In this document: positions 1 through 53,637 of the stretch, piece after piece
Layout: the number at the start of each line of letters is the position of its first letter
Position numbering within the stretch: the stretch's first letter is position 1
NCBI GenBank assembly: GCA_900320225.1
Contig: ONRL01000040.1
Coordinates: 1-53,637, forward strand
DNA from: an uncultured Lentisphaerota bacterium
GTDB lineage: Bacteria > Verrucomicrobiota > Kiritimatiellia > RFP12 > UBA1067
Reading direction: 5' to 3'
Length of the DNA stretch: 53,637 nucleotides
The notes under the pieces: model-generated
The model's database searches: none
Seen by the model: only the letters and a program-made list of their open reading frames with translations
What the model was told of the DNA's origin: nothing
Made by a program: the position numbers and the translations under genes

Positions 1-375
1 GGCGCCGCCCGACGGCCAGCCGCCCTCGTCGTAGAGGTAGGCGTGCATGCCGAGCTCGCCCGCGCGGCGGACGACCTTCGCGAACACGTCGAGGTAGGCG
101 TCCGTTAGGTAGTCGGGTTCCATGTCCGTGGGGAACCACGTGCGGAATCCCTTCGGAAAGGGGTGGATGCAGACGTTACGGAGGCCGTGCGCGCGCATGT
201 CCTCAAGTTGCGCGCAGAGCGCGTCCGCGTCAAGCCGGCCGTTCCACATCCAGAAGTATGCGGGCGAGTGGAGCGGGTCGCCGCTTTCCGCAGCCGCCGC
301 CAGCGCCGCCGCGAACGTAAGGGCGAAGATCACCCTTGCCACAACACGCTTCCTCGCCATTCGTTTGTCATGCAT
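1..375 (-). CDS. Partial secreted glycoside-hydrolase-like protein (N-terminus only)
   Basis: The reading frame on the minus strand runs off the left edge, so only the first 125 residues are visible. It starts at 375 (MHDKRMARKR...) because a GAAAGGA ribosome site lies about 7 bases upstream; an inner ATG at 360 is possible. Residues 6-26 form a basic then Ala-rich signal peptide. The mature start contains an aromatic FWMWNG motif, then IHPF, and near the edge YLYDEGGWPSG. Such W-N-G / DE-WPSG spacing is typical of TIM-barrel glycosidases related to GH106 and other rhamnosidase-like families, but the catalytic core is outside the window, so the family is inference. An extended -10 (TGC TAGAAT) lies at 404-412 on the same strand. 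Confidence 0.6.
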   Translation of the reverse strand, partial: MHDKRMARKRVVARVIFALTFAAALAAAAESGDPLHSPAYFWMWNGRLDADALCAQLEDMRAHGLRNVCIHPFPKGFRTWFPTDMEPDYLTDAYLDVFAKVVRRAGELGMHAYLYDEGGWPSGGA

Positions 376-503
376 CTCATGTTCCTTTCTTCCCGTGGCG
401 CATATTCTAGCATAATGTATCCCATTGCGCACCGATGCCGCTCGGCGAGAGAGGGGCGCATCTCCTTTTTTCAACCTTTGCCCGTATTGCCTGCGGCGCT
501 GAA

Positions 504-645
504 CACGGAGACAGGGAGGAGAGGGAGACACGGAGAACATTTTGGAGTTTTGCTTCGCACAACTGAATGACTAAACCTCTCAATCGGCTAGGTGTTGTTG
601 TTATGTGCGAAGCACAATCTCCATAACAATCTCCCTGTCTCCGTG
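504..645. repeat. Long imperfect inverted repeat in a gene-free stretch
   Basis: The 447-base gap between the divergent genes holds an imperfect inverted repeat. The left arm begins CACGGAGACAGGGAG at 504 and includes TTTTGCTTCGCACA near 548-561. The right arm carries GTGCGAAGCACAA at 605-617 and CTCCCTGTCTCCGTG at 631-645. It has internal short repeats of the type CTCCGTG/CACGGAG. No convincing ORF is present. It belongs by appearance to the GAGAC-rich inverted repeats also seen at 5281-5380 and 8253-8375. Confidence 0.6.
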
Positions 646-741
646 AAAACTCCGTGCCCTCCGTGTTGCCGTCGGCAGACATGACGCCGCTTGGTGAAAT
701 GCGCAGATGCGCCCGCTAGAGAGGTCCCGGCGATTCCCCGC

Positions 742-770
742 TTGTGCGCCGTAGGGGGATGTGGTATCAT
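742..770 (+). promoter_or_regulatory. Sigma-70-type promoter for the GH2 gene
   Basis: TTGTGC at 742-747 and TATCAT at 765-770 are separated by exactly 17 bases, with a TG motif (TGG) directly before the -10. It lies about 45 bases upstream of the GH2 ribosome site. Confidence 0.6.
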
Positions 771-822
771 CTTATCCGCCAGGAATTGAGGTAGAACCGA
801 AATCTGTCAACAAGGAAGATCA

Positions 823-3663
823 ATGATGAAAAGCATCCTGATTGCGGCGGCCGGAATGGCTTTGACGGTAGGCGCTGTGGAGCTGGCCGGCGGCTGGATG
901 CTCGCGATGGATCCGGCCAACGCGGGCAAGACGAATGGCTGGGCGGCGGCCGTGCGGCCCGACGCAAAGCCGGCGCCGGTGCCCGGCGTGATCCAGCAGG
1001 TTTATCCGCATTCCTGCGGCGTGGCGTGGTACTGGCGGCGTGTGGTTCGTCCAGCGGCGCGCGCGGACGAGCGCGTGATTCTCCGCTTCGGCGCCGTGGA
1101 CTATTTCTGCGACGTCTACCTCGACGGGAAGAAGATCGGCAGCAACGAGGGCGCGGAGAACACCTTCGCGTTCGACGTGACCGACGCGCTCAAGGCGGAG
1201 TCCCTGCTCGCCGTGCGCGTGATCAATCCCGGCGAGGAGGAGATCGAGGGCTTTACGTGCAAGACCGTGCCGCACCGCAACAAGTTCGAGAAGATGGAAT
1301 TCAAGCCCGGCTGGTGCTACAACACGGGCGGCATCACGCTACCCGTCACGCTGGAAGCCGTGCCGGCCGTGCGCGTGACGGACGCCTTCGTGAAGGCCGA
1401 CTGGAAGACCGGCCGCGTGACCGTTGAGATTACGGCGCGGAACGACTCCGGCGCCCCCTGCGAGAAGGAATTCCCGTGCGTCGTCCTTTTGGACGACGCG
1501 CCCCGTCCCGTTTGCACCGCTTCGGCGCGCCGCACGCTGCCGCCCGGCGAGACGACCTTCGAGCTCTCCTTCGACGTGCCGGGCTTCAAGCTCTGGAGCG
1601 TCGACACGCCGAACGTCTACACGCTCACGGTCGGCGGCTATTCGACGCGTTTCGGCTTCCGCGACTTCCGGGTGGAGAAGGGCTGGTTCACGCTCAACGG
1701 GAAGCGCATCTTCCTCAAGAGCGCGCACACCGGCAACCACCTGCCGGGCGGACTCGCCGTGCTGGACGCCGCCACGCCGGAGTTGGAGTTCCGCGATTTC
1801 CAGAACATGAAGGCGATGGGCTACAACTGCGTGCGCTTCATCGCCACGCAGGCGACGCCGCGCCAGCTCGACTACTGCGACCGGCTGGGCCTCATGGTGT
1901 ACCAGGAGACATACGCCTCGTGGTGCCTCGCCGACTCGCCCCACGCGCGGCGGCGCTTCCTCGACTCCATGCGCTGCGAGATGAAACGCGACCGCAACCA
2001 TCCCTCGCTTACGATCTGGGGTGCGATCAACGAGATGCGGCAGGGTGACTCCATCGCCGCCGCGCGCGACATGCTGCCCGAGATGCGCAAGCTCGACCCC
2101 ACGCGCCTCTGGATCTACAGCTCCGGTCGCTGGGATCTTTGGCCGAAGCGCCCCAAGGGCGAGAAGGGCACATGGAACTACCAGTTCGACGGCCAGCCGG
2201 GTCCCGATTGGAGCATCGGCTCCGTCTCCAATCCCGGCAGCGTGAAGTGGGACTGCGTCTGGGGTGAGGACGGTAAGCTCGCCAACAACGAGGCCGGTCT
2301 GCCCGGCAAGCACGGCCTCACGCCCGCCTGCGGCGATCTCCACTACTATCCCGGCTATCCGCACAACGCCGACGTCGTGCGCAAGCTCCGCACATGGAGC
2401 GCAGATGCAAAGCCTGCATTTATCTCTGAATACGGCATCGGGTCGCTCCTCGACGTGATCGACCACTGCCACGAGTTCGAGCGGCGCGGCATTCCGTCGA
2501 CGGCGCCCGACTACGAGCGCATGGCCGAGATCCGCGACAAGTTCCTCGCCGACTGGAAGAAGCTTGGCCTCTGGCGGTTTTTCGCCGACCCCGTTGATTT
2601 TCTGCGCGCTTCCGAGCGGATGAACGCCCGCACGCGGCGCGAGGGGTTCGACCTCATCCGCTCCAACCCGCGTTTCGTGGGCTTCAACCTCACGGGTGCG
2701 CTCGACCACGCCATCTGCGGCGAGGGTCCGATGTCGCTCTTCCGCCGGATCAAGGACGGCAACTTCGACGTGTTCCGCGACGGCTGGAGCGACCTGCGGT
2801 GGTGCCTGTTCCTCTCGAAATACAACTATTTCGTCGGCGACGCCGTGTCGTTCGAGGCGGTGCTCGCCGACTTCGACGCGCTGCGCGACGGCGACTACAC
2901 GGCGACGTTCGCGATCGTCGACGCAGACGGCGGCGTGAAGTGGCGCTCCGGCGCCGTGTCGTTCCGCGTGCCGCAGAAGGACAAGGACGGCCTGCGCGCC
3001 GTGGCATACCCCGTCGCGCAGGTGGCGACGGACGCAAGACTTGCGCCGGGGGCGTACCGGCTGCGGGCGTACCTCGACCACGGCGGCTACGCGGCGGCGT
3101 TCGAGAAGGGGTTTTACGTGACCGCACGCCCGTCCGCCGCGGACGGCGATGGAACGCCGTCCCTACCTACGGGAGGGCCGCGCTCCTGCGCGGCCGATAC
3201 GGCCTTCATCGACCTCGGAAAGGTGGACGAGAAGCAAGGCGCGGACGCGATGGCGCGCGTGGCGGCGGGCGCGACGGCGCTTGTGCATCTCGAAAAATGG
3301 GGGAACATACCGCCGAAGTTCCTCCCTCTCAAGAACCTCGCCATCATCCCGCGCAGCCACTGGCTCTACCACGACGACACGATCATGGTGCCGGACACGC
3401 TCACGGAGGGCTTGAAAACCGGGTTCCTCGACTGGGACTTCTACGAAGGGTGCTTCCCGCTCTTCGGCTTCACTACCGACACCGAACCTGTTTCCTTCGC
3501 CTCCGTCAACTTCAACGTGGGCGGCCCGCTCGTCTACAACCGGTCGTTCAACCTGGCGACGTTCCGTCACGGGAAGGGCCGGTTGATCGTCTCCACCTTC
3601 CCGCTCGATGAATCGTCGCCGGCCGGGGCAATCATCCTCGCCAACGTCTGCCGATCATGGTGA
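823..3663 (+). CDS. Secreted glycoside hydrolase family 2 (beta-galactosidase/glucuronidase-like)
   Basis: 946 residues with a signal peptide (residues 1-18, hydrophobic, ending near AVE). Order: sugar-binding jelly-roll domain (about 20-180), immunoglobulin-like domain (185-285), then the TIM barrel. The GH2 acid/base is visible as NE in NHPSLTIWGAINE (E404). The likely nucleophile is E536 in ISEYG. This is the retaining GH2 mechanism; the substrate cannot be read from sequence. The C-terminal 170 residues are an extra domain of unknown role. Between residues about 770 and 792 the protein is coded by a dispersed GC-rich repeat kept in frame. Start chosen at tandem ATG codons (823 and 826) after AAGGAAG. 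It is a single-gene unit with its own promoter. Confidence 0.85.
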   Translation: MMKSILIAAAGMALTVGAVELAGGWMLAMDPANAGKTNGWAAAVRPDAKPAPVPGVIQQVYPHSCGVAWYWRRVVRPAARADERVILRFGAVDYFCDVYLDGKKIGSNEGAENTFAFDVTDALKAESLLAVRVINPGEEEIEGFTCKTVPHRNKFEKMEFKPGWCYNTGGITLPVTLEAVPAVRVTDAFVKADWKTGRVTVEITARNDSGAPCEKEFPCVVLLDDAPRPVCTASARRTLPPGETTFELSFDVPGFKLWSVDTPNVYTLTVGGYSTRFGFRDFRVEKGWFTLNGKRIFLKSAHTGNHLPGGLAVLDAATPELEFRDFQNMKAMGYNCVRFIATQATPRQLDYCDRLGLMVYQETYASWCLADSPHARRRFLDSMRCEMKRDRNHPSLTIWGAINEMRQGDSIAAARDMLPEMRKLDPTRLWIYSSGRWDLWPKRPKGEKGTWNYQFDGQPGPDWSIGSVSNPGSVKWDCVWGEDGKLANNEAGLPGKHGLTPACGDLHYYPGYPHNADVVRKLRTWSADAKPAFISEYGIGSLLDVIDHCHEFERRGIPSTAPDYERMAEIRDKFLADWKKLGLWRFFADPVDFLRASERMNARTRREGFDLIRSNPRFVGFNLTGALDHAICGEGPMSLFRRIKDGNFDVFRDGWSDLRWCLFLSKYNYFVGDAVSFEAVLADFDALRDGDYTATFAIVDADGGVKWRSGAVSFRVPQKDKDGLRAVAYPVAQVATDARLAPGAYRLRAYLDHGGYAAAFEKGFYVTARPSAADGDGTPSLPTGGPRSCAADTAFIDLGKVDEKQGADAMARVAAGATALVHLEKWGNIPPKFLPLKNLAIIPRSHWLYHDDTIMVPDTLTEGLKTGFLDWDFYEGCFPLFGFTTDTEPVSFASVNFNVGGPLVYNRSFNLATFRHGKGRLIVSTFPLDESSPAGAIILANVCRSW
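3130..3200. repeat. Dispersed palindromic repeat inside the GH2 gene
   Basis: This GC-rich block contains CGTCCGCCGCGGACG (a near-perfect palindrome) and then GGGAGGGCCGCGCTCCTG CGCGGCC. It resembles the GGTCGC/GCGACC-CTCCC units at 11694, 13640 and 24226. It is read in frame as a low-complexity linker (GGPRSCAAD). Confidence 0.55.
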
Positions 3664-3705
3664 TTGTGTCGGCACTAGTTTTACAGAAGACGTAATATTT
3701 GTGTT

Positions 3706-3736
3706 GCGGATTGTTACACAAAGCGTAACAATCCGC
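3706..3736. promoter_or_regulatory. Perfect 12-bp hairpin between GH2 and gdhA
   Basis: GCGGATTGTTAC at 3706-3717 and GTAACAATCCGC at 3725-3736 form a perfect 12-bp stem with a 7-base loop. No T-run follows on either strand, so an intrinsic terminator is less likely than an operator or an mRNA stem. It may end the GH2 transcript. Confidence 0.55.
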
Positions 3737-3812
3737 ATATAACTTAAAATTACTTGCACGAGTGATGCTTTTTTGGGTGGCACGGTTTGTGCTCTCAATT
3801 CTTAATCAAGTA

Positions 3813-3829
3813 GAGTGGACTGTCCACTC
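3813..3829. promoter_or_regulatory. Operator-like palindrome overlapping the gdhA leader
   Basis: GAGTGGAC-T-GTCCACTC is a perfect 8-bp inverted repeat with one central base. It sits directly before the AAGGAG ribosome site (3833-3838) and 16 bases from the ATG. A dyad at this place could bind a repressor or fold in the mRNA and reach the ribosome site; which of these applies is not visible. Confidence 0.55.
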
Positions 3830-3845
3830 ATCAAGGAGAAACAAA

Positions 3846-5210
3846 ATGAGCAAATACGTCGAGCGCGTCCTCAACGAAACGGCCGCGCGCAATGGTAACG
3901 AGCCGGAATTCCTCCAGGCCGTCGATGAAGTGCTGACGACCCTCGATCCGGTTCTCAAGAAGAACCCCCAGTATGAAGCCAACGCGATTCTCGAGCGCAT
4001 GGTGGAGCCGGAGCGCGTGATCATGTTCCGCGTGCCGTGGGTGGACGACAAGGGCGTCGTGCGCGTGAACCGCGGCTACCGCATCCAGATGAACAGCGCG
4101 ATCGGCCCGTACAAGGGCGGTCTCCGCTTCGATCCCACGGTGAACCTGGGCGTGCTGAAGTTCCTCGCGTTCGAGCAGGTGTTCAAGAACTCGCTCACCA
4201 CGCTCCCCATGGGCGGCGGCAAGGGCGGTTCGGACTTCAACCCGAAGCAGAGCCCCCACACGCCCGGCAAGCGCTGCAGCGACGCCGAAGTGATGCGTTT
4301 CTGCCAGAGCTTCATGACGGAGCTTTTCCGCCACATCGGTCCCGACACCGACGTGCCGGCCGGCGACATGAACGTGGGCGGCCGCGAAATCGGCTATCTC
4401 TTCGGCCAGTACAAGCGCCTCGCGAACGAGTGGACGGGCGTCCTCACGGGCAAGGGCCTCTCCTTCGGCGGTTCGCTGATCCGTCCGGAGGCGACCGGCT
4501 ACGGCGACATCTACTTCGCGCAGAACATGCTTGCGATGCGCGGCGAGACGTTCGAGGGCAAGAAGTGCGTGATCTCCGGATCGGGCAACGTGGCGAGCTT
4601 CGCCGCGCAGAAGCTGATGCAGCTCGGCGCGAAGGTGATGACGCTCTCGGACCGTTCCGGCGCGATCTTCTGCGAAGAGGGAATCACGGAGAAGATGCTC
4701 AAGGACATCATGGTCCTCAAGAACGTCAAGCGCGGCGAGCTCGCCGACTTCGCGAAGAAGACGAAGGCCGTCAAGTTCTTCGCCGGCCAGATCGCGGACA
4801 AGATCGACGCGGCGTTCCCGTGCGCCCGCCAGAACGAGCTGAACGGCAAGGACGCCGAGTACCTGCTCAAGCACGGCTGCACGCTCGTGGGCGAAGGCGC
4901 GAACATGCCGTCGACCCCGGACGCGATCGCGGCGTTCCTCAAGGCCAAGATCATGTACTCGCCGGGCAAGGCGTCGAACGCCGGCGGCGTGGCCACGTCG
5001 GGCCTCGAGATGTCGCAGAACTCGGAGCGTCTCAGCTGGACGGCCGAGGAGGTGGACGCGAAGCTCAAGGGCATCATGAAGTCCATCCACGACAACGCCT
5101 GGGAAGCCGCCGCCAAGTACGGCGACAAGCTTCGTGAAGGTCGCCGACGCCATGGTCGCCCAGGGCGTGTGCTAAGGAAGCCATCAGTTTGCACATGTGA
5201 AAGTGTGTAA
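3846..5210 (+). CDS. gdhA: Glutamate dehydrogenase, C-terminus frameshifted
   Basis: Hexameric-type glutamate dehydrogenase making glutamate from 2-oxoglutarate and ammonium. Start 3846 follows AAGGAG. The glutamate-binding and catalytic region is intact: GPYKGGLRFDPTVNL, the catalytic lysine in PMGGGKGG, and PAGDMNVGGREI. A Rossmann NAD(P) domain follows (ISGSGNVA). The frame ends in LREGRRRHGRP..., unlike the family. In the +1 frame the expected ending FVKVADAMVAQGVC-stop is visible, ending at 5175. The usual NYVxGANIAG segment that precedes it is missing, so about 35-40 bases seem deleted near 5133 with a net shift. Either this is a real inactivating or altering mutation, or an assembly error. 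The first 430 residues are solid. Confidence 0.88.
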   Translation: MSKYVERVLNETAARNGNEPEFLQAVDEVLTTLDPVLKKNPQYEANAILERMVEPERVIMFRVPWVDDKGVVRVNRGYRIQMNSAIGPYKGGLRFDPTVNLGVLKFLAFEQVFKNSLTTLPMGGGKGGSDFNPKQSPHTPGKRCSDAEVMRFCQSFMTELFRHIGPDTDVPAGDMNVGGREIGYLFGQYKRLANEWTGVLTGKGLSFGGSLIRPEATGYGDIYFAQNMLAMRGETFEGKKCVISGSGNVASFAAQKLMQLGAKVMTLSDRSGAIFCEEGITEKMLKDIMVLKNVKRGELADFAKKTKAVKFFAGQIADKIDAAFPCARQNELNGKDAEYLLKHGCTLVGEGANMPSTPDAIAAFLKAKIMYSPGKASNAGGVATSGLEMSQNSERLSWTAEEVDAKLKGIMKSIHDNAWEAAAKYGDKLREGRRRHGRPGRVLRKPSVCTCESV

Positions 5211-5228
5211 GCGGGCAACCGCCAGCAA

Positions 5229-5268
5229 CCAGCACCAGTATTCAAAGTACTGGTGCTGGTGTGTTTTT
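5229..5268 (+). terminator. Intrinsic terminator after gdhA
   Basis: CCAGCACCAGTA (5229-5240) and TACTGGTGCTGG (5248-5259) form a perfect 12-bp stem with a 7-base loop, followed by TGTGTTTTT. Confidence 0.85.
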
Positions 5269-5280
5269 GGGGGGGAGCGG

Positions 5281-5380
5281 GGGAGACCAGAGACCTGAGA
5301 CTTGAGACCCGCCGGGGAGCTTAATGTCTCGTTGTCTCAATGTCTTCCCAGGTCTCAGGTCTCTTGTCTCAGGTCTCCCC
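5281..5380. repeat. GAGAC-rich inverted repeat
   Basis: Short units of GAGAC and CTGAGAC on the left (GGGAGACC...GACCTGAGAC) are mirrored by GTCTCAGGTCTC units on the right. A similar arrangement with other spacing lies at 8253-8375. The unit order differs between copies, so this looks like a low-complexity palindromic element and not a single mobile element. Confidence 0.5.
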
Positions 5381-5440
5381 CTCCCCCCCTGCCAGAATTC
5401 CCGAATTGAAACTGGATATCCCCATGAAGCCTCAAACTTG

Positions 5441-5449
5441 TGGTATAAT
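5441..5449 (+). promoter_or_regulatory. Extended -10 promoter giving a leaderless transcript
   Basis: TGG-TATAAT (hexamer 5444-5449) with no good -35. Transcription would begin about base 5456, one base before the ATG at 5457, and there is no ribosome site between. Confidence 0.55.
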
Positions 5450-5456
5450 TCCCCCC

Positions 5457-7442
5457 ATGAAAAACCAGATGCTCATCGTTTCCGCCGTCGCGGCGGCCTG
5501 CCTTTCGCTGGCGGCCGCTGAACTCCGCAAGGACTTCCGCATCCGCGATCCGTTCGTGCTCGCGGACAACGGCACCTACTACCTCTACGAATCCAAGCCG
5601 TGGTTCGGCGGCAGCGGCGTCTCCGTGCGCACGAGCAAAGACCTCGAGCACTGGGGCGAGAAGCAGCCGGCGATGGTCGTCCCGAAGGGCGTGCCCGTGA
5701 CCGCCGTCTGGGCGCCTGAGGTGCACAAGTACGAGGGCGCCTACTACCTTTTCACCACTCTTACGGAGCAGAAAGGCTCCGCGCCGATCCAGGCGATGGA
5801 CCCGAAGGCCAAGGAGAAGAACCTCACGCCGCGCGGCACGTGGGTGTTCAAGTCGGAGAGCCCGCTCGGGCCGTTCAAGCCCGTGAAGACGGGGCCGCTC
5901 CCGCCCAAGGACTGGATGACGCTCGACGGCACGCTCTACGTGGAGGACGGACAGCCCTACATGGTGTTCTGCCACGAGTGGTGTCAGGTGGACAACGGAC
6001 GGATGTGCTACGCCCCCCTCGCGAAGGACTTCGCCTCGTTCACCGCTCCGCCGAAGACGCTGTTCGCGGCGCGCGACGCGGTGCCGGGCGCGGGACACGT
6101 GACGGACGGCCCCTTCTTCTACCGTTCGCCCAAGAACGGCGACCTCTACATGATCTGGTCGAACTTCGTCAAGGGACACGGCTACTGCGTGCTCCTGCGC
6201 AAGTCCACCACCGGCAAGCTTGCGGGCCCCTGGACGAGGGACGAGATCCTCTACGCCAAGAACGGCGGACACGGCATGCTCTTCCGCACATTCGACGGTA
6301 AGCTGCTCCTCACCCTCCACCAGCCCAACTCGGGCGAGGCCGAGCGCATGAAGCTCTTCGAGATCGAGGATACGGGCCATACGCTGCGTCTCGTCTGCGG
6401 CACGTTCGACATGCCGCCCATGCCCGCCGGCGGCGTGTGCGCCCACCAGGGGAACGGCGGCGGCAAGCCCGCCAACACCGTGGTGGCGTTCACCAACGCC
6501 GTCGCCCTCGGCGCCATCATGGTGGAGTTCGACGTCAAGCGCTGCAAGACGGGCGAGCTCGTGATCATGCACGACGGCACGGTCGACCGCACGACGAACG
6601 GCAAGGGTGCCGTCGCGGATTTGACCTTTGACGAGATCCGCAAGCTCACCGTCAAGTGGCCCCATGAAGCGGCGAGAGCGCCGCTTCCCCGAGATGTTCG
6701 GGGAAGCGACACTCCTGTCGCTTCCCGTCAACCTAAACACCCTGACGTGAAGGTGCCGACGTTTGACGAGGCGATCGACTGCCTGCCCACCGAGGGCGTG
6801 TGGATCAACTGCCACTGCGCGGCGAACGTGGCGACGGAGGTGGCGCGGAAGATCAAGGCGAAGGGACGTCTCCACCAGGCGTTCATCGCCACGTCGCTGC
6901 CCGCCATCGAAGAGGCGCGCAAGGCGGTGCCCGACATCCTCACCTGCAACATGAGTCGCACCGTCAAAGGCCTTGACGCCTACAAAAAACCCTGGCCGCC
7001 GGAGAAGAACACGCTCTACGCGAAACAGACGATCGAGCACAAGTGCCAGTTCCTGCAGCTACTCTATCCCTGCTCGCGCGCGGACGTGGAGATGCTGCAC
7101 GCGGCCGGCGTGAAGGTGTCCTACTTCAAGTGCGACCAGCCGGAGAAGGCGAAGAAGTTGCGCGACCTCGGCATCGACGTGATCCTCTCCGACCGCATCG
7201 AGGTCACCCGCCCCGCCTTCACTTCAGGCCTTCACTTCAGCCCGTTGACTGGCTCACCATTCCCCCGCCGGCGCCTCTCGCGCCGAGCGGCGCGCGCGCC
7301 CTACCGTGCGAGAGTGGTCGCGCTTGTCGTGATCATTCGGGGAAGCGGCACTCTTACCGCTTCACGTGGTAGGGCGGTCGCCCCGCGACCGCCGCATGGA
7401 GAGCCGCCATCTTGGCGGCGCATGATCGCGAATGCCGTTTGA
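5457..7442 (+). CDS. Secreted GH43-like beta-propeller fused to a GDPD-like domain
   Basis: 661 residues; start 5457 gives a signal peptide ending near LAAAE. Residues 22-325 are a five-bladed propeller of the GH43 type: catalytic Asp in RIRDPFVL, a second acidic site around WMTLDGTLY, repeated aromatic blade motifs. Residues 326-590 resemble glycerophosphodiester phosphodiesterases: AHQG (H330), FTNAVALGA, VEFDVK, IMHDGTVDRTT. Two canonical positions deviate (AHRG is AHQG; PENT is PANT, losing a metal ligand), so activity of this half is uncertain. Residues about 402-425 and the last 75 are coded by dispersed GC-rich repeats. The natural end was probably near SDRIEVTRP, with later read-through into a repeat block. 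Confidence 0.8.
   Translation: MKNQMLIVSAVAAACLSLAAAELRKDFRIRDPFVLADNGTYYLYESKPWFGGSGVSVRTSKDLEHWGEKQPAMVVPKGVPVTAVWAPEVHKYEGAYYLFTTLTEQKGSAPIQAMDPKAKEKNLTPRGTWVFKSESPLGPFKPVKTGPLPPKDWMTLDGTLYVEDGQPYMVFCHEWCQVDNGRMCYAPLAKDFASFTAPPKTLFAARDAVPGAGHVTDGPFFYRSPKNGDLYMIWSNFVKGHGYCVLLRKSTTGKLAGPWTRDEILYAKNGGHGMLFRTFDGKLLLTLHQPNSGEAERMKLFEIEDTGHTLRLVCGTFDMPPMPAGGVCAHQGNGGGKPANTVVAFTNAVALGAIMVEFDVKRCKTGELVIMHDGTVDRTTNGKGAVADLTFDEIRKLTVKWPHEAARAPLPRDVRGSDTPVASRQPKHPDVKVPTFDEAIDCLPTEGVWINCHCAANVATEVARKIKAKGRLHQAFIATSLPAIEEARKAVPDILTCNMSRTVKGLDAYKKPWPPEKNTLYAKQTIEHKCQFLQLLYPCSRADVEMLHAAGVKVSYFKCDQPEKAKKLRDLGIDVILSDRIEVTRPAFTSGLHFSPLTGSPFPRRRLSRRAARAPYRARVVALVVIIRGSGTLTASRGRAVAPRPPHGEPPSWRRMIANAV
6661..6735. 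repeat. Dispersed repeat inserted in frame in the GH43-GDPD gene
   Basis: GAAGCGGCGAGAGCGCCGCTTC forms a palindrome, followed by GGGGAAGCGACACTC CTGTCGCTTCCC. The related unit GGGGAAGCGGCACTCTTGCCGC occurs at 31644. It codes an insertion of about 25 residues between two GDPD strands. Confidence 0.6.
7250..7425. repeat. Composite dispersed repeats forming the gene end
   Basis: Several palindromic units follow each other: a CGCCTCTCGCGCCGAGCGGCGC block, GGGGAAGCGGCACTCTTACCGCTTC, GGTAGGGCGGTCGCCCCGCGACCGCC, and AGCCGCCATCTTGGCGGC. The last two recur at 33414 and 11781. Here they supply the C-terminal 60-70 residues of the upstream ORF. Confidence 0.65.
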
Positions 7443-7478
7443 ACTCCCCCTCGTACAATTTCCCCAAAACGCAATTCC

Positions 7479-7560
7479 CGCTTGCGCCGGGCGGGGGAAT
7501 GTGGCATACTATTTTCGTCTTGCCCGTAAAAAGGCGAGATAACAGATTACCCGCGCGGGT
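7479..7560 (+). repeat. 82-bp direct repeat, copy A, carrying the TA promoter
   Basis: Matches 8420-8501 at 77 of 82 positions. It holds TTGCGC (7482-7487), 17 bases, CATACT (7505-7510) preceded by TGG. Then comes a hairpin (GTCTT/AAGGC) and the perfect palindrome ACCCGCGCGGGT at its end. One mismatch between copies falls in the hairpin and keeps pairing (U-G against C-G). Together the two copies bracket the toxin-antitoxin pair. Confidence 0.85.
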
Positions 7561-7605
7561 GGCTCGCGCTTGTCGCATCCGCCTTGCGCCGAGAGGGAAA
7601 AAACG

Positions 7606-7860
7606 ATGCCGGCAGCAGCGAAAGACATAATAGATGCGATGACAACGGACGAAAAGGTTCGTACCGTGCGCTACATTGTAACCATGCTTGGGGAAGGCTT
7701 CAGGCATAGTTTCAACGATCCGGCCGCAGAGGAGGATGTGGCCGCGCAACTGTCAGAATGTTCGCGTTTTTGCCGTGAGAATCCCGAGCGGATGTCGCAC
7801 GAAGAAGTCTTTTCCGGTCTGCAGGAGATCGTTGATGCTGGGCGACAAGTTTACTCTTGA
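7606..7860 (+). CDS. Putative antitoxin of a RelE/ParE-type pair
   Basis: 84 residues starting MPAAAKDI, chosen because GAGAGGGA lies 8 bases upstream; longer in-frame starts lie before the ribosome site. No clear DNA-binding motif is visible, but it is small, charged, mostly helical in composition and overlaps the toxin start by 26 bases, the usual antitoxin-first order. Function is inferred from context. The promoter is in the 82-bp repeat just upstream. Confidence 0.65.
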   Translation: MPAAAKDIIDAMTTDEKVRTVRYIVTMLGEGFRHSFNDPAAEEDVAAQLSECSRFCRENPERMSHEEVFSGLQEIVDAGRQVYS

Positions 7861-8140
7861 GTATTCGCCGCAGTTCTACGACGAAATCTCGGACGCCGTA
7901 CGTTACATCACGTTCAAGTTGCGTAACCCTGAGGCGGCACAACGATTGAGGGATGATGCCGAACGGGCTGTCGTGGATCGCCTTGAAGCTCCGCTTGCCT
8001 TTGCGCCGTACTATAAAGATGAGGCGACTGGAGATGTCTATTACCGTATCAACGTTCGCAACTTTGCCATTTTCTATGTTGTGATAGGCCAGGTTATGGA
8101 AGTCCGATGGTTCCGTTATTCACGCCGTCAGTTCCCATAA
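7835..8140 (+). CDS. RelE/ParE-family toxin
   Basis: 101 residues beginning MLGDKFTLEYSP. The family pattern is visible: an N-terminal strand, two helices with LRNPEAAQRL, then the strand-rich end YYRINVRNFAIFYVV and VRWFRYSRRQ. Members cleave ribosome-bound mRNA or inhibit gyrase; which applies is not readable. It begins inside the antitoxin gene, showing translational coupling. Confidence 0.75.
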   Translation: MLGDKFTLEYSPQFYDEISDAVRYITFKLRNPEAAQRLRDDAERAVVDRLEAPLAFAPYYKDEATGDVYYRINVRNFAIFYVVIGQVMEVRWFRYSRRQFP

Positions 8141-8252
8141 ATTGCCATTCCGCGCCGTAATCTCACGCCTCATGCCCGCTTTTTCACATATCGCGATAGG
8201 TGACGTACCGCGCACGCGCCCGCCGCTGGCGGAGTGGGCGTGGGCGCGCGGA

Positions 8253-8375
8253 CGTGAGACGATAGACGAGAGACGCGCCGAGACATGAGACGATGAGACA
8301 TTGGCAAAGCCGCATTGCCTCTTAGTCTCACGTCTGATAGTCGCCATTCGCGTCTCGCGTCTCACGTCTCTCGTC
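8253..8375. repeat. GAGACG-rich inverted repeat downstream of the toxin
   Basis: Left half carries ACGTGAGACGATAGACGAGAGACG and a GAGACATGAGACGATGAGAC run; right half carries GTCTCACGTCTG and CGCGTCTCGCGTCTCACGTCTC. The 360-base gap holds no credible gene. It ends in the second 82-bp repeat. Confidence 0.5.
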
Positions 8376-8419
8376 AACCCCTGCGCCACCGCGCGCAAAG
8401 CTTCAATTTCCCAAAATCT

Positions 8420-8501
8420 CGCTTGCGTTAGGCGGGGGAATGTGGCATACTATTTCCGCCTTGCCCGTAAAAAGGCGAGATAACAGATTACCCGCGCGGG
8501 T
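8420..8501 (+). repeat. 82-bp direct repeat, copy B, with promoter before a structured RNA
   Basis: Second copy of the element at 7479-7560, with TTGCGT (8423-8428), 17 bases, CATACT (8446-8451), the hairpin CGCCTT/AAGGCG, and ACCCGCGCGGGT. No ORF follows directly; instead strong RNA-like pairing begins. Confidence 0.85.
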
Positions 8502-8800
8502 CAGACGGTGAGCAACCGTAGCCGTCACCGCGTTTGGGTCGCGTCAGGGTTAAGCCTCGGAAACTTACTCGTGATGACGCATCAAGAAGGCACTGCCTAT
8601 GTGCAGTATCGCCTCCTTCGGTGTATCATCACAGGTCCATCCGAGGCACCTACCCTGACGCATCGAGGGAGGTGCTTGTGTTTCCGTCACCGCCCCGATG
8701 TCTGAAAAAGGGAACGACATGTTGCGCTTGGTTCTCGCGCCGAGGGTGTCAACGTGCAAGCAACAGGTGCGGGAAAAGTTGAGAACCTTGGATTATGTCG
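8502..8800 (+). ncRNA. Candidate structured RNA: long rod hairpin plus second stem-loop
   Basis: Successive nested pairings: CAGAC 8502-8506 with GTCTG 8700-8704; CGGTGA 8506-8511 with TCACCG 8687-8692; GCGTCAGGGT 8541-8550 with ACCCTGACGC 8652-8661; GCCTCGGA 8554-8561 with TCCGAGGC 8640-8647; GTGATGA 8571-8577 with TCATCAC 8626-8632; AAGAAGGC 8584-8591 with GCCTCCTT 8611-8618 (one mismatch); ACTGC/GCAGT around a 6-base loop. A second stem-loop uses CGACAT 8715-8720/ATGTCG 8795-8800 and GGTTCTC 8730-8736/GAGAACC 8781-8787. CGGTGA could also pair locally with TCACCG 8525-8530, giving a possible switch. A promoter is 55 bases upstream. The rod with a large central internal loop resembles 6S RNA in outline, but I cannot match a known family. 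Confidence 0.5.
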
Positions 8801-8974
8801 GAAGAAAAGTGTGTGCGCATGACAACTATAATTTGTCGTGTGATTGAAACAATAGCAGTGTGTATTGTAATTGTTCTCTTGGTATGGAAAGCATTGGACA
8901 TCTTGGGTAGTGATGCCAAATATTCCCAAGAACCATCCCCTTCGATGACTACAAACACGCAAGGAGGCAAGTGA
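8795..8974 (+). CDS. Small single-span membrane protein
   Basis: 59 residues (MSEEKCVRM...). One strongly hydrophobic stretch (IETIAVCIVIVLLVW) in the first half is followed by a polar tail. There is no strong ribosome site; an inner ATG at 8819 is an alternative start. The stop TGA overlaps the next ATG (TGATG) and the tail contains that gene's AAGGAGG site, so the two are probably coupled. Confidence 0.45.
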   Translation: MSEEKCVRMTTIICRVIETIAVCIVIVLLVWKALDILGSDAKYSQEPSPSMTTNTQGGK

Positions 8975-9654
8975 TGCCAACAGTAGTTCAATTGATTAGT
9001 GCATTGGTGTCTTATCGCGATGCTTATCAGCGGCTTGAATCCAATCGAGATTTTGAGATAAAACACGTTTGGCAGCGTGCGATCTTTCTGACGGCTTTCT
9101 TAATTGCCTGTTTCGCCGGATATGGAGGGTTGGTTATCGCTGCCATTACTCCTAGTAAGTCCTTGATTTCGCTTACGACGGCAAATGGCATTGCGTTCGC
9201 AATCGCATTTGTTGGAATGGTAATCTCGTTGCTGTGGATTATGATGGCCAAGGGTTCAAAAATGTGGTATGAAAACTACGAGAACGCTATAGAGGCATTT
9301 CGTAAACGCTATGCCAGCAACGCTTTTGATTCTGGCGTGGACAAGATTTCTGGCATGAACCTTTTTGACATACAAGGCTATATTCCACCTGACACTTCAG
9401 ATTGGATCTGGAGTACAAAAGGCGGTCGATATTCGGTTTCTCGCATCAATATCTTTATCGGGCAGGCCTCGCTTCTAATCTGGGCGGTCATCCTGATAAT
9501 ACATATACTCATTGCTAAAACATGCGTAAATGGGATTGTGACATTACCAATCAAATCGTTTCTAACCGACTGGAAGGCAATGAGTGTGTCTGTGATTGTT
9601 TCCCTGCTCGTGCTTTGGTTGTTTTCGCATTTCTGTTTGAAGAGCAGGGATTGA
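8974..9654 (+). CDS. Unknown four-helix integral membrane protein
   Basis: 226 residues, start ATG 8974 after AAGGAGG (8961-8967). Membrane segments near 29-51, 65-86, 167-187 and 199-219. A soluble part between helices 2 and 3 (about 90-160) contains MWYENYENAIEAFRKRY and a GGRYSVSRINIF motif just before helix 3. I do not recognise the family. AT-richer than its neighbours. It lies in an apparent transcription unit with the small membrane protein before it and the FGE-like protein after it. Confidence 0.75.
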   Translation: MPTVVQLISALVSYRDAYQRLESNRDFEIKHVWQRAIFLTAFLIACFAGYGGLVIAAITPSKSLISLTTANGIAFAIAFVGMVISLLWIMMAKGSKMWYENYENAIEAFRKRYASNAFDSGVDKISGMNLFDIQGYIPPDTSDWIWSTKGGRYSVSRINIFIGQASLLIWAVILIIHILIAKTCVNGIVTLPIKSFLTDWKAMSVSVIVSLLVLWLFSHFCLKSRD

Positions 9655-9670
9655 AATCGGAGGTCAACTA

Positions 9671-10849
9671 ATGAATAAGTTCAAGCGTAGATGTGGTGTT
9701 ATGAAGTTAAATGTGATTTTTCTACTGGTTGGCGTATTCGGATGGGCTAATGCCTTTGCCGCTACGCCGACGATCACAGGCGTGACGGCGCAACAGCGTT
9801 ACCCATGGAACGGGAAGGTCGATATCTCGTACACGGTGACAGGCGACATTGCGGCGGAGGCGAAGCAGAGAGCGGTGTTCATCTCGCTGAAGGTGACGGC
9901 CGTCGACATGGGTGCGAACACGACAAATACGGCGACGCAACTCTCGGGTGATGTGAGCCTGGAGGATGGAACGCATTCCATTGTGTGGGACATGAACGCC
10001 GAAGGATTAACATTCAAGTCGAGCAATGTGGTGTTCAATGTCTCATGCGAGACGACACCAGCGACATACTGCGTAATTGATCTCTCCCCAGGTGCGAACG
10101 CCGCAAGCTATCCCGTCTCATACTTGGCCTCGCCGCCTAGTAGTGGATTCAACGTGAATGCGTACAAGACCACGAAACTTGTCTTGCGCCGCATTGAACC
10201 TGGTTCGTTCGTGATGTGTGGACAGTACGACGTTACTCTTACGAAACCATATTTTGTTGGGGTCTTTGAATTGACGCAGAAACAATACTCGCTCGTGACG
10301 GGGACGAACCCTTCCAAATTCGCCGGTGACACGTTACCGGTTGAAAAGGTGAGCTACAATGCGATTCGCGGCTCTTCAAATGGAGCCAAGTGGCCTTCTT
10401 CTTCAGATGTGGATTCGTCATCGTTCATGGGCAAGCTGCGTGCCCGTACGGGACTTGACTTCGATTTGCCTACGGAGGCGCAATGGGAATACACCTGCCG
10501 GGCTGGGACGACGACGACATACAGCTACGGCAATTCAGCGAATGGAGACTACATGTGGTATTCAGGCAACTCCAGTTCCAAGACTCATCCTGTGGGATCG
10601 AAGAGCGCGAATCAGTGGGGACTATACGACATGCATGGCAACGTGTGGGAATGGTGTCTTGATTGGTATGGAACTTTGTCGTATGGCACGGATTCCAAGG
10701 GCTCTTCCTCGGGGGCGAACCGGGTGCTTCGCGGCGGCAGCTGGATCAGCTATGCTGACTACTGTACCTCGTCCAATCGGCTCGACTACCTCCCGTCGGT
10801 CGAGTACAGCAGCTTCGGCTTCCGCCTTGCCAGAACCCTGTCAAATTAG
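9671..10849 (+). CDS. Secreted FGE-sulfatase-domain (SUMF1-like) protein
   Basis: 392 residues. Signal peptide from M11 (MKLNVIFLLVGVFG, cut near AFA). Residues 35-135 are a beta-rich N-terminal domain. From about 170 the formylglycine-generating-enzyme fold shows LPTEAQWEYTCRAGT, GLYDMHGNVWEWCLDWYG, RVLRGGSW and FGFR. In true FGE two cysteines five residues apart carry the copper site; here the second is present (C365) but the first is Ser (S360). Sulfatase-activating chemistry is therefore unlikely; a binding or structural role is more probable. Start at 9671 after GGAGG; 17 bases separate it from the membrane protein gene. Confidence 0.82.
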   Translation: MNKFKRRCGVMKLNVIFLLVGVFGWANAFAATPTITGVTAQQRYPWNGKVDISYTVTGDIAAEAKQRAVFISLKVTAVDMGANTTNTATQLSGDVSLEDGTHSIVWDMNAEGLTFKSSNVVFNVSCETTPATYCVIDLSPGANAASYPVSYLASPPSSGFNVNAYKTTKLVLRRIEPGSFVMCGQYDVTLTKPYFVGVFELTQKQYSLVTGTNPSKFAGDTLPVEKVSYNAIRGSSNGAKWPSSSDVDSSSFMGKLRARTGLDFDLPTEAQWEYTCRAGTTTTYSYGNSANGDYMWYSGNSSSKTHPVGSKSANQWGLYDMHGNVWEWCLDWYGTLSYGTDSKGSSSGANRVLRGGSWISYADYCTSSNRLDYLPSVEYSSFGFRLARTLSN

Positions 10850-10952
10850 TACGCGGTAGCGAAAGGGCGGGTGGTCCAAAGGCGCGAATGCGCAATGGAC
10901 CGTACGTTCAGAGCGAGAGACGAAAACTACTATAGCAAACAGGAGAATCTTA

Positions 10953-11693
10953 ATGAAGAGATTTGTCATGAAGAGTTGTTTAATTGCCGTTGCCGTGTGT
11001 ACGGTTGTTTCGGCACAAGGCGCGACAATGTGTTCGGGCATGAGCGCGTCGGTGAAGCTTGACCTTGCAACTGGCACGCGCGCAGCGGCGGCGAGCGAGA
11101 CAATACGCTATTCGACTGCCTGGGTGGATGGCGCGGCATCGGGGGCAATTACCATTGTGGCGGTAAACGGCGAGACGCTGAGTTCGTCATCAGGTCGTGG
11201 ATATGTCGATTGGACACCGTTGAGCAACGGTGTATATGTGTTGACACACAAGGTTATGTCGGGAGGTGAACAGATTGGCGAAACTTTGACGGCAATGTTT
11301 CATAGCTTGTCTACGGCCACGCGGACAACGGAGGTGCCTGTGCCGTATGTGTGGCTGAATGCGCATGATCCGGACGCGGGGGATGAGTACGAGGCGTATG
11401 AGGCTTCTGCCAAGGCGTCGGCGGCGAACGGGCGAAAGGTATGGGAGTGTTATGTGCTTGGGTTGGATCCCGAGGTGGCAACGAATGACTTCAGAATCAC
11501 ATCCTTCCCGATGAAGGCGGATGGCACGCCAGACTTTGGTGGGATGACGGTTGAACCGCCACCAAACCTGTGGAACGTGCCCGCGACGTGGAAGGTGAAG
11601 GGCGCGGCGACGCTGGAGGGGCCGTGGGGGGATGTGCCGGTGGAAGGGAATTCGGCGTATCGGTTCTTCAAGGTGGAGGTGGTATTGCCGTAG
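10953..11693 (+). CDS. Secreted protein of unknown function
   Basis: 246 residues with signal peptide MKRFVMKSCLIAVAVCTVVSA. The middle is strand-rich. The C-terminal half contains KVWECYVLGLDPE, a motif I associate with surface proteins of the same bacterial group (recollection, not checked). Start follows CAGGAGAA. No catalytic signature. Probably the end of the unit beginning at 8795. Confidence 0.7.
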   Translation: MKRFVMKSCLIAVAVCTVVSAQGATMCSGMSASVKLDLATGTRAAAASETIRYSTAWVDGAASGAITIVAVNGETLSSSSGRGYVDWTPLSNGVYVLTHKVMSGGEQIGETLTAMFHSLSTATRTTEVPVPYVWLNAHDPDAGDEYEAYEASAKASAANGRKVWECYVLGLDPEVATNDFRITSFPMKADGTPDFGGMTVEPPPNLWNVPATWKVKGAATLEGPWGDVPVEGNSAYRFFKVEVVLP

Positions 11694-11806
11694 CGGTCGC
11701 GCGGGAGCGCGCCCCTCCCGTGCAACGGGCGAGACGCCCGTTGACCCAGTGAAACGGGCAAGATGCTCGTTCTCCCAGTGAGCCGCCAAGATGGCGGCTC
11801 CCCATG
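11694..11806. repeat. Array of dispersed palindromes between convergent genes
   Basis: GGTCGCGCGGGAGCGCGCCCCTCCCG, then CAACGGGCGAGACGCCCGTTG, CAACGGGCA-like AAACGGGCAAGATGCTCGTT, then AGCCGCCAAGATGGCGGCT. The second unit is nearly identical to the one inside bioWF (23897-23917). Bidirectional transcription termination is a possible use here. Confidence 0.7.
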
Positions 11807-11807
11807 T

Positions 11808-13940
11808 TTAAGGGATTGAGCTGAGCAAGGCGCGGGCCTGCTCGATGATTTTGGGGAGCGGCACCTGCACGCGGCATTTGTGCCAGTCGGCCCACTTGCC
11901 GCGGCAGTAACGCGCGTCGAGCGCCTCGGCGGATTCGAGCGTGGCAAGGCCGCGTTGCGCCGCTGCGGCCGCGCCGGACGTGTCGCCAAGCGCGTGGAGG
12001 TCGAAGGCGTCCGTGAACTCGGCCATGGCGCGCGTGAACGCGTGCATGAACGCCGCCGGGTAGACGAACGCGTCGAAGGCGAGGTCTTGCTCAGCGGCAG
12101 GCGCGCGCGCCATGAGCGTGCGCGCGAGGCGTTCCGCCTGGGCGAACGACGCCTCCTGCGCGCGGAGACGTGCGTAGGTGTCGTGCCAGGTCCCCATCAC
12201 CGGATGGTTTGATTTGAAGAGCGCGGTCTTGAAGGGGTCGAGCTTCTCCGTGCGCACGTAGGAGTTCGTCGCGGGCTCGAAGGGGAAAGTGTTCTTCCCT
12301 TTCTTCTGCGCGGCGAGCGCGCCCACGAAGTCCCGGCGCAGCTGCCGCCACACGTTGTGCGCGAGGTGTCCGTCGAGGAACATGGGGTGCCCGTGCACGG
12401 GATGGAGCTGGAACGCCTTGAAGTACATGTTATGGAGCGACAGCCATTCCGCGCGTTGCGTGGAGAAGCGGCGCGCGATCCAGTCCTTCGTCCAGGCCTC
12501 CGCGTCAAACGCGCCGAGGTTCCACGTCATCGCCTGCGAGGCGGCGATGCCGTAGGTGAACTCGCGTACATTGCCCACGTTGAAGACGATGTACTCGGTG
12601 GCATGGCGGTCGGCGGCCTCCTTGAGCTGGGCGAACGTGCGGGCGGCGGGGACGCCGGGGACGAAGTGCGGGCCTGCGGTGATGAGCTGGTGGTGGTAGT
12701 AAAGGCCGTAGGTGTGCGCTGCGTCCTGCGGGGTCTCGTAGAAGTCCTTCGGCCACCACCAGCCGGACGAATTGTCGGAGTAGACGATCGTCGCCCCGGC
12801 GGGGACCTTTAGGAGTCCCTTCTCGTTGAAGAAGGCGCCTTCGCCCCAAAGCGTTGCCGTGAGGTAGGGGTTCTTCACGCCAATCTCCTTCAGGATATCC
12901 ACCTGCTTCGCCATCGCGTCGGAGATGATCTGCGCGCGGGCTTCGTCCGAGGTCGGCACAGACTTGTCCGCCGCCCACATGGGCGAGTCGCTGATGCCGC
13001 GGAAGCCGATCTGCCACACCACGTCGGGGAACTTCGCGTACGCGCGCGCGGCCTCGCGCCACATGTCCTCCACCTCGTGCGGGTGGCTGAAGTAGGAGTA
13101 CTTGTAGTCCTTGCCTTTCGACTCCCAGTGGTTGAGGAACATGAAGCCGCCGAGGCCGAGGGGGTCGTGGTGGTGCTGGGAGAGGAAGAGCCCGCGCCGC
13201 GCGCAGATGGCGAGGTTCTCGGCTTCGTAGTCCACGCGCGGGTCGATGTAGCTGCAGGGGATGATGAGGTTGAAGCGGCTGCGCACCATCGCCTCGGCGA
13301 TCGCCTCCATCGTGCCGTGGTTGATTACGACGCTGCACAGGCCCTTCGCCGTGCGCACGGGACGCGGACCAGCCGGTTCGCGCCATTGGGAGAGGAAGTC
13401 CTCGTCGTTGATGAACCAGCCCCTGAACTTGAAGGTGGGGGAGGATTGGTGGATTTCAACGGAATCCCACGCGAGCGTTTCCGCCTTCGGGTATGGCACG
13501 CCGTTCCAGAAGGCGAGCGGGTCGACCTTGAGGTAGCGCTCGATGAAGTCGTAGAGGCCGAACATCGTGCCGCGCGCGTCGCTGCCGGCGATGGCGAGGA
13601 CGCCGGAATTGACAGTCACGTCGTAAGATTCCCATTTCTGATCGGTCGCGCAGGAGCGCGACCCTCCCGGTGAGTGCGGTCGCGACAAGCGCGACCCTCC
13701 CGTTGTGGAGATGAACACGTCGCCGGGGCGCGGCGCGTTGCCGCGCGTGAGCGCGAGGTCTGCGCCGGTGATTTTCTTCACGTCGTTCGTGAAATCCTGG
13801 GCGGCGCGGAACACGTACTCCGGCTCGTTTGCGCCCACCACCACGCGTGCGCGCGTTTCTTTTCCCACGAGCGTGAAACCGTCTGCCATCGCGCCCAGCG
13901 CGACGAGGAGGGCCGTTGCGGCGAGCATTCTCTCTTTCAT
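11808..13940 (-). CDS. Secreted GH115-like alpha-glucuronidase
   Basis: 710 residues, start 13940 after AGGAGAA; signal peptide MKERMLAATALLVALGAMA. An N-terminal alpha/beta domain (25-150) contains LAIAGSDARGTMFGLYDF, followed by KFRGWFINDEDF, both matching family GH115 (xylan alpha-1,2-glucuronidases). The TIM-barrel region (about 170-480) follows, then a helical region. Shorter than typical GH115 enzymes (850 or more), so the last accessory domain appears absent. A dispersed repeat codes an 18-20 residue insertion near residue 80-100 (SRLSRPHSPGGSRSCAT). Confidence 0.78.
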   Translation of the reverse strand: MKERMLAATALLVALGAMADGFTLVGKETRARVVVGANEPEYVFRAAQDFTNDVKKITGADLALTRGNAPRPGDVFISTTGGSRLSRPHSPGGSRSCATDQKWESYDVTVNSGVLAIAGSDARGTMFGLYDFIERYLKVDPLAFWNGVPYPKAETLAWDSVEIHQSSPTFKFRGWFINDEDFLSQWREPAGPRPVRTAKGLCSVVINHGTMEAIAEAMVRSRFNLIIPCSYIDPRVDYEAENLAICARRGLFLSQHHHDPLGLGGFMFLNHWESKGKDYKYSYFSHPHEVEDMWREAARAYAKFPDVVWQIGFRGISDSPMWAADKSVPTSDEARAQIISDAMAKQVDILKEIGVKNPYLTATLWGEGAFFNEKGLLKVPAGATIVYSDNSSGWWWPKDFYETPQDAAHTYGLYYHHQLITAGPHFVPGVPAARTFAQLKEAADRHATEYIVFNVGNVREFTYGIAASQAMTWNLGAFDAEAWTKDWIARRFSTQRAEWLSLHNMYFKAFQLHPVHGHPMFLDGHLAHNVWRQLRRDFVGALAAQKKGKNTFPFEPATNSYVRTEKLDPFKTALFKSNHPVMGTWHDTYARLRAQEASFAQAERLARTLMARAPAAEQDLAFDAFVYPAAFMHAFTRAMAEFTDAFDLHALGDTSGAAAAAQRGLATLESAEALDARYCRGKWADWHKCRVQVPLPKIIEQARALLSSIP
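13640..13706. repeat. Dispersed repeat inside the GH115 gene
   Basis: Two units, GGTCGCGCAGGAGCGCGACCCTCCC and GGTCGCGACAAGCGCGACCCTCCC, stand in tandem and are read through in frame on the minus strand. Confidence 0.7.
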
Positions 13941-14126
13941 TGCTGTTCTCCTAGTGGCCAGAAGAATATCAAAACACAGTCTTAGGGTCAATCCGTTCCG
14001 TGCCGTAATTTTACAATCGAAGTTGGTCGTACTTCGTTCCGCAACGTAATCTTACGCGTCGGGAATCTCCTATAAACGCATTTTTTGGTCCATAATTCGC
14101 AAACGATTATTTTTATAATTTCCCCC

Positions 14127-14155
14127 TTGTCGGCGAACGGTCGTTTTGATATACT
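14127..14155 (+). promoter_or_regulatory. Promoter of the ribosomal alpha-operon
   Basis: TTGTCG 14127-14132, 17 bases, TATACT 14150-14155, with TGA before the -10. Predicted start near 14162, giving a leader of about 30 bases to rpmJ. Confidence 0.75.
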
Positions 14156-14191
14156 AATTCGCTGTTCGACCATAAAAAGAAGAGTTAACCA

Positions 14192-14305
14192 ATGAAAGTA
14201 CGTAGTTCCGTTCGCCGCATCTGCGAGAACTGTCGCATCATTCGTCGCAAAGGCGTGGTGCGCGTGATCTGCACAAACCCGCGCCATAAACAGCGTCAGG
14301 GCTAA
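14192..14305 (+). CDS. rpmJ: Ribosomal protein L36
   Basis: 37 residues, complete. The zinc ribbon of the C+ form is intact: C11, C14, C27 and H32. First gene of the alpha-operon, 23 bases before rpsM. Start follows AAGAAGAG. The preceding spc-operon genes are not adjacent; a convergent-side carbohydrate gene lies upstream, so the alpha-operon stands alone with its own promoter. Confidence 0.95.
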
Positions 14306-14328
14306 GAAAAAAGAGGAAAAAAACAACC

Positions 14329-14718
14329 ATGCCAAGACTGATGGGTGTGGATATTCCGGGCAAGAAGCATGTTCGCTATGCTCTCCGGTACATCCACGGA
14401 ATCGGGCCGAAGCGCGCAGATGACGTGCTTGCGGCGTGCAACGTCGAGCCGATGAAGAAGGCCGACGATCTGAGTCAGGACGAGATTCACGCGATCGTGA
14501 CTTTCATTCAGGACCATTACCGCGTGGAGGGCGACCTCCGCCGCGAGGTGTCGCAGAACATCCGCCGCCTCATTTCGATCGGGTCGTACCGCGGTCTGCG
14601 CCACAAGCGCGGCCTGCCCGTGCGCGGCCAGCGCACGAAGACGAACGCGCACACGCGCAAGGGCAACCGGAAGGGCGCCGCCGCCCTGATGCGCGCCTCC
14701 GCCCCCGCGAAGAAGTAA
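14329..14718 (+). CDS. rpsM: Ribosomal protein S13
   Basis: 129 residues of normal length. Starts MPRLMGVDIPG, contains the helix-two-turn-helix YIHGIGPKRADDVL and the conserved end GLRHKRGLPVRGQRTKTNAHTR. Sits at the head of the small subunit contacting S19 and the 50S. Second gene of the operon; ribosome site AGAGG. Confidence 0.96.
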   Translation: MPRLMGVDIPGKKHVRYALRYIHGIGPKRADDVLAACNVEPMKKADDLSQDEIHAIVTFIQDHYRVEGDLRREVSQNIRRLISIGSYRGLRHKRGLPVRGQRTKTNAHTRKGNRKGAAALMRASAPAKK

Positions 14719-14739
14719 TTTCGAAGAGGACGTCAAGCA

Positions 14740-15204
14740 ATGAGCGAAGAAATCAAGAAGGAAGAGGCGGCGCCTGCCGCGGCTCCGGCCGCAGCCGAGG
14801 CCGCCGCCCCTGCGGCGGAAGGCGAAGCCGCCGTCAAGAAGGCGCGTCCGGGCAAGTCGATCCCGCCCGGCATCGCGTTCATCAGGTCCACGTTCAACAA
14901 CACGCAGGTGTCGATCGCCGACGCCCGCGGCGGCGTGATCGCGTGGAGCTCGGCCGGCAAGGAAGGGTTCAAGGGCAGCCGCAAGTCCACGGCGTTCGCG
15001 GCCACGATGGTGGCGCAGACGGCCGCGAAGACGGCGTTCGCCAAGGGCATGCACGAGTGCGAAGTGCGCGTGCAGGGCGCCGGCGCCGGCCGCGAATCGG
15101 CCGTGCGCGCCATCCAGGCCGCCGGCATCCATGTCACCATGATTACGGATTGCACGCCCGTTCCGCACAACGGGTGCCGTCCGCGCAAGCGCAGGAGAGT
15201 GTAA
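14740..15204 (+). CDS. rpsK: Ribosomal protein S11 with acidic/Ala N-terminal extension
   Basis: 154 residues, about 25 more than usual. The core [18 protein letters not shown] ... [35 protein letters not shown] is normal and forms part of the mRNA exit cleft with S7 and S18. The extension (residues 1-33) is almost only Ala, Glu, Pro and Lys. The alternative internal start would lack a ribosome site, so the extension is probably real. Confidence 0.95.
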
Positions 15205-15205
15205 A

Positions 15206-15808
15206 ATGGGTCGTTATACTGGTCCCCGTACGAAAATCGCCCGCCGTTTCGGCGAGCCCCTCTTTGGTCCTGACAAGGTCCTGGAGAAGCGTCCCAACCC
15301 GCCCGGGCAGCACGGCGCGCGCCGCCGGAAGAAACTGTCCGAATACGGCGAGCAGCTCCGCGAGAAGCAGAAGGCCCGTTTCATCTACGGCATGATGGAA
15401 CGCCAGTTCCGCATCTTCTTCAAGCGCGCGAAGGCGCGCGAGGGCGTGACGGGCGACATTCTGCTCCAGCTCTGCGAGACGCGTCTGGACAACATCGTCT
15501 ACCGCCTCGGCTTCGCGCCCACGCGCCGCGCCGCGCGCCAGCTCGTGACGCACCGCCACATCGAGCTCGACGGAAAAATCTGCAACATCCCGTCCTGCAC
15601 GGTGAAGCCCGGCCAGACCGTGTCGATCCGCGAGAAGAGCCGCGACCTCATGGCCGTGCGCGACTCGCTGAACAAGCACAAGCTGTCCGTGTCGTGGCTG
15701 ACGCGGGACGATGCGAACCTCTCGGGCACGCTGCAGAGCGTTCCGGAGCGTTCGGAGATTCCGGAGAACATCGACGTTCAGCTGATCGTCGAACTGTACT
15801 CGCGGTAA
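15206..15808 (+). CDS. rpsD: Ribosomal protein S4
   Basis: 200 residues, complete. The N-terminal zinc cysteines are absent (C-minus form). The S4 RNA-binding domain is visible: RLDNIVYRLGFAPTRRAARQLVTHRHIELDG. In many bacteria S4 represses this operon. Only one base separates it from rpsK; its ribosome site (AGGAGAG) lies within the rpsK end. Confidence 0.96.
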   Translation: MGRYTGPRTKIARRFGEPLFGPDKVLEKRPNPPGQHGARRRKKLSEYGEQLREKQKARFIYGMMERQFRIFFKRAKAREGVTGDILLQLCETRLDNIVYRLGFAPTRRAARQLVTHRHIELDGKICNIPSCTVKPGQTVSIREKSRDLMAVRDSLNKHKLSVSWLTRDDANLSGTLQSVPERSEIPENIDVQLIVELYSR

Positions 15809-15828
15809 GCGCGTGTCGTCGGAGATCT

Positions 15829-15847
15829 GCCGGGGACCGTCCCCGGC
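15829..15847 (+). promoter_or_regulatory. Hairpin between rpsD and rpoA
   Basis: GCCGGGGA-CCG-TCCCCGGC, a perfect 8-bp stem with a 3-base loop, in the 80-base gap. There is no T-run directly after it. Possible processing or attenuation site setting rpoA levels apart from S4. Confidence 0.5.
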
Positions 15848-15888
15848 GGGTCGTTCGCCTGTGTTTTTCATTCTCAAGGGAGATACAA

Positions 15889-16887
15889 ATGCCAATCCGT
15901 TTGAGCCGTTTTGAAATGCCCCGTGCCGTCAAGAAGGACGAGGGCACCGCCACCGGAACGTATGCCCGTTTCATTGCCGAGCCGTTTGAAATCGGCTACG
16001 CGCGCACGATCGGGAACTCGCTCCGCCGCGTGCTCCTCTCCTCCATCGAGGGCTGCGCGATCTGCTCTGTCAAGATCGCCGGGGTGAGCCACGAGTTCTC
16101 TACGATCCCAGGCGTCGCGGAGGACGTCACGGACATCATCCTCAACCTGAAACGCGTGCAGCTTAAAACGTTCACGCGCGAAAACACCAGCCTTCGCCTG
16201 AAGAAGACCGGACCCTGCACGGTGACCGCCGGCGACTTCGCCGCCGAGAATTCCGTGGAAGTCCTCAACCCGCGCCAGGAAATCGCCACGCTCGAAGCGG
16301 GCGCGACGCTCGACATGGAGTGCGACATCCGCACCGGTCGCGGCTTCTGCCTCGCGGAGGGCAACAAGACGCCGGACCAGGAGATCGGCCGCATCGCGAT
16401 CGACTCCATCTTCTCGCCCGTCACGCGCGTGAACTTCCTCGTGGAGAACACCCGCGTGGGCCAGCGCACCGACTACGAGAAACTCGTCATGGACGTGTGG
16501 ACCGACGGCCGCGTGACGCCGGACGACGCGTTGAAGACCGCCGCCGCCGTATTGCGCCGTCACCTCGACGTGTTTGTGGACTACTCCAACGAGGAGGTCC
16601 TCGAATTCGACGACACCGAGCGCAAGAGCGCCGACGAGCGCGAGCGTCTCCGCAAGCTGCTGAACATGTCCGTGAACGAGATCGAGTTGTCGGTCCGCGC
16701 CGCGAACTGCCTCAACAACGCTAACATCACCACGGTGGGCGAGCTCGCGCAGAAGACCGAGGCCGACATGCTCAAGTACCGCAACTTCGGCAAGAAGTCC
16801 CTGAACGAGATCAAGGACAAGCTGAAGGAGCTCGGCATGAGCCTCGGCTACAAGTTCGACGCCGACCTGCTCGAATCGAAGAAATAA
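15889..16887 (+). CDS. rpoA: RNA polymerase alpha subunit
   Basis: 332 residues from ATG 15889 (AAGGGAG 7 bases upstream). The N-terminal domain has EPFEIGYARTIGNSLRRVLLSS; the linker is followed by the C-terminal domain ELSVRAANCLNNANITTVGEL ... LKYRNFGKKSLNEI, which binds UP elements and activators. Normal length and order within the operon. Confidence 0.97.
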   Translation: MPIRLSRFEMPRAVKKDEGTATGTYARFIAEPFEIGYARTIGNSLRRVLLSSIEGCAICSVKIAGVSHEFSTIPGVAEDVTDIILNLKRVQLKTFTRENTSLRLKKTGPCTVTAGDFAAENSVEVLNPRQEIATLEAGATLDMECDIRTGRGFCLAEGNKTPDQEIGRIAIDSIFSPVTRVNFLVENTRVGQRTDYEKLVMDVWTDGRVTPDDALKTAAAVLRRHLDVFVDYSNEEVLEFDDTERKSADERERLRKLLNMSVNEIELSVRAANCLNNANITTVGELAQKTEADMLKYRNFGKKSLNEIKDKLKELGMSLGYKFDADLLESKK

Positions 16888-16909
16888 GCTGTTACAGGAG
16901 TTTAGACCC

Positions 16910-17326
16910 ATGCGTCACCAGAGAGTTCAAAAGAAGTTCGGCCGTTCGATGGAACACCGCAAGGCCCTCATGAAGAGCCTTGTGACGAATCTCATCCTCG
17001 CCGAGTCGATCCAGACCACGCTGCCGAAGGCGAAGCAGGCCCGCAAGGACGCGGAGCGCATCGTCACGGTCGCCCGCAAGGGCGGCCTCGCGGCGCGCCG
17101 CCTCGCGGCGTCCCGCCTGCAGCAGCCCAAGGCCGTCCAGAAGCTGTTCGACAAAATCGTCCCGCAGATGGAAGGCCGCAACGGCGGCTACACGCGCATC
17201 GTCAAGACCGGCGCCCGCAAGGGCGACGGCGCCGAGATGTGCATCCTCCAGTGGGTGGAGTCCCTCAAGAAGACAGAGGAGACGCCCGCCGCCGAGGCCC
17301 CGAAGACGGAAGAGCCGGCCAAGTAA
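16910..17326 (+). CDS. rplQ: Ribosomal protein L17 with Ala/Glu/Pro tail
   Basis: 138 residues. The core MRHQRVQKKFGRSMEHRKAL...LILAESIQTTLPKAKQARKDAERIV is standard. The last 20 or so residues are rich in Thr, Glu, Ala and Pro, echoing the S11 extension. Last gene of the operon, followed by a terminator. Confidence 0.95.
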   Translation: MRHQRVQKKFGRSMEHRKALMKSLVTNLILAESIQTTLPKAKQARKDAERIVTVARKGGLAARRLAASRLQQPKAVQKLFDKIVPQMEGRNGGYTRIVKTGARKGDGAEMCILQWVESLKKTEETPAAEAPKTEEPAK

Positions 17327-17348
17327 GGCCGATTCCCGTCGCAGGAAA

Positions 17349-17386
17349 GGCGGTGCGTCCCCGCGGGCGCACCGCCGTCTTTTTTG
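17349..17386 (+). terminator. Intrinsic terminator of the alpha-operon
   Basis: GGCGGTGCG (17349-17357) and CGCACCGCC (17368-17376) pair perfectly around a 10-base loop, followed by GTCTTTTTTG. Confidence 0.9.
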
Positions 17387-17393
17387 ATATACT
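17385..17393 (+). promoter_or_regulatory. Extended -10 promoter for leaderless cysE
   Basis: TGA-TATACT (hexamer 17388-17393) sits only 7 bases before the A of the cysE ATG at 17400, directly after the upstream terminator T-run. Transcription is expected to start at or next to the start codon. Confidence 0.6.
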
Positions 17394-17399
17394 ATCGCC

Positions 17400-18155
17400 A
17401 TGACCCTGCCCGAAAGAATCCAGTTTCTCCTCAAGCGCGCCTTCGCCGCGCTCCATCCGTGCCTGTACGGGCCGATGGGCGGCGGCGAGTCGGGCGACCC
17501 CGACTCCCTCTACGCCGCGCTCCAGAAAGAGGTCGCGCTCCTCATGCCGAACGCCGACGCGCCGACCATCATCGCCGCGTTCCGCGCGCGCATTCCCGAG
17601 GTGCGCCGCCTGCTGGAGACCGACATCGCAGCCGCCTACGAGGGTGATCCCGCCGCGACGAGCCGCATGGAGGTGGTGATGGCCTATCCCGGCCTCTACG
17701 CCGTCACGGTGCACCGCCTCGCCCACGAGCTCTACAAGCTGAAGGTGCCGATCATCCCGCGCATCATGAGCGAATACGCCCACTCGAAGACGGGCATCGA
17801 CATCCATCCCGGCGCGACGATCGGCGAGCATTTCTTCATTGACCACGGCACGGGCGTCGTGATCGGCGAGACCACCGTGATCGGACGCAACGTGAAACTC
17901 TACCAGGGCGTCACGCTCGGCGCGCTCTCCTTCCCGAAGGACGAGAAGACGGGCATGCTGATGAAGGGACACAAGCGCCACCCGAACGTGGAGGACAACG
18001 TGGTCATCTACGCCGGCGCCACGATCCTCGGCGGCGACACGACGATCGGGCACGACAGCGAGATCGGCGGCAACGTGTGGCTGATGGACTCCATCCCGCC
18101 GTTCTCCCGCGTCTACAACCAGACGCCGTTCCCGCGCATCAAGACGAAGCTCTGA
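17400..18155 (+). CDS. cysE: Serine O-acetyltransferase
   Basis: 251 residues. Transfers acetyl from acetyl-CoA to serine for cysteine synthesis. An N-terminal helical region (1-110) is followed by the left-handed beta helix with hexapeptide repeats; catalytic His/Asp appear in TGIDIHPGATIGEHFFIDHGTGVVIGE and GHKRHPNVEDNVVIYAGATILGG. No ribosome site is present, in keeping with the -10 lying directly before the ATG. The stop abuts the next start with no gap. Confidence 0.92.
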   Translation: MTLPERIQFLLKRAFAALHPCLYGPMGGGESGDPDSLYAALQKEVALLMPNADAPTIIAAFRARIPEVRRLLETDIAAAYEGDPAATSRMEVVMAYPGLYAVTVHRLAHELYKLKVPIIPRIMSEYAHSKTGIDIHPGATIGEHFFIDHGTGVVIGETTVIGRNVKLYQGVTLGALSFPKDEKTGMLMKGHKRHPNVEDNVVIYAGATILGGDTTIGHDSEIGGNVWLMDSIPPFSRVYNQTPFPRIKTKL

Positions 18156-19196
18156 ATGCCCGCGGAGAACACATCCCCCGTCTGGTTCGCGGTGCGCGGC
18201 AAGCGTGTGCTCGTGAAGCCGAACCTCCTCACCGACCGCACGCCAGACGAGGCCGTCACGACGCATCCCGATGCCCTGCGCGCAGTCCTGCGCCACCTCA
18301 AGGCGGCAGGTGCGGACGTCTCCGTTGGGGACAGCCCCGCAAGCACGGCCAACCTCCGTTCCGTGCTCTCCAAAAGCGGGCTTGGGGCGGTGTGCGAAGA
18401 GGAAGGCGTGCCCTTTGTCCCGTTTGAGCGCGAAGGAGTGCAGAACTTCACGGAGGACGGTTTCTCGTTCTCTCTCGCGAAGCCGGTCGTGGAGGCGGAC
18501 CTTATCGTGAACCTGCCGAAGGTGAAGAGCCATGCGCTCACCAAGCTCACCGCCGCCGTGAAAAACCTCTACGGTGCGGTTCCCGGCTACAGCAAGACCA
18601 CGCTCCACCGTCTCTATCCGAAGCCCGCCGAGTTCGGACGCCTCCTCCGCGCCATTTGGAAGGTTCTGCCGCCGGCTGTGAGCATTGCGGACGGCATCGT
18701 GGGCATGGAAGGGCAGGGACCGGCCAACGGACGCCCCATTCGCCTCGGCTTTCTTGCCGCATCGGCGGATCCCTTCGCGCTTGACGGTGCGCTCTGCCGC
18801 GCGCTCCACATCCGTCCCGACAGTGTCCCCTACCTGAAGGGCGTGGCGGCGGCGCGCGCGCCGGAGGTGCGCGGCGAAGCCGTGGACGTGCCGAAATTCT
18901 CCACGCCCCTCGGCGCGCACCTGCTCGCGCTCGTGCCCGCCTGGTTCGCGCGCCTCGCCGCCGGGCTGATCTGGGTGCGTCCGCTGTTCGACGCCGCGCG
19001 TTGCGTCGCGTGCGGACAGTGCGTGCGGGCGTGCCCCGCCCAGGCGCTCGTGCTGGAGGGCCGCGCCGTCCCTCAGCTCAACAAGAAAACCTGCATTGGC
19101 TGCGCGTGCTGCCACGAGGTGTGCCCGAAGGGCGCCATCCGCATGAAACCATCGGCCATACTGCGCCTCTCCCATGCGTTCAAGGACCTCAAGTAG
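18156..19196 (+). CDS. DUF362 protein with two C-terminal 4Fe-4S clusters
   Basis: 346 residues. The DUF362 part (1-250) shows VLVKPNLL, a Gly/Ser-rich loop (VGDSPAS), NLPKVKSHALTKLTAAVKNLYG, and SIADGIVGMEGQGP. The end has two CxxCxxCxxxC motifs (CVACGQCVRAC and CIGCACCHEVC), so it binds two 4Fe-4S clusters. The role is unknown; electron transfer is inferred. The usual first 30 residues before KVLVKPN are reduced. Directly abuts cysE and is probably co-transcribed. Confidence 0.85.
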   Translation: MPAENTSPVWFAVRGKRVLVKPNLLTDRTPDEAVTTHPDALRAVLRHLKAAGADVSVGDSPASTANLRSVLSKSGLGAVCEEEGVPFVPFEREGVQNFTEDGFSFSLAKPVVEADLIVNLPKVKSHALTKLTAAVKNLYGAVPGYSKTTLHRLYPKPAEFGRLLRAIWKVLPPAVSIADGIVGMEGQGPANGRPIRLGFLAASADPFALDGALCRALHIRPDSVPYLKGVAAARAPEVRGEAVDVPKFSTPLGAHLLALVPAWFARLAAGLIWVRPLFDAARCVACGQCVRACPAQALVLEGRAVPQLNKKTCIGCACCHEVCPKGAIRMKPSAILRLSHAFKDLK

Positions 19197-20324
<1,128 letters not shown>

Positions 20325-20346
20325 CAGGCCCCTAGGCCGTATGAAA

Positions 20347-20388
20347 GGAAGGGCACGGCGTTGGATGCGCCGCGCCCTTTCTCTTTTC
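20347..20388 (+). terminator. Terminator after gapA
   Basis: AAGGGC-A-CGGCG pairs with CGCCG-C-GCCCTT (one A-C mismatch) around a TTGGATG loop and is followed by TCTCTTTT. The HAD gene starts 11 bases later, so some read-through may feed it. Confidence 0.75.
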
Positions 20389-20397
20389 AGGACGACG

Positions 20398-21057
20398 ATG
20401 AGACAGCACTGGTTCTTCGACTTCGACGGCACGCTCTGCGATACGGAGGCGGACATCAAGTCCGCCTGGCGTGCGGCGCTCCGCAACATCGGACGCGACT
20501 GCCCGCATTTCGACCGCGTCTACCGTACCGGCCCCACGCTCGACCAGGTCGTGTACATGCTCTTCGACGACGCCACGCCCGAATTGGTGGACGCCGTGAA
20601 GGCGCAGTTCCGTACCTGCTACGACGCGAGTGGGTTCCCCTCCACGCGCCCCTACCCGTGGGTGCCGGCGTGGCTCGCCGGCTTGAAGCGCCAGTGCTGC
20701 CACATCTACGTGGCCACGAACAAGCGTTGGAACCCCACACGCCTCTTGATGGCGAAGTTCGGTTGGGACGTGCTGTTTGACGGCTTCTATTCATTCGACT
20801 CCTTTCTCGATCCGGTTGTCGCCGCGGCCCACCCCGGTGCGCCGCAGCGCTTCCTCTCCAAGGCGGAACTGCTCTCGGAGATCATGCGTCTGCGCGGCAT
20901 TGATCCCGCCGACGCCGTCATGGTGGGCGATACGAAGGGAGACGTCGTGTCAGGCTCCGTCGCCGGCATGTACACGGTCGGCTGCACGTGGGGCTACGGC
21001 ACGCGCGAGGAACTGGAGGGTGCAAATGAAATCTACGACGCCGAACGCTTCGCCTGA
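20398..21057 (+). CDS. HAD-superfamily phosphatase (phosphoglycolate-phosphatase-like)
   Basis: 219 residues from ATG 20398 with AGGA upstream. HAD motif I is DFDGTLCDTEADI, motif II lies around VATNKRW, a Lys near KAELLSEIM, and motif IV is MVGDTKGDVVSG. The cap region is helical (C1 type). Substrate unknown; resembles the Gph/pyrophosphatase PpaX group. The next gene starts 32 bases before its stop. Confidence 0.82.
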   Translation: MRQHWFFDFDGTLCDTEADIKSAWRAALRNIGRDCPHFDRVYRTGPTLDQVVYMLFDDATPELVDAVKAQFRTCYDASGFPSTRPYPWVPAWLAGLKRQCCHIYVATNKRWNPTRLLMAKFGWDVLFDGFYSFDSFLDPVVAAAHPGAPQRFLSKAELLSEIMRLRGIDPADAVMVGDTKGDVVSGSVAGMYTVGCTWGYGTREELEGANEIYDAERFA

Positions 21058-21478
21058 CCCCCTGCGCAACCATCCAGAACTCCGGCGCCGCCTGCGCGAC
21101 CGCGCGGCGCGCAAGCGCCTCGCAGATCGCGTGTCGCCCGATCTCCCCATTGACGGAGACCCTGTCGAGACGCGCGTGCCCACGCCGCGCGTCGGCACGC
21201 TGATGGACGACATCCTCGGTGATCTGCTCACCGAGCGAAGCGCATTCTTCGACGCCGTGTGCGCGCAGTGGACAACACTCTTCCCCGACCTTCCCGCGCG
21301 CCCTGGACGTTATCAAGACGGGCATCTCTTCATTTACGTGCGCACTTCCGGCCAGCTCTTTGCGCTACGTCCCAAGCTCCCGAAGATCAAGAAGGCGCTC
21401 CTTCCGCTCCGCTCCGCCGACCCCAACGCGCCGAAGCGCTTCACCCTCCATCTCGAGATTCACTCGAACCTGGTTTGA
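21026..21478 (+). CDS. DUF721-like (DciA-type) protein
   Basis: 150 residues from ATG 21026, preceded by GGAGGG inside the HAD gene. A charged N-terminus (LRRRLRDRAARKRLADR) is followed by a domain with W-x5-P, a central DGHLFIYVRTSGQLFALRPKLPKI pattern and a basic end. This resembles DUF721/DciA helicase-loader proteins, but the match is by eye only. Confidence 0.55.
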   Translation: MKSTTPNASPDPLRNHPELRRRLRDRAARKRLADRVSPDLPIDGDPVETRVPTPRVGTLMDDILGDLLTERSAFFDAVCAQWTTLFPDLPARPGRYQDGHLFIYVRTSGQLFALRPKLPKIKKALLPLRSADPNAPKRFTLHLEIHSNLV

Positions 21479-21479
21479 C

Positions 21480-22196
21480 ATGGCCGCAGGAAACGTCTAT
21501 TTCATTTCCGGCATCGACACGGGCGTGGGCAAGACCGTGGTGACGGGCCTCATGGCCCGCTGGCTCCGAGCTTCAGGACATGACGTGATCACCGTGAAGA
21601 TGGTGCAGACCGGCAACACGGGTTTCTCCGAAGATCTCGACGCGCACCGCGCACTCGCAGATATGCCCCGCCTTTCTGAAGATGACCTCGGCCTCACCGC
21701 GCCGCAGATATTCTCTTTCCCGTCCTCCCCCGAACTCGCCGCGCGCCTCGAGGGGCGTACCGTCGACCTGAAGAAGATCGCGCATGCTGTCGCCACCTGC
21801 GCCGCCGCGCACGAGGTGGTGCTCGTGGAGGGCGCGGGCGGACTCGCCGTGCCGCTCACCGCAGATACTCTGACGGTGGATTTCGCTGCCGCGCAGGGAT
21901 GGCCGCTTGTTCTCGTGGCGAGCGGTCGCCTCGGTTCCATCAACCACATCATCCTCTCGCTCGAGGCCGCGAAGGCGCGCGGCATGTCCGTGGCGGGCGT
22001 GGTCTACAACTGGTGCCCCGACGCCGATCCGGTGATTGTCGCGGACACTTTCGCCGTCACGCGCCGCGCGCTCGAGCGTCTCGGCTTCCCGCCCGTCATC
22101 GTGAAAGTGTCAAAACAGGTCAGACCTGTTTTCTCACTTTCGGAAGTTGATTTCTCGCCGTTGTTCGCGAGTTTGAAGGGGTGTTCGGAGAAATGA
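21480..22196 (+). CDS. bioD: Dethiobiotin synthetase
   Basis: 238 residues from ATG 21480, one base after the previous stop. P-loop GIDTGVGKT, then VKMVQTG (usually KPVQTG), and VEGAGGLAVPL are diagnostic. Makes dethiobiotin from DAPA, CO2 and ATP. Near its end (residues 207-221) the frame crosses a perfect palindrome. Stop overlaps the bioA start (ATGATG). Confidence 0.93.
   Translation: MAAGNVYFISGIDTGVGKTVVTGLMARWLRASGHDVITVKMVQTGNTGFSEDLDAHRALADMPRLSEDDLGLTAPQIFSFPSSPELAARLEGRTVDLKKIAHAVATCAAAHEVVLVEGAGGLAVPLTADTLTVDFAAAQGWPLVLVASGRLGSINHIILSLEAAKARGMSVAGVVYNWCPDADPVIVADTFAVTRRALERLGFPPVIVKVSKQVRPVFSLSEVDFSPLFASLKGCSEK
22102..22140. repeat. Perfect palindrome inside bioD
   Basis: AAAACAGGTC-A-GACCTGTTTT has 10-bp perfect arms and is flanked by GAAAGTG and CACTTTC, extending the stem after a short mismatch. 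Read in frame as SKQVRPVFSL. Too symmetrical for ordinary coding constraint. Confidence 0.75.
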
Positions 22197-23470
22197 TGGA
22201 AAATCCCCTCGCTTTCGACCGCGCGCACATCTGGCATCCCTACGCTTCGGTCGCGAACCCGCCGCCCGTGCGGTTCGTGAAGGAGGCGCACGGCGTGAAC
22301 CTCGTGCTGCACGACGGTTCCACGCTCGTGGACGCCGTGTCCAGCTGGTGGTGCGTGGCGCACGGACACAGTCACCCGCACATCGTCGAGGCAATGCGCC
22401 GCCAGGCCGAACGCCTCTCGCACGTGATGTTCGGCGGTCTCACGCATGAACCCGCGATCGCGCTCGCCGAACGCCTCGTGCAGCTCACGCCGCCTGGTCT
22501 CGACCGCGTGTTCTTCGCGGATTCCGGTTCCATCTCCGTGGAGGTTGCGGCAAAGATGGCGGTCCAGTACCAGCACGCGCGCGGCTTCCCGCTCAAGGGC
22601 AAGCTCGTGGCGTTGCTCGGCGGCTACCATGGTGACACCTGCTGCGCAATGGCGCTGAGCGATCCCGACGGCATGCATTCGCTTTTCCGTTCGATCATGC
22701 CGCAGCACTATTTCGCCGATCCGCTTGATTTCTCGTCGCTCGCACGCGTGGTGGAGGAACACGAAGACGAGATCGCGGGCGTCATCTGCGAACCATATTT
22801 CCAGGCCGCGAACGCGATGCGCTTCTATTCCCCCGACTATTTGCGCCAGATGCGCGCGCTCTGCGACGAGAAGGGACTCCTCCTGATCTTCGACGAAATC
22901 GCCGCTGGCTTCCATCGCACGGGACCGCTCTGGGCGCATGAACGCGCGGGCGTATCGCCCGACATCCTCTGCGTGGGCAAGGCGCTCACGGGCGGACACG
23001 TTACGCTTGCGGCGACGATTGCCTCCGCGCGCGTGGCGGAGACGATTTCGTCCGGTTCGCCCGGTGCGTTCATGCACGGTCCCACGTACATGGCGAACCC
23101 GATCGCGTGCGCGGCGGGCCTCGCCTCGCTCGACCTCTTCGCGCAGTCCGACTATGCCGCCGCCGTCGCCCGCATCGAGGGTGAGCTGCAGGAAGGGCTC
23201 GCGCCGTGTCGCGCGATGCCGAACGTGGCGGATGTGCGCGTGTCGGGCGCCGTGGGCATCGTGGAGGTGAAGACGGCGCTGCCCGCGCAGGCGGACATCG
23301 ACCGCGTCATCACGCGCCACGGCGTGTGGTTGCGTCCGTTCAGCCGCTACATCTACACGATGCCGCCGCTCGTCTCGGATACGGCGACCATTGGGCGCAT
23401 CACCGCCGCGATGCGCGAGCTCGCGTCGTGTCCCGCGGGCCCCGCGCCGGAGGGCGATTTCCATGAGTGA
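22193..23470 (+). CDS. bioA: Adenosylmethionine-8-amino-7-oxononanoate aminotransferase
   Basis: 425 residues (start ATG 22193 or 22196, GGAG 5 bases before the latter). WHPYA near the N-terminus, SSWWCVAHGH, GGYHGDTCCAM, FDEIAAGFHRTG and the PLP lysine in CVGKALTGG fit BioA. Converts KAPA to DAPA using SAM. Overlaps bioWF by 8 bases. Confidence 0.94.
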   Translation: MMENPLAFDRAHIWHPYASVANPPPVRFVKEAHGVNLVLHDGSTLVDAVSSWWCVAHGHSHPHIVEAMRRQAERLSHVMFGGLTHEPAIALAERLVQLTPPGLDRVFFADSGSISVEVAAKMAVQYQHARGFPLKGKLVALLGGYHGDTCCAMALSDPDGMHSLFRSIMPQHYFADPLDFSSLARVVEEHEDEIAGVICEPYFQAANAMRFYSPDYLRQMRALCDEKGLLLIFDEIAAGFHRTGPLWAHERAGVSPDILCVGKALTGGHVTLAATIASARVAETISSGSPGAFMHGPTYMANPIACAAGLASLDLFAQSDYAAAVARIEGELQEGLAPCRAMPNVADVRVSGAVGIVEVKTALPAQADIDRVITRHGVWLRPFSRYIYTMPPLVSDTATIGRITAAMRELASCPAGPAPEGDFHE

Positions 23471-25400
23471 CGCGCGCCTCTTCGCCGTCAAGATGCGCGC
23501 GGCGCGCGCGGGCGAACACATCTCGGGGGCGGAGCGCATCGTCCCCGCGCACGACATCCCCGCGCTTGCCGCCGCGCTCGCCGAACGTGCCCTCCGCCAT
23601 GCGAAGGGTGTGCCGGATGAGATTCATCTGAAGGTCGAGGAGGCGGGCGAGATCGTGCACCTGGAGGCGCTGCCGGTGTCGACGCACGTCACGCAGACGC
23701 CCGCGGAAGGGCGCGCCGTGGCGGCGCGCCTCTTGGCAGGCGCGGGCATCACGCGCATCGACGAGATCATGGCGCGGTTTTCGGAGACGTACGGCATGCG
23801 CGGTGCGATGCTGCTCGACGCGGATACGCTGGAGCGTCTCGAGCCGGACCGTGCGCGCGGCGTGCGCGCCACGTACATGGACGCGGCGGGGAACGGCAAC
23901 GGGCAAGATGCCCGTTGTCCCAGGGGGGACGCGCGGAAGAAAAACCATTTTGCGGAGGCGGTTGTGTTGGCCACGAAGGTGGCGAATGCGCCGGGCATCG
24001 TGGGCGAGATCTGCGTGTCTGACGATCCCGACTACGTGACGGGCTACGTGGCGACGAAGGAGATCGGCTACTGCCGCATCACGACGATCAAGGAGAAGGG
24101 CGATCCGTGCGGGGGACGCATATTTTTGTATCGCGGGCCGCGCGAGGGGGTGGCGGAGACGATTGAGTATTTGCAGAAGCAGTGCGTGTTGGTGGACAAC
24201 GCGCCGACGAGCGCGCCCCGCCAGACGGTCGCAGCAAGCAGCGACCCTCCCCCTGGGAGAAGCGGCGTCTCGCCACTTTTGGATGAAGCTTTGGCTGGTG
24301 ATTTGCGCGAAGCCGATTCACAGGGGCTTTTACGCATGTGCCGCGAACGGCCCGCAGATATCCTCTCCTTTGCCTCGAACGACTACCAGAATCTTGCCGA
24401 AGACCCGCGCCTGAAGGCGGCGGCGTGTGCGGCGATCCAGCGCCACGGCGCGGGGTCGGGCGCATCGCGTCTCGTGACGGGTACCTTGCCGGAGCATGTG
24501 CGCCTTGAGCGGCACCTCGCGTCGTTCAAGGGCACGGAGGACGCGGTCGTATGGGCGACGGGCTACATGGCGAACGTGGGGACGATCAGCGCGCTCGTCG
24601 GGAAAGGCGACGCCGTTTTCAGCGATGCGCTCAACCATGCGAGCATCATCGACGGCTGCCGCCTCTCGCGCGCGGATGTGTTCGTGTACCGACACGGCGA
24701 CATGGACGACCTTGTCCGCCAGCTCGACGCGGCGGGGCCGCGTCGGCGCAAACTCGTGGTGAGCGACGCCGTGTTCTCGATGGACGGCGACCTCCTCGAT
24801 CTGCCCGCGTTCCTCGAGGTCTGCCGTCGGGCGGGCGCGGTGTCGATGATCGACGAGGCGCACGCGACGGGCGTTGTGGGCGCGACGGGACGCGGACTCA
24901 CCGAACATTTCGACTGCAAGCCGGACATCATTCTCGGCACGCTCTCGAAAGCGCTGGGGAGCGAGGGCGGGTTCGTGTGCGCGAGCCGCACGGCGTGCGA
25001 TTACCTGCGGAACAAGTCGCGTTCGTTCATCTTCTCGACGGCGCCGGGCCCGGGCGCGATGGCGGCGGCGGATACCGCGCTGTCGGTGTTGGAGGCGGAG
25101 CCAGGGCGCGCGTCGGCGTTGCGCGCGAAGGCGGCGCGGTTCGCCGCGGCGTTGAACGAAGCGGGCGTGGCGTGCGCGACGCAGAGCGCAATCGTGCCGA
25201 TTCCGGTTGGCGACGAACGGACGGCATGCGCAGTTTCGGCTGCGCTTGAGCGCGAGGGGGTGTTGATTCCCGCGATCCGTTATCCCACGGTTGCGCGCGG
25301 CGCGGCACGGTTGCGCGCGGCGGTGGACATCGGCAAGTCCGATGCCGACCTTCGCCGAGCGGCGGCACTCTTGTCTGCGGCGCTCAGGATGCCGTCGTAA
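23463..25400 (+). CDS. bioWF: Fused BioW (pimeloyl-CoA synthetase) and BioF (KAPA synthase)
   Basis: 645 residues in one frame. Residues 1-240 match BioW: FAVKMRAARAGEHISGAERIV, a polar middle, and DDPDYVTGYVATKEIGYCRI, which makes pimeloyl-CoA from free pimelate. A linker (about 250-280) is followed by BioF: FASNDYQNLAEDPRL, GSGASRLVTGT, and the PLP lysine K496 in LGTLSKALG. Joining two consecutive enzymes suggests channelling of pimeloyl-CoA. Two dispersed repeats are inside: one codes about 10 residues in the BioW part, the other lies in the linker. Starts within the bioA end. No bioB or bioC/H is in the window. Confidence 0.92.
   Translation: MSDARLFAVKMRAARAGEHISGAERIVPAHDIPALAAALAERALRHAKGVPDEIHLKVEEAGEIVHLEALPVSTHVTQTPAEGRAVAARLLAGAGITRIDEIMARFSETYGMRGAMLLDADTLERLEPDRARGVRATYMDAAGNGNGQDARCPRGDARKKNHFAEAVVLATKVANAPGIVGEICVSDDPDYVTGYVATKEIGYCRITTIKEKGDPCGGRIFLYRGPREGVAETIEYLQKQCVLVDNAPTSAPRQTVAASSDPPPGRSGVSPLLDEALAGDLREADSQGLLRMCRERPADILSFASNDYQNLAEDPRLKAAACAAIQRHGAGSGASRLVTGTLPEHVRLERHLASFKGTEDAVVWATGYMANVGTISALVGKGDAVFSDALNHASIIDGCRLSRADVFVYRHGDMDDLVRQLDAAGPRRRKLVVSDAVFSMDGDLLDLPAFLEVCRRAGAVSMIDEAHATGVVGATGRGLTEHFDCKPDIILGTLSKALGSEGGFVCASRTACDYLRNKSRSFIFSTAPGPGAMAAADTALSVLEAEPGRASALRAKAARFAAALNEAGVACATQSAIVPIPVGDERTACAVSAALEREGVLIPAIRYPTVARGAARLRAAVDIGKSDADLRRAAALLSAALRMPS
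23889..23932. repeat. Dispersed palindrome inside the BioW half
   Basis: CAACGGGCA-AGA-TGCCCGTTG at 23897-23917, 9-bp perfect arms, followed by TCCCAGGGGGGA. The same unit occurs intergenically near 11723. Read as NGNGQDARCPRG. Confidence 0.75.
24226..24290. repeat. Dispersed repeat in the BioW-BioF linker
   Basis: GGTCGC-AGCAAGCA-GCGACC followed by CTCCCCCTGGGAG and GCGGCGTCTCGCC. It corresponds to the linker between the two enzymes, so an insertion may have created or lengthened the joint. Confidence 0.6.
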
Positions 25401-25437
25401 CATTTGACGCGGGAGAGTGGCGCGCAGCGGCGCATTG

Positions 25438-25476
25438 TGGTAAAATACACGCACTTCAAAAGAAAGGATTATCCTT
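25438..25476 (+). promoter_or_regulatory. Extended -10 and ribosome-site palindrome before the esterase
   Basis: TGG-TAAAAT (25438-25446) is an extended -10. The ribosome site AAGGAT is part of the palindrome AAGGAT-T-ATCCTT (25464-25476), which could mask it in the mRNA. Confidence 0.5.
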
Positions 25477-25478
25477 AA

Positions 25479-26873
25479 ATGAAATTGAAACTGCTGGTGG
25501 CAGCCGCGTGTGCGGCGCTGGGAACCGGGCTTTTCGCCGCAGGCGAACTCGACGAAGCCGTCCTGCACGGCGAGACCGACAAGGCGCGCGCGATCGACTA
25601 CGCGCCAGGCGAGACGATGACGTTCACGCTCTCGCTGCAGGGCGCCAAGCCCTTCGCCGAGGGCGCGTACTTCATCCAGTGGAAACGTTCCGGCGACGAT
25701 GGCGTCGTGGAGGAGGGCAAGGTGCCCGCGTCGGCCAGCAAGCCGTTCGTCTACCGCACCAAGACCGACAAGCCCGGCTTCGTGCGCCTCTCCGCGACCA
25801 TCGTGGACAAGGACGGCAAGCGCTACGTCAAGTCGTTTCACGGCAATCCCAACACGCCCGAGGGCAAGGCGGCGATGAACCGCTTCGAGCGCATGGACAA
25901 GCGCGTGTTCTTCGACGGCGGCGCGGGCGTGCAGCCCGAGAAGCTCGTCTCCCATCCCGAGCCCGCCGACTTCGACGCCTTCTGGGCGAAGCAGTACGCG
26001 CGCCTCGACCGCGTGCCGATGAAACCCGAGCTCATCGAACTGCCCTGCGGCAACCCCAAGGCGCGCATCTACGCCGTGCAGGTGCCGTGCGCGGGGCTGC
26101 GTCCCGTCACCGGCTACCTCACCGTGCCGAAGGCCGTCGACGCCGGCGCGAAGTTCCCCTGCCGCCTTGAGACGCACGGCTATAGCGGCGACCGCTGCCA
26201 GCACGACGCGCCGGGCTGGGCGCGCGACAACGAGATCGTGTTCAACATCAACGCCCACGGCCAGAAGCTCGCGGCATTCGGCGCCACCGAGGCCGACCGC
26301 AAGATGCTCCGCTGGGAGACCCGCTCGAACGGCTACTCCTACGCCTTCGACCCCGCGCAGAACGCCGACCCCGAGACGGCCTACTTCAACGGCATGGTCC
26401 TGCGCGTCAAGCGCGCGCTCCAGTACCTGAAGACGGTCAAGGGCTGGGACGGCAAGAACCTCGTCGCCTCCGGCGGCAGCCAGGGCGGTCTCCAGACGAT
26501 CTGGGCGGCCGGCTGCGGCGAGGGCGTGACGCGCGCCGAGAGCGGCATCACCTGGTGCTGCGACATGTACACGAGCGGCAAGCTCCGCAAGGATCCCGCG
26601 CTCAAGCTCGCCGGCGACGGCTGGTACATCGGCTGGACGGACGCCCTGGGCTACTACGACGCGGCGAACTTCGCGCGCCGCATCCCGAAGACCTGCTTCA
26701 CGTTCATCACGCGCGCGGGCCTCGGCGACTACTGCTGCCCGCCGACCGGCATCACGAAAATGTGGAACAACATGACTTGCCCGAAGAAGATCCTCTGGGT
26801 GCAGGGTTCCACGCACGGCTACGTGCCGCCGGAGAAGCACCAGGAGTTCGTGATCGAGGAACCGGCGAAGTAA
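25479..26873 (+). CDS. Secreted acetyl (xylan) esterase, CE7/AXE1 family
   Basis: 464 residues with signal peptide MKLKLLVAAACAALGTGLFA. A beta-sandwich N-terminal part (25-150) precedes the alpha/beta hydrolase. Family motifs: NAHGQ (RGQ position), nucleophile S334 in SGGSQGG, D417 in GLGDYC, H446 in STHGY (usual HE is HG). Removes acetyl groups from plant polysaccharides. Followed 7 bases later by a GH43 gene, so a two- to three-gene unit for acetylated hemicellulose is likely. Confidence 0.88.
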   Translation: MKLKLLVAAACAALGTGLFAAGELDEAVLHGETDKARAIDYAPGETMTFTLSLQGAKPFAEGAYFIQWKRSGDDGVVEEGKVPASASKPFVYRTKTDKPGFVRLSATIVDKDGKRYVKSFHGNPNTPEGKAAMNRFERMDKRVFFDGGAGVQPEKLVSHPEPADFDAFWAKQYARLDRVPMKPELIELPCGNPKARIYAVQVPCAGLRPVTGYLTVPKAVDAGAKFPCRLETHGYSGDRCQHDAPGWARDNEIVFNINAHGQKLAAFGATEADRKMLRWETRSNGYSYAFDPAQNADPETAYFNGMVLRVKRALQYLKTVKGWDGKNLVASGGSQGGLQTIWAAGCGEGVTRAESGITWCCDMYTSGKLRKDPALKLAGDGWYIGWTDALGYYDAANFARRIPKTCFTFITRAGLGDYCCPPTGITKMWNNMTCPKKILWVQGSTHGYVPPEKHQEFVIEEPAK

Positions 26874-26880
26874 AACCGCC

Positions 26881-27897
26881 ATGTCGTTTCGCGCCTGCGC
26901 CGTCCTGCTGTGCGCTGCAATTCATGCAGCGGTGCGGGGCGGCGTTGCTTTTACGAATCCCGTGTGGCGGGCCGACGCGCCCGACCCCACTTGCTGGCGC
27001 GGCGACGACTGCTACTACCAGACCTCTACCGCCCGTGCGCTGCTGAAGAGCACGGATCTCGTCCATTGGCAGAAGGTGCGTGACGATTTTCTTGCGTCCG
27101 GGGAACGCGCGCGCGTGAAACGCGACTGGCGTTCAATCTGGGCGCCCGACGTGGCGCGCATCGGAAACGCCTGGAATCTGTACGTCTCATATTGGAAGGG
27201 GGCGGAGAACACGGCCATCGCGGTCTACACGTGCGACCGTCCGGAAGGACCGTTCACGAACGGCGTGGTCGTGACCGACGGACGCGTCACGGGGATCCGC
27301 GACACGATCGACCCCGAGGCCGTGGTGGATCCCGAGACGGGGAAGACGTGGCTCTTCTTCGGCTCCGTGGGGAAGGTCCACCGCGTGGAGCTGACGGCGG
27401 ACGGCCGTGCGCTCGCGCCCGGCGCGGAGTATGTGCACGTGGCGGGATTGAGCGACCGCGACCCGAAGGCGAAACCGCACCGCCGCCGCGTGTTCGAGGG
27501 CTCGTACCTCTACCGGCGCGGAGACTGGTGGTACCTCTTCGCGAGCTCCGGCGAGTACAACAACGGCACCTACGCCATCGTGGTGGGGCGCGCGCGGCAC
27601 CTCACGGATGATTTCACGGACCGTACCGGACGCTTGATGAAAGAGGGATTCGCCGAGACGATCCTGCGCTCGCGTCCGGGTGACCGCTTCTACGGTCCCG
27701 GGCACAACGGCGAGATCTTCTCCTCGCCGTCCGGGCGCACGTACATGGTCTACCACTGCCACGACCGGGAGCTGACGCCCTATCGGCCGCACGGATACAA
27801 TCCGCGTCCATTCTTCCTCCAGGAAATTCTCTGGGATTCCGACGGGTGGCCGTATTTCGAGACGGGACGTCCCGCCGCGACGGGACAGTTCCATTGA
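26881..27897 (+). CDS. Secreted GH43-like arabinanase/xylosidase
   Basis: 338 residues; signal peptide MSFRACAVLLCAAIHAAVRGG. Five-bladed propeller with catalytic acids in ADAPDPTCW (base), DTIDPEAVVD and FEGSYLY (acid), the three GH43 positions. No Shine-Dalgarno is visible, in keeping with coupling to the esterase. Confidence 0.82.
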   Translation: MSFRACAVLLCAAIHAAVRGGVAFTNPVWRADAPDPTCWRGDDCYYQTSTARALLKSTDLVHWQKVRDDFLASGERARVKRDWRSIWAPDVARIGNAWNLYVSYWKGAENTAIAVYTCDRPEGPFTNGVVVTDGRVTGIRDTIDPEAVVDPETGKTWLFFGSVGKVHRVELTADGRALAPGAEYVHVAGLSDRDPKAKPHRRRVFEGSYLYRRGDWWYLFASSGEYNNGTYAIVVGRARHLTDDFTDRTGRLMKEGFAETILRSRPGDRFYGPGHNGEIFSSPSGRTYMVYHCHDRELTPYRPHGYNPRPFFLQEILWDSDGWPYFETGRPAATGQFH

Positions 27898-27923
27898 CGC
27901 GACGAAGCAGGAGGGCAAGGTAC

Positions 27924-28973
27924 ATGAAAAGACGAGATTTCCTGAAACGGGTACTGGCCGCCGCGACCGCCGCAAGTGCCGGCGGTTGCCTGACCGTCGA
28001 AACGGCCGGGCGCCGAGCTGCGACGCGCGGCGTGGTCGTCAGCGCCCGCGACCTTTCCGGTGCGTTCGACTGGCCGCGCCTTGCCCACGAGGCCGGGCTC
28101 ACCACCATCGCCACGCACATCGGCCCGCGCGACGTGATGCCTTTCATGCTGAGCGGCCGCGGCGCCCGTTTCCTCGATGCCTGCGCGCGCTACGGCCTGC
28201 AGGTGGAGCACGAGCTCCACGCCATCGACTGGCTGCTCCCGCGCACGATGTTCGCCACGGACCCCGCGTTCTTCCGCATGAACGAAAAGGGCGCGCGCAC
28301 GCCGGACTCCAACTGCTGTCCCTCAAACCCCTTTGCGCTCGAGGTCATTGCCTGCCGTGCCGTGGAGGTTGCCCGCATCTGCCACTCCACCACCGGACGC
28401 TACTTCTACTGGATGACCGACAACGGCCAGAAGTGCAACTGCCGTAAATGCCGGGAACTCTCCGGCGCGGAGCAGGCCGTGATCGTCGAGAACGCCATCG
28501 TCCGCGCGCTGCGCGTTGAGGTGGACCCGAACGCCACACTCGCCCACCTCGCCTACCAGTTCACGATGGATCCACCCCGTCTCGTCAAGCCCGATCCCAA
28601 TCTCTTTCTCGAGTTCGCGCCGATCGAGCGCTGGCACGCCCATGGCGAGCAACGCCGCGAGCCGCTCGTCGAGGGCGGCGACTGGCTCGGCAAGCTCGAC
28701 CGTCTGCTCGAGGTCTTCCCCGCCGCCACGGCGCAGGCGCTCGAGTATTGGCTGGACGCCTCGCTCTTCTCCAAGTGGAAGAAACCCCTTGCGCGCATCC
28801 CCTGGGATGCGGACAAGACACGTGCCGACCTGGCGGCCTACCGGAAACACGGCATTGGCAACTTCACCACCTTTGCCGTCTACGTCAACGACGACTACGT
28901 CAACGACTTCGGCGCGTTGTCCCTCGACTGCGTGCGCGCGTACGGACGGCTGCTCCGGGAAGCCGGCAAGTAG
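27924..28973 (+). CDS. DUF4838-like secreted protein with Tat/lipoprotein signal
   Basis: 349 residues from ATG 27924 after AGGAGGG. The N-terminus MKRRDFLKRVLAAATAASAGGC has twin arginines and a lipobox-like AGGC, so export by Tat with possible lipidation is likely. YFYWMTDNGQKCNCRKCREL is the Cys-rich signature of DUF4838. The fold is probably a TIM barrel of the glycoside-hydrolase kind; no activity is assigned. Confidence 0.75.
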   Translation: MKRRDFLKRVLAAATAASAGGCLTVETAGRRAATRGVVVSARDLSGAFDWPRLAHEAGLTTIATHIGPRDVMPFMLSGRGARFLDACARYGLQVEHELHAIDWLLPRTMFATDPAFFRMNEKGARTPDSNCCPSNPFALEVIACRAVEVARICHSTTGRYFYWMTDNGQKCNCRKCRELSGAEQAVIVENAIVRALRVEVDPNATLAHLAYQFTMDPPRLVKPDPNLFLEFAPIERWHAHGEQRREPLVEGGDWLGKLDRLLEVFPAATAQALEYWLDASLFSKWKKPLARIPWDADKTRADLAAYRKHGIGNFTTFAVYVNDDYVNDFGALSLDCVRAYGRLLREAGK

Positions 28974-28984
28974 AAGCCGGATGG

Positions 28985-29803
28985 TCAGCAGTCGAGGATG
29001 AAGTCCTCGACGAGCCCGGCCATCACGCTTTGCGCCGTCTTCGTGGCGGCGAGCACCTCCTCGTGGCAGAGGGGACGCGGCGAAATGCCGGCGGCGAGGT
29101 TCGAGACGAGCGAGAGGCCTGCCACCTGGATGCCGCAGGCATGCGCGAAGACCGCTTCGGGAACCGTGCTCATGCCCACCACGTCCGCGCCGATGTGTCC
29201 GTAGGCGCGGATTTCGGCGGGCGTTTCGAAGACCGGTCCCGACGTGAAGGCGTAGATGCCCTCCATCACGCGCAGGCCGCGCCGGTTCGCGGCGCCGTGA
29301 AGGACGTCGCGCAGGTGTTTCGTGTAGACCTCCGTCATGTCGGGGAAGCGCGGCCCCCAGCCCTCGACGACGGGACCGATGAGCGGGTTGATGCCCACGG
29401 TGTTGATGTGGTCCTTGAGGATCACGAAGTCGCCGGGCTTGAGCGCGGGGTTGATGCCGCCGACGGCGTTGGTGAGCAGAAGCTTGGTTCCGCCCATGCG
29501 CCGGAGCAACTCGACGGGGAACACGACGGATTCCCAGCCCACGCCTTCGTACCAGTGGCGGCGGCCGCAGAAGGCCGCCACGCGCCGTCCGGCGCGCTCG
29601 TAGAGCCAGAACTCGCCCGTGTGGCCCGCCACGGTGGCGGCACCGAGTCCGGGGATGTCCGCGTAGGGGATGCGCACGAGCGTGTGATCGGCGGAAAGCG
29701 CGTTTGCCCAGCCGCTGCCGAGCACGATCGCGACGTCCGGCGGACGTTCGAAACAGAGATCGGGCAGGAATCCCGCCATGCGGTCGAAGTATGTCAGGTC
29801 CAT
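28985..29803 (-). CDS. punA: Purine nucleoside phosphorylase
   Basis: 272 residues from MDLTYFDRM; AAAGGTGG upstream. Trimeric PNP family: VLGSGWANAL (phosphate site), GHTGEFW, GRRHWYEG, TNAVGGINP, GDFVILKDHIN, and the base-binding FETPAEIRAYG and VGMSTVPEA. Phosphorolysis of purine nucleosides. Divergent from the neighbouring gene at 29951 and convergent with 27924. Confidence 0.92.
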   Translation of the reverse strand: MDLTYFDRMAGFLPDLCFERPPDVAIVLGSGWANALSADHTLVRIPYADIPGLGAATVAGHTGEFWLYERAGRRVAAFCGRRHWYEGVGWESVVFPVELLRRMGGTKLLLTNAVGGINPALKPGDFVILKDHINTVGINPLIGPVVEGWGPRFPDMTEVYTKHLRDVLHGAANRRGLRVMEGIYAFTSGPVFETPAEIRAYGHIGADVVGMSTVPEAVFAHACGIQVAGLSLVSNLAAGISPRPLCHEEVLAATKTAQSVMAGLVEDFILDC

Positions 29804-29950
29804 GGATACACCACCTTTCTGAAATCGGTTGGCGATATGATAGCACATTCGCTGCGACCGTGGGGAGGAGAATGCAAAAAAAAACTTTCCTGCGGTGTCA
29901 TCGGGGGCGCGCGATTGCGTGTACCCGGTTGAACGGAAAGGAGATTCACC

Positions 29951-31537
29951 ATGGAGAACAACGAAAAAAGAAGCCGCTTCGCCCTCGTGCGGATGATCCG
30001 GGGACTCGCCCAGCCAGCAAACACGCGCGCCTACAAGGAGGCGCGCATCGCCCTCGAGCGCCTGAGCGCGCCGATCGTCGCCGTGCTGATCCCGGTCCTC
30101 GCGGCCGTCGTGCTGGCCGTCGTCACGGCCATGAAGCCGCGGACGGTATCGGTCATGGAGATTCAGCTCGCTGATCTCGACGTGGACGATCCGCCGCAGA
30201 CGGAGCCGCCGCCGCCGATCGACGACGTGGTCATGCCTCCCGATGACGTGACGGTCGACATTGCCCTGCCCGACACCCCCGTCGCCGCGGAGGCACCCAC
30301 GCCCGAGCCTGCTGCCGTGGCGACGGCCGCGCCCGTGAAGGATCTGTCAAAGACCGTCCTGCCGGTCGTCTCGCCGGTTTGCATGAAGCGTCCAACCGGT
30401 TACAACCTGCGTTCGCAGGCGGCGCGGAGCAAGCATCTCGGACCTGGCGCGGAGATGGGCAACGGGATCACGGAGGGAAGCGTCCTCAAGGCGCTGCGCT
30501 GGCTCAAGCACACGCAGCGTCCGGACGGCGCGTGGGCGGGACCGTCCCCCACGGCCATGACGGGCCTCGCGGTGCTGACGTACCTCGCGCACGGCGAGAC
30601 GCCGACGTCGCGCGAGTTCGGCGGCACGGTGGGACGCGCCCTCGACTACTTGATCGCGTCGCAGCGCGAGGAGAACGGGGTGACGCGCTTCCGCGGGTCG
30701 GACGGCAACGAATACGCCTTTCTCATCGCCACCTACGCGCTCTGCGAGGCGTACGGCATGACGCGCAACCCGAATGCGGGCGAGGCGGCTCGGAAGGGGC
30801 TTGCGCGCATCATCGCGGGACAGTCCCCCACGGGCGGATGGGACTACAAGCTCAACCGAGCCTCCACGCGCGACGACCTCTCCTTCGGCGGATGGGCGCT
30901 GCAGGCGATGAAGGCGGGCAAGATGGCGGACCTTCACGTGGACGGCCTCGACGAATGCGTGAAGAAGTCCGTGCGTTACCTGAAAACGCGCGCGTTCAGG
31001 AAGGGCGGGTTCGGCTACTGCGCGGGAAATGCGCCGTCAGGTCTCACGGCCACGGGCTGCCTCGCGCTCCAGTTGCTCGGCCTCGCCCGTGAGAAGGAGG
31101 TACGCAGCGCGCTCGACTTCATGCGCGCGTGGGGTCCGGTGTGGGACAACCACCCCGGCGGACGCAACGCGCAGTACTACAGCTACTACGCGACGCAGTG
31201 CAAGTACCAGGCCGGCATGCGCGAGAACGCCGCGCCCGCCGACAAGACAAGCTGGAAGAAGTGGAACGCGGAGATGAAGGCCGCCTATCCGTCGGCCATG
31301 ACCGAGCTGCCCGAGCGCATCCCCGACACGGAGGGACGTCCCTGCGCGATGGGGTACTGGCAGAACCATGACACCTACAACGCGCCGGTGATGAGCACGT
31401 GCCTCTGCGCGCTGCAGCTGATGGTCTACTACCGCTACCTGCCCACCTCCTCGCTCCGCGCCACGGAAATCGCCCCCGACGTGCAGGCGCTCGTAAAGGA
31501 CCGCTCGGACGAGATCGTTCCCGTGATCGACATCTGA
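29951..31537 (+). CDS. Membrane-anchored terpene-cyclase-like alpha/alpha-toroid protein
   Basis: 528 residues. Cytoplasmic N-terminus, one membrane span (about 42-62), a Pro-rich, acidic, TonB-like spacer (75-130), then an alpha6-alpha6 toroid (160-510) with repeats such as LKHTQRPDGAW and GWDYKLNRAST typical of prenyltransferase/squalene-cyclase folds. The DxDD catalytic motif of squalene-hopene cyclases is not visible, so an enzymatic role is doubtful; protein or polysaccharide binding in the periplasm is possible. Start after AAAGGAGA. Confidence 0.75.
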   Translation: MENNEKRSRFALVRMIRGLAQPANTRAYKEARIALERLSAPIVAVLIPVLAAVVLAVVTAMKPRTVSVMEIQLADLDVDDPPQTEPPPPIDDVVMPPDDVTVDIALPDTPVAAEAPTPEPAAVATAAPVKDLSKTVLPVVSPVCMKRPTGYNLRSQAARSKHLGPGAEMGNGITEGSVLKALRWLKHTQRPDGAWAGPSPTAMTGLAVLTYLAHGETPTSREFGGTVGRALDYLIASQREENGVTRFRGSDGNEYAFLIATYALCEAYGMTRNPNAGEAARKGLARIIAGQSPTGGWDYKLNRASTRDDLSFGGWALQAMKAGKMADLHVDGLDECVKKSVRYLKTRAFRKGGFGYCAGNAPSGLTATGCLALQLLGLAREKEVRSALDFMRAWGPVWDNHPGGRNAQYYSYYATQCKYQAGMRENAAPADKTSWKKWNAEMKAAYPSAMTELPERIPDTEGRPCAMGYWQNHDTYNAPVMSTCLCALQLMVYYRYLPTSSLRATEIAPDVQALVKDRSDEIVPVIDI

Positions 31538-31639
31538 GGGGAAACGCCCTGTTGGCGTATTTCGAATCACGCAAGGGCGGCAACGCAGTAATCGGTCACT
31601 CACCAGCATCCCACCGAAAACTGATACTGGAAGGCTCAC

Positions 31640-31735
31640 CATCGGGGAAGCGGCACTCTTGCCGCTTCCGCCGGCCGCGCCGTCCCAAGACGGTAGGACG
31701 GCCGCCGCGACTTCTGTGGCGACCCGGCGGTGTGA
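31640..31735. pseudogene. Dispersed repeats and relic of a PLD-gene 3' end
   Basis: The 321-base gap starts with no recognised gene. From 31642 it holds GGGGAAGCGGCACTCTTGCCGCTTCC and GGTAGGACGGCC. Bases 31700-31735 then match the last 36 bases of the intact PLD gene (33988-34023) with only 2 differences, coding [11 protein letters not shown]-stop. This is best explained as a leftover end of a second PLD gene copy. Confidence 0.7.
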
Positions 31736-31808
31736 CATTGCTCCTTAAATAGCATCTCGGGAGATGTGCATACGTAATTCAAATATTGAATAAAAACACT
31801 ATGATGCT

Positions 31809-31837
31809 TGCGGTATGAGGATTGTCTCTGGTATAAT
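31809..31837 (+). promoter_or_regulatory. Promoter of the HigBA-like operon
   Basis: TTGCGG 31809-31814, 17 bases, TATAAT 31832-31837 with TGG before it. About 15 bases from the start to the toxin ATG. Confidence 0.75.
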
Positions 31838-31858
31838 ACTGCGTGCTGGAGATTAAAG

Positions 31859-32248
31859 ATGTGGATTGAATCATACGAATTTGCCGATGCAAATCGGATG
31901 AAACGTTACGCGAAGAAGCATCGTCGCGAATATGTTTCGTGTTTTGCGAATTTGGCTGACGTGCTAACTGCGCTGAACAATGGAGCGGCTGTCACGGCGA
32001 TTCCGTATGGATTCTTTCGTTCGGAGCATGAAGATGTCTATCGTATCGGCCAAACGAACGTCAAACATCCGCACGAGACCAGACTCTATGTGTATGCGTG
32101 TGTGATACGAACCACAATCTATATCTTGACGGTAGGCGACAAATCCACGCAACAGCTTGACATAAATGCGTGTCATGCGAAAGCGAGGGAATTGAAGTCG
32201 CAGTTGGCAAGTCAATCACAAACGGACACGGAGAACGAAAATGGCTGA
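31859..32248 (+). CDS. Putative HigB/RelE-like toxin
   Basis: 129 residues from ATG 31859 (GGAG upstream). A basic N-terminal helix (RMKRYAKKHRREY), a strand-rich centre with RLYVYACVIRTTIYILTVGDK, and helical end resemble HigB-like toxins. Toxin-first order with an XRE-type partner is the HigBA arrangement. Family assignment is inferred; the C-terminal tail is Ser/Gln/Thr-rich. Confidence 0.6.
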   Translation: MWIESYEFADANRMKRYAKKHRREYVSCFANLADVLTALNNGAAVTAIPYGFFRSEHEDVYRIGQTNVKHPHETRLYVYACVIRTTIYILTVGDKSTQQLDINACHAKARELKSQLASQSQTDTENENG

Positions 32249-32696
32249 AAAGGAAATGAAAGATTTCGCGGCGAGGGCCGCGGACTTCCTTGGCGATGCA
32301 ACAATCGCTGATGAAGTTGTCGCTGCGCAGAATGCAACAAAAACGGCGCGGTCGCTTGCGCGCGAACGGGCAAAGCGCGGACTTTCACAGAAAGAAGTCG
32401 CGTTGCGCATGGGCATATCGCAGTCGAAGGTGTGTCGCATGGAAGATTCACTAGATGCAGACCTTTCGTACGGCGATATTGAATCCTATGCACATGCGTT
32501 GGGCTTGGATGTGAGCTTGTTCTACGATGCGGTGAACGCAAGCAAGGAGACGCGGGCCGCCAACTTCGCAAACGCGATAGCCGACATGATCGACAAGTTG
32601 CGTTCCTTGTTGCCGGCGGATTCGCGCTATGGCGATGCCATCGACCGCTTTTCTGGAAGCGTACTGTTTCCACTTGTGAGAGGACAAGGTGCATAA
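32241..32696 (+). CDS. XRE-family antitoxin (HigA-like)
   Basis: 151 residues, overlapping the toxin by 8 bases. Helix-turn-helix visible in [27 protein letters not shown]. The C-terminal helical domain carries no recognised motif. Expected to bind toxin and repress the TATAAT promoter upstream. The following 200 bases to the macro gene hold no gene I can support. Confidence 0.8.
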
Positions 32697-32896
32697 TACC
32701 ATTCGTGCAGTTGTGCGTGTTCAAGCTTGTGCTCCCACGTGGCGAGTTCGACATGGTGATCTGCGATCCAGAAGCGGCCACGTGCAGTCCTTTATCGCGG
32801 AGAGGACTTTGCACATCCGTCTGGTGTGTTGTACAGGAACGTTGGCGAGTGGTTGACGAAACTGCATTCCGCTACACTGCAATTGGAGGAACATCC

Positions 32897-33508
32897 ATGA
32901 TCAAGATTATCCAAGGCGACATTACGACGCTGGCGGTGGACGCCATCGTCAACGCGGCGAACCAGGTGATGCTGGGCGGCGGCGGCGTGGACGGCGCAAT
33001 CCATCGCGCCGCTGGGCACGAACTTTACGAGGCGTGCCTTAAGGTGCCGGAGGTGCGTCCGGGCGTGCGGTGCCCGACGGGCGAGGCGCGGATCACGCCG
33101 GGCTTCAAACTGCCCGCGAAGTTCGTGATTCACACCGTCGGCCCGGTCTACAGCGGCGGCCAACACGGCGAAGCAGAGAAACTCGCCGCCTGCTATCGCA
33201 ATTCCCTCGCGCTTGCGGCGGAGAACGACTGCACGTCCATCGCCTTCCCCTGCATCTCCACGGGCATCTACGGCTATCCGAAAGAAGCCGCCGCGCAGAT
33301 CGCCGTGCGCGAGGTGAAGGCGTTTCTAGCCGCAAAGAATGCAGAGACCGCAAAGGGCGAAGATGTACCTCAAAATGGTAGGGCGCGCCCACCGAGCGCG
33401 CCGCTGCAAAACGGTAGGGCGGTCGCCCCGCGACCGCCGGAAATGGAAGTGATCTTCTGTTGCTTCTCGGAACGTGATGCAAATGTCTATCGGTCACTTA
33501 TCGCATGA
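32897..33508 (+). CDS. Macro-domain ADP-ribose hydrolase-like protein
   Basis: 203 residues from ATG 32897, TGGAGGA 7 bases upstream. Macro fold of the MacroD/YmdB type: [50 protein letters not shown], and phosphate loop STGIYGYP. Removes ADP-ribose or O-acetyl from targets. A dispersed repeat adds about 22 residues before the last strand ([13 protein letters not shown]). Overlaps the PLD gene by ATGA; with ART-like DUF3990 genes nearby, reversal of ADP-ribosylation is plausible. Confidence 0.88.
33373..33443. repeat. Dispersed repeats inside the macro-domain gene
   Basis: GGTAGGGCGCGCCCACCGAGCGCGCC and GGTAGGGCGGTCGCCCCGCGACCGCC in tandem, read in frame as [10 protein letters not shown] and [10 protein letters not shown]. 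The second unit repeats the one at 7370-7394. Confidence 0.8.
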
Positions 33509-34023
33509 CCACCTTCCTCTCCAACCGTGAAATCTACGAGCGCGTGATCCGCGAGACCGTACCGCTTGCGCGGGAACGGCTGTGGATCGCCACCGCCGAC
33601 ATCAAGGATATGTACGTAGATGCCGGTGGACGCGACATGGTGCCGTTCCTTGAGGTGCTCGACGGGATGCTGAAACGCGGCGTCGAGGTGCGGCTCATCC
33701 ACGCAAAGGAGCCGGGACCGAACTGGCGGGAGGATTTTGACCGTCATCCCGGCCTCTGGGAGGGCATGGAGCGGATGCTGTGTCCGCGCGTCCACTTCAA
33801 GTGCATCATCGTCGATGGCGCGAAGGCGTATTTCGGCTCGGCCAACCTCACCGGCGCGGGAATGGGCGCGAAGAGCGAGCGAAAGCGCAATTTCGAGAAC
33901 GGCGTGCTGACTGACGACCCCGCGCTCGTCGCGCCGCTCATCGAGCAGTTCGATTCCGTCTGGCGCGGCGACTTCTGCCGCGACTGCGGCCGCCGCGACT
34001 TCTGCGGCGACCCGGCAGTGTGA
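33505..34023 (+). CDS. PLD-like (single HKD) protein
   Basis: 172 residues. One phospholipase-D motif [23 protein letters not shown] gives His-Lys-Asp; two copies must pair in a dimer, as in PLD nucleases. The end has a Cys-rich tail [13 protein letters not shown]. Starts within the macro stop codon (ATGA), so the two are one translational unit. Relics of this gene occur at 31700, 41579 and 48783. Confidence 0.82.
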
Positions 34024-34154
34024 TGAAAATGATGGAGAAAGCTGAAATGGGAAAGAATGAGATCGTCTTGTTTGAATCGAGCGATGGCGCGGTGACGTTG
34101 CCGGTGTTGGCGGATGCATTCGACGCCTGTGTTGGCGAGAGTTATGAGGAGTGA
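34023..34154 (+). CDS. Short ORF resembling a truncated RhuM-type start
   Basis: 43 residues starting at the PLD stop (TGATG). GKNEIVLFESSDGAVTLPV resembles the beginning of RhuM/Fic-associated virulence proteins, then the sequence departs. Probably a relic of a larger gene. Its end contains the GAGGAG ribosome site of the next gene, so it may still be translated for coupling. Confidence 0.4.
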   Translation: MKMMEKAEMGKNEIVLFESSDGAVTLPVLADAFDACVGESYEE

Positions 34155-34156
34155 CA

Positions 34157-35779
34157 ATGATCTCATTTGCCATTAAAAAGAGATGCTGGGTAGTTGTTGG
34201 CACAATGATTGCCTTTGCGGGATGCATCTGTTTGAAGGACGAAGTCCATGAACTGACGTCTGGACAGTTCCCCGGATCGTACAAGGTTGTCTTTACCAAT
34301 GAACAACAGGCCATCCAGTTGCAGCAACGCCTTCTTGAGGCGTTACATACGAGACATGGGCCGGATGAACGAGAGGACAAAGCAGGCAGGCCGTTATATA
34401 AGCGGCATTTCTGGAGATGGCGGCAGAATGACGACCATTTGCGCATTGATCTCTATATTGACGACCTTTCCAAGCAACGGTTTGAGCGAGGGGTGGGGTT
34501 CAGGCTGAGCCTTGATGTGATTGATGACATTGCGGGGCGAATCCGCAACGGATTCATAAATCCCAAACCAGGTGAACGGCGCTATGACGTATTTCACGAC
34601 CCTCGCGTCATGGGAGAATGGGTCGGGTGGCATTGGGGGATCACGAAGAAAGACGTTATCGCCCAGATAAAAGATCCACAGGAATTTGAATGGGGACTTG
34701 TCGAAGATCAGCTTGCATGGGCACGGCTCCATGGCATGACGCGGCGTGAGGCGCTGACGCGCTGGGAGAGATGGCGCAAAGCCCATCGTGAATGGAACCC
34801 TTATGCTTTCTCTACGAATAAGCTCGTCGTTTTGGACGGAGATCCGGGCACCGATGATTTCGCCGGGATGTTGTTGTTGGCAAAAGAGCGCAACCGCGCA
34901 GAATGTTTTCCCGGCGTATGTGTTGCCACCTACGGCAATGTGCCTGTTGAGAAGGCATTCCTTAACATGGTGCTTGGATCCTGGTATCTTGCGGCTTCTC
35001 CAGTTTTCGTGCGTGGGGCTGCCAAACCTTATGGTCACGGCGTGGGGATGCCTATTCTTTTTCATGGGGAAGATGGTATGGGAGGAACGACTCAGGCGCT
35101 CATCCGGCGATTCAATCTGACAGAAGACCGCATGCGGCGTTTTACGCATACGCAAGATGAACTTATCCGGCTTGTAATGGAAGCTGATGACGTCACCTAC
35201 ATCGCAACGGGGCCACTGACGACATTGGCGCAAATCCTTGATAGCGAGCCTCTGGTGGCATCGCATATCAAACACCTTTACGTAGTTGGTGGTGTACTCG
35301 AGGAACCCGGATTGCCTGATTCCGACTTGAAGCTCTTGCAAAAGGAGGAACGCAATTTTCAGGCGGACGGTGAGGCTGTGCGGAGAATATTTGCAAGCCC
35401 TGTTGACATTACGATCTTCCCGCTGAACTTCACACGCCGTCATGCGCAAATAACCCAGGCGGGCATTGACGCGTTGGCGGCGCTTGGACGGTCGCCTGTG
35501 GCGGTTTCATGTTTTCGGCAGAATCTCATCTCCAACGTTAAGTTGTCGCCATCAACAGATTCGGCCATTCTGCATGATGCGCTTCCAGCTCTTTATGCGC
35601 TTCATCCAGACAGGTTCCAGACAGTAGACAGACGACTAAGTGTAAACCATCAAGGTCATTTGTCGGACGTGTCCGGTGGCAAGGTCGTTCATGTAGTCAC
35701 AGACATGGATCAGAATGTCTTTTTCCCGGCCATCAGCAATGCCGTCAATAGGTGCTTTGAACCGAACAGGAATTGGTGA
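34157..35779 (+). CDS. Lipoprotein with C-terminal nucleoside-hydrolase (IUNH) domain
   Basis: 540 residues from ATG 34157. Signal peptide with lipobox MIAFAGC. Residues 25-215 are an unrecognised domain rich in Trp and basic residues. Residues 220-520 are an inosine-uridine nucleoside hydrolase: VLDGDPGTDDFAG (calcium-binding Asp cluster), ATYGNVPVEKAFLN, YIATGPLTTLAQIL, and FPLNFTRRH. It would cleave nucleosides outside the inner membrane. Its place after macro and PLD genes is odd for a scavenging enzyme. Confidence 0.78.
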   Translation: MISFAIKKRCWVVVGTMIAFAGCICLKDEVHELTSGQFPGSYKVVFTNEQQAIQLQQRLLEALHTRHGPDEREDKAGRPLYKRHFWRWRQNDDHLRIDLYIDDLSKQRFERGVGFRLSLDVIDDIAGRIRNGFINPKPGERRYDVFHDPRVMGEWVGWHWGITKKDVIAQIKDPQEFEWGLVEDQLAWARLHGMTRREALTRWERWRKAHREWNPYAFSTNKLVVLDGDPGTDDFAGMLLLAKERNRAECFPGVCVATYGNVPVEKAFLNMVLGSWYLAASPVFVRGAAKPYGHGVGMPILFHGEDGMGGTTQALIRRFNLTEDRMRRFTHTQDELIRLVMEADDVTYIATGPLTTLAQILDSEPLVASHIKHLYVVGGVLEEPGLPDSDLKLLQKEERNFQADGEAVRRIFASPVDITIFPLNFTRRHAQITQAGIDALAALGRSPVAVSCFRQNLISNVKLSPSTDSAILHDALPALYALHPDRFQTVDRRLSVNHQGHLSDVSGGKVVHVVTDMDQNVFFPAISNAVNRCFEPNRNW

Positions 35780-35795
35780 CTGGCCTGCTTTTACA

Positions 35796-35813
35796 TTTGC
35801 ACGGAGATTGCTG
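35796..35813 (+). promoter_or_regulatory. Decayed sigma-54 promoter (P1)
   Basis: TTTGCACGGAGATTGCT has GC at the -12 site (35810-35811) and TG in place of GG at -24, with correct 12-base spacing. The upstream half-sites found at the other copies are absent. Predicted start 35823; ATG at 35824 opens a 17-residue ORF (MKTDMQNQ...) nearly identical to the FtsK-like N-terminus, so this is a shortened copy of the P2 region. Confidence 0.5.
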
Positions 35814-35863
35814 TGTGTCTGGCATGAAAACTGACATGCAAAATCAAGTGGAACAGGTGGCGT

Positions 35864-36103
35864 ATGGGCCAGAGTGAAATAGCGGTATTCCAGCAGTCGA
35901 TTGAGACGTGTAAAGATCCGGCGAAGATCGCGCGAAAGGTGAAACTGGCGTTCAAGCGGATGCCGGGGGAGATGGCGCTTGTCCGTCCGAAAACCGTTGC
36001 CGCGTTGCTGGAGCGCGGCGTTGATCCGTCCCGCCGCAACATCCTCGGCCTCTGTTGGAACGACGTCGCCCGGCATGTTGTAAGGCCGGAGGTCCGAGGA
36101 TGA
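35864..36103 (+). CDS. Internally deleted copy of the DPN/ankyrin-like gene at 40270
   Basis: 79 residues. Residues 1-39 (EIAVFQQSIETCKDPAKIARK..FKRMPGEMAL) match the N-terminus and 41-79 (ALLERGVDPSRRNILGLCWNDV) the C-terminus of the 224-residue protein at 40270; about 145 middle residues are missing without loss of frame. AGGTGG lies 4 bases before the ATG. Could be a relic or a functional mini-version. Function unknown. Confidence 0.65.
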   Translation: MGQSEIAVFQQSIETCKDPAKIARKVKLAFKRMPGEMALVRPKTVAALLERGVDPSRRNILGLCWNDVARHVVRPEVRG

Positions 36104-36130
36104 GGTTCACCACCACCAACCACGAAAATA

Positions 36131-36139
36131 TGCTATACT
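36131..36139 (+). promoter_or_regulatory. Extended -10 promoter of DUF3990 cassette 1
   Basis: TGC-TATACT (hexamer 36134-36139), with CAGGAGAAACG downstream but 37 or so bases from the used ATG. No clear -35. Confidence 0.5.
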
Positions 36140-36200
36140 ATCCCCCAGCGGAAAACAGGAGAAACGATAACTATAGATTGAAACTTTAGTGAGGTGGCAG

Positions 36201-36425
36201 ATGGCTGGAAAGCTTAAAGACCAGATAGAGTACACCATGCTTTGCATAGCGAAGTTTGCCAAGGCGGCTTCAATGTCGCCTCGGCAGGCTTGCCAGTTTC
36301 TCTATGACCATAAGGGGCTTGATTTCCTTGACAAGTCGTACGAAGTGGAGAGCACGTTCTCGCCTCGTGTTGTCGTCGAGGATCTCATGGCCGTCTGCAG
36401 GAACAATGGCGGAGCCTTTGCATGA
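36201..36425 (+). CDS. DUF3791-family small protein (cassette 1)
   Basis: 74 residues from ATG 36201 (GAGGTGG upstream). Pattern YTMLCIAKFAKAASMSPRQACQFL ... LDFLDKSYEVESTFSPRVVVEDL matches DUF3791, which usually precedes a DUF3990 gene. Possibly the immunity or antitoxin side. ATGA overlap with the next gene. Confidence 0.75.
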   Translation: MAGKLKDQIEYTMLCIAKFAKAASMSPRQACQFLYDHKGLDFLDKSYEVESTFSPRVVVEDLMAVCRNNGGAFA

Positions 36426-36925
36426 TCACGCTTTATCACGGTTCTAACATGGCATTTTCGGTTCCTGATCTCTCGGTGGGAAGGCAGGGAATGGATTTCG
36501 GCAAGGGGTTCTATCTTACGCCGAACAGCGGCACGGCACAAAAGATGGCAGAACGCGTGACGCGCATTCGTGGATTTGGCGCTCCTATTGTCCTTGTCTT
36601 CACGTTTGACGACATGGCTGCGCGGCAGGCTAATATGGTGCTTGATTTCAATGTCATGGATCGCAAATGGGTCGAGTTCATCATCGCCAACCGCACAGGC
36701 GACGAATCTGCCGCAGAGCATAATCTTGACGCCCGCTATCCCATCGTCCATGGGTATGTCGCTGATGACCGGTTGATGCAGATCATTGACGACTACGAAA
36801 ATGGGGATTTGACGATTGCTGAGGTTGAGCGCAGATTGTCCAATGCGCCGTTTCGGGCTTTTCAGTATTCATTTCATACACCAGAGGCATTGGCAATGCT
36901 AACGTTTAAAGGGGTACTCCAATGA
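36422..36925 (+). CDS. DUF3990-family ADP-ribosyltransferase-like protein (cassette 1)
   Basis: 167 residues. LYHGSNMAF, MDFGKGFYLTPNSG and a WVEFIIANR helix are the DUF3990 signature, a family with an ART-like fold (H...Y pattern). Likely toxin or modifier of the cassette; target unknown. ATGA overlaps on both sides make one tight three-gene unit. Confidence 0.78.
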   Translation: MITLYHGSNMAFSVPDLSVGRQGMDFGKGFYLTPNSGTAQKMAERVTRIRGFGAPIVLVFTFDDMAARQANMVLDFNVMDRKWVEFIIANRTGDESAAEHNLDARYPIVHGYVADDRLMQIIDDYENGDLTIAEVERRLSNAPFRAFQYSFHTPEALAMLTFKGVLQ

Positions 36926-37167
36926 GTGACGAGGCAATTGTTCGCCAGTTGACGCGATCCGCGATTTCCCGGCTCGTCGAGAAGGTCATGAAGGAAGAAG
37001 AACTGCCTCTCGCCGATGCGCTGCGCAAAGTTTACGATTCCAAGCTCTTTGGCCAGGTCAACGACCCAGAGACGGGACTTTATCGTGAGGGCCCAGTATT
37101 CCTTTACAGTATGCTTTGTGAAGAGCAACATGATGCAATGATCGCCCCTGCTCATGTCGCAGGATGA
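36922..37167 (+). CDS. Third gene of DUF3990 cassette 1
   Basis: 81 residues. LVEKVMKEEELPLADALRKVYDSKLF and ETGLYREGPVFLYSML are shared in outline with the 81-residue gene at 39197, at the same cassette position and identical length. Helical, acidic; no function known. Could be the antitoxin partner of DUF3990. Confidence 0.7.
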   Translation: MSDEAIVRQLTRSAISRLVEKVMKEEELPLADALRKVYDSKLFGQVNDPETGLYREGPVFLYSMLCEEQHDAMIAPAHVAG

Positions 37168-37201
37168 ATCGACCAAGTACATAAGAACAACGTTCATAAT
37201 T

Positions 37202-37284
37202 TGACCATCTGCTAAGAAATTAAGCAAGACGAGGTCGGGAACGATGTGTTTCCGGCCTCGGTTCGCCTTGGCATGGAGTTTGCT
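37202..37284 (+). promoter_or_regulatory. Sigma-54 promoter module P2 (half-sites, hairpin, promoter)
   Basis: Half-sites TGACCATCTG (37202) and TAAGCA (37221), period 19. Hairpin GAGGTCGGGAA/TTCCGGCCTC at 37231-37259. Promoter TTGGCATGGAGTTTGCT: GG at 37270-37271, GC at 37282-37283. The second half-site is 49 bases before GG. Predicted start 37295; the FtsK-like ATG is at 37296. Confidence 0.8.
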
Positions 37285-37295
37285 ATATGCGTGGC

Positions 37296-38360
37296 ATGAA
37301 AACTGACATGCTAAATCAAGAAGAACAGGTGGATCGGATTGATCCATCTCTTCAAGCCGCCCTGGTGAGGAGCCAGGGACTCTCGGTTGTCGTGGGGCGT
37401 GATGGACAGGGTAGGGATGTGGTCATGGATTTGGCGACGCTGCCGCATCTGCTGATCGGTGGCTCGACGGGGAAGGGGAAGTCGGTTTTTCTGCATTCCC
37501 TTATCTGCTCGCTCGTGCAGGACCATTCACCCAACGAGGTGGAATTCGTCTTGATGGATCCGAAACGGGTTGAATTCTCCGGCTATGCGAAACTGCCACA
37601 TCTCCATGCGCACATCGTCTATGATCCTGAATATGGAACTGCGATGATGAAACACATCGAATCGGTCATGGACGGAAGGCTCTCGCTGTTCGCAGAGAAT
37701 TGTTGCCGCAACATCGCGGAATATAACATCGCCGTAGAAGGCGATGGGTTGCCTCATACGATCGTGGTGATTGATGAACTGTCCGATTTTATGTGTGGCA
37801 ATGTCGGCGGAGTCTTTGAATCGACAGTATGCCGAATTGCGGCACTTGGACGAGCGGCGGGTATCCATCTTGTGATGGCCACTTCGCGGCCCGACATCAA
37901 GGTAGTGACCGGTGCTTTGAAGGCGAATATCCCCGGGCGGCTTTCGTTCAAGGTTTTCTCAAAGGTTGATTCGCGCACACTGCTTGGAGAGGCCGGCGCG
38001 GAGGAACTGTCGGGACGTGGCAGTGCGTTGCTGAAAACGTCCAACGGCGCGATCGTTCGCGTACAGGTTCCGCTTATTCGTGACGATGAGATCAGGGAGG
38101 TTGTCGATTCGGTTCTCGCACGGTATTCCGAAGGGGAATCTGAGAGCAAATCGGAAATCGACCGCGACGAGGCACTTTTTGATCGTGCGGTGGAGCTGAT
38201 TCGCACGACAGGTTGTGCCTCCATCTCCCATTTCCAGCGTCAACTGGACATCGGATACAATGCTGCGGTACGGTTGATGGCCAGGCTTGAGGAACGCGAG
38301 ATCGTCGGCCCAGTGACGGGCCCCGGCCCACGCGAAATCTTCTGGAAGAATATGAGATAG
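37296..38360 (+). CDS. Soluble FtsK/SpoIIIE-like ATPase with winged-helix end
   Basis: 354 residues from ATG 37296; the earlier ATG 37287 precedes the predicted transcript start. No membrane segments. Walker A GGSTGKGKS (K62), LMDPKRVEFSGY, Walker B VVIDELSDFM, GRAAGIHLVMATSRPDIKVV, and a C-terminal gamma-like winged helix (FDRAVELIRTTGCASISHFQRQLDIGYNAAVRLMARLEE) that in FtsK reads KOPS. About half of FtsK size. A decayed relative lies at 44728. DNA translocation is inferred. It sits between the two DUF3990 cassettes and has its own sigma-54 promoter. Confidence 0.85.
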   Translation: MKTDMLNQEEQVDRIDPSLQAALVRSQGLSVVVGRDGQGRDVVMDLATLPHLLIGGSTGKGKSVFLHSLICSLVQDHSPNEVEFVLMDPKRVEFSGYAKLPHLHAHIVYDPEYGTAMMKHIESVMDGRLSLFAENCCRNIAEYNIAVEGDGLPHTIVVIDELSDFMCGNVGGVFESTVCRIAALGRAAGIHLVMATSRPDIKVVTGALKANIPGRLSFKVFSKVDSRTLLGEAGAEELSGRGSALLKTSNGAIVRVQVPLIRDDEIREVVDSVLARYSEGESESKSEIDRDEALFDRAVELIRTTGCASISHFQRQLDIGYNAAVRLMARLEEREIVGPVTGPGPREIFWKNMR

Positions 38361-38450
38361 GTGGCGTAGCTGTCAACGCACAACTCCGTCGCCTGTAACA
38401 AGGTATTTTAAGGACATTCTCGCGACGGTGCTGAATTTCTGCATGGAAAA

Positions 38451-38459
38451 TGGTATAAT
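38451..38459 (+). promoter_or_regulatory. Extended -10 promoter of DUF3990 cassette 2
   Basis: TGG-TATAAT (hexamer 38454-38459) with the ribosome site CAGGAG 13 bases later. The preceding 90 bases after the ATPase gene hold nothing else I can identify. Confidence 0.6.
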
Positions 38460-38484
38460 GTCGCCGTCAACAGGAGTTTGAGAG

Positions 38485-38703
38485 ATGTCAGAGAGGGCTA
38501 AAGTCGCAGAGTTCGTATCGTTCTGCATCGAGATGTTCGCCAAGGCCAAAAGGCTTTCGGGCGATAAGGTTGCTGCTGTCTTTCAATCTTGCGGTGCAAT
38601 CGACTACCTTGATTCCGGCTATGATGTTCTTCACACGCAGGGAGAGCGCTGGCTTGTGTCCGACCTTGACGAGTTTCTGAGGATAAGGGGTGTGTCCGCA
38701 TGA
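38485..38703 (+). CDS. DUF3791-family small protein (cassette 2)
   Basis: 72 residues. FCIEMFAKAKRLSGDKVAAVF ... IDYLDSGYDVLHTQGERWLVSDL is a clear DUF3791 pattern and paralogous to 36201. ATGA overlap with the next gene. Confidence 0.78.
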   Translation: MSERAKVAEFVSFCIEMFAKAKRLSGDKVAAVFQSCGAIDYLDSGYDVLHTQGERWLVSDLDEFLRIRGVSA

Positions 38704-39200
38704 GGCTATTTCACGGTTCATTGGAGCGGGTCGAGGTTCCGCGCATAATGCCTCGTGAACTTTATCGTCCATTGGATTTTGGTACGGGGTTCTATACAAC
38801 AACCGATTTTGAGCAGGCCTCAAGGTGGGTGCGAATCCGCCTTGGACGCAATCCTGCCGCAGACATTGGATTTGTGACGGCATACGATTTTGACGAAACT
38901 CTTATGGCGTCTGCCGATTTGAACGTCAAGAAGTTCGACGGTGTTTCGTCTGAATGGCTGAACTTCATCGCCGTAAATCGGTTGCAAGGTAACATAGAGC
39001 ATGGTTACGACATCGTCATCGGTCCGGTGGCGAATGACCGTGTCTACACCGTCCTGAATATGTACGAGGGCGGATTCATCGACGAGGAAGAAGCCATGAA
39101 GAGAATGAAGGCGTATCGTCTTGCGGATCAAGTTCTTTTCCACACAGTGAAAGCCTTACAGGGATTGCGTTACTTGACGACGGTGGAGGTGCCGCGATGA
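38700..39200 (+). CDS. DUF3990-family ADP-ribosyltransferase-like protein (cassette 2)
   Basis: 166 residues. LFHGSLERV, LDFGTGFYTTTDFEQASRW, WLNFIAVNR and YDIVIGPVANDRVY follow DUF3990. Diverged from the copy at 36422, so the two cassettes are not a recent duplication. ATGA overlap to the third gene. Confidence 0.8.
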   Translation: MRLFHGSLERVEVPRIMPRELYRPLDFGTGFYTTTDFEQASRWVRIRLGRNPAADIGFVTAYDFDETLMASADLNVKKFDGVSSEWLNFIAVNRLQGNIEHGYDIVIGPVANDRVYTVLNMYEGGFIDEEEAMKRMKAYRLADQVLFHTVKALQGLRYLTTVEVPR

Positions 39201-39442
39201 AACTCAAGGAAACATTTACGCAAGAAGACCTCAGAACGATACTTCCGTCGAAGATTGCATTGGTGGCGGACTTGCTTTCCAAGCGCTCCGGCGAAGACCC
39301 CGTTAAGATCATGACAGACTTCTATCGGTCAAAGACATACGCTATGTTGCAGGAAGAATCAACCAAATACTGGTGGTTCGGCCCAGCAGAGCTGTGTGAA
39401 CTCTATGGACAAGAGGTCGCCCAGAGGAAGCATTGCTCATAA
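39197..39442 (+). CDS. Third gene of DUF3990 cassette 2
   Basis: 81 residues. VADLLSKRSGEDPVKIMTDFYRSKTYAML and YWWFGPAELCELY parallel the third gene of cassette 1. Unknown function; conserved position suggests a needed partner of DUF3990. Confidence 0.7.
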   Translation: MKLKETFTQEDLRTILPSKIALVADLLSKRSGEDPVKIMTDFYRSKTYAMLQEESTKYWWFGPAELCELYGQEVAQRKHCS

Positions 39443-39444
39443 TC

Positions 39445-39527
39445 TGACCACCTGCTAAGAATTTGAGCAAGGCGTGGCCGGGAACGATGCGTTTCCGGCC
39501 TGCTTTCGCGTTGGCACGGAGATTGCT
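39445..39527 (+). promoter_or_regulatory. Sigma-54 promoter module P3
   Basis: Half-sites TGACCACCTG (39445) and TGAGCA (39464), period 19. Hairpin GGCCGG/CCGGCC at 39476-39500. TTGGCACGGAGATTGCTA matches the sigma-54 consensus at every defined position: GG 39513-39514, GC 39525-39526; half-site to GG is 49. Predicted start 39538, gene ATG 39543. Confidence 0.88.
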
Positions 39528-39542
39528 AGTGGGGACGGTGAA

Positions 39543-40283
39543 ATGAAAGCATTGACTTGGAAACCGATTCTGTCGAACTTGACGGAGGCGAATGGTGAGC
39601 TGCGCAATCTCCTTTGGCGGCTGCATTATCTGGTGTTTCGCGAGTTGCCGGAAGATTGCCCGGAGCGTGCCGACGCGTCATACGTGGCGTGGTATGCACG
39701 GCAAGAGGAGCGCCATCCTTTTGCCGAAGGGAGCCTTTTCGTCAGCTTGGAGCATGCCTACCATCATCTCAACTGGGCCTGGAACTGTCGGCATACGCCA
39801 GAGGAGCGCGTGTGGCGCTTTACCGACAAGGACGCCGACAGGTGGACGAAATTCCCGGACACGGCAGACTTCGCCGACCTTTGGCCGCTGGATAGGACTG
39901 TCAAGGTCACCAAGGATGATTTTGGATTGATTGGTAGCGGCAAGAAGATTTCCCTTTTCCCGCTCAGACCCGAAATACAACAGGCGCAACGTAAACTGAA
40001 CACACTTTGCTGCTTTGTCGAAAAGGAGTGCTTCGGTGAAGAGGAGGTCGTTCCTCCAAAGGGTATGCCAGCAGATGTCTGGCAGCAACCACTCACGGAA
40101 AAGGAGTTCGCCCGCCGGATGTTCCGCATTTACGACAGGTTGAACACGGCATGGAACTGTCGCAAGGGAAGAACCTACCCCAAGGGCGATCGCGCGCTTC
40201 AACAATGCAGGTGCTTTTCGCCTGCCTTCGCAACAGGTTGTCATAACATGTGGCGCACACGGAGGACAAATGGACCAGAATGA
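39543..40283 (+). CDS. Unknown protein with two HHLN/LNTAWN repeats
   Basis: 246 residues from ATG 39543; upstream in-frame starts precede the sigma-54 start site. EGSLFVSLEHAYHHLNWAWN (about 67-85) and RRMFRIYDRLNTAWNCR (about 200-216) look like two diverged units of one motif, (Y)x(H/R)LNxAWN. Relatives lie at 49658 and 53464. I do not recognise the family. Probably a small regulator or partner protein in the sigma-54 regulon. The C-terminus overlaps the next gene by 14 bases. Confidence 0.7.
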   Translation: MKALTWKPILSNLTEANGELRNLLWRLHYLVFRELPEDCPERADASYVAWYARQEERHPFAEGSLFVSLEHAYHHLNWAWNCRHTPEERVWRFTDKDADRWTKFPDTADFADLWPLDRTVKVTKDDFGLIGSGKKISLFPLRPEIQQAQRKLNTLCCFVEKECFGEEEVVPPKGMPADVWQQPLTEKEFARRMFRIYDRLNTAWNCRKGRTYPKGDRALQQCRCFSPAFATGCHNMWRTRRTNGPE

Positions 40284-40944
40284 AATAGCGGTATTCCAGC
40301 AGGCGATTGAGGCGTGCGGGGATCCGGCGGAGATCGCGCGGAAGGTGAAGCGGACGTTCAAGCGGATGCCGGGTGAGATGGCGCTTGCTTGTTTCGCCCA
40401 GGTGATGACGGCGGAGCTGCCGCATCCAACCAAGGTGGCGGTGTGGGATGCCGTCCGCTATTCGCACATCTGGTGGGGCGTAGATGCAGTGCTGCAGGGG
40501 GCGGTGATGGAGAACCCGGTTGTGCAGCAGGCGTTCGCGGACGCCGTGCCGATGCGCCGGTGGATAGTGGATAATCAACGTCCCGGATATGAGCCAATCC
40601 AGTTCACGATTAGTAAGAACGGTTCAATTCCAAGTGGACGATGGTCGTATGCGTTGATACCTTACATTGTGTGTGGTGAAGACGAGGAGGCTGCAAGTAT
40701 GATAGCTCGCTCAACATGTGGATATGAATGGATGCGCGATCAACTCGTCAGTTTTGTTGACATGCACGGCAATAATCTGCTCTGGTATCTCACCTATCGC
40801 GATGACCAGAACGCGCAAGGTGGTTTCGCTTGTCCGTTCATCGAACGCGAATTGCTGCGGCTGGGTGTCGATCCCAACCACTACAACAACCTCGGCCTCT
40901 GCTGGAACGACGTCAGAGGGCATGTCATTAGGACGGAGGAGTGA
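40270..40944 (+). CDS. Unknown protein with ankyrin-like GVDPN end
   Basis: 224 residues. N-terminal helical EIAVFQQAIEACGDPAEIARKVKRTFKRMPGEMALACF, middle with Trp-rich HIWWGVDAVLQ, and C-terminal ERELLRLGVDPNHYNNLGLCWNDV, which resembles one ankyrin-type turn. The deleted copy at 35864 keeps only both ends; the minus-strand gene at 50068 has a similar LLWEGCDPFKISN end. Co-directional and overlapping with 39543. Confidence 0.7.
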   Translation: MDQNEIAVFQQAIEACGDPAEIARKVKRTFKRMPGEMALACFAQVMTAELPHPTKVAVWDAVRYSHIWWGVDAVLQGAVMENPVVQQAFADAVPMRRWIVDNQRPGYEPIQFTISKNGSIPSGRWSYALIPYIVCGEDEEAASMIARSTCGYEWMRDQLVSFVDMHGNNLLWYLTYRDDQNAQGGFACPFIERELLRLGVDPNHYNNLGLCWNDVRGHVIRTEE

Positions 40945-40956
40945 AAAAGGAAAGGT

Positions 40957-41406
40957 ATGAAAATGGCAAATGAAGTTAACCCAAAACTGGTCGGCACGGA
41001 AACGGAGATGCCGTTCGATGATCTGTGTGTTGAAGAGATTCGGCAACTGAAGATTGTCCGCGTCAAGTCCATTCGCGAAGGTGAAGATCCTTCGTACTCG
41101 TACCATTTCAGTCCAAGTACACGCGGCTTGCCGGATGATTTCTTGTGCATGGACGGCATCACATGGAAGTCATGCGATGAAGCAATCGTATCACGCGCGA
41201 TACGCAATTGGGTACAGCACCTGAGGGAGGATGGGGATCTCGTGGAGATATCCTCGTCCCCCGTCGGCATTTTGCGCTTCCATCTGAACTTTCACGGCGA
41301 ACATATCGTCTTGTGGTTCAATGCTTGGACCTCAACGACGGTTGTCATCGGCGGCGACGGCAAGATCCGCAAGCCGATCTTCGCAGAAGAAAGTACGAAC
41401 GCTTGA
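40957..41406 (+). CDS. Unknown protein, 149 residues
   Basis: Start at 40957 with AAAGGAAAGG just upstream (second ATG 40963). Soluble, mixed alpha/beta composition: EEIRQLKIVRVKSIREG, FLCMDGITWKSCDEAIVSRAIRNW, and a strand-rich end LRFHLNFHGEHIVLWFNAW. No recognised motif. Probably third gene of the P3 unit. Confidence 0.6.
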   Translation: MKMANEVNPKLVGTETEMPFDDLCVEEIRQLKIVRVKSIREGEDPSYSYHFSPSTRGLPDDFLCMDGITWKSCDEAIVSRAIRNWVQHLREDGDLVEISSSPVGILRFHLNFHGEHIVLWFNAWTSTTVVIGGDGKIRKPIFAEESTNA

Positions 41407-41463
41407 ACATGGCACCACCACGCAATATTGTACAATACAGGCACTTTACAAAAGGAAGATGAC

Positions 41464-41583
41464 ATGAGCGAATACTGCAAGTACTGTGGAACGTCGACGC
41501 GCGATGCGCGGACGCTGTTGAACGGCTGGTGTCCGAAGCATCCAAGCGGCCCCAGCCGGGGCAAGCACGGTCCGGCATGGTGA
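41464..41583 (+). CDS. Single-unit zinc-finger protein
   Basis: 39 residues: YCKYCG ... WCPKHPSG..RGKH, a Cys2-then-Cys/His pattern repeated three times in the 125-residue relative at 44345. Upstream GGAAG and a TACAAT box at 41432 support expression. Might be a cut-down copy, as its ending runs into PLD relic sequence. Confidence 0.6.
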   Translation: MSEYCKYCGTSTRDARTLLNGWCPKHPSGPSRGKHGPAW

Positions 41584-41713
41584 CTTCTGCCGCGAAAATT
41601 CGCCCGCGCCGAAGGCATCGAGTTGCCCGACGAATATAACGAGGAGCCTTGCGAAGCAAGGTCGCAAGAGGCCGAGCGGCCGCCGCGAACACTGTGGCGA
41701 CCCAGTAGCATAA
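41579..41713 (+). pseudogene. Relic of a PLD-gene C-terminus
   Basis: One open frame begins GDFCRENSPAP and ends GRREHCGDPVA-stop, matching the [18 protein letters not shown] tail of the PLD protein, with about 25 unrelated residues between. No start codon or HKD motif remains. Confidence 0.6.
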
Positions 41714-41723
41714 AAAGGACTAT

Positions 41724-41763
41724 GACTTAAAACTTGCTCGTATTATGGAGTAAGTTTTAAGTC
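41724..41763. repeat. 16-bp inverted repeat with 8-base loop
   Basis: GACTTAAAACTTGCTC and GAGTAAGTTTTAAGTC pair at 15 of 16 positions around GTATTATG. AT-rich compared with its surroundings; could be a terminator for the zinc-finger gene or the end of a lost element. Confidence 0.6.
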
Positions 41764-41787
41764 TGGTTGACATGTTGGATCGTAAAG

Positions 41788-41904
41788 ATGGTGGTGACTT
41801 CCGGATATTCGGCTCGTCGTACCTCGGAAGATGGAATCATCTATGTTGGCGTCATACCGTTTTTGCTTGATGCTACGATTTTGGACAATGCTCTGAGGGA
41901 CTAG
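41788..41904 (+). CDS. Possible 38-residue ORF
   Basis: Begins MVVTSGYSARRTSEDG with IIYVGVIPFLLDATIL behind it. No good ribosome site and no family. Listed only because the stretch otherwise has no gene; may be a fragment. Confidence 0.25.
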   Translation: MVVTSGYSARRTSEDGIIYVGVIPFLLDATILDNALRD

Positions 41905-41935
41905 TGGCGTCCTAACTGCGTGAATGTTCACAAAC

Positions 41936-42018
41936 TGACCACCTGCAAATAATTTGAGCAGAGAGAGGCCGGGAACGATGTGTTTCCGGCCTCGTTTCGC
42001 CTTGGCACGGGAAATGCT
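41936..42018 (+). promoter_or_regulatory. Sigma-54 promoter module P4
   Basis: Half-sites TGACCACCTG (41936) and TGAGCA (41955). Hairpin GAGGCCGG/CCGGCCTC at 41965-41993. TTGGCACGGGAAATGCTA: GG 42004-42005, GC 42016-42017, with ATGC in place of TTGC. Half-site to GG is 49. Predicted start 42029; ATG at 42030. Confidence 0.75.
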
Positions 42019-42029
42019 AGTGTCACTGC

Positions 42030-42371
42030 ATGGAAAATTTCACGAAAGGAGATGTGATGTTGTTGGAGAGGATGGCGGATGGGAAAGAACCAGTTACGCC
42101 AGTAAATGGTTCGCGCGAACGGCTTGCACACGCAAGGCCGTTTTGCTATACTGCCCGCCAGACAATTCAGCAACATTGCGTTCGTCGCATGGTGGCCAGA
42201 GTGAAACCGCAAAATTCATCTGCAAGGGCTACGATACGGTGGATGCGTCCGATGGGCGCATCTCCTTTCGTGGTTTCTTGCAAGGCTTTTGCGGGCCTCA
42301 CTCTGAAACCGGGGGAGATTGCGCTCTTTCCTTCTCCACCGGAAACGAAGCAAAAGAGGCATGGAGGATAA
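42030..42371 (+). CDS. Doubtful ORF at the P4 start site
   Basis: 113 residues. The ATG lies one base after the predicted P4 start, as at P1 and P2. The first 20 residues (MENFTKGDVMLLERMADGK) look protein-like, but the rest is Arg-rich, crosses a sigma-70 promoter, and overlaps the KAP gene. Only the beginning may be a genuine remnant. Confidence 0.3.
   Translation: MENFTKGDVMLLERMADGKEPVTPVNGSRERLAHARPFCYTARQTIQQHCVRRMVARVKPQNSSARATIRWMRPMGASPFVVSCKAFAGLTLKPGEIALFPSPPETKQKRHGG
42124..42152 (+). promoter_or_regulatory. Sigma-70-type promoter for the KAP gene
   Basis: TTGCAC 42124-42129, 17 bases, TATACT 42147-42152 with TGC before it. It leaves a leader of over 200 bases. The KAP gene may therefore have both constitutive and sigma-54 input. 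Confidence 0.65.
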
Positions 42372-42375
42372 ACAA

Positions 42376-44331
42376 ATGACATCGAATGTGATTGACCAAC
42401 CAGCGAAGGCGGATGAAGACCGCCTCAACATGAAGGCATACGCCGGTGCATTGACAGAATTCATCGCGAATGCGCAATCCCCGCTTACGATTGCCTTGCA
42501 AGGCGAATGGGGCAGTGGCAAGACCTCACTCATGAATGCGTTGGAAGCCAGCCTTGTCGATAAGGAGGGCGCGCCGTACCTTGGAGTTTGGATCAATACT
42601 TGGCAGTATGCGCTGATGTCCGATGCGGAGGAGGCCATCAGAAACATTCTTCATGGGATAATCGGGCAGGTCGCCGAAGATGCTAAGACGACCGAAGAAG
42701 AGAGGAAGTCGCTCTTCCGCAAGATTGCTCGCATTGGCGGCGGCGTGTTCTCGGATATATTCAAGAAGTACAGTGGCGTCGACGCCGAGCGAATTGTAAA
42801 GGAATTGAGTGCCGGGGAAAAGGCGCCAGACAAATCAAGCGTGGAAGACCTCAAGGATGAACTTGCGCGACTGGTCAAGAATGCGATTGATAACAACAAA
42901 GGGAAGCATGGTTTCCTTTTCTTCATCGATGACCTCGACCGCATCGATCCGCCTGTCGCGGTTCAGATTCTGGAACTTCTCAAGAACATCTTTGATCTTG
43001 AGAACTGCATCTTCGTTCTTGCCATCGACTATGGTGTGGTGGTGAAGGGGCTGAAACCGAAGTTCGGTGCGATGACGCCCGAGAACGAGCGCGAGTTTCG
43101 TTCGTTCTTCGACAAAATCATCCAGCTGCCATTCTCAATGCCAGTGGGTCGCTACAAGATAGATGATTTCCTGACCGAGTCGCTCGTTTCGATCGGTTTC
43201 TTGAATGATGCCGAGAGCAAGAATGAAGACATGAAACGGGTCTTGACTTCCTACGCCCTTGAATCAGTCGGCACGAATCCCCGCTCCTTGAAACGTCTCA
43301 TCAACTATCTTTCGCTTATACGGCTGCTCATCGAGCAGACGGAGACGAAGGAGGACGATGCGGATTTCAAAGATTGGAAGGATGTCCTTTTTGCTTTGGT
43401 CTGTCTGCAGATTCAATATCCCAAGATCTATGATGCACTAGTTGACGAGCCTGATTTCCCCGTTTGGGGCGAGGCTTTCGAGCAGAAAATGCGACTGCCG
43501 AAACTTGAAGCGGAAGAAGTGGCGAAGTTGGACGAAATGGAGGAATTTGACGAGCCTTGGGAGAAAATGCTATTTCGTTTTTGTCGGCGAGACACCTTCC
43601 TCGAGGCTCGTGCCATCAATATTTCGCGTACTCTGAACCGCGTGAAAAGCCGTATTGCGGATACTAATCAGCCCGTGGGCGAGATGGTACAGTGGTTGAT
43701 GCGCCTCTCGGCAGTGACAAGTGTGAAGAACGAACCGGAAAAGGCACAAGAGGCAGTGAACTTCAACAAGTCCGAATTTTTAAAGGCCTTGCGTTGGCAT
43801 GCCCTCAAGATGCGAGAGGTTACTTTCAAAAAGGATCGTTTGTGGGACGCCGCGTTGTCTGATGTCGGTTGCATCTACTCATGGCAGAAAAGGGTCCAAA
43901 CTAACTTGGAATGTTCCATGTGGCTCAGCAGAAAGTCTGTCAGAGAAGAATGCGGTGATTACATCACTTCGCCACGATTCCATATCTTCCATGATGGAAA
44001 GTCATTCCAGCTGAAAATGTGGGGAGAATTCTGGGGAGCATGGCCCAAGGAGAAATACAAGGGGATCGATTTTACGGCTGATACCATTCAGGCCGATCTC
44101 GCTAAGGCTGAGGCGGCCATAGGCAAGGCGTTCAATGTTTTCGGTAAGACCGTAAACTGCGGACACAATCCACAGGACATCTGGTGGAATGTCACAATCC
44201 CAATTGCTTCGCATGATGAACTTGTCAGCGAGGCGTTTTCTCAGAATCTTTGCGGTAGTCTGGCAAGGTTGGCTGGGGCATTCACCGGTCTGCTGGGTTA
44301 CCGTATTCAAACCAACAACACTGAAAAGTAA
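42376..44331 (+). CDS. KAP-family P-loop NTPase
   Basis: 651 residues from ATG 42376, GGAGG 8 bases upstream. Walker A GEWGSGKTS (K49), Walker B FFIDDLDRIDP (about 182-190), LEVLK-type helix LELLKNIFDLENCIFVLAIDYGVV, and GTNPRSLKRLINYLSL are KAP features. KAP proteins are often anti-phage or membrane-associated; here no transmembrane insertions are seen. The C-terminal 250 residues are unknown and may be the effector. It is followed 13 bases later by the zinc-finger gene. Confidence 0.85.
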   Translation: MTSNVIDQPAKADEDRLNMKAYAGALTEFIANAQSPLTIALQGEWGSGKTSLMNALEASLVDKEGAPYLGVWINTWQYALMSDAEEAIRNILHGIIGQVAEDAKTTEEERKSLFRKIARIGGGVFSDIFKKYSGVDAERIVKELSAGEKAPDKSSVEDLKDELARLVKNAIDNNKGKHGFLFFIDDLDRIDPPVAVQILELLKNIFDLENCIFVLAIDYGVVVKGLKPKFGAMTPENEREFRSFFDKIIQLPFSMPVGRYKIDDFLTESLVSIGFLNDAESKNEDMKRVLTSYALESVGTNPRSLKRLINYLSLIRLLIEQTETKEDDADFKDWKDVLFALVCLQIQYPKIYDALVDEPDFPVWGEAFEQKMRLPKLEAEEVAKLDEMEEFDEPWEKMLFRFCRRDTFLEARAINISRTLNRVKSRIADTNQPVGEMVQWLMRLSAVTSVKNEPEKAQEAVNFNKSEFLKALRWHALKMREVTFKKDRLWDAALSDVGCIYSWQKRVQTNLECSMWLSRKSVREECGDYITSPRFHIFHDGKSFQLKMWGEFWGAWPKEKYKGIDFTADTIQADLAKAEAAIGKAFNVFGKTVNCGHNPQDIWWNVTIPIASHDELVSEAFSQNLCGSLARLAGAFTGLLGYRIQTNNTEK

Positions 44332-44344
44332 AGGCGAAACAACC

Positions 44345-44722
44345 ATGAGCGAATACTGCAAGTACTGTGGAACGTCGGCGCGTGATGCGCGGTCGTTGCT
44401 CTCAAACAATTGCCCGAAACATCCGAATGGATTCTGCAAGGGTAAACACGCTCTGTACGAGGGTGGAGAGCGTAGCGAGTACGTGTGCGTCTATTGCGGC
44501 GCGAAAAACAGATCGCTGAGTTCGCTGCTCAGCAATTCATGTCCAAAGCATCCCGACGGCTTCGCCAAAGGCAAGCACGTCGCATACGATGGTCGTGAAT
44601 CCGGACCATACGAATGCAAATACTGCGGACGCGAATTCCGTGACATCGCTTCTATGGTCAGCAATACATGCGCTAAGCATCCAGATGGTTTTTGCAAGGG
44701 CAGGCACAGTCCGGCGAGGTAG
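44345..44722 (+). CDS. Protein of three tandem zinc-finger-like repeats
   Basis: 125 residues from ATG 44345. Three units of about 42 residues: YCKYCGTSAR...CPKHPNGFCKGKH, YCGAKNR...CPKHPDGFAKGKH, YCGREFR...CAKHPDGFCKGRH. Each has C-x2-C and C-x2-H plus a final His, so each likely binds one metal. Appears co-transcribed with the KAP gene. A single-unit relative is at 41464. Nucleic-acid or protein binding is likely. Confidence 0.75.
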   Translation: MSEYCKYCGTSARDARSLLSNNCPKHPNGFCKGKHALYEGGERSEYVCVYCGAKNRSLSSLLSNSCPKHPDGFAKGKHVAYDGRESGPYECKYCGREFRDIASMVSNTCAKHPDGFCKGRHSPAR

Positions 44723-44727
44723 GTCGC

Positions 44728-45004
44728 ATGAAGGTAGGAAGGGCTGCTGGGGTTCATTTTGTCTTTGCCACGCAGAGGCCGGATGAAGTGGTCATGTCGC
44801 AGCCCCTGCGCTGCGGCTTCCCCCCGGACCCATCGCATTCAAGGTGGCTTTTGAAGAGGATTCGCGCATGATCATTGACGAGAACGGCGCCGACCGCCTG
44901 AACGGCAAAGGCGATTTCCTGTTCCGCGATCGAAAGCATGTGCGCGCGTTGACGCGGAAAACCCAATCTGCTAAACTACAGCCAAAGGAAGGAAAGGCAC
45001 CATG
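44728..45004 (+). pseudogene. Frameshifted relic of an FtsK-like ATPase
   Basis: In one frame GRAAGVHFVFATQRPDEVV, then after a shift near 44820 another frame gives GPIAFKVAFEEDSRMIIDENGADRLNGKGDFLF. These are consecutive FtsK motifs (compare GRAAGIHLVMATSRPDIKVV in the intact gene at 37296). Walker A and the winged helix are gone. It is nearer to ordinary FtsK than to the intact copy. Confidence 0.8.
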
Positions 45005-45137
45005 ATCGAAAACACCAAAAACCGCTGGCAGAATCACCGACGCCGCGAGGCATATGACGGCGATGGAAATCGTCTTCTGCGGCTTCTCGGAGCGGGACGA
45101 TCAGATTTATGAACAAGTCTTGGAGAACTTGAAATGA
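45002..45137 (+). pseudogene. Relic of a macro-domain gene
   Basis: Starts ATGATC after a GGAAGGAAAGG ribosome site. After a frame change it ends MEIVFCGFSERDDQIYEQVLENLK-stop, matching [20 protein letters not shown] at the end of the intact macro gene. All the binding loops are missing. The stop overlaps the DUF262 start by ATGA, exactly as the intact macro gene overlaps the PLD gene. Confidence 0.72.
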
Positions 45138-46801
45138 ATAAAGAACACGAACTTGCAGTCAATGACATTCCTCATACCCTTTTTTCTATTCCACACTACC
45201 AACGTGGATATCGGTGGACGGACAAGGAAGTCGAAGCGTTGTTAAATGACCTGCTTGCGTTCGCTAAAAGCGGTACACGAGAGGCATCATACTGTCTTCA
45301 ACCATTAGTGTTGCAAGAGATAGCAGACGGACAACTACGTGTCGTGGACGGCCAACAGCGGCTAACTACGCTTGCCATCATTCTTCAGTCACTTGGTGTG
45401 GAGACGCACTGGGATATCAAGTACACGGCGGAGGGAGGCCGCCAACTAAAAGATCTTTTGAAGAATCCAGGAGAATCAATCAACGACCACTTCAGGAATA
45501 AGGCAGGGGAGAAGGTACGGGATTGGTTGATCAAGGATTCTTCGCGTGCCGACAACTTGCGTCGAGTGTTGCGGGGAAAAGATGGTAAGTGCGTCGTGTT
45601 TCTTCTGTACGATCTTTCCAAGATTGAAGACCCTGAGGCAGACAAAAGCGAAGGCCATGATGCCTTCCAACGTTTGAACGCAGGGAAAACGGCACTTACT
45701 TCTTCCGAATTGATCCGGGCGCTGTACATGGAATCCGGAAACGGGCTGGATGACGGCGAAAAAGCCGACATCGCAAAGGAGTGGGACTTGATCGAGTCGG
45801 CTATGACTGACGAGTCGTTCTGGTCGATTTGGAACAATAGCCGTTTCCGTGATGTTCCTACGCGAATGGACTTTTTGTTTTCGATCATTTTGGACGTAGA
45901 TCCCGAAAAAGCGAGACAGGATACGCTGTTTGTTTACCGTACTCTTGAAGAGTCTGTATTGAAGCATTGCGCTGGCCTCGAAAACGCAGCTGAACTGCGT
46001 AAGATGTGGGAAGAAACGCTTAGATGCTGGTGGTGGATGCAGTCTTGCCACGCCGATATTGAGACTCGCCACCTGATAGGCTGGTTGTCGCTTTTCACGG
46101 ATCGTGAAACGCGCGTGATGTACCATGAACAATGGAAAGTAGATGCAGGATGTAGGCTGAAGACCTTCAAGATCGGTCTTCGCCGACTTGTTGCTGGTAG
46201 CATTGGGGATGCTGACTTCGATTCGTTCCGGTACGACAGCTGTGATTCTGGGACTCTTCGCGAGATGTTTGTTCTCCTAAATATACTGGAGGCGGAGCGC
46301 CGCGGAACGAGCTTTAGTTTTGACGATTATAGAAAATGCGCGTGGGATGTCGAGCACATTGCCTCGCAAACGGACAACCCTCTCGAAAGGAAAGAGGAGC
46401 GCGAAGAGTGGTTGCGATTGGCCGAGGCTGAGATGTCCGAAAACGAGAAGGAGGCGTTGACACAATGTGCAACCTTCGCCGAGAAGTGGAAGACGGTCTG
46501 GGATAGATTTACGGGCCAGGGTGACACAGTTTCAGACAAGGACAGTATGGGGAACTTGGCCCTACTTGATTCCGGCACAAATCGGAGCTATAAGAATGCC
46601 ATTTTCCCGGCTAAGCGCAGAATGCTTCTTCTTGAATGCCCCCCAAAGGTTTACGTCCCGCCGGCAACGGCGGCAGCTTTTGCCAAAACCTACTCGCCAG
46701 CTGCGGCACAGATGCGATATTGGAGTAATTCAGACTCTGTGAAGTATCATAAGGCGATGAAGGATTTGTTCGATGGTTTCATGCGCAAGGCGAGGAGCTG
46801 A
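45134..46801 (+). CDS. DUF262/DUF1524 (GmrSD-like) endonuclease
   Basis: 555 residues. N-terminal DUF262 with YQRGYRW (22-28) and DGQQRLTTL (72-80), the ParB-like nucleotide-binding motif. C-terminal DUF1524 HNH nuclease: WDVEHI (H408) and SMGNLALLDSGTNRSYKNAIFPAKR. Resembles GmrSD type IV enzymes that cut modified phage DNA in an NTP-dependent way. Lower GC than the core genome, so probably acquired. Only two bases separate it from the second DUF262 gene. Confidence 0.88.
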   Translation: MNKEHELAVNDIPHTLFSIPHYQRGYRWTDKEVEALLNDLLAFAKSGTREASYCLQPLVLQEIADGQLRVVDGQQRLTTLAIILQSLGVETHWDIKYTAEGGRQLKDLLKNPGESINDHFRNKAGEKVRDWLIKDSSRADNLRRVLRGKDGKCVVFLLYDLSKIEDPEADKSEGHDAFQRLNAGKTALTSSELIRALYMESGNGLDDGEKADIAKEWDLIESAMTDESFWSIWNNSRFRDVPTRMDFLFSIILDVDPEKARQDTLFVYRTLEESVLKHCAGLENAAELRKMWEETLRCWWWMQSCHADIETRHLIGWLSLFTDRETRVMYHEQWKVDAGCRLKTFKIGLRRLVAGSIGDADFDSFRYDSCDSGTLREMFVLLNILEAERRGTSFSFDDYRKCAWDVEHIASQTDNPLERKEEREEWLRLAEAEMSENEKEALTQCATFAEKWKTVWDRFTGQGDTVSDKDSMGNLALLDSGTNRSYKNAIFPAKRRMLLLECPPKVYVPPATAAAFAKTYSPAAAQMRYWSNSDSVKYHKAMKDLFDGFMRKARS

Positions 46802-46803
46802 AA

Positions 46804-48783
46804 ATGAGCGAGACATTCACACTGGAAAGGTTGTTTGAGGCATTCCCTGGAGGAATCCGCGTCCCGCGTATCCAACGTGGATACGTGCAGGGCCGTGACG
46901 ATGAGAAAGGCAAAGAAATCCGTGCGAATTTCGTGCCAACGCTCGTTGACGCGGTATTCGAAGGGAAGGACCTAACGCTGGATTTTATCTATGGGGTCGC
47001 GGGTAGCGATGGCGAGGGGAGGCGATGCTTGTTGCCGTTAGACGGGCAGCAACGCCTCACGACGTTGTTCCTACTAGCTTGGCTGTGCGGGAAATGGAAT
47101 CGAGAGTGGCATTTCTCCTACGAATCAAGACGAATCCCGCAGTTGTTTGTCGCGGGTTTGATGGCACATTCCTACATGGGTACAGACAAGCCATCTGCAA
47201 AAATCGAAAATGAGAGCTGGTTTCTGCCTGTTTGGAAAGATGACCCGACAGTTGCGGGCATGTTGCTAATGTTGGATGCCTTGCATGATGCTATTGATGT
47301 CATCAAGGTTCGTGATTGTTCGCAGGCCGATCTTGGACGAATCACGTTTTTGTTGCACGGGATTGAAGGAAGAGACGAAACATTTGACCACATTTTTCGA
47401 AAGATGAATGCACGTGGGAAAGAACTCTCTCCATGGGAGAACTTGAAGGCTATGCTTGACAAGTATTTGCCAAATTCACTGGCAGATGTATGGAGAGTGA
47501 AAATTGATGGCGAATGGTCCGAGGCGATTTGGAAACATGCCGATGGTGTTATTGCCAAGTTGGACAATGCGATGGAAAAAATCGTCCGAATGGCGTATGC
47601 ACGATGTGCAGGGGTTGAGGCTCAGAAAGATAGTCTCTGGGACATCGAGATGAGAATTTGTGGAAAATTGGATGAAAGAGAAAGAAGTTGTCTGGGATTT
47701 TCCTCTGAAATGGTTGAGAAGTTCTTTCAGATTGCGTCAAGATATTTTGAAGGACTAGAACAGACGGCCCCTCGGTGGACGGCAGGCAGGGCAGCAAATG
47801 CACTTTGGGGCGGTTCGTCCGATGGTGGCGAGTTCTGGAATTGGCTTTCCAATGGGAATATTGCCTCGATAAAGGACTTATTGAGAATGTCCTTTCTCAC
47901 GGAACCGACGGAAGTTTCTGATGCTGAGCGTCGCCGCCGTGTATTGCTCAATCTGCTGGACGCAACAACAGGGATCAACGGCGAAAACTTTAGTCATGCG
48001 TTGTCAATTGCGTTGGATTATCTCGTTGGAGAACTAGATATTATTGGAATCGGTGAACGCAAGGCTGGTTTTTCCACAGAACAGTTAGAGGATGAGAAAC
48101 GTAAGTGGAAGCTGGATGCGTCTCGTATCGTGGAAGTCGAGAAAGATGAACTGGTCTATCATGGGAGCCTAAGGTTCATCGGTTGGGCCGATTTTAAGAA
48201 CGAGGATGATGTCTGCAGGCGATTGGAAAGTATCCGTTCTGGCATACGCAACGATTGGATTGGTTTCTACTGCAATCTCGCGGCGCGTATTTCAGAAGAT
48301 GCCATCGGTGAAAGAGAGTATGTCCATACTCCTGTTCGCCAAGATGACATTGCCACATGGCGTGATAAAATACTGTCCAGCAGATATTTCATTAAGGCGC
48401 TTGTCTCTTGGCATGCATCATCTGCCGTTCCGGAGACAATACCATATTGGGTGATTCATCTTTGCGAACTGCTTTCCAAAGGGAAGGCCGAATACTCATC
48501 TCTGCGGAAATTCGACGGCTGGATGTTTCTGCTTCAGAACAAGGAGAGGCGGTCACCCTCTGGGAAAAGCATTCGCCTCGACTATAACGACAAAGAACGC
48601 TCCAACCGACAGCTGTTGAAGGACGGCGAGATATACTATGCTAACCCGTGGCCATGGGTGGAAGCGAAAGATGGCGGCGAATGGTTTAACGTTTGCCATG
48701 AAACTTGGTGGACGTGCGTTAATCCGCCGCATGTGCCGCGCAATGCTGACGGTACATTCCCTGAAACAACGAATAGTATGTAA
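46804..48783 (+). CDS. Second DUF262 protein without recognisable HNH
   Basis: 659 residues. DUF262 motifs IQRGYVQG (23-30) and LDGQQRLTTL (79-88) are intact, with FRKMNARGKELSPWENLKAM, the usual second DUF262 signature. The C-terminal half shows no HNH motif but has a Trp-rich end. Encoded with the first DUF262 as an obligate-looking pair: one carries the nuclease, the other perhaps recognition. Its stop overlaps a PLD relic start (TAATG). Confidence 0.85.
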   Translation: MSETFTLERLFEAFPGGIRVPRIQRGYVQGRDDEKGKEIRANFVPTLVDAVFEGKDLTLDFIYGVAGSDGEGRRCLLPLDGQQRLTTLFLLAWLCGKWNREWHFSYESRRIPQLFVAGLMAHSYMGTDKPSAKIENESWFLPVWKDDPTVAGMLLMLDALHDAIDVIKVRDCSQADLGRITFLLHGIEGRDETFDHIFRKMNARGKELSPWENLKAMLDKYLPNSLADVWRVKIDGEWSEAIWKHADGVIAKLDNAMEKIVRMAYARCAGVEAQKDSLWDIEMRICGKLDERERSCLGFSSEMVEKFFQIASRYFEGLEQTAPRWTAGRAANALWGGSSDGGEFWNWLSNGNIASIKDLLRMSFLTEPTEVSDAERRRRVLLNLLDATTGINGENFSHALSIALDYLVGELDIIGIGERKAGFSTEQLEDEKRKWKLDASRIVEVEKDELVYHGSLRFIGWADFKNEDDVCRRLESIRSGIRNDWIGFYCNLAARISEDAIGEREYVHTPVRQDDIATWRDKILSSRYFIKALVSWHASSAVPETIPYWVIHLCELLSKGKAEYSSLRKFDGWMFLLQNKERRSPSGKSIRLDYNDKERSNRQLLKDGEIYYANPWPWVEAKDGGEWFNVCHETWWTCVNPPHVPRNADGTFPETTNSM

Positions 48784-48908
48784 TGGCCATCTTACTCTCC
48801 AACCATGACATCCACACCTCCGTCATTACTGGAGTGTGCCGCAGACGATGGTTCCGATTGATCTGGAAGAGAATGCCGACTATGAGAGAGGTGGAGAAGT
48901 TGAAGTAA
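48783..48908 (+). pseudogene. Relic of a PLD-gene N-terminus
   Basis: A 41-codon ORF begins MAILLSNHDIHTSVITGV, matching [19 protein letters not shown] of the intact PLD gene, then loses similarity. With the macro relic at 45002 it brackets the DUF262 pair. Confidence 0.65.
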
Positions 48909-49120
48909 CTTCGGAAGACCTGTTGTCGGAATCTTACGGTGACATCGGGTGGTGGTTGTTCGTACTGGAAAAGCATCCGTCGCGGGCGTTGAAATGCGGG
49001 CTTGCGGATTGGTATATGAAGCAGGGCGGCGAAGAGAATCGCAAGAGCGCGCTGAAGTTGCTGGAAGAGTCGGCCAAGGAAGGATTTGGTTTGGCACGGC
49101 AGAAGTTGGCAACGTTGTAG
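48848..49120 (+). CDS. Small Sel1-like protein
   Basis: 90 residues from ATG 48848 (a GTG at 48836 is alternative). YGDIGWWLFVLEKHPSRALKCGLADWYMKQGG and RKSALKLLEESAKEGFGLARQKLA resemble about one and a half Sel1 (TPR-like) repeats. Acidic N-terminus. Protein-binding role likely. Overlaps the PLD relic in another frame. Confidence 0.6.
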   Translation: MVPIDLEENADYERGGEVEVTSEDLLSESYGDIGWWLFVLEKHPSRALKCGLADWYMKQGGEENRKSALKLLEESAKEGFGLARQKLATL

Positions 49121-49121
49121 G

Positions 49122-49220
49122 TCGCTTGCGGCGCGCTCGGCGAGCGCGCCCTACCGGTTTGGGGCATTTGCCGATTTTGCTTGCGGCGCGCGCGGGGCGC
49201 TCGCCCTACCGGTTTGGGCA
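49122..49220. repeat. Dispersed GC-rich repeat pair
   Basis: TTGCGGCGCGCTCGGCGAGCGCGCCCTACCGGTTTGGG is repeated as TTGCGGCGCGCGCGGGGCGCTCGCCCTACCGGTTTGGG. CGCCCTACC is the complement of GGTAGGGCG found in the macro gene and near 7370. Confidence 0.75.
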
Positions 49221-49240
49221 ATAAGTGGTTGATCATAATC

Positions 49241-49323
49241 TGATCGGGTGGTGAAATATTGAGCGGCGGAAGGCGCGGGATGCGCCTTCCGCCGCTTGAT
49301 TTCGTGTTGGCACGGATGTTGCT
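49241..49323 (+). promoter_or_regulatory. Sigma-54 promoter module P5
   Basis: Half-sites TGATCGGGTG (49241) and TGAGCG (49260), period 19. A perfect 14-bp hairpin, GCGGCGGAAGGCGC/GCGCCTTCCGCCGC, at 49263-49295, different in sequence from P2-P4. TTGGCACGGATGTTGCTA fits the consensus: GG 49309-49310, GC 49321-49322; half-site to GG is 49. Predicted start 49334, gene ATG 49363. Confidence 0.88.
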
Positions 49324-49362
49324 ATGTGGAGGGCGTAAACACCACCAGAAAGGAAAACACAA

Positions 49363-49650
49363 ATGGACGATCAAATTGTTGTAAACGAGTATGACATCGA
49401 AGAAGCCAATGGCGTTACCGGCATGCCGTGGATCTCTTATAAAAATGGAAATGAGAACTGTGAAGAGCCGATCATAATCTCGTTCAAGGACATCGTGACG
49501 TTGTTCAAGAATGAAGGCAATGAGCCTGACGGAGGAGAAGATGGACGTTACCATTTCACTAAAACCAGACTGGTTCTCGGTTCCTACTATTGCGTAGAGA
49601 CGAGTGAGGAATGTACTATCACGCTTCGCCACGCCTACATCGGAGCATGA
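49363..49650 (+). CDS. Unknown 95-residue protein
   Basis: Start at 49363 with AGAAAGGAA upstream, 29 bases after the predicted P5 start. Acidic and strand-rich: NEYDIEEANGVTGMPWISY, EPIIISFKDIVTLF, TRLVLGSYYCVETSEECTITLRH. No family recognised. First gene of the P5 unit. Confidence 0.65.
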   Translation: MDDQIVVNEYDIEEANGVTGMPWISYKNGNENCEEPIIISFKDIVTLFKNEGNEPDGGEDGRYHFTKTRLVLGSYYCVETSEECTITLRHAYIGA

Positions 49651-49657
49651 GGGTTGA

Positions 49658-50008
49658 ATGTTGAAGCGGTCGTTGAATCTCGATCTGCTGGAGTTTCATG
49701 TGCGCGAGGCGGCTCAGGAACTTGACTTGCTGCTGGATTCGATCCAGTATGCCAGGGACGGAACGCGGCGGGAGGGTGCTGCCGGCGACGAGCCATTGCG
49801 TTGGCCGTTGTGGGAAGGTGCCCTTGCCGCTTCGCTTGAACACGCCTACCACCATCTCAACTTCGCGTGGAACGGGCGGTTCAAGACGATGCGGGAAGCG
49901 GATGCGCAGTTCGACCGGAACGAGAAGTTCCCGCGTCCGCGTGATAAGTGTGGTTGGTTCGCGAAGTTCTGGCCGAAGGCAATGTCGAAACGATTTGGAC
50001 GTAAATGA
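49658..50008 (+). CDS. Truncated relative of the AYHHLN protein
   Basis: 116 residues. EGALAASLEHAYHHLNFAWN and FDRNEKFPRPRDK..WFAKFWP align with the protein at 39543 over its first half. The second half is missing; bases 50011-50042 in another frame give NDRMNIAWYTPR, the counterpart of YDRLNTAWNCR. The gene therefore seems to have suffered an internal deletion and frameshift. It may still give a short product. Confidence 0.6.
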   Translation: MLKRSLNLDLLEFHVREAAQELDLLLDSIQYARDGTRREGAAGDEPLRWPLWEGALAASLEHAYHHLNFAWNGRFKTMREADAQFDRNEKFPRPRDKCGWFAKFWPKAMSKRFGRK

Positions 50009-50067
50009 CAGAATGAATATCGCGTGGTACACGCCTCGGTAACTGACCTGGTAGCGGGATTCAGCTA

Positions 50068-51006
50068 TTACGCAAGGCATTCGGTCGTCTCATAATGCTC
50101 GATGATGCGCATCAGACGTTCCATGGCTTGCCATGAGAAATGGTCGTTTGAAATCTTGAACGGATCGCAACCTTCCCACAAGAGGTATTGCTCAACGTCT
50201 TCCGTGTCTAGTGCGCAATGGGTGCTGTTCCAGAGTCTGTGATGCGGGAGTGTGTACCAGAGCGCATTGCGATGTGATGCGTCCTCTGCTGACTTGATCG
50301 TGCCGGGGAACGTTTCCTCAATGGCCTTTATAACCGGCAAGAGCCGGCACCCGCCCATCGTCGCATGCAACACACTTAGAAGAAGGTTCTCTGGAGGATA
50401 GACATCGGGGAGCTTTTTGTTGACCTTGATAAGATGCTCCAAGATGTTCACACAGCCTTTCTTCATTAGATAACGAAGCACGGTCTGAGAAAGTTGTTTG
50501 CCGCTTATGTCCATGCCGAGACAGAATCCGGCGACATCGTCTGCGGATATAGCTTCTTCGGGGAGGTTCTTGGGTACAATCAATTGACGATTGAGGAATT
50601 TTGTCCCGTCCTTGAATTCGATTGTTTTACACGATTGCCATGATTGGCAAAGTGCTTGCGCCGCATAAGTGATTTCTGAGAAAGGTTCGAGATTCAGGGT
50701 AACACCTTCGCTCTTTATGTAAAGATACAGCGAGTAGACGGTCTTGTCGTCGAGTTCGGTAGGAAGAATGATCGTCTGACGCCTGCTGAGCCATCGGCAG
50801 TATCCGTCTATGCCGTTATTTATGTTTCTACTCGAATGCGAGAGGCGATTTAGCGAAGATTTGAGGGCGATAAATTCATTCAGCACGTGTAAGTCACCAA
50901 TAGTGGCGGTAACATTGTCCGTGCATTGATCTTTGACGGAATCGCATACAAGATCCAACTCATGTGAAAGATTATTCAACGCGGCGATCAAGTCTTTTGT
51001 GTGCAT
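50068..51006 (-). CDS. Unknown ankyrin-like protein, divergent from the AAA+ gene
   Basis: 312 residues from the second ATG at 51006 (AAAGG 6-7 bases upstream; ATG 51012 has no spacing). An N-terminal helical part (1-75) is followed by repeats such as LRYLMKKGCVNILEHLIKVNKKLPDVYPPENLLLSVLH, and a C-terminal YLLWEGCDPFKISNDHFSWQAME, which looks like degenerate ankyrin repeats. The end resembles that of the protein at 40270. The only minus-strand gene of the island. Confidence 0.65.
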   Translation of the reverse strand: MHTKDLIAALNNLSHELDLVCDSVKDQCTDNVTATIGDLHVLNEFIALKSSLNRLSHSSRNINNGIDGYCRWLSRRQTIILPTELDDKTVYSLYLYIKSEGVTLNLEPFSEITYAAQALCQSWQSCKTIEFKDGTKFLNRQLIVPKNLPEEAISADDVAGFCLGMDISGKQLSQTVLRYLMKKGCVNILEHLIKVNKKLPDVYPPENLLLSVLHATMGGCRLLPVIKAIEETFPGTIKSAEDASHRNALWYTLPHHRLWNSTHCALDTEDVEQYLLWEGCDPFKISNDHFSWQAMERLMRIIEHYETTECLA

Positions 51007-51100
51007 GGTCATCCTTTGCTTTATTGGCTCAAGGTTTTAGGTAGCAAGAAACGTGCCAATATGGACTTTCAACATGGAGGTTGTAGGACTGCGAGAAATT

Positions 51101-51184
51101 TGAACAGTTGGTTAAAATCTGAACAGTTGAGGTTAATGGATCGTTGGTTGTCGGCCTCTTTGTGCATTGGCACGGATGTTGCTG
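51101..51184 (+). promoter_or_regulatory. Sigma-54 promoter module P6
   Basis: Half-sites TGAACAGTTG (51101) and TGAACAGTTG (51120), identical over 10 bases with period 19. No hairpin in between. TTGGCACGGATGTTGCTG: GG 51169-51170, GC 51181-51182; half-site to GG is 49. Predicted start 51194; gene ATG 51217. Confidence 0.87.
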
Positions 51185-51216
51185 TTGTACCCGCTGGACA
51201 AACAACAGGAGAAACA

Positions 51217-53463
51217 ATGATGCAACGATTCAAGAACAACGTGAGCGACGGATGGCTTTTCAAGCAGGAGCTGCGGCTCTTCAGGAACTTCATGCGAAAC
51301 TGGAAGCGGGATGTCGACGACTGCGACTTCTTCGACATCTTCGCCAACAGAAACAATACAAGCGAAAACGAGGCGAAAAGCTTTTTCAAGAAATTCTTCG
51401 CGCTTGAGGTGCTTGTAAAATGCGATGGCGTTATCGTGCCAGAAAGGATGCGTGACAAGACGACCGGGGAGGAACGGATAATCGACTTCTCGTTGGCTCG
51501 TTGCTCTGCTGACGGTCTCATCCGCGAACTCTGGAACATGGACAAGGCAACCCAGGCTCGTTGCCGGGAAATGCTTGAGGAGTGGTGCGATGTCCTGGAA
51601 AAGCGCAAATCGCGCACGTGCCGACGGAAAGACCCCATCGAGACGCGTATGGATGAAATCTGTCGCGTGCTGAAGCTCAATGACGTGGAGCGGGAAATCC
51701 TCATCTATGCCGTGGTTCGCGCCATGACGTGCTTTGACGACTTCCCCGTTGGAAACACGAACGGCCGAAACGACCGTGCCATGTTCATTGCCATGGCCGT
51801 TGACCGTCCCTGCAGCACGGTGACGAACGCATTGGCGGCAAAAGGGAAATTGAGGCGTTATGAAGTGCTCGACTCCGACGGCGACTTCGCGCGCGGGAGT
51901 ACGTTCAGGGACTACCTCGAAAACGGGGACGGCGAGATGCTGGAGGGGCAGTTCTACAAGAAGACGCCGACTGACGACGTGTTGCCGTGGGACTACTACG
52001 GGAAACTTGCCGAGGAGCACGGGGGAATCCTGCGCCAGATGATTTCGTCCGCGAAGAGCGGCACGCGCGGCGTGAACATCCTCTTCTACGGCGAGCCGGG
52101 GACGGGCAAGACGAGTTTCGCGAAGACGCTCGCGAAGGAACTGGGTCTCGATCTCTTCGAGATAAGGCAGGGCGACCGGGACGGCGAGCGAAACTCTCCG
52201 CAGAGCCGCATGGCCGGGATCCGCATCTGCAACGAGCAGGTGCCGCGTGAGCGGAGCATGGTGGTTGTGGACGAGGCCGACCAGCTTCTCCGTACGAGCA
52301 TGGATTTCTTCGCCGCGTTTCTCGGCGGCATGGGGAATTCCGGTTCCGAGAAGGGCGTGATCAACTCGATTCTCGACGAGACGAAGCTCCCCACGATCTG
52401 GATCTCCAATGCGCCGGCGCGCGCGTTGGATGATTCCGTTCGGCGTCGCTTCGACTATTCGATCCGTTTCGACAAACTCGGGACGCGCCAGCGCGTGGCG
52501 ATTTGGCGTAACAGCGTGAAGAAGTTCAGGCTTGAACGACTTGTCCCCGTGGAACTCGCCGAGCAGTTCGCGCAGAAGTACCAGACGAGCGCGGGCGGCA
52601 TCGCGATGGTGCTGGAGAACGTGAAGCGGATGCGTCCGCGCAGGGACAAGGTGGCGGGGCTCGTCGATTCGCTCATGGCACCGCATTGCGAGCTGATGGA
52701 GGCGAAGACAAAAGACGACGCGCTCCAGCCCGCGAAGGACTACTCCCTGGACGGACTGAACATCAAGGGGGACATCGCGCTCGACAGGATCGTGGAGGCT
52801 GTACGCAACTTCAGGAACGGCAAAGAGGACGGCAATGACCCAGACCGCCCGCGCATGAACATTCTCCTGTGGGGTCCACCCGGAACCGGTAAGACCGAGT
52901 TCGTGAAGCACCTTGGCAAGACGTTGAACAGCCGGGTCGTCGTGAAGATGGGGAGCGATCTCCTCTCGATGTGGGTGGGCGGCACGGAGAAGAACATCAA
53001 GCAGGTGTTCGAGGAGGCGGAGGCCGACAACGCGATCCTCTTCCTTGACGAGATCGACGGCATCGTGCAGGACCGTTCCGGCGCGCAGCGGAGCTGGGAG
53101 GTCACGCAGGTGAATGAGCTGCTGCACCGCATGGAGAACTTCAAGGGCGTGATGGTGGGGGCGACCAACTTCATGGACAACCTCGACGCCGCGATCATGC
53201 GCCGGTTCACGTTCAAGCTGCAGTTCGACTATCTTGAGGCGGAAGGCAAGCGGGCGTTTTTCGAACGCATGTTCCATGCGCGCCTCACGGAGGCGGAGTC
53301 GCTGCGCCTCGCCGCGATTCCCAGTCTCGCGCCGGGCGATTTCCGCACGGTGAGGCAGTCGCTCTACTACCTTGGTGGCACCGTGACGAACGAGACCCGC
53401 TTGAACGAACTCGAAAAGGAAAGCTCGCTCAAGAAGGGCAACAGTTGCCGCGTCGGCTTTTAA
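51217..53463 (+). CDS. Twin AAA+ ATPase
   Basis: 748 residues from ATG 51217 (AGGAG 5 bases upstream); longer in-frame starts precede the sigma-54 start. A 270-residue helical N-terminal domain, then AAA+ domain 1 with GEPGTGKTS (K298) and VVVDEADQLL, and domain 2 with GPPGTGKTE (K559), FLDEIDGIV, and RRFTFKL. Domain 1 also keeps RRRF, possible arginine fingers. Such twin AAA+ proteins act as unfoldases or remodellers; the N-terminal domain is unknown. GC-richer than neighbours from about 52000 on. Confidence 0.82.
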   Translation: MMQRFKNNVSDGWLFKQELRLFRNFMRNWKRDVDDCDFFDIFANRNNTSENEAKSFFKKFFALEVLVKCDGVIVPERMRDKTTGEERIIDFSLARCSADGLIRELWNMDKATQARCREMLEEWCDVLEKRKSRTCRRKDPIETRMDEICRVLKLNDVEREILIYAVVRAMTCFDDFPVGNTNGRNDRAMFIAMAVDRPCSTVTNALAAKGKLRRYEVLDSDGDFARGSTFRDYLENGDGEMLEGQFYKKTPTDDVLPWDYYGKLAEEHGGILRQMISSAKSGTRGVNILFYGEPGTGKTSFAKTLAKELGLDLFEIRQGDRDGERNSPQSRMAGIRICNEQVPRERSMVVVDEADQLLRTSMDFFAAFLGGMGNSGSEKGVINSILDETKLPTIWISNAPARALDDSVRRRFDYSIRFDKLGTRQRVAIWRNSVKKFRLERLVPVELAEQFAQKYQTSAGGIAMVLENVKRMRPRRDKVAGLVDSLMAPHCELMEAKTKDDALQPAKDYSLDGLNIKGDIALDRIVEAVRNFRNGKEDGNDPDRPRMNILLWGPPGTGKTEFVKHLGKTLNSRVVVKMGSDLLSMWVGGTEKNIKQVFEEAEADNAILFLDEIDGIVQDRSGAQRSWEVTQVNELLHRMENFKGVMVGATNFMDNLDAAIMRRFTFKLQFDYLEAEGKRAFFERMFHARLTEAESLRLAAIPSLAPGDFRTVRQSLYYLGGTVTNETRLNELEKESSLKKGNSCRVGF

Positions 53464-53514
53464 TTGAATACGTCTATCACCATCTCAATTCTGCGAGGAA
53501 CCAACAAGGCAAAC
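53464..53514 (+). pseudogene. Relic of an AYHHLN-family gene
   Basis: Directly after the AAA+ stop, the frame reads LIEYVYHHLNSARNQQ, matching LEHAYHHLNFAWN of 49658 and 39543. No start codon. The ATG of the following partial gene lies inside this frame's end. Confidence 0.55.
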
Positions 53515-53637
53515 ATGACTGTAGTTGAACATATAAGAGCCCGGTTGGGGATGTATTGGCTGACGCGCGACGGCATCCCCGACAAGAGCGTGTGGGTGTT
53601 CCTTCTTGACCAACTGGCCAATGAAATGGCTGAGGCG
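53515..53637 (+). CDS. Partial GyrB/ParE-like (GHKL ATPase) N-terminus
   Basis: 41 residues before the right edge: VVEHIRARLGMYWLTRDGIPDKSVWVFLLDQLANEMAEA in part. Compare HIRARPGMYIG...VLLKEVxDNxIDE of type IIA topoisomerase GHKL domains: the arrangement R-x-GMY, then a helix with LLDQLANEMAEA at the DNxxDE position, is similar but the key Asn/Asp are changed. No ribosome site is obvious. Assignment tentative because most of the gene is outside. Confidence 0.4.
   Translation, partial: MTVVEHIRARLGMYWLTRDGIPDKSVWVFLLDQLANEMAEA

Follow-up and report, generated by a model that had tools for sequence, protein, structure and literature searches.

A family of structured leader RNAs with mutually exclusive conserved pairings, found mainly upstream of surface-protein genes in uncultured Kiritimatiellae and their relatives

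Introduction

In a 53,637-nucleotide stretch of DNA from an uncultured Lentisphaerota bacterium (hereafter the window), which is part of a 5.2 Mb MAG with 95% completeness, the region between a candidate promoter and a membrane-protein operon is predicted to fold into a long rod. The initial annotation took it for a structured RNA that might switch between two exclusive folds, noted an outline like that of 6S RNA, and offered as an alternative that the region is the leader of the operon starting at 8795. The locus thus raises the question of whether this RNA acts in trans or in cis, and of whether its strands do have conserved alternative partners.

A structured RNA behind a candidate promoter

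The predicted folding energy of positions 8502-8710 is -95.9 kcal/mol, compared with -65.2 +/- 3.9 kcal/mol for shuffled sequences (z -7.8; 0 of 200 shuffles), which bears out the annotated rod. The functional unit consists of positions 8541-8720 together with a 5' helix, P0 (Table 1). The copies of the sequence type to which 8541-8720 belongs (type 1) keep an ACAGATT.CCCGCG motif in the P0 region, and because the helix hardly varies, the permutation test described below gives it a z of only -1.9. Within the rod, helix P2 is flanked by the conserved internal loops GAAAC, AACUU and AAGGU.

The annotated promoter would start the transcript at about 8458. Its position close to the RNA holds, and a -10 region of the form GG(C/T)ATA(C/A)T recurs in related copies of the RNA, but we grade the candidate as weak because a consensus promoter scan reported none. 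The block of 88 nt that bears it occurs twice in the window (7473-7560 and 8414-8501, 92% identical) and again at G000:C179:14170 and C178:12142. At the other places the block precedes apparent toxin-antitoxin gene pairs, with a ParE-like toxin at 7841-8140 (Pfam) and, elsewhere, nucleotidyltransferase-like and PIN-like genes recognised by reading.

Toward the 3' end, pairing of GGGAAC with the U/C-rich loop in a pseudoknot is weakly supported, as is the second stem-loop that had been annotated with a length of 86 nt, which we find as a helix in this copy and its close relatives. A closing helix CAGA/UCUG (8484-8492 with 8698-8710) was rejected for showing no covariation. A short ORF starting from the conserved GATGTCTGA was likewise dismissed as a conserved peptide, its frame differing among close copies.

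Table 1. Positions of the RNA elements and neighbouring genes in the window
Feature	Position	Strand	Basis
Promoter candidate, TTGCGT 8423-8428, 17 nt, CATACT 8446-8451	8423-8451	+	read from sequence
5' helix P0, ACCCGCGCGG 8490-8499 with CCGCGTTTGGGT 8528-8539, variable hairpin inside	8490-8539	+	MFE fold
Strand A; partner C (rod helix P1) or B	8541-8550	+	covariation, permutation
P2 5' strand; partner 8640-8647	8554-8561	+	covariation, up to four pair types
Strand B; partner D (rod helix P3) or A	8567-8580	+	covariation, permutation
Strand D, CCUCCUUCGGUGUAUC; partner B (rod) or E (alternative hairpin)	8612-8627	+	covariation, permutation
P2 3' strand	8640-8647	+	covariation
Strand C; closes rod with A; final 5 nt shared with E	8652-8661	+	covariation
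Strand E, GACGCAUCGAGGGAGG; partner D (16 bp) or F; purine-rich, SD-like	8657-8672	+	covariation
U-rich stretch 3' of D:E hairpin; 6 of 10 nt here are U	8675-8684	+	base count
Strand F; partner 8661-8668, the start of E (hairpin P6)	8693-8700	+	permutation
Possible pseudoknot, GUUUCC 8680-8685 with GGGAAC 8710-8715	8680-8715	+	z -2.4 and -2.0
Second stem-loop, 8732-8741 with 8766-8775, just 5' of first start codon	8732-8775	+	z -2.0, 16 copies
First ORF, 59 aa, one hydrophobic stretch, no Pfam match	8795-8974	+	ORF reading, Pfam
8xMP octameric membrane protein family (PF24838, E 3.6e-24)	8971-9654	+	Pfam
Secreted SUMF1 / FGE-sulfatase-domain protein (PF03781)	9671-10849	+	Pfam
Second, diverged copy of the RNA	42197-42365	+	R1 36 bits, R2 38.6 bits
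KAP NTPase gene led by the second copy; PifA/PDC-S20-like	42376-44331		Pfam/PADLOC

A large and previously uncatalogued RNA family

A blastn search with positions 8495-8800 found relatives in 37 of 98 related genomes, with up to seven per genome. We retrieved 40 relatives, aligned 37 copies without the use of structure (alignment A1) and built from them a covariance model (R1), which picked up remoter copies, both in further families within the same order and in one other family of the class. A second model (R2), built from 36 divergent copies and run on a phylum-wide sample of 388 genomes, gave matches in 40 of them, in rumen Kiritimatiellae and their relatives. The copy numbers, all of them lower bounds from MAGs or uncultured assemblies because an initial filter restricts which sequences are scored, reach at least 26 in the 1.7 Mb genome G088, at least 17 in G180 and at least 12 in G077 with R2, and at least seven in the source genome with both models combined. 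Exact matches to a conserved 30-nt core came from uncultured genomes only, most of them from rumen samples, and those that carry a label are Kiritimatiellae, Lentisphaerae or Verrucomicrobia.

As the initial annotation had noted, no match to a known family is evident: scanned over the window, the 4227 models of Rfam 15 gave none at the gathering threshold; with E values up to 10 allowed, the region 8400-8830 gave three chance-level matches, all far below the cut-offs. A literature search found no account of such a leader RNA family. The segment 8541-8720 is thus one copy of a large structured-RNA family that was previously uncatalogued. The sole Rfam match above its cut-off lies outside the RNA, at L187 2826-2883 (G000:C322), and is to group II intron domain V (RF00029, 43 bits), although no RVT_1 domain was found in the genome. 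Three copies (L060, L062 and L069) are truncated and have no 5' half of the rod, yet still stand 5' of genes; they are possibly decayed, or locked permanently in one state.

The suggested likeness to 6S RNA fared poorly. A trans-acting small RNA of this kind would agree with the rod outline and with a promoter candidate of its own, but the 6S model RF00013 has no match in 8400-8830, either at the gathering threshold or at E values up to 10, and the source genome's only 6S-like candidate is found elsewhere (G000:C159:22841-22995, 41 bits against a cut-off of 46.4). Instead of a single trans-acting gene per genome, there are many copies, each a short distance 5' of a gene. We therefore rejected 6S RNA and consider any trans-acting small RNA scarcely credible here.

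Covariation of the rod

RNAalifold predicted 32 pairs on alignment A1, of which 17 are changed on both sides. Helix P1 (A:C) is paired in 97% of cases and has double changes at seven of its ten pairs, with 78 double-change cells compared with 21 in shuffles, and the signal collapses when the register is slid. We also asked, over 96 copies, how the duplex energy of two strands from one copy compares with that of strands dealt among copies, separately for type 1 (n = 47, including the copy at 8541-8720) and for the other types (n = 49). This permutation test, which removes relatedness only partly but leaves matched controls flat, gave z values for type 1 and the other types of -19 and -22.9 for A:C, -12.5 and -16.9 for P2, -3.5 and -9.1 for B:D, and -3.9 and -4.3 for E:F. 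The control pairings A:F, B:F, C:D and A:D gave no signal in the same test on the same 96 copies. A structured RNA is accordingly supported by massive covariation, and the compensatory changes that the earlier reading called for are present in the homologs.

Alternative pairings of the same strands

Reading the copies side by side, we saw that single strands have more than one partner, and then tested these pairings. The permutation test gave z values of -5.5 (type 1) and -2.5 (other types) for A:B, and of -3.9 and -10.6 for D:E. By a count of complementary bases, the tail of A matches both C (z about 12) and B (z about 5), as opposed to a decoy (-0.6), and the result is unchanged when each tail is counted once. 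D:E is paired in 94-96% of cases. In A5, a structure-free alignment of divergent copies, it comprises 14 pairs (94% paired), ten of them with double changes; the double-change cells number 40, compared with 12.5 in shuffles, the covariation is 0.41, compared with 0.28, and pairing falls to 49-63% when the register is slid. A:B is paired in 91% (covariation 0.234 against 0.152), and by eye even the most divergent copies keep it with different letters, such as GCGUC/GACGC, GUCGUC/GACGAC, GGCUC/GAGCC and GGUUU/AAACC. In type 1, including the copy at 8541-8720, D:E covaries little and has about 16 bp.

The set A:C, B:D and E:F and the set A:B and D:E are mutually exclusive, conserved pairings, since four of the strands (A, B, D and E) have two partners apiece and C overlaps E by five bases. 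The idea of two exclusive folds is thus supported, but with strands other than those first named. The two identical CGTCACCGC segments do lie at 8523-8531 and 8685-8693, with CGGTGA at 8506-8511; of the two proposed pairings, the near one has modest support (z -2.4) and the far one is not conserved in relatives (z +0.8), so we rejected CGGTGA as a conserved switch.

Downstream of D:E, located from the core of this stem, a U-rich stretch (at least five U in ten positions) is present in 82 of 95 copies, compared with 6.6% of background decamers, and it is about as frequent in type 1 (40 of 47) as in the other types (42 of 48). A longest U-run of four or more is found in 35 of the 48 divergent-type copies and in 21 of the 47 type-1 copies. 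Divergent copies can have the tail of a textbook terminator, for example GAGAGG-UUUUUU, and the U-run of the type-2 copy L124 is clean; the type-1 run is interrupted, reading CUUGUGUUUC in the copy at 8541-8720. The second set of pairings resembles an attenuator in its anatomy.

This anatomy bears on another explanation, in which the RNA would be a static element of processive antitermination or RNA recruitment, similar to EAR/LoaP or put RNA, whose role would be to equip RNA polymerase with a factor for read-through of long surface operons. Copies do stand ahead of very long surface genes and of glycan genes, and the source genome encodes, besides the presumed NusG, a second NusG-domain protein (G000:C349:4970-5173), possibly an antitermination paralogue. 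Such an element does not predict the conserved exclusive pairings A:B and D:E followed by a U-run, and we regard it as quite improbable.

Genes downstream of the RNA

That the RNA is the leader of a downstream unit is supported across the family: in 94 of 96 copies an ORF follows on the same strand, and the first one starts at a median of 30 nt past the end of the model. By a crude signal-peptide rule, 51 of these 94 first ORFs look secreted, compared with 57 of 232 ORFs (25%) at large, and at least one of the first three looks secreted in 79 of 94 cases, compared with about 58% expected by chance; both the ORF and the signal-peptide calls are heuristic. The targets include BspA-like repeat proteins, very long surface proteins and secreted SUMF1-domain proteins, the last of which turn up repeatedly behind the RNA. 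Of the 20 copies retrieved from G088, 11 stand 5' of genes with a terminal PEP-CTERM motif (confirmed by Pfam/NCBIfam for L210 and by position for several others). The genes behind other copies encode a GtrA-like protein together with a glycosyltransferase, a glycosyltransferase of group 1, an EcoRI-type methylase alongside a GmrSD/HNH protein, or an Eco57I-type methylase. Within the window, the KAP NTPase gene behind the second copy is followed by two GmrSD_N genes in a defence-like operon (42376-48783; Pfam/PADLOC). The targets are mainly secreted or surface proteins and sometimes defence genes.

The C-terminus of the SUMF1-domain protein at 9671-10849 (RGGSW...SSNR...GFRLAR) resembles the variable region of a diversity-generating retroelement and differs strongly between related copies. 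Such a retroelement was rejected, as neither an RT nor a template repeat was detectable in the genome.

The variety of downstream genes, the promoter block repeated at other loci and the truncated copies would also suit a mobile element or a retron/integron-like hairpin that is folded as DNA and merely lies beside captured genes. We dismissed a retron or mobile element on finding no reverse transcriptase in the genome and no plasmid, phage or viral-contig matches; moreover, the strong covariation is of the RNA type, including G-U pairs, and the position relative to start codons is fixed, making this origin very improbable.

A proposed switch

The RNA at 8541-8720 is probably the 5' untranslated leader for the genes from 8795 onward and one copy of a family of cis-acting switch RNAs, which would gate such operons by premature termination or by masking of the ribosome site. 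State 1 is the rod, with A:C, P2 and B:D formed and E folded with F; it may act as an antiterminator, giving both RNA polymerase and ribosomes access to the surface-protein genes. State 2 consists of an A:B hairpin and the long D:E hairpin followed by the U-rich stretch, and would be the OFF state, with D:E as an intrinsic terminator. By computed energies the rod is about 10 kcal/mol more stable than the D:E state, so state 2 would need kinetic trapping during transcription or a factor. The interrupted U-run and the slight D:E covariation of type 1 also count against this reading, and the direction of the switch (rod as ON) is thus a proposal. Most speculatively, a metabolite or protein might be sensed at the conserved internal loops beside P2, and this signal might decide which state forms during transcription.

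A reading in which D:E acts on translation only, with E as a Shine-Dalgarno-like strand, D as its anti-SD and the U-run as a spacer to the start codon, has GGAGG/GAGAGG-like E strands in nearly all copies on its side, and in about half of the retrieved G088 copies the ATG directly follows the U-run. Across the 96 copies, however, the first gene typically begins about 75 nt after E, so that E cannot be that gene's SD, and the reading frame after E varies between close relatives. Control of translation alone therefore seems unlikely to us. In some copies the D:E hairpin may nonetheless mask the ribosome-binding site in the OFF state, as it would in G088 where the start codon directly follows the U-run; that position fits translational masking as well as termination, and both readings share the same gate.

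Beyond this preferred reading, we tentatively raise the further possibility of a new riboswitch class in Kiritimatiellota, in which one shared signal would set surface (PEP-CTERM, BspA-like, SUMF1, glycan) genes jointly with defence genes, those for restriction among them, as a single regulon that could span up to dozens of operons. If true, uncultured gut and rumen bacteria, in which gene control is almost unstudied, would have an RNA regulon of surface and defence genes that extends across the lineage. The conserved alternative pairings specify exact mutations and give a starting point for a search for the signal.

Comparison with known systems

6S RNA (RF00013) shares the long rod outline, but the leader RNA does not match it, is multi-copy in cis, and coexists with a separate 6S-like candidate. 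The leaders of EAR/LoaP and RfaH-type systems also lie 5' of large surface and glycan operons; they are other RNAs, and the leader RNA differs from a static element by its two-state covariation and U-run. The GEMM (c-di-GMP-I) riboswitch is also found in multiple copies 5' of surface genes in other bacteria, whereas the leader RNA has another core and no Rfam match. T-box and trp-type attenuators follow the same logic of alternative pairing, here A:B and D:E against B:D; there is no T-box match in Rfam, the targets are not amino-acid genes, and no conserved leader peptide was seen in the type-1 copies. Riboswitches and terminator attenuators in general differ in that the leader RNA matches no Rfam class in sequence or structure and serves surface and defence genes. 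With them it shares a 5' leader position that is fixed and close relative to the genes, a series of strands whose conserved partners exclude one another, one state with a hairpin and a U-run that is interrupted in type 1, and a conserved internal-loop core.
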